From Gemmatimonadota bacterium (GTDB lineage Bacteria; Gemmatimonadota; Gemmatimonadetes; Gemmatimonadales; Gemmatimonadaceae), in the NCBI GenBank assembly GCA_003222065.1, contig QHUV01000001.1:1-16076 (forward strand): a stretch of DNA of 16,076 nucleotides. The letters run 5' to 3'. A program made the translations under genes and the position numbers. This document shows positions 1-16,076 of this stretch, one piece after another. Under the pieces are notes generated by a model. That model saw only the letters and a program-made list of their open reading frames with translations, was not told where the DNA came from and searched no databases. The stretch's first letter is position 1; each line of letters begins with the position of its first letter.

Positions 1-260
1 TCGCGCTGTTTCAGCGCAACGTGAGACTCGACATCGAGCATGGCGCCGATGCGGCCACGGCGGCACAGACTCGGGCGCGCGGCGCGGTCCTGCACGGCGG
101 CCGATCATCGTAGCACTCGATCACCAAGCGAGACCACGGTTCGCGACAACGCCGGGTCACTGGACCGCGGCTGCGGGACTCCGCTACACTTCCTGTCTCT
201 CAGCCGACGGCCATTGATGAGAGCCTCACGAGTCAATCGCGACAGCCTGCGAACCGCCTG
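1..260. other. Upstream region with no confident gene
   Basis: No convincing complete gene lies here. A short open frame on the minus strand starts with ATG at 41-39 and stays open to the left edge (13 codons, beginning MLDVESHVAL). It could be the 5' end of a divergent gene, but it is too short to identify and has no clear ribosome binding site. On the plus strand, TGGACC at 161-166 and TACACT at 185-190 (18-bp spacer) form a weak sigma70-like promoter candidate for the M14 peptidase. A 14-codon frame from ATG 217 ends in TGA at 259-261, overlapping the peptidase ATG at 261. The longer frame starting at 40 is rich in Arg and Ser and reads like non-coding sequence. Confidence 0.35.
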
Positions 261-1933
261 ATGCGCCACCTGCTCGCCGCGCTGCTGCTGGTTACGGCGT
301 GTGTGCCTCCGTCAGGCCCGCCGAAGTCTCCCCCTTTACGAAGTCAGTACCCGGGAAACCTGGCGCAAGCGCGACCGAAGACGCGCGCCGAACGCACGAA
401 CTTCACCGAGACGTCGCACTACGCGGACGTCGTCCAGTTCATCGACTCGCTGCGCGTGCTCGGCGCCAAGATCGAGGTCGGGGCAATCGGCAAGACAACG
501 GAGGGACGCGACATTCCATTCGTCGTCGCGTCGCGACCACTCGTCAAGACGCCTATCGAGGCGAAGCGACTGCGGCGGCCGATCGTGTATGTGCAAGCGA
601 ACATCCACGCCGGAGAGGTCGAGGGAAAGGAGGCACTGCAGGCCATGCTTCGTGACTTGCTGTTCGACGATCACGCGAATGTGCTCGATTCGATCATCCT
701 CATTGCCGTGCCGATTTACAATGCTGATGGCAACGAGCGCTTCGCCCCGCAGGAGCGCAATCGTACCGAGCAGAACGGACCAGTACTCGTCGGGACGCGT
801 GCCAACGCGCAGGGACTCGACCTCAATCGCGATTACGTCAAGGCTGAAGCGCCGGAAACGGTTGCCTCGTTGGCAATGTTCCGCGCTTGGGATCCGGACG
901 TCTTCGTTGATCTCCACACGACGGATGGCAGCTATCACGGCTACGCGCTGACCTATGCGGCGTCGCTGAATCCCGCGGCGATGTTCACGACACCGTACAC
1001 GCGAGACACGTTGCTCGTGGAGTTACGGAAGCGGATGCAGGAGCGCCACGACTTTGCCGTATTCGACTACGGCAATTTCCCTCGTGAGCAGGGTGCGCCG
1101 ACGGCGTGGGAGACGTACGACGCTCGTCCGCGATTCGGCACGAACTACTACGGCTTGCGCGGCCGCATCTCCGTGTTGAGCGAAGCGTACTCGCATGATC
1201 CGTTCGCGCGCCGCGTCGCCGCGACCTACGATTTCGTGAGTGAGCTTCTCTCGTTCGTTGCCAGTGACGCCGACGGCGTCGTGGAGCTCGCGCGCGAGGC
1301 GGACAATCGGACGACGGGGTGGGGCAATGACCCCCGCTCGGCACGCCAGATACCAATTCGATCATCGATTGCGTCGGTGCGCTCCGGCCCGATTCGCGTC
1401 GAGGAGACCGCGCATCTGGACGACACCGTTCGCTACGAGGCCGGGTTGGCGCGAGGCGTCAAGCGCACCGGCGCCGTGCATTCGGTCGACATGCCCATCT
1501 ACGATCGGTTCACGCCCACGCTCTCGGTTCCGGTGCCGTACGCCTATGCCTTCGCGCGCGACGTCGCCGATTCTATCGCGAGGCGGCTCGTTATGCACGG
1601 CGTCCTCGTCGATCAGCTCGACCAGCCGCTGGATGCTAGCGTCGCCACGTTCACGATCGACTCCAGCAGCACCGCGTCCCAGCAATTTCAGAAACACAAC
1701 GAGCGGCATCTCGTTGGCTCGTGGGGCGCGCCGGCGACGCGTTCGCTCCCGGCCGGCACTTTTGTCGTGCGGCTTGGGCAACCGCTCGGCATTCTCGCGA
1801 TGTATCTGCTCGAGCCCGCGAGCGACGATGGATTCGTCGACTGGAACATCCTCGATCCATGGGCGAGCGAGCACACCTTTCCAGTGGTGCGCATCGTGCA
1901 ACCTGTACCGGCGCGTTTGCGACCCGCTCCCTG

Positions 1934-1934
<1 letters not shown>
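261..1934 (+). CDS. M14-family zinc carboxypeptidase-like lipoprotein
   Basis: A 557-aa predicted exported metallopeptidase. The N-terminus is a lipoprotein signal peptide: a hydrophobic stretch at residues 3-11, then lipobox VTAC with the lipidated Cys at 14, so the enzyme should be membrane-anchored and face the periplasm. The M14 fold shows zinc ligands in NIHAGEVEG (His116, Glu119) and DLHTTDG (His219), the substrate-binding Asn-Arg in LDLNRDY (189-190), and a candidate catalytic Glu308 in SVLSEAYSH. The catalytic set looks complete. The C-terminal ~230 residues are not assigned to a domain. The family trims C-terminal residues from peptides or acts on peptidoglycan-type peptides; the substrate cannot be read from sequence. 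The stop TGA (1932-1934) overlaps the ATG of the proline dehydrogenase (TGATG), indicating co-translation. The ATG at 261 has no good Shine-Dalgarno, but it sits directly before the signal peptide. Confidence 0.9.
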
Positions 1935-2881
<947 letters not shown>

Positions 2882-2916
2882 CGTGTCTGTCTTGCGGGAC
2901 CGCCTATCATCGTTCG

Positions 2917-3324
2917 ATGGCTCGCTTTCAACCGCCCGATCACACCAAGGGTGACGCGAACACCCTCGGCGGCTACATGGCCGTGCACGACCGCCCGGCG
3001 GCTTTCGAGGGCGGCGACGGCTTCTCGTACAGCGCCGAGATCGTGACCGACCACACTGGCGAGCCGGCGGCACCGTACGCCGCCTATCTGCTTTTCGTGC
3101 GCTGGGCACGCATCGGCGCGCAATCGCCGGAGGGTCACCTGGAGACGGACTACCTCGCGACGGCGACGACGGAGGCAAGCGCGCGCGCCGCTGTCGGTTC
3201 CTGGAAGCTTTCGGCTGTCAAGGCGGCGCTCGACGATTTGATCGCGGCTCAGCGTGGCGCGCCATCACGCCGCCGCTGGTGGGACGCGATGCGCGGCGAA
3301 GGCGGCGGCGAGAGCGCCGAGTGA
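2917..3324 (+). CDS. Uncharacterised conserved-looking protein, 135 aa
   Basis: I do not recognise this family. The protein is soluble, with no signal peptide and no membrane segment. The N-terminal 60 residues are Gly/Asp/Ala-rich (GGDGFSYSAEIV at 32-43). A compact central part contains a hydrophobic strand, AAYLLFVRWARIG (55-67). It ends with a helical stretch and a basic/aromatic tail (RRRWW at 118-122). Codon usage matches its neighbours, and the composition is unlike a shadow frame. It starts 35 bp after the proline dehydrogenase, and its stop overlaps the GTG start of rsgA (GTGA), so the two are probably translated together. That coupling is the only functional hint. The ATG at 2917 is chosen because upstream sequence in this frame overlaps the ProDH gene and looks non-coding. 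Confidence 0.75.
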   Translation: MARFQPPDHTKGDANTLGGYMAVHDRPAAFEGGDGFSYSAEIVTDHTGEPAAPYAAYLLFVRWARIGAQSPEGHLETDYLATATTEASARAAVGSWKLSAVKAALDDLIAAQRGAPSRRRWWDAMRGEGGGESAE

Positions 3325-4313
3325 CCGAGGCCGGCGTCGCGTCGGCGCACGACAGCGCGGCACGCACCCGGCGCGGCGTCGTGCTGAGCGGAACCGGCGG
3401 AAGCTGGCGCGTGCGTCTCGTCGACGACGCGTCCGTCGTCGACGCGACGCTGCGTGGTCGCTTGAAGCGTGACCCCTCAAGTGACGCGACGCGTCGCGAG
3501 GATCGATTGAAGCTGGCGGTCGGCGACGAAGTGATCGTCGAGCCGGATGCGCGCGGCGACCGGTGGGCCATCTGCGACATATTGCCGCGGCGCTCGCGTC
3601 TGGCGCGTCGAGCCCCCGGCGGCGCGTACGGCGAGCGCATCGTCGCCGCCAATGTCGATCAGGTGGTCGTCGTCTTCGCCGCCGCCCGCCCCGAGCCGCA
3701 CCCGCGAATGCTCGACCGATTTCTCGTCATCGCCGAAGCCAACGCGCTCGCCGCGCACATCATCGTCAACAAGATCGACCTCGTGACCGAGCGCGACGCG
3801 CAGGATCGCTTTGCGCCGTACGTGCGCGCCGGCTATCCGGTCCACTTCACCAGCACCAAGCGCGGCGACGGCCTGGCCGCGGTTCGAGCCATGCTCGACG
3901 GACGCGTGTCCGTCCTCACCGGTCCGTCAGGGGTCGGCAAGTCGTCGCTGCTCAACGCGCTCTTTCCCGGCCTTGGGCTGCGCGTCGGCGAGATCAGCGA
4001 ATCGGTCAACAAGGGGCGCCATACGACGGTCGGCGCCACGATGATCCCATTGCCTAACGAGGCGGCGGGGTTCGTCGTCGACACGCCGGGATTGCGGGAA
4101 GTCGGCATGTGGGCGCTCTCCGCGGAGCACCTCGACGCCTACTTCCCCGAGCTGCGACCCTTTGTCCCGCAATGCCGCTTCACAGATTGCACGCATACAG
4201 TGGAACCAGGGTGCGCGGTGAAAGACGCCGTCGCGCGCGGCGACGTCAGTGGCGAGCGCTTCGCGAGTTATTTGAAACTTCGCGATGAGTTGGAGGAGAC
4301 AGACTTTCAATAA
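3321..4313 (+). CDS. rsgA: Ribosome small subunit-dependent GTPase RsgA
   Basis: A 330-aa circularly permuted GTPase that acts late in 30S subunit maturation. An N-terminal OB-fold carries the family pattern GVVLSGTGGSWRVRL (19-33). The G motifs come in the permuted order typical of RsgA: G4 NKIDL (150-154), G5 TSTKRGDG (177-184), G1/P-loop GPSGVGKSS (201-209), the switch region around HTTVG (234-238), and G3 DTPG (254-257). The C-terminal zinc finger is complete (Cys285, Cys290, His292, Cys298), followed by the helical tail. The start is taken as GTG 3321 because it overlaps the upstream TGA (GTGA) and places the OB-fold at the usual distance; an ATG at 3279 would extend the protein with basic low-complexity sequence inside the preceding gene. 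All key residues are present. Confidence 0.96.
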   Translation: MTEAGVASAHDSAARTRRGVVLSGTGGSWRVRLVDDASVVDATLRGRLKRDPSSDATRREDRLKLAVGDEVIVEPDARGDRWAICDILPRRSRLARRAPGGAYGERIVAANVDQVVVVFAAARPEPHPRMLDRFLVIAEANALAAHIIVNKIDLVTERDAQDRFAPYVRAGYPVHFTSTKRGDGLAAVRAMLDGRVSVLTGPSGVGKSSLLNALFPGLGLRVGEISESVNKGRHTTVGATMIPLPNEAAGFVVDTPGLREVGMWALSAEHLDAYFPELRPFVPQCRFTDCTHTVEPGCAVKDAVARGDVSGERFASYLKLRDELEETDFQ

Positions 4314-4337
4314 CCAGACCCGCGTGCTCCGCGGTTA
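4311..4337. terminator. Weak hairpin between convergent genes
   Basis: Immediately after the rsgA coding end, TAACC (4311-4315) plus CGCG (4321-4324) can pair with CGCGGTTA (4330-4337). This gives an interrupted stem with a 5-nt loop and a 5-nt bulge. There is no T-tract. It lies between the convergent rsgA and the minus-strand ACP-like gene, so a bidirectional stop is plausible but weakly supported. Confidence 0.25.
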
Positions 4338-4350
4338 CAAATGACGGGCG

Positions 4351-4602
4351 CTACGCCTTCAGGTCCACGAATCGCCATTCTTCCCGATAGCGTGTGATGC
4401 CGAGCGTGCGGGCCATCAGCTCACCCACGACGGCGGCAACGTGGTCGCGGTGCTCCTCTTCATCCATGCCGTCCTGCGATGCCGTCGCCGACGCCACGAA
4501 GTCGATCACCGCGCCCGGTGTGTCGAGCTGCTCGGTGTCTTCGATGGAGACGCCGAACTCCTCCTCGACGCTCGCAAAAAACTCGTCGAGGGCCCAGCTC
4601 AT
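4351..4602 (-). CDS. Small acyl-carrier-protein-like protein with apparently permuted helix order
   Basis: An 83-aa acidic protein. Residues 2-36 resemble the second half of an acyl carrier protein: SWALDEFFASVEEEFG matches the helix II region after the phosphopantetheine Ser, and DTPGAVIDFV (27-36) matches the final helix. Residues 50-83 then resemble the first half: HVAAVVGELMARTLGI like helix I, and WRFVDLKA like the FVEDLGA that normally precedes the DSL motif. Joining the C-terminus to the N-terminus would recreate a normal ACP order, with Ser2 at the position of the modified Ser; the Asp and Leu of DSL are replaced by Met1 and Trp3. The start is constrained: an in-frame TGA lies five codons upstream of the ATG, and I see no ACP helix I in the other upstream frames. 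No fatty-acid or polyketide gene is adjacent. Function is unknown; carrier activity is not established. Confidence 0.7.
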   Translation of the reverse strand: MSWALDEFFASVEEEFGVSIEDTEQLDTPGAVIDFVASATASQDGMDEEEHRDHVAAVVGELMARTLGITRYREEWRFVDLKA

Positions 4603-4770
4603 GGCCAGTTCTCGTCAGGCAGTGCGCCCCTCGCATGAAGGGAAATCGGATCACGGACGGGCTGGAATATAACCGGCCTCTGCCTCGGCTCGGACGCAGC
4701 GCACGTCGTCGCTGGCCCAAGCGTGGTACGCGTTCGTCAAGCCGCCGTGAAGGAGTATATTGGGGTACAG

Positions 4771-5583
4771 ATGAGCACGAGACGGAAGCCCACCGATCCA
4801 GCCGCCTCGGCGGAGCCCGCGCGACCTAGAAAGGGACCTCGTTCGTCCACGCGCGTGAAAGGGCACTCCAGCATCGCCGACGCCGCGCCAATCGACGCGC
4901 CGCACGGGTCGCGCCCCGATCAAGTATACGCGCGACTGCGGGAGCTGATCGTCGGCGGGCTTCTCGCGCCTGGAAATCGGATCGTCGAAACCGAAATCGC
5001 CAGCCGGCTTGGCGTCAGTCGCACGCCCGTGCGCGAGGCGCTGCAGCGCCTACTGCAGGAAGGCTACGTCATCGACACGTTAGGTGCACAGCAATCGCGG
5101 CTCACCGTGGCGCCCCTCACGCGCGACGACGTGCGCGAGTTGCTGACGGTGGTGGGCGCGCTGGAGGGTATCGCCGCGCAACACGCTGCCTCGCAGCGGC
5201 CCGACGTGCGCGCCACACTCGCCAAGGACCTGCGTGACGCGAACGCGGAGTTCCATCGCGCTGGCCGCGCGTCGCCGATCGATCACGAGGCGCTTCACGA
5301 TGCGGACGAGCGCTTCCACCGTCGCATCGTCGAGTCAGGGGCGGGGCCGCGGTTGCTAGCGCTTTATCACGCGGTGAAGCCGCAGGCGGAGCGGTACATC
5401 CGCATGTACATCAGCATGCTCGGCGACATCCGCACCTCGGTCGCCGAGCACGAGATCATCATCGCCGCGATCGCGGAAGGCCGTCGCGATGACGCCGAGC
5501 TTGCCGTAGAGACAAACTGGCGGCATGCGGCCGATCGCCTGAGCCGCGTCATCGAGCTGGCTGGCGAGCGCGGTGCGTGGTGA
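4771..5583 (+). CDS. GntR-family transcriptional regulator, FCD (FadR) subfamily
   Basis: A 270-aa DNA-binding regulator. After a basic, Pro/Ser-rich disordered N-terminus (1-48) comes a winged helix-turn-helix (50-100) with the family signature LGVSRTPVREALQRLLQEGYV. The C-terminal all-helical FCD ligand-binding domain (about 115-260) keeps likely metal ligands Asp179 and His183 (DERFH), His227 (AEHE) and His252 (WRHA), so it probably binds a small organic acid through a metal. The ligand is unknown. The ATG at 4771 is preferred; GTG codons at 4723 and 4747 are in frame but would add non-homologous residues. AAGGAG at 4750-4755 is too far (15 nt) to be a good ribosome binding site, while TATATT at 4756-4761 could be a -10 box, giving a near-leaderless message. 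The TGA overlaps the GTG start of the polymerase gene (GTGA). Confidence 0.9.
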   Translation: MSTRRKPTDPAASAEPARPRKGPRSSTRVKGHSSIADAAPIDAPHGSRPDQVYARLRELIVGGLLAPGNRIVETEIASRLGVSRTPVREALQRLLQEGYVIDTLGAQQSRLTVAPLTRDDVRELLTVVGALEGIAAQHAASQRPDVRATLAKDLRDANAEFHRAGRASPIDHEALHDADERFHRRIVESGAGPRLLALYHAVKPQAERYIRMYISMLGDIRTSVAEHEIIIAAIAEGRRDDAELAVETNWRHAADRLSRVIELAGERGAW

Positions 5584-6803
5584 CGGTCGAGAAGCACCGT
5601 CGTATCTTGCTGGCTGACGCCGACGCCTTCTTCGTCGCCGTCGCGCGCCTCGTCGATCCGGATGGCGCCGGACGTGAGCCTTTACTCATCGTCGGCGGAA
5701 CGCGTGAGAGTCGCGGTGTCGTCTGCTCGGCGTCGTACGAGACGCGCAAGTACGGTGTCCGTTCGGCGATGCCGATCTCGCGCGCCCTGCGACTCTGCCC
5801 GAAGGCGGTATGCGTTCCCGTGCCGCGCAAGGCATGCTCGGCGAAGCACAAGGAGATTCGCGCCGTGCTCGAGCGGCACGCCCCCGCGGTAGAAGGCGCG
5901 AGCATCGACGAATGGTATCTCGATCTGGGCGGGACCGAGGCACTTTATCGTAATGAATCGCTCGCGGACACGGCGATGCGAATACGTCGTGACGTCATTC
6001 GCGAAGCCGGCCTGTCCGTCTCATTTGGCGGCGGCACCTCGAAGCTCATTGCGAAGCTCGCCGTCGAGCATGCCAAGCCGCGGCCCGGCAATCTCGCGAC
6101 CGGCGTGCACGTCGTACCGGCGGGAGGCGAAGACGGCTTCATGCACGGCATCAAGCTCGCCGAGATCCCGCTCATCGGACCGCGATTCCAGGAGCGACTC
6201 GGCCGCCTCGGCATGCGGACGGTGCCGGACGTCCTCCAGTACGACGAGGCGACACTCGCGCAGTGGTTAGGCAAGCGCGAGGCCGCTTGGCTCTGCGATC
6301 GCGTACGTGGCATCGATGGCGGTCACGTCGAGTCGCACCTCGACGCGAAGAGCATCAGCCGCGACGAGACCTTTCCGACCGACATCGACGACGACGACGA
6401 GCTCGGGCGGGAGCTCCTCGCCCTGCTCACGCGCGCCGCGGCCGACTTGCGTGGCGATGGCATGGCCGCGCGCACCGTTCGCGTGAAGATTCGCGATTGG
6501 GATTTTCGCACTCGTCAGGCAAGCCGCACCCTGGATCACCCGGTCATTGCCGACCGGATCTTGCTGACGGTGGCGCAGACGCTTCTCCGGCGGTTGCGCG
6601 CGGCGCGCCGCGTCCCGGCGCGCCTGCTCGGCGTTGCCCTGTCCTCCCTTGCCACCGACTCGACGGCTGATCAGCTCACGCTTTTCGAAGCGCTCGATAA
6701 CCGTCTCGTCGAGACCGATCGCGATCGCAGCGTTGCGCGGGTGGTCGATCGTGTGCGCGCCAGATTCGGCGACAAGGGGATTCTGCCCGGGGGGCTCGTT
6801 TGA
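5580..6803 (+). CDS. dinB: DNA polymerase IV (Y-family, DinB)
   Basis: A 407-aa error-prone translesion polymerase. Catalytic acidic residues are Asp13 (LADADAFF) and the Asp110-Glu111 pair in SIDEWYLDL. Phe18 occupies the steric-gate position that excludes ribonucleotides. The palm, the thumb helix-hairpin-helix around IPLIGPRFQERLGRLG (196-211) and the little finger domain are all present. The C-terminal part holds a beta-clamp-binding motif, QLTLF (365-369), followed by the usual short tail. Departures from the common Pol IV sequence are Trp after the catalytic DE pair and Ala in place of the Met between the first two Asp residues. The start is taken as GTG 5580, overlapping the regulator's TGA; GTG 5577 is an equal alternative adding one residue. 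Co-translation with a GntR regulator is unusual and suggests metabolic rather than purely SOS control, which is an inference. Confidence 0.93.
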   Translation: MTVEKHRRILLADADAFFVAVARLVDPDGAGREPLLIVGGTRESRGVVCSASYETRKYGVRSAMPISRALRLCPKAVCVPVPRKACSAKHKEIRAVLERHAPAVEGASIDEWYLDLGGTEALYRNESLADTAMRIRRDVIREAGLSVSFGGGTSKLIAKLAVEHAKPRPGNLATGVHVVPAGGEDGFMHGIKLAEIPLIGPRFQERLGRLGMRTVPDVLQYDEATLAQWLGKREAAWLCDRVRGIDGGHVESHLDAKSISRDETFPTDIDDDDELGRELLALLTRAAADLRGDGMAARTVRVKIRDWDFRTRQASRTLDHPVIADRILLTVAQTLLRRLRAARRVPARLLGVALSSLATDSTADQLTLFEALDNRLVETDRDRSVARVVDRVRARFGDKGILPGGLV

Positions 6804-6855
6804 GTGGCTACGCCGACGTCGTCATTGGTTCGTTGCGCCGCGGCTGGTACAGCCT

Positions 6856-7000
6856 GAGCACGGACGAACACCGACAACTGCAACACGGACTCACGCGGAC
6901 AAAGAAGAGCGACAGCCCTCCACGAACAGCTTTGGTTCTTGTCCGTGTCTGTCCGTGTCTGTCCGTGTCTGTCCGTGCGTGTCCGTGTTCGTCCGCGCTC
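6856..7000. repeat. Large imperfect palindrome containing a 10-bp tandem repeat
   Basis: The left end, 6856-6875 (GAGCACGGACGAACACCGAC), matches the reverse complement of 6981-7000 at 18 of 20 positions. Further GGACA/CACGGAC blocks in the left half (6876-6900) can pair with the right half. The right half is a 10-bp tandem repeat: GTCCGTGTCT three times exactly (6941-6970), then three degenerate copies beginning GTCCG (6971-7000). The element lies between the convergent dinB and M23 peptidase genes, 16 bp from the latter's stop, so it could fold into a long hairpin and end transcription from both sides. It resembles dispersed intergenic hairpin repeats known in several environmental phyla; copy number elsewhere in this genome is unknown. 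Confidence 0.75.
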
Positions 7001-7016
7001 ACGCTGTTGACCCGGA

Positions 7017-7895
7017 TTACGGATTCTCGGACCCCGTTCCCGCCGGCTTTTCCTGCACGGGATGTCTCGGTGCGGGCACGGGCGAGCCAGCCTGCATCAC
7101 CGGTGCAGCCTCCACCGGCTTTGGCGTTAGGCGCGCGGTGATCAGATACTTGAGCGGGTCGACCGGCTCGCCGCGCACGCGCACTTCGAAATGCACGTGG
7201 GGTGCCGTCGAGAGACCGGACGACCCGACGGCCGCGATCAGATCGCCGAACGACACGAAGTCGCCGACGCGGACTTTCACGGCGCTACAGTGTGCATAGC
7301 GACTCGTGACGCCGTTACCGTGGTCGAGCTCGACCATCAAGCCGTCGCCGAGCTTCCGGCCGACGAATGACACCTTTCCCGCCGCCGGCGCGGTGATGTT
7401 CGACCCGTATGGCGCCGAAACGTCCACACCCTTGTGCGGCCGGAAGAGGCGGAGGATTGGATGCCAGCGCGACCGCGAGAAGCGACTCGTGATGACGCCA
7501 CTGGCCGGAAGCGTGATCCCGCGCGCAGGGCGCGCCAATCCGACTTCCGTCGTCCGGGCATGCGCCAGCCCGTTCTTGACGTTATGCACCGTGCCGCCCT
7601 CGGTGTCCGACTCTGGCGCATCGAGATCGGCAACGGTCTGCAGCGAATCAGTGAGGGCCAGAATCATCTGATGCGCGTCAGCCAACTCGTCGGCGGTCGC
7701 GGTGACCTGCAACGAATCGCTCAGCACGACGACGCCGAGTCCGGCGATTGTCAGCGTGCAAAGACCGATGATTGCGAGGGCGGCACGTACATGTCGCCGC
7801 CGAATGTGCACCGCGCGCGTTTTGCGCAGTGGATTCGGCGGGACAATGAGGATCGTCCATCCGGTGCGTCGTTCTGGTCGTTGCTTCGTCGCCAT
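7017..7895 (-). CDS. M23 (LytM-type) membrane-anchored peptidoglycan endopeptidase
   Basis: A 292-aa cell-wall hydrolase. A basic N-terminus (1-37) is followed by one membrane segment (about 38-58), so the rest should lie in the periplasm. A short helical linker (60-90) precedes the LytM domain (about 125-250). The zinc site is intact: His154 and Asp158 in RPHKGVDVSAP, and HVH at 233-235 supplying the third ligand; His202 in SRYAHCS completes the catalytic set. It should therefore be an active endopeptidase cutting peptide cross-links. The C-terminal 40 residues are Pro-rich and probably disordered. It lies 9 bp downstream of the bactofilin gene. Bactofilins and M23 peptidases are known partners in cell shape or localised wall growth (for example CcmA with Csd proteins in Helicobacter), so these two very likely form one operon and one machine. 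Confidence 0.92.
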   Translation of the reverse strand: MATKQRPERRTGWTILIVPPNPLRKTRAVHIRRRHVRAALAIIGLCTLTIAGLGVVVLSDSLQVTATADELADAHQMILALTDSLQTVADLDAPESDTEGGTVHNVKNGLAHARTTEVGLARPARGITLPASGVITSRFSRSRWHPILRLFRPHKGVDVSAPYGSNITAPAAGKVSFVGRKLGDGLMVELDHGNGVTSRYAHCSAVKVRVGDFVSFGDLIAAVGSSGLSTAPHVHFEVRVRGEPVDPLKYLITARLTPKPVEAAPVMQAGSPVPAPRHPVQEKPAGTGSENP

Positions 7896-7904
7896 CGACC
7901 TGTG

Positions 7905-8357
7905 CTACGCTTCCGAGGCCGCGAGCGCGGTCGCTGGCGTCGGCAGCGGCGCGCGCGTCTTCGACTTCGCGGGCCGCTCCTTCGCGCTCGGCGCTGGCGT
8001 CACGGTGAGGCGTCCCTGCACGACGCATCCTTCCTGAATCATGATCGCGCCGGCGTCGATGTCGCCGGTGACGACCGCGCTTGGCTGCAGTTCGATGCGT
8101 GTCGTCGCCGTGACGTTGCCCTGCACGGAGCCGCCCACGATCACCTCGCGCGCCGAGATGTCGCCGACAACGGTCGCGCCGGTGCCGATGACGACGATAT
8201 CAGCGCGACGAATCGAGCCGTCGAGCCGGCCATCGACACGCAGCGTTCCCTCCGTCTCGATGTCGCCACGAACGGTGAGCTGCGCGTCGAGTACCGAGTA
8301 TCCGGCACCAGTCGCTGGAAGATTGGAAGGATCTTGTCGGCGTTTGAAAATGCTCAT
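7905..8357 (-). CDS. Bactofilin (polymer-forming cytoskeletal protein)
   Basis: A 150-aa bactofilin. A short N-terminal tail with basic FKRRQ (4-8) precedes the right-handed beta-helix core (about 20-118), which shows the repeating Gly/Val pattern typical of the family: LTVRGDIETEGTLRVDGRLDG (27-47), VVIGTGATVVGDI (55-67), VIVGGSVQGNV (72-82), AVVTGDIDAGAIMIQEG (94-110), VVQGRLTV (112-119). The tail is Lys/Ala/Pro-rich. Bactofilins self-assemble into nucleotide-free filaments at the inner membrane and recruit wall enzymes. The M23 peptidase gene follows after 9 bp. The start is ATG 8357-8355; an in-frame upstream ATG at 8465 would add 36 non-homologous residues. Confidence 0.92.
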   Translation of the reverse strand: MSIFKRRQDPSNLPATGAGYSVLDAQLTVRGDIETEGTLRVDGRLDGSIRRADIVVIGTGATVVGDISAREVIVGGSVQGNVTATTRIELQPSAVVTGDIDAGAIMIQEGCVVQGRLTVTPAPSAKERPAKSKTRAPLPTPATALAASEA

Positions 8358-8666
8358 CGAAGGTCCCGCGCGGTGAAGGGTGAAGCGATGAAACTCCGCG
8401 GACGAAAAGGAGAGCGACGCGGGCTTCGCCGTTCGACTCGCGAACTGGTGCGTCCGGCGCGTCACGCTCTGTTCAGAGGACGATCACGCGTACCGGATAA
8501 TTACAGTGAATTGCGTCGCGTTCGACGCTGTAATTACTCTATGTGAAACGACAATTCGTGACGCCTCTATAGTCGCGTGTCGTGAAATGCGACGGCGGTG
8601 ATCGTTCGCACATTTCGTCTGCCTCAATGCACTCGTGCGTTGAGTCACGGCGACTTCTCGCGCGGG
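8358..8666. other. Intergenic region upstream of the bactofilin gene
   Basis: No gene is supported here. It holds the promoter-proximal DNA of the bactofilin operon (minus strand) and an AT-rich inverted repeat at 8498-8536, listed separately. On the plus strand TATAGT at 8568-8573 could be a -10 box, without a good -35. The open frame from 8582 that runs into the hydratase gene has an Arg/Ser/Pro-rich composition and is not considered coding before 8807. Confidence 0.5.
8498..8536. promoter_or_regulatory. AT-rich inverted repeat with nested hairpin
   Basis: TAATTACA (8498-8505) and TGTAATTA (8529-8536) form a perfect 8-bp inverted pair (9 bp if the flanking G8506 and C8528 are counted). Arm centres are 31 bp apart, close to three helical turns. 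Between them sits a second stem, GCGTCG-CGTT-CGACGC (8513-8528), with a tetraloop. AT-rich arms stand out in this GC-rich DNA. It could be an operator for a dimeric or tetrameric regulator, or a structured leader. Confidence 0.5.
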
Positions 8667-8783
8667 TCATTTGTCCGCGCCACATTTCTTCGACACCGCG
8701 ACGCGCGATTTCGATGCCTCGTATTCGCCGACGAGGGCATTCATCTTCAGTTCCAGTATCGGCCGCTCCACCGTCACGAACAC
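8667..8783 (-). CDS. Candidate small protein, 38 aa
   Basis: A GTG-initiated frame on the minus strand, divergent from the hydratase gene and ending in TGA. The sequence begins MFVTVERPILELKMNALVGE and ends KKCGADK. Its composition (Val, Glu, Lys, Leu, Ala) is unlike the Arg/Ser/Pro-rich shadow frames around it, and about three quarters of third codon positions are G or C. A preceding in-frame TGA limits the N-terminus to this GTG. GGAG lies 13 nt upstream, too far to be a strong ribosome binding site. No family is recognised; it could also be a remnant of a longer gene. Confidence 0.35.
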   Translation of the reverse strand: MFVTVERPILELKMNALVGEYEASKSRVAVSKKCGADK

Positions 8784-8806
8784 GTTCTTTCGCGAACTCC
8801 GCCATC

Positions 8807-9598
8807 ATGTCATACGACCATCTATTGATTGTCACCTCGAGCACCGGCGTACGCACGATCACGCTGCACAGACCCGAGCGGCTGAACGCCGTGAATCCAC
8901 GTCTCGCCGAGGAGTTGCCGCGCGCGATCGACGACGCGGCACGGGATGACGCGGTGCGCGTCGTCGTGATTACCGGCGCGGGACGCGGCTTCTGTTCGGG
9001 GCTCGATTTGTCCGAGCCGCCGCGGTTGCCGGAAGGCGACCTCCGCGCGCGTCTCGATCCATTGGCGTGGGTCGGCCGATGGGTGCTCACCGCGGTGCAG
9101 TGTGAGAAACCTCTCATCGCCGCGATCAATGGGTCCGCCGCCGGTGCTGGGTTCGGCCTTGCCCTGGCGTGCGACGTTCGGCTTCTCGCGCGCGGCGCGC
9201 GTGTGACTGCCGGTTACGTTCGGCGCGGCCTCAGTCCGGACGCCGGCGTGAGCTACATGCTCCCGCGATTGGTCGGTCTCTCACGAGCGAGCGAGATCTT
9301 GCTTACGGGCCGCGACGTCGACGCCGACGAGGCACAACGCATTGGACTGGTCGCCGCGGTCTTCGATGACGCGACGTTCGCCGCCGCCGCGCTCGCGTAC
9401 GCGGAGCGCCTGGCGAGCGGACCACCCATCGCCTTCGCCCTCACGAAGCGCCTTCTCGCCTCGACGTTCGCCGTCACGCTCGATGAGCATCTCGCTCGCG
9501 AGCTGGTCGCGATCAAAACGTGCTTTGCATCACAGGACGTCGCCGAGGCGTTGCGCGCGTTCGGTGAGAAGCGGGCTCCGGTGTTTCGCGGAAGGTGA
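8807..9598 (+). CDS. Enoyl-CoA hydratase/isomerase family protein (PaaG-like)
   Basis: A 263-aa crotonase-fold enzyme acting on acyl-CoA thioesters. The oxyanion-hole segments are GAGRGFCSGLDL (57-68) and AAINGSAAGAGFGLALACD (105-123). The segment GLSPDAGVSYMLPRLVG (141-157) is typical of the PaaG-like subgroup. The first catalytic Glu of true hydratases aligns with Tyr137, while the second is kept (Glu163 in ASEILLTG). Asp145 in SPDAG may supply the acid/base function, as proposed for PaaG-type isomerases. It is therefore more likely a double-bond or ring isomerase than a classical beta-oxidation hydratase. No other fatty-acid or phenylacetate gene is adjacent. The ATG at 8807 starts right before the core fold; sequence upstream in frame is not coding-like. 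There is no clear ribosome binding site. Confidence 0.9.
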   Translation: MSYDHLLIVTSSTGVRTITLHRPERLNAVNPRLAEELPRAIDDAARDDAVRVVVITGAGRGFCSGLDLSEPPRLPEGDLRARLDPLAWVGRWVLTAVQCEKPLIAAINGSAAGAGFGLALACDVRLLARGARVTAGYVRRGLSPDAGVSYMLPRLVGLSRASEILLTGRDVDADEAQRIGLVAAVFDDATFAAAALAYAERLASGPPIAFALTKRLLASTFAVTLDEHLARELVAIKTCFASQDVAEALRAFGEKRAPVFRGR

Positions 9599-9686
9599 GC
9601 GTTCTCGGCGCTCTTGCATTAATCCTGCACGGATCGGCGACGTCCGGCGATCGTGCCGGCTCCGCACCCATCACAGTGAGGGATAC

Positions 9687-10151
9687 ATGAAGAGGTTCTT
9701 CGTTCTGTCGCTCGTCGGTCTTGTCGTGACGAGCGCCGGTACAGCCGCCGCGCAGGCGACGGCCGACAGCGCACGCACGATGAAGCGCGCCGGGACGCCC
9801 GACAGCACGAGCAAGCGCGTGAATCTCAAGGTGAAGGTGGACGCGAACGTCGCGGCCGCGGCCACGGTGAGCGCGGACTCCGCGCAAGCCATCGCGCTCG
9901 CGCAGATCCCGGAAGGCGGCAAGGTCAACTCCGGTGAGCTGCACATGGAAGACGGGAAGTTGGTATACGACGTCAACGTCGTGCCTAACGGGAAGAAGAC
10001 CGTGCGCATGGTTCGCGTGGACGCGATGACGGGCGCCATTGTCAAAGACACGCAGTATGGCGGCGTCAAGGGCGTCGCGAAAAAGCACGCTCAGCACGAG
10101 AAGGAAGAGAAGGCACAGAAGTCCCCTCCCGACTCGGCCAAGAAGCCGTAA
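9687..10151 (+). CDS. Secreted PepSY-domain protein
   Basis: A 154-aa exported protein. A signal peptide covers about residues 1-23 (MKRFF, hydrophobic core, TAAAQ). After a Ser/Thr/Lys linker, residues 58-126 form one PepSY domain: a helix SAQAIALAQIP (65-75), then strands with GELHMEDGKLVYDVNV (83-98) and RVDAMTGAIVKD (110-121). PepSY domains are often found as inhibitory or binding modules of exported enzymes. The C-terminal tail is Lys/Glu/His-rich and probably disordered. GTGAGGG at 9676-9682 gives a usable ribosome binding site four bases before ATG 9687. The gene stands alone, convergent with the NHEJ pair, and ends at a strong hairpin. Ligand and partner are unknown. Confidence 0.87.
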   Translation: MKRFFVLSLVGLVVTSAGTAAAQATADSARTMKRAGTPDSTSKRVNLKVKVDANVAAAATVSADSAQAIALAQIPEGGKVNSGELHMEDGKLVYDVNVVPNGKKTVRMVRVDAMTGAIVKDTQYGGVKGVAKKHAQHEKEEKAQKSPPDSAKKP

Positions 10152-10170
10152 CGCGCACGCGTCCGGAGCC

Positions 10171-10204
10171 CGGCGCGGCGATCGTTACTTCGATCGTCGC
10201 GCCG
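10171..10204. terminator. Strong hairpin, probable bidirectional terminator
   Basis: CGGCGCGGCGATCG (10171-10184) pairs with CGATCGTCGCGCCG (10191-10204): a 14-bp stem with one G-T pair and a 6-nt TTACTT loop. It lies just past the PepSY gene and contains the end of the convergent phosphoesterase gene, whose stop codon (10187-10185) sits in the loop. There is no T-tract, so termination efficiency is uncertain. Confidence 0.55.
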
Positions 10205-10877
10205 CGGCCGTTTTGCGGGGAGCGCCGCGCTGCGTCGCCGCCGTCGCCCGTCTCTTCCCGCCGGCGATGTCATCCATCGTGCGGCCGGTCGTGACCGATG
10301 TCGTCGCGTCGGCAACGATGTCCCTGGTATCGGTCGCGTACTCGTCGCGATGCTTGATGAGGAGCCACTGCGGCCGGCCAGGGCGTTTCATCCGCACGAG
10401 CACCCAGCCTCCCTTCAGCCGGTCGCCGTGCAGCACGAACTTGAGATCACCGCGCGCGTACCCGTCGCGTAGTGCATCCACTCCGTCACCGCTCTCGGGT
10501 TCGTACGTGCCACGATCCCACAGCATCACAGTTCCGCCACCGTACTCGCCCCGCGGGATCGTGCCTTCGAAGGTGTTGTACTCGATTGGATGGTCCTCCA
10601 CTTCCATCGCGAGCCGGCGGATCGACGGGTCATAACTCGGTCCCTTCGGCACGGCCCAGCTCTTCATGACACCATCCAACTCGAGTCGAAAGTCGAAATG
10701 CAACTGGCTAGCGGCGTGCTTTTGCACGACAAAGTGTAGCGTCGGCGCGCGCTTCTTCGGCGCGCTGCGCCCGGCCGCGGTCGCTCCGCCTGACGGCTCC
10801 TGTGTCTTTGTGAAGTCACGCTTGCGCCGATATTCAGCGAGTTTGGTCGGGGCACCGCTCTTTTTTTTCGTCGCCAT
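10185..10877 (-). CDS. Stand-alone LigD-type 3'-phosphoesterase domain protein
   Basis: A 230-aa protein matching the N-terminal phosphoesterase (PE) module of LigD, which trims 3'-phosphates and 3'-ribonucleotides at breaks during bacterial NHEJ. Active-site positions known from Pseudomonas LigD are conserved: His54, His60, Asp62 and Arg64 in KHAASQLHFDFRLELDG, and His96 and Tyr100 in VEDHPIEYNTFEG. The core covers about 45-180. N- and C-terminal tails are Lys/Arg-rich and probably disordered. No polymerase or ATP-dependent ligase domain is fused or adjacent, so these must be encoded elsewhere if present. It lies 49 bp downstream of ku on the same strand, presumably one operon. GAGGT lies nine bases before the ATG. 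Codons 4-6 are a run of eight A residues, a possible slippage site. Confidence 0.92.
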   Translation of the reverse strand: MATKKKSGAPTKLAEYRRKRDFTKTQEPSGGATAAGRSAPKKRAPTLHFVVQKHAASQLHFDFRLELDGVMKSWAVPKGPSYDPSIRRLAMEVEDHPIEYNTFEGTIPRGEYGGGTVMLWDRGTYEPESGDGVDALRDGYARGDLKFVLHGDRLKGGWVLVRMKRPGRPQWLLIKHRDEYATDTRDIVADATTSVTTGRTMDDIAGGKRRATAATQRGAPRKTAAARRSK

Positions 10878-10926
10878 CGTCGCACTACCTCGTTCAATGA
10901 GATCTGCCCATCGAACGAAGCGTCTT

Positions 10927-11811
10927 TCATGCCGTGCGGCGTTTGCGCGTCCGAGTGCCGCGCTCGCTGGATGGACGAGCCTCGCTCTCGCGAGCGGCGC
11001 GCGTGCCGCGAGAGGACCGTACCGGCTTCCCGCGGCGCTGCGCGCTGGACTGCTCGAGGCTCGCCTGCAATCGCGACATGAGATCGAGCACCTTCGTGCT
11101 TTCCTCCCGCTCGGGCTCGGCGATCTCGATCTTTTGGCCTTTCATTTTCGCGCCAATGATCTTCATCAGGTTCGCGCGATAGTCGTCCGTGTACTTCTCC
11201 GGCTCGAATGGCTCCGCGAGGTTCGCCACGAGCTGCGTCGCCATCTTCAGTTCCTGCGGCCGAACGATCCCCGCTGACGGAAAACTGAGCTCCGTTGCAT
11301 CGACGAGCTCGTTCGCGAAGCGCATCGTCTCGAGCATCATCGCCTCGCCCACGGTCTTGATGGCCGCCAGATGCTGCTTCTGGTGCATCGTGAGTTTGCC
11401 GACACCGACGGACTCGGTGGTCCGCATCGCTTCGCGCAACAGCGCGTAGCCCTTCTCGCCACCCTTGGCGGGGACAACATAGTACGGCGTTTCGAAGAAG
11501 CGCGGATCGATCTCGTTCGCGCGCACGAAATCGAGAATGTCGATCGTCTTCGACGACGCGAGCGCGGCGGCGCGAAAATCCTCATCCGCGAGGATGACGT
11601 ATTTCCCCTTCGCGTACTCGTAGCCCTTCACGATCTCTTTCCACGGCACGGGCTCGCCGTCGCGCTCGCACACGCGCTCGTAGCGCACGGGCGCGAGATC
11701 CTCGGCATGGAGCATCCGAAAGGAGATGTGATCGCTTTGCACGGCCCCGCGAAGCTCAACCGGAATACTCACGAGTCCGAACGAGATCGTTCCCTTCCAT
11801 GCGGCGCCCAT
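10927..11811 (-). CDS. ku: Ku protein, non-homologous end joining
   Basis: A 294-aa bacterial Ku homodimer subunit, which rings DNA ends and recruits LigD. The family N-terminus AAWKGTISFGLVSIPVEL (3-20) is intact. The core includes VKGYEYAKGKYVIL (61-74), FETPYYVVP (106-114), and LVDATELSFP (169-178) near the dimer bridge. The beta-barrel/bridge region ends around 230; residues 255-294 are a Lys/Arg/Ser-rich basic tail of the kind that aids DNA binding and threading in other bacterial Ku proteins. The Shine-Dalgarno is unusually good (listed separately). The phosphoesterase gene follows after 49 bp. Confidence 0.96.
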   Translation of the reverse strand: MGAAWKGTISFGLVSIPVELRGAVQSDHISFRMLHAEDLAPVRYERVCERDGEPVPWKEIVKGYEYAKGKYVILADEDFRAAALASSKTIDILDFVRANEIDPRFFETPYYVVPAKGGEKGYALLREAMRTTESVGVGKLTMHQKQHLAAIKTVGEAMMLETMRFANELVDATELSFPSAGIVRPQELKMATQLVANLAEPFEPEKYTDDYRANLMKIIGAKMKGQKIEIAEPEREESTKVLDLMSRLQASLEQSSAQRRGKPVRSSRGTRAARESEARPSSERGTRTRKRRTA

Positions 11812-11814
11812 CCG

Positions 11815-11823
11815 TCACCTCCT
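11815..11823 (-). promoter_or_regulatory. Strong Shine-Dalgarno of ku
   Basis: On the minus strand AGGAGGTGA lies three bases before the ku ATG (11811-11809), a full complement to the anti-Shine-Dalgarno region. Most other genes in the window have weak or no such site, so ku may be translated more efficiently than its neighbours. It also fixes the ku start. Confidence 0.75.
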
Positions 11824-11982
11824 CGGTGATGCACGTGAATCCAAGCAAGCCGCATGCCTTGTGTCATCGAACCCAACCTTAGCCGCAAGGCGATGTCTGA
11901 TGTCGCGACGCACACGGGCTCGCCGCTAGTCTTCGTTGCCGCGCCGCTGGTGTAGGCGCGTTCACTTGCAGATGGAGGCTTC

Positions 11983-13587
11983 GTGTTGCGCTGGTCGGTG
12001 CGACTCTGCTGGGTGTTTCTCGCCGTCGTTGCCTGCCGCGGTCCCTCGACCTTTGGAACCGGACAGGATGGCTCGGTACCGAACTTCACGATCGCCTATC
12101 GCGTCGCGATGTCCGATCCGGCATCGCATCTCTTCGACGTCCGCATCGACGTCGGCGGCGTCAGCGGCGACGTCCTGCGGTTGCAGATGCCGGTGTGGTC
12201 CCCCGGACGATACGCGCGCTTCGATTTCGCCCGGGTGGTGCAGGACCTAACGATGACGGGGCCTGGCGGCGTTCCGCTGCGATGGGAGCGTGAGAACGGG
12301 TCTTTGTGGCGCGTCTATCTGGCCGGCGCGCGCTCGATCGCCGTCCACTATCGCGTGTTCGCGAATACACTCTCCGGCACCTTCAGCGTGCTCGATACCG
12401 CGCACGCCAACTGGAACGGCGCGTCTCTCTTCATGTACGTGGTCGATCACAAGCCCGACCCGGTGACGCTCCACGTCGACTTGCCGGTCGGGTGGCACAT
12501 CGTCAACGGCGACGCGCGCATCGTCGATCAGACGGACTATCGATTCGAGAACTACGATCGTCTCATCGACACGCCGACGGAGGTCGCGCCGGCGCTGATG
12601 GTCGACAGCTTCACGGTCGACAGCCGGATCTACAGAACGATGGTGCATCACAACGGTCCGGCGTCGGCGGCGCAGCGGCGCCGATTCGTGAGCGACGTCG
12701 AGAAGCTCGTTAGGTACGAGAACACCGTATTTGGACCGCCGCCGCTCGAGATGTACACGTTCGTGTTCAACATCGGCTACTCGGGCGGCGACGGGATGGA
12801 GCACCTCTATTCCACCCAGATCATCAATCGGCGCCCGTGGCGCGACGATCAGATGCCGCTCGCCGGTATCGGTTCGGCCGCGCACGAGTATTTTCATGTC
12901 TGGAACGTGAAGCGCGTGAGACCGCTCGCCCTCGGTCCGTTCGATTACACTCGTGAGCAATACCAACCGAGTCTCTGGGTCGCCGAAGGATGGACGCAGT
13001 ACTACGGACAGGTCGCGCTCTATCGCGCTGGCGTCCTCCCGTCGTCGGGCTTCTATCAGATGGTCGCGAACTCGATCGTTCGGCCCAATCTCACCGAAAT
13101 GGGACGCAAGGAGGTATCGGCACGCATGGCGTCTTTCGAGGCCCCATTCTGGGATGGTGCACAGCCCGGCTTCGCCGTCAATGACCGGAGCTTCTTCAGC
13201 TACTACACGAAGGGCGCTGGCCTCGCGCTGTATCTCGACCTATTGATTCGGTCGCGGAGCCATAACGCTCGATCGCTCGACGACGCGTTCCGCAACTTGC
13301 GCCGACTGAGCTGGGAGCAGCCTAACGCGTCCTACTACCTGCAGGGTCGAGGTTACACCGAGGACGACGTGGAGCACGCCGTGGGTGAGGCCGCGGGCAC
13401 TGATCTCCACGACTGGTTCGCGCGCCACGTCGGCGGCACCGAGGATCCGGACTTCGACGAAGCGCTCGGTTGGGCCGGCTTGCTGCTCATCCGTGGCGCC
13501 ACCGATTGGGCTATTGAAGAGGTGCCCAATGCCTCGGCGGGTCAGCTCCAGGTGCGCCAAGGCTGGCTCAATGGGCGCTCAAGCTAG
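11983..13587 (+). CDS. M61-family (glycyl aminopeptidase-like) lipoprotein
   Basis: A 534-aa predicted exported metallopeptidase. The N-terminus is a lipoprotein signal: hydrophobic residues 9-17 and lipobox VVAC with Cys18. The N-terminal beta domain (about 30-215) contains MPVWSPGRYARFDFA (69-83), typical of M61. The catalytic domain has GGDGMEHLYSTQI (268-280), the zinc motif HEYFH (301-305) followed by VWNVKRVRP, and the third ligand Glu335 in LWVAEGWTQYY. M61 proteins commonly end in a PDZ domain; this one stops about 35 residues after DEALGWAGL, where the PDZ would begin, so the domain is absent. The following DNA encodes the convergent transporter, so this is not a recent frameshift. 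GTG 11983 follows GGAGG at 11974-11978. Its stop TAG (13585-13587) directly abuts the stop of the convergent gene. Confidence 0.92.
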   Translation: MLRWSVRLCWVFLAVVACRGPSTFGTGQDGSVPNFTIAYRVAMSDPASHLFDVRIDVGGVSGDVLRLQMPVWSPGRYARFDFARVVQDLTMTGPGGVPLRWERENGSLWRVYLAGARSIAVHYRVFANTLSGTFSVLDTAHANWNGASLFMYVVDHKPDPVTLHVDLPVGWHIVNGDARIVDQTDYRFENYDRLIDTPTEVAPALMVDSFTVDSRIYRTMVHHNGPASAAQRRRFVSDVEKLVRYENTVFGPPPLEMYTFVFNIGYSGGDGMEHLYSTQIINRRPWRDDQMPLAGIGSAAHEYFHVWNVKRVRPLALGPFDYTREQYQPSLWVAEGWTQYYGQVALYRAGVLPSSGFYQMVANSIVRPNLTEMGRKEVSARMASFEAPFWDGAQPGFAVNDRSFFSYYTKGAGLALYLDLLIRSRSHNARSLDDAFRNLRRLSWEQPNASYYLQGRGYTEDDVEHAVGEAAGTDLHDWFARHVGGTEDPDFDEALGWAGLLLIRGATDWAIEEVPNASAGQLQVRQGWLNGRSS

Positions 13588-14586
13588 CTAATCGTTAGCA
13601 GTCGCGACGTCGCGCGTTCGCGGCGCGGAGAACTCGGACCGAAGGTTTTGCGCGGGCTGCGGCCGCTTTGCATTCGCCAACGTGATCAACGCCACTCCAC
13701 CGAGAATGATCGCCGCCGCGATGAACATGCGCGGCGTGAACGGCTCGCCCGCGACAGCCCAACCGAGAATGACCGCGACAACCGGATTGACGTATGCGTA
13801 CGTCGCCGCTTTGGCTGGCGTCGTCGCACGGAGCAAGTAGATGTATGCCGTGAAGCCGACGAGCGCGCCAAAGGTGACGAGATATACGTACCCGGCCCAC
13901 GATGCCGGCGTCACCGCGGAGAGGCTGAACCGCCGCGGCTCGCCGGCAATGACGCTGACGACGAGGAAGGCCCCTCCACCAGCGAGCATCTGCATGCCGG
14001 TCGCCAATTGCGCCGACGAGGGCCGCGCTGCATAACGACTGTAGATCGAGCCGACCGCCCACAACATCGACCCGAACACCGGCACCAGCGCCGCGCGCAC
14101 ATCGAGACCGGAACCGCCGTGCGAGGTGAGGGCATCGGGACCGATGAGCAGCGCCAAACCGGCGAGCCCGAGGGCGAGCCCGATGAACACGGCGAGCGTC
14201 GGCCGCGTCCCGCCTGGGCGCAGCCAATCCAGAACGACAATCCAGAGGGGAACGATCGCGACAATGAGCGCCACGAGCCCCGAGGCCACGTGCTGCTCCG
14301 ACCAGATCACGGCGCCGTTGCCGCCGACGAGGAGCAGGATCCCGGTGACGAGCGCGGCACGCCATTGGACGCGCGTCGGCGGTGCCGCTCCACGCAGGCG
14401 CGTCCATCCGTAGAGAATCAGCCCGGCGATGAGGAAGCGCGTGCCGCCCATGAGAAATGGCGGTATCGTTGCCACCGCATAACGAATCGCCAGGTACGTC
14501 GACCCCCAGATGAGGTAGACGGCCGCGAACGCGGCCACCACGTGCGTGCGCGCGCTCCTCGTCTCGCGCGAAACGGAGGCCGTCAT
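13588..14586 (-). CDS. EamA/DMT-superfamily transporter (YedA-like)
   Basis: A 332-aa inner-membrane protein of the drug/metabolite transporter family, with two EamA repeats and about ten membrane helices between residues 15 and 303. The first helix carries the family signature AVYLIWGSTYLAIRY (22-36), followed by PPFLMGGTRFLIAG (42-55), similar to E. coli YedA. The second repeat begins near 165 and includes PAKAATYAYVNPVVAVILGW (257-276) and EPFTPRMFIAAAIILGG (281-297). Such proteins export amino acids or other small metabolites. The ATG overlaps the stop of the upstream Lrp/AsnC regulator (ATGA), so the two are coupled. Lrp-type regulators often control neighbouring amino-acid exporters, making an amino acid the best guess for substrate. 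The C-terminal tail (304-332) is polar. Confidence 0.93.
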   Translation of the reverse strand: MTASVSRETRSARTHVVAAFAAVYLIWGSTYLAIRYAVATIPPFLMGGTRFLIAGLILYGWTRLRGAAPPTRVQWRAALVTGILLLVGGNGAVIWSEQHVASGLVALIVAIVPLWIVVLDWLRPGGTRPTLAVFIGLALGLAGLALLIGPDALTSHGGSGLDVRAALVPVFGSMLWAVGSIYSRYAARPSSAQLATGMQMLAGGGAFLVVSVIAGEPRRFSLSAVTPASWAGYVYLVTFGALVGFTAYIYLLRATTPAKAATYAYVNPVVAVILGWAVAGEPFTPRMFIAAAIILGGVALITLANAKRPQPAQNLRSEFSAPRTRDVATAND

Positions 14587-15113
14587 CGGCGCGGCGCGGC
14601 CTCGAGGTCGAAGCCGATCGGCAGCCGATAGGTCTCCTTCAGCGTGCCGAGCACGATTGTCGTGCGCGTCGACCGCACTGATTTGATCGCGCCAATGCGC
14701 TCCCGCAGCAAGGTGCCTAACGAATCGGTGTCGGGGACGCGGACCTTCACGAGATAGCAGTCCTCGCCGGCGACGTGATGGACCTCCTGCGCCTCGGGGA
14801 TCTTGGCCAGGAGCATGCCCGTCTTGGTGTCGCCGACGCCGTCCTCGCCGCGCACGAAGATGAATGCCGTGAGGCCGATGCCCACCGCCTTGGCGTTCAC
14901 GCGCGCTTCGTAGCCGTCGATGATGTGTCGCTCCTCGAGCTTCTTGATGCGATCGAAAATCGCCGACGGCGCCATGCCTAACCGTCGCGCGATCTCCGCG
15001 TTGGCCATGCGCGCGTCGCGTTGCAGAAAGCCGATGATCTGCCGATCGGTGTCGTCGAGGGAGCGGCCGACGCTCGTCACCGGCACGTCGAGGGTATCGA
15101 GAGAGTGGCTCAT
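14583..15113 (-). CDS. Lrp/AsnC-family transcriptional regulator
   Basis: A 176-aa feast/famine regulator. The N-terminal helix-turn-helix (about 19-68) has the classic LDDTDRQIIGFLQRDARM and IARRLGMAPSAIFDRIKKLEERHII pattern. The C-terminal RAM effector/oligomerisation domain (about 78-160) contains VHHVAGEDCYLVKVRVPD (111-128), equivalent to the ligand-sensing G-D-Y region of Lrp. Binding of an amino acid is expected. The start at 15113 fits the fold and lies 8 bp after a -10 box; an in-frame ATG at 15149 would overlap the -35 box. The stop overlaps the start of the EamA transporter gene, so this regulator likely controls its own operon and the export function. Confidence 0.94.
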   Translation of the reverse strand: MSHSLDTLDVPVTSVGRSLDDTDRQIIGFLQRDARMANAEIARRLGMAPSAIFDRIKKLEERHIIDGYEARVNAKAVGIGLTAFIFVRGEDGVGDTKTGMLLAKIPEAQEVHHVAGEDCYLVKVRVPDTDSLGTLLRERIGAIKSVRSTRTTIVLGTLKETYRLPIGFDLEAAPRR

Positions 15114-15120
15114 GACCGAA

Positions 15121-15149
15121 CATATATCGGCGCCCGGGCCGGTTATCAA
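15121..15149 (-). promoter_or_regulatory. Sigma70-type promoter of the Lrp/AsnC-EamA operon
   Basis: On the minus strand TTGATA (15149-15144), a 17-bp spacer and TATATG (15126-15121) match -35 and -10 consensus well. A start site 6-8 bases downstream falls on or next to the ATG at 15113, implying a leaderless mRNA. The spacer contains the palindrome GCCCGGGC (15132-15139), a possible autoregulatory site. Confidence 0.65.
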
Positions 15150-15182
15150 GACGAATCGTCATCCATTACGAATCCATGACGA
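15150..15182. promoter_or_regulatory. Cluster of GACGA inverted repeats, candidate operator
   Basis: In the divergent region between the Lrp-type regulator and the sigma factor, GACGAATCGTC (15150-15160) is an odd-length palindrome. TCGTCAT (15156-15162) and ATGACGA (15176-15182) form an inverted pair with centres 20 bp apart, about two helical turns. Related ACGAAT and ATCGTCGA words lie nearby. It could bind the Lrp-family protein. Confidence 0.4.
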
Positions 15183-15246
15183 ACATTCATCGTCGATATC
15201 AACTTCGTTCAAGCAGGGTCCCTCGCTGCGGCATCCCACTCCACGT

Positions 15247-15864
15247 ATGCTCACGGACCTCGCCGAGCCCGAAACCACCATCGTCGCGATGCCATCGCCG
15301 CCACCGCCGCCGTCCGCCGACCGCGACGCCGAACAGGCGCTGGTCGCACGCGCGCAACGCGGTGACGTGGCCGCCTTCGAGACGCTCTACAGAGCGAATG
15401 CGCCGCGCGTCTTCGCGCTGTCGCTGCGTCTCACCGGAAACCGCGCCGACGCGGCCGAGCTCACGCAAGACGTCTTTGTCCATGCCTGGCAGCGCCTAAC
15501 GAGCTTTCGCGGCGAGGCCGCCCTAGCGTCCTGGCTGCACCGCATTGCCGTCAACACGTTGTTCATGCGCGCCCGCGGCGAGCACCGCCGCGCCGCCCGC
15601 GTCCGCTTCACCGGCGAGGAACGTGAGGATGACGCGGCGCCGGTCGAGCAGGGAACCGTTCCTCCCGTCGACGTCGCGCAGGCCGTCGATCTGGAGCGCG
15701 CCATCGCCGCGCTGCCGCCCGGCGCGCGGCGCGTGTTCGTGCTTCACGACGTCATTGGTTATCGACACGAAGAGATCGCCCGGCTTACCGGCCTGGCCGA
15801 AGGTACGCTGCGCGCGCAACTGCATCGCGCGCGCCGGCTTCTCATGGAGGCGCTTCAGCGATGA
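15247..15864 (+). CDS. ECF-type RNA polymerase sigma factor
   Basis: A 205-aa extracytoplasmic-function sigma factor. After a Pro-rich N-terminal extension (15-24), region 2 spans about 43-110, with FETLYRANAPRVFALSLRL (44-62), ELTQDVFVHAWQRL (71-84) and the -10-recognising FRGEAALASWLHRIAVN (87-103). An acidic linker (123-145) leads to region 4 (about 148-200), with LPPGARRVFVLHDVIGYRHEE (156-176) and a helix-turn-helix at IARLTGLAEGTLRAQLHRARR. No extra C-terminal domain is present. The ATG at 15247 lacks a ribosome binding site; ATG 15289 is an alternative that would drop 14 residues. Its stop overlaps the ATG of the anti-sigma gene (ATGA), the usual arrangement for a sigma factor held inactive by its partner. 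Confidence 0.93.
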   Translation: MLTDLAEPETTIVAMPSPPPPPSADRDAEQALVARAQRGDVAAFETLYRANAPRVFALSLRLTGNRADAAELTQDVFVHAWQRLTSFRGEAALASWLHRIAVNTLFMRARGEHRRAARVRFTGEEREDDAAPVEQGTVPPVDVAQAVDLERAIAALPPGARRVFVLHDVIGYRHEEIARLTGLAEGTLRAQLHRARRLLMEALQR

Positions 15865-16076
15865 CAAGGAACGAACACATAGACCTCGAGCGATTGAGCG
15901 ACTTCGTCGACGATCGATTGTTGGGCGATGATCGCGACGCGGTTCAGGATCATCTTGCCAGTTGTCTGTCGTGCGCCTCACACCTGGCGCGCCTGCAGTC
16001 GCTCCTCGAGGCCGCGCATGCGCTGCCTGACGAGATCGAGCCGCCGCCGGCCGTCTGGGCGGACGTCCGCGAACGG
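15861..16076 (+). CDS. Zinc-binding anti-sigma factor (ZAS/zf-HC2), partial
   Basis: The first 72 codons of a gene cut by the right edge. The N-terminus has the anti-sigma zinc-finger signature: acidic LERLSDFVDDRLLGDD (9-24), then HLASCLSC (31-38) giving the His-x3-Cys-x2-Cys motif (His31, Cys35, Cys38). This domain binds and occludes the ECF sigma factor encoded just upstream, with which it shares an ATGA overlap. Whether a membrane helix and a sensor domain follow cannot be seen. Confidence 0.88.
   Translation, partial: MTRNEHIDLERLSDFVDDRLLGDDRDAVQDHLASCLSCASHLARLQSLLEAAHALPDEIEPPPAVWADVRER

Follow-up and report, generated by a model that had tools for sequence, protein, structure and literature searches.

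The stretch of DNA analyzed here (16,076 nucleotides, referred to as the window) encodes a small protein that is very probably a permuted homologue of the acyl carrier protein (ACP). We interpret it as a natural circular permutant of ACP that acts mainly as a protein-binding adaptor and not as an acyl carrier, and we give this explanation as a whole a probability of about 0.6. The protein is encoded by an open reading frame of 83 amino acids on the minus strand (4602..4351), with an in-frame TGA five codons upstream; a preliminary description of the window had named the gene without its strand. The observation of that description, an ACP-like protein with a rotated helix order, was confirmed, and its interpretation as a permuted ACP is supported. 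The gene and its parts are as follows:

4351..4602, minus strand: permuted ACP-like gene, 83 amino acids plus TGA stop (open reading frame; family of 342 clusters; dN well below dS)
4597..4599, minus strand: Ser2 codon (HMM-aligned over the junction in the relatives; no exception among 238 proteins)
4486..4599, minus strand: residues 2-39, equivalent of ACP helices II, III, and IV (NCBIfam ACP models on residues 6-39; predicted helices 3-16, 23-25 (short), and 29-39)
4462..4485, minus strand: residues 40-47, new linker from helix IV to helix I (non-helical in the model; rotation-scan peak at cuts after ~44-48 residues)
4354..4461, minus strand: residues 48-83, corresponding to ACP helix I and loop I up to FVEDL (helices predicted at 48-67 and 78-81; alignment to ACP 6-33 in relatives)

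Residues 48-83 contain a conserved, family-specific loop, TRYxExxRF. The FVEDL motif reads FVDL in the window copy, with one residue missing, and the usual C-terminal VR is absent.

A search of 5.8 billion proteins yielded 342 relatives at E 1e-3 or better, 120 of which were listed. With a profile built from more divergent members, 695 matches were obtained, which overlap the 342; again 120 were listed, and rows beyond these may include ordinary ACPs. Conservation counts and rotation scores refer to a set of 238 family proteins, and the helix order was determined on a later set of 254. The entry P0001, a plus-strand translation of the given coordinates, was left out.

In its native order, the window copy was matched by NCBIfam ACP models over residues 6-39 (best E 0.001). 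As claimed, the first half of the protein corresponds to the part of ACP that begins at the modified serine and includes helix IV. In native sequences generally, the match was confined to residues up to 6-42 and fell on the second half of the model. We scored the family in native and rotated order against a profile of 37 ordinary ACPs of the phylum, from which L031, the weaker of two matches in the own genome, was excluded. Rotation raised the score in 237 of the 238 members, with the mean increasing from 12.6 to 24.1 bits, and the match spanned the whole ACP model in 205 of 238 rotated versus 0 of 238 native sequences. The score likewise increased in 125 rows of a 126-row set composed of 120 listed proteins and six from genomes, in which L013 duplicates P0120. 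When 100 of these members were rotated in four-residue steps, the score peaked for cuts after 44-48 residues, that is, at the linker. For nine of the ten rows tested, at most 1 of 1000 shuffled second halves matched the rotated score. As decoys, we used peptide windows from 601 open frames of at least 200 codons at 53 loci, in six frames, not all of them real proteins, and with ACP loci excluded; placed as second half, they matched the rotated score in 0, 0, 1, 0, and 0 of 5000 cases for five members. A profile-versus-profile comparison of the same 238 rows with HHalign scored 34.9 in native versus 54.3 in rotated order over 69 columns (35% identity), and 60 column-shuffles of the second half gave a mean of 35.0 and a maximum of 41.4.

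The window copy itself behaved less clearly. Its gain upon rotation was small (12.4 to 16.5 bits), and its rotated score was matched by shuffled second halves in 57 of 1000 cases and by decoy peptide windows in 131 of 5000. The proof of the permutation therefore comes from the family and not from the window copy alone: the window copy by itself is weak evidence and the family is strong evidence.

The comparison with PDB chains and with TIGR00517 was carried out with the same ten members in native and rotated order. On the solved ACP 2ehs, the native sequences gave two swapped stretches (whole-sequence E 2.2e-6), with query residues 61-84 on 6-31 (6.8 bits) and residues 6-41 on 39-74 (22.7 bits); the helix-I stretch is weak when taken alone (6.5-6.8 bits). 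The rotated sequences aligned to 2ehs in a single stretch, 16-82 on 6-74, with 42.7 bits and an E of 4.9e-10. At E 0.1 or better, 64 PDB chains were found in native versus 102 in rotated order, and E. coli AcpP (1acp) was matched over residues 41-73 (E 0.023) in native and over 7-73 (E 1e-5) in rotated order. On the second-best chain, 2n50, the helix-I stretch added nothing in native order (-0.6 bits). All ten members matched TIGR00517 in both orders, with the best E improving from 4.4e-6 to 3.4e-9; the match of P0122 grew upon rotation from 22.2 bits over positions 41-76 to 33.1 bits over positions 4-76 of 77. The members listed scored 21.7-22.2 bits in native and 31.7-33.1 bits in rotated order, and the window copy 14.5 and 17.4 bits, all below the curated cut-off of 70.45. 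The phosphopantetheine attachment domain PF00550 matched none of 11 native members and three of ten rotated ones (best E 0.011), and a Pfam search of the window copy gave no match.

Both segments thus match ACP in swapped positions on 2ehs, and rotation produces one full-length match beyond the controls for the family, which is unclear for the window copy alone. The permuted helix order asserted in the preliminary description is therefore upheld. Its assignment of the second half to helix I through FVEDL also stood, except that the HMM alignment begins at residues 57-62 and not at residue 50. The family has the helix order II-III-IV-I, whereas in TIGR00517 the order is I-II-III-IV and the serine follows helix I. 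By the definitions tested, these proteins are permuted relatives of the ACP family and not members of it.

The junction between the old chain segments was inspected in the relatives, where its alignment is ungapped (FVEDL-RVR/S-WALDEF versus FIEDL-GAD/S-LDIVEL, with the slash marking the chain ends). The final Arg falls on D35 and Ser2 on S36, and the whole ACP alignment contains one two-residue gap in loop I and none at the junction. Thus, Ser2 occupies the position of the prosthetic serine, and the chain ends replace D35. The counterpart of Ser2 is the phosphopantetheine serine, Ser36 in AcpP numbering. The proposed placement of Ser2 on the modified serine is borne out by this alignment and by the invariance of the residue (238 of 238); the proposed gapless closure of the circle holds for the relatives aligned, while the window copy needs gaps at the junction. 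The C-terminus reads DL[HRK]VR in 164 of 238 relatives. The D-S-L attachment motif is broken in the family, as Ser2 is preceded by the start residue, D35 being absent, and followed by Trp3 in place of L37 (237 of 238). On the ACP recognition helix, E7, E13, and E15 are 97-100% conserved, and the net charge averages -14 in the family versus -13.5 in the collected ordinary ACPs.

AlphaFold2 modeled the window copy from a 31-row alignment with a pLDDT of 92.3 and a pTM of 0.84, placing helices at residues 3-16, 29-39, 48-67, and 78-81. A sister-genus member modeled from 11 rows reached a pLDDT of 81.1 and a pTM of 0.72, with helices at 3-16, 31-41, 50-69, and 80-84. In both models, the predicted helices fit ACP helices II, IV, and I plus a short turn in loop I, in rotated order, which agrees with the helix order expected in the preliminary description. 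Helix I in these models is longer than that of AcpP. Helices I and IV are antiparallel in ACP, so that a short linker can join them.

The residue preceding Ser2 is Met in 225, Val in 12, and Leu in one of the 238 proteins, consistent with initiation at ATG, GTG, and TTG. Thirty-two entries are annotated as longer, and in these, although any residue could stand before Ser2, it is Met in 29, Val in two, and Leu in one. In the three forward frames of nine loci, no ACP piece was found within 240 bases upstream or downstream; the best scores were -3.5 bits upstream and -2.2 bits downstream, against mean shuffled maxima of -2.0 and -1.5. Because the upstream DNA is conserved and holds no ACP piece, we regard the longer annotated forms as wrong starts. 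For eight of 36 codon pairs, chosen beforehand, dN was 0.06-0.14 versus a dS of 0.69-1.29. The family is thus a conserved gene that starts at the new N-terminus with Met1-Ser2, has a rotated helix order, and is under purifying selection. A frameshift, a wrong start, or an upstream remnant of helix I, against which the preliminary description had already argued, was ruled out by the homologues and the scan of the flanking frames.

Conserved stretches precede the gene in both genera. In the six sister-genus loci (L013 and L024-L028), GTTGC and ACATT are conserved upstream, and the spacing between their first letters is exactly 25 bases throughout. ACATT, which is part of GACATT in four of the six, begins 41-46 bases ahead of the start codon, except in L013 (80 bases). 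This pair looks like a promoter or operator and not like coding DNA, since it lies in different frames in the extended proteins (by eye). The three genomes of the window's genus (window 4603-4720, L021, and L022) share another stretch, TATATTC ... CGTCCGTGA ... ACTGCCTGACGAG.

Among the matches listed, all organisms named beyond "bacterium" are Gemmatimonadaceae or Gemmatimonas MAGs. The permuted gene was found in nine of 179 Gemmatimonadaceae genomes, many of which are incomplete, namely in 3/3 genomes of the window's genus and 6/6 of the sister genus; it was found in none of the other 170 Gemmatimonadaceae genomes searched, many of them likewise incomplete. A tenth match (G184) was a chance hit to what by eye is a piece of a CoA-transferase-like frame. 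In a phylum sample, eight of 395 genomes carried the permuted gene, and each of seven further weak matches had an ordinary ACP gene at about the match position. An ordinary AcpP is also encoded in the own genome (101 bits, above the cut-off) and was found in 37 of 39 family genomes searched, the own genome included. All 254 family proteins have the rotated order (253 by motif, P0251 by eye). Among the best 120 of 684 proteins matching the rotated profile, which scores ordinary ACPs up to 43 bits and the own-genome AcpP at 31.7, no close relative with the ordinary order was found. A search of 99 genomes with this profile passed over such ordinary ACPs and so does not count as a negative. The collected homologues thus gave no ordinary N-terminus that would mark the window copy as rearranged. 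The source annotations of P0046, P0055, P0074, P0106, and P0126 disagree among molybdopterin factor, sigma factor, phytoene/squalene synthetase, and acyl carrier protein, a sign that the family is not recognized by standard pipelines.

The genes around the permuted gene in the window are:

3279..4313, plus strand: RsgA-type GTPase, convergent neighbour (PF03193; synteny)
4723..5583, plus strand: GntR/FCD-type transcription regulator, divergent from the permuted gene (PF00392, PF07729; likely start near 4771, by eye)
5577..6803, plus strand: Y-family DNA polymerase, DinB/Pol IV type (PF00817, PF11799)
8582-9598: enoyl-CoA hydratase/isomerase, a few kb from the permuted gene (PF00378)
10185-11811, minus strand: LigD-type phosphoesterase and Ku protein lookalikes, an adjacent end-joining pair (by eye)

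The order in the window is RsgA, the permuted gene pointing back, GntR/FCD, and DinB. The sister-genus contigs, as far as they extend, show RsgA, GntR pointing back, the permuted gene, and DinB. Because the permuted gene and GntR are divergent in all nine genomes, the two seem to have been inverted as a block between the genera, relative to RsgA and DinB. In L021 (8375-14694), ~6.3 kb separate the permuted gene from the divergent GntR gene. In five of the six sister-genus genomes, the stop of the permuted gene and the inferred start of dinB share 4 nt, and in the sixth 1 nt; in the window, dinB overlaps GntR instead, and the permuted gene has the opposite orientation. In 16 of 30 loci, from four other genera, GntR neighbours RsgA and no permuted ACP is found. 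The context therefore hints at a link to dinB or GntR without proving it, and a tight functional link to GntR is weakened. Ten loci without the permuted gene carry other genes on the divergent side (open frames, by eye). L070 and L073 have both GntR and DinB but lack the permuted gene; in L073 (2211-3556), from a genus that does not carry it, two other genes lie between GntR and DinB, one of which is by eye a twin-arginine-like secreted protein. Hydratase relatives occur near the permuted gene in L022 and L027, next to DinB in the latter, and beside GntR without the permuted gene in L072, L078, and L083.

Two alternatives concern the identity of the protein. It could be a chimera of an ACP first half and an unrelated helix, for example from phytoene/squalene synthase, with a coincidental FVEDL ending. 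The isolated second half indeed gave no ACP match in NCBIfam or PDB up to E 10 and matched the CrtB model in five of ten members (best E 0.0044) and SQS_PSY in three of ten (best E 0.0048). This similarity is limited to 17-23 residues, a short helix, and leaves loop I and FVEDL unexplained. Therefore, we read it as a probable shared motif of a helix rich in small residues, although it is the main soft spot of the case for permutation. As the ACP alignment runs through loop I to FVEDL without a gap at the junction, and windows from other open frames do not reproduce the rotation gain, a chimera appears quite improbable. An ordinary ACP with a wrong start, a frameshift, or a misassembly would account for the N-terminal extension annotated in 32 of 238 database entries, but recurrence of the same order in nine genomes and 254 listed protein clusters, a start residue that varies among Met, Val, and Leu only, and flanking DNA free of ACP pieces leave such an artefact next to no likelihood.

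Other alternatives concern the role of the protein. If it were a working permuted carrier, a phosphopantetheinyl transferase would load Ser2 at the N-terminus, and the acyl group would serve an unspecified pathway. Consistent with this are the invariant Ser2 exactly on the prosthetic serine, the conserved recognition-helix glutamates, a net charge like that of ordinary ACPs, and the enoyl-CoA hydratase gene a few kb away in the window, L022, and L027. The attachment motif, however, lacks D35 and has Trp for L37. A hydratase is near in only three of nine loci (neighbours were compared with the window's own genes only) and also accompanies GntR where the permuted gene is absent. Moreover, 25 columns of alignment A1 are invariant, so an invariant serine alone says little for a carrier, and we consider this role unlikely, if deserving of attention. 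Alternatively, the protein may be a partner or regulator of DinB or GntR, for instance an acidic DNA mimic, for whose present role the ACP ancestry would be irrelevant. The overlap with dinB in six of six sister-genus genomes and the divergent arrangement with GntR in nine of nine point in this direction; the opposite orientation in the window, where dinB overlaps GntR, the loci L070 and L073, which have both genes without the permuted one, and an acidity no higher than that of ordinary ACPs make it improbable, yet worth bearing in mind. We give a role as protein-binding adaptor and not as carrier an even chance, because the attachment motif is broken, the acidic recognition helix is kept, the new loop is invariant, and the cofactor-free ACP of Plasmodium provides a precedent. 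A pure adaptor, however, would not require the invariant Ser2.

We propose that the chain of an ancestral ACP was opened immediately ahead of the prosthetic-group serine and that a linker of ~8 residues came to connect the former ends, helix IV and helix I. This may have happened by tandem duplication and re-cutting with a new start and stop, the usual route to natural circular permutants. The product is a conserved extra gene in a genome that also has its normal AcpP gene, and the permutant would fold into the same helix bundle. Met1 is expected to be removed, since methionine aminopeptidase acts on Met before Ser; Ser2 would then be the N-terminus, lying beside the C-terminal tail. As an acidic adaptor, the protein would reuse the ACP recognition helix (E7, E13-E15) together with its own TRYxExxRF loop and bind a partner protein in the way known from an ACP that lacks phosphopantetheine.

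The family resembles bacterial type II ACP (AcpP; TIGR00517; 2ehs) in all four helix regions by sequence, in the EEEF recognition helix and FVEDL, in the position of the prosthetic serine, and in length and net charge. It differs from AcpP in its rotated order, its new ends at the serine, the broken D-S-L motif, the conserved TRYxExxRF loop, and scores far under the curated cut-off. As in natural circular permutants generally, two homologous segments are swapped, and rotation restores the full match. The adaptor function without cofactor that we propose has a parallel in the mitochondrial ACP of Plasmodium, which is divergent and free of phosphopantetheine and acts as a protein adaptor; unlike the family, it has a known partner complex, Isd11-Nfs1, and no permutation is mentioned in the abstract of that report (PMC8547962). 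Among the open-access papers listed in our searches, with subscription papers and preprints outside the scope, we found no natural permuted ACP or carrier protein.

Some soil bacteria thus appear to keep, beside a normal ACP, a small ACP relative whose chain is opened at the cofactor serine and whose old ends are joined. ACP belongs to the small proteins that have been studied most, and the order of its helices is assumed to be fixed. Standard domain searches miss such genes, as Pfam is blank for the window copy and NCBIfam covers half of it. A conserved natural permutant cut exactly at the cofactor site would test how far transferases and partner enzymes need chain continuity in order to recognize ACP. 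We consider it doubtful that the protein is a functional carrier beginning at the cofactor residue itself, with 4'-phosphopantetheine on the N-terminal Ser after removal of Met and a regular AcpP at its side; if true, such an N-terminal-serine carrier would gate its acyl arm differently and would have evolved beside the normal AcpP.
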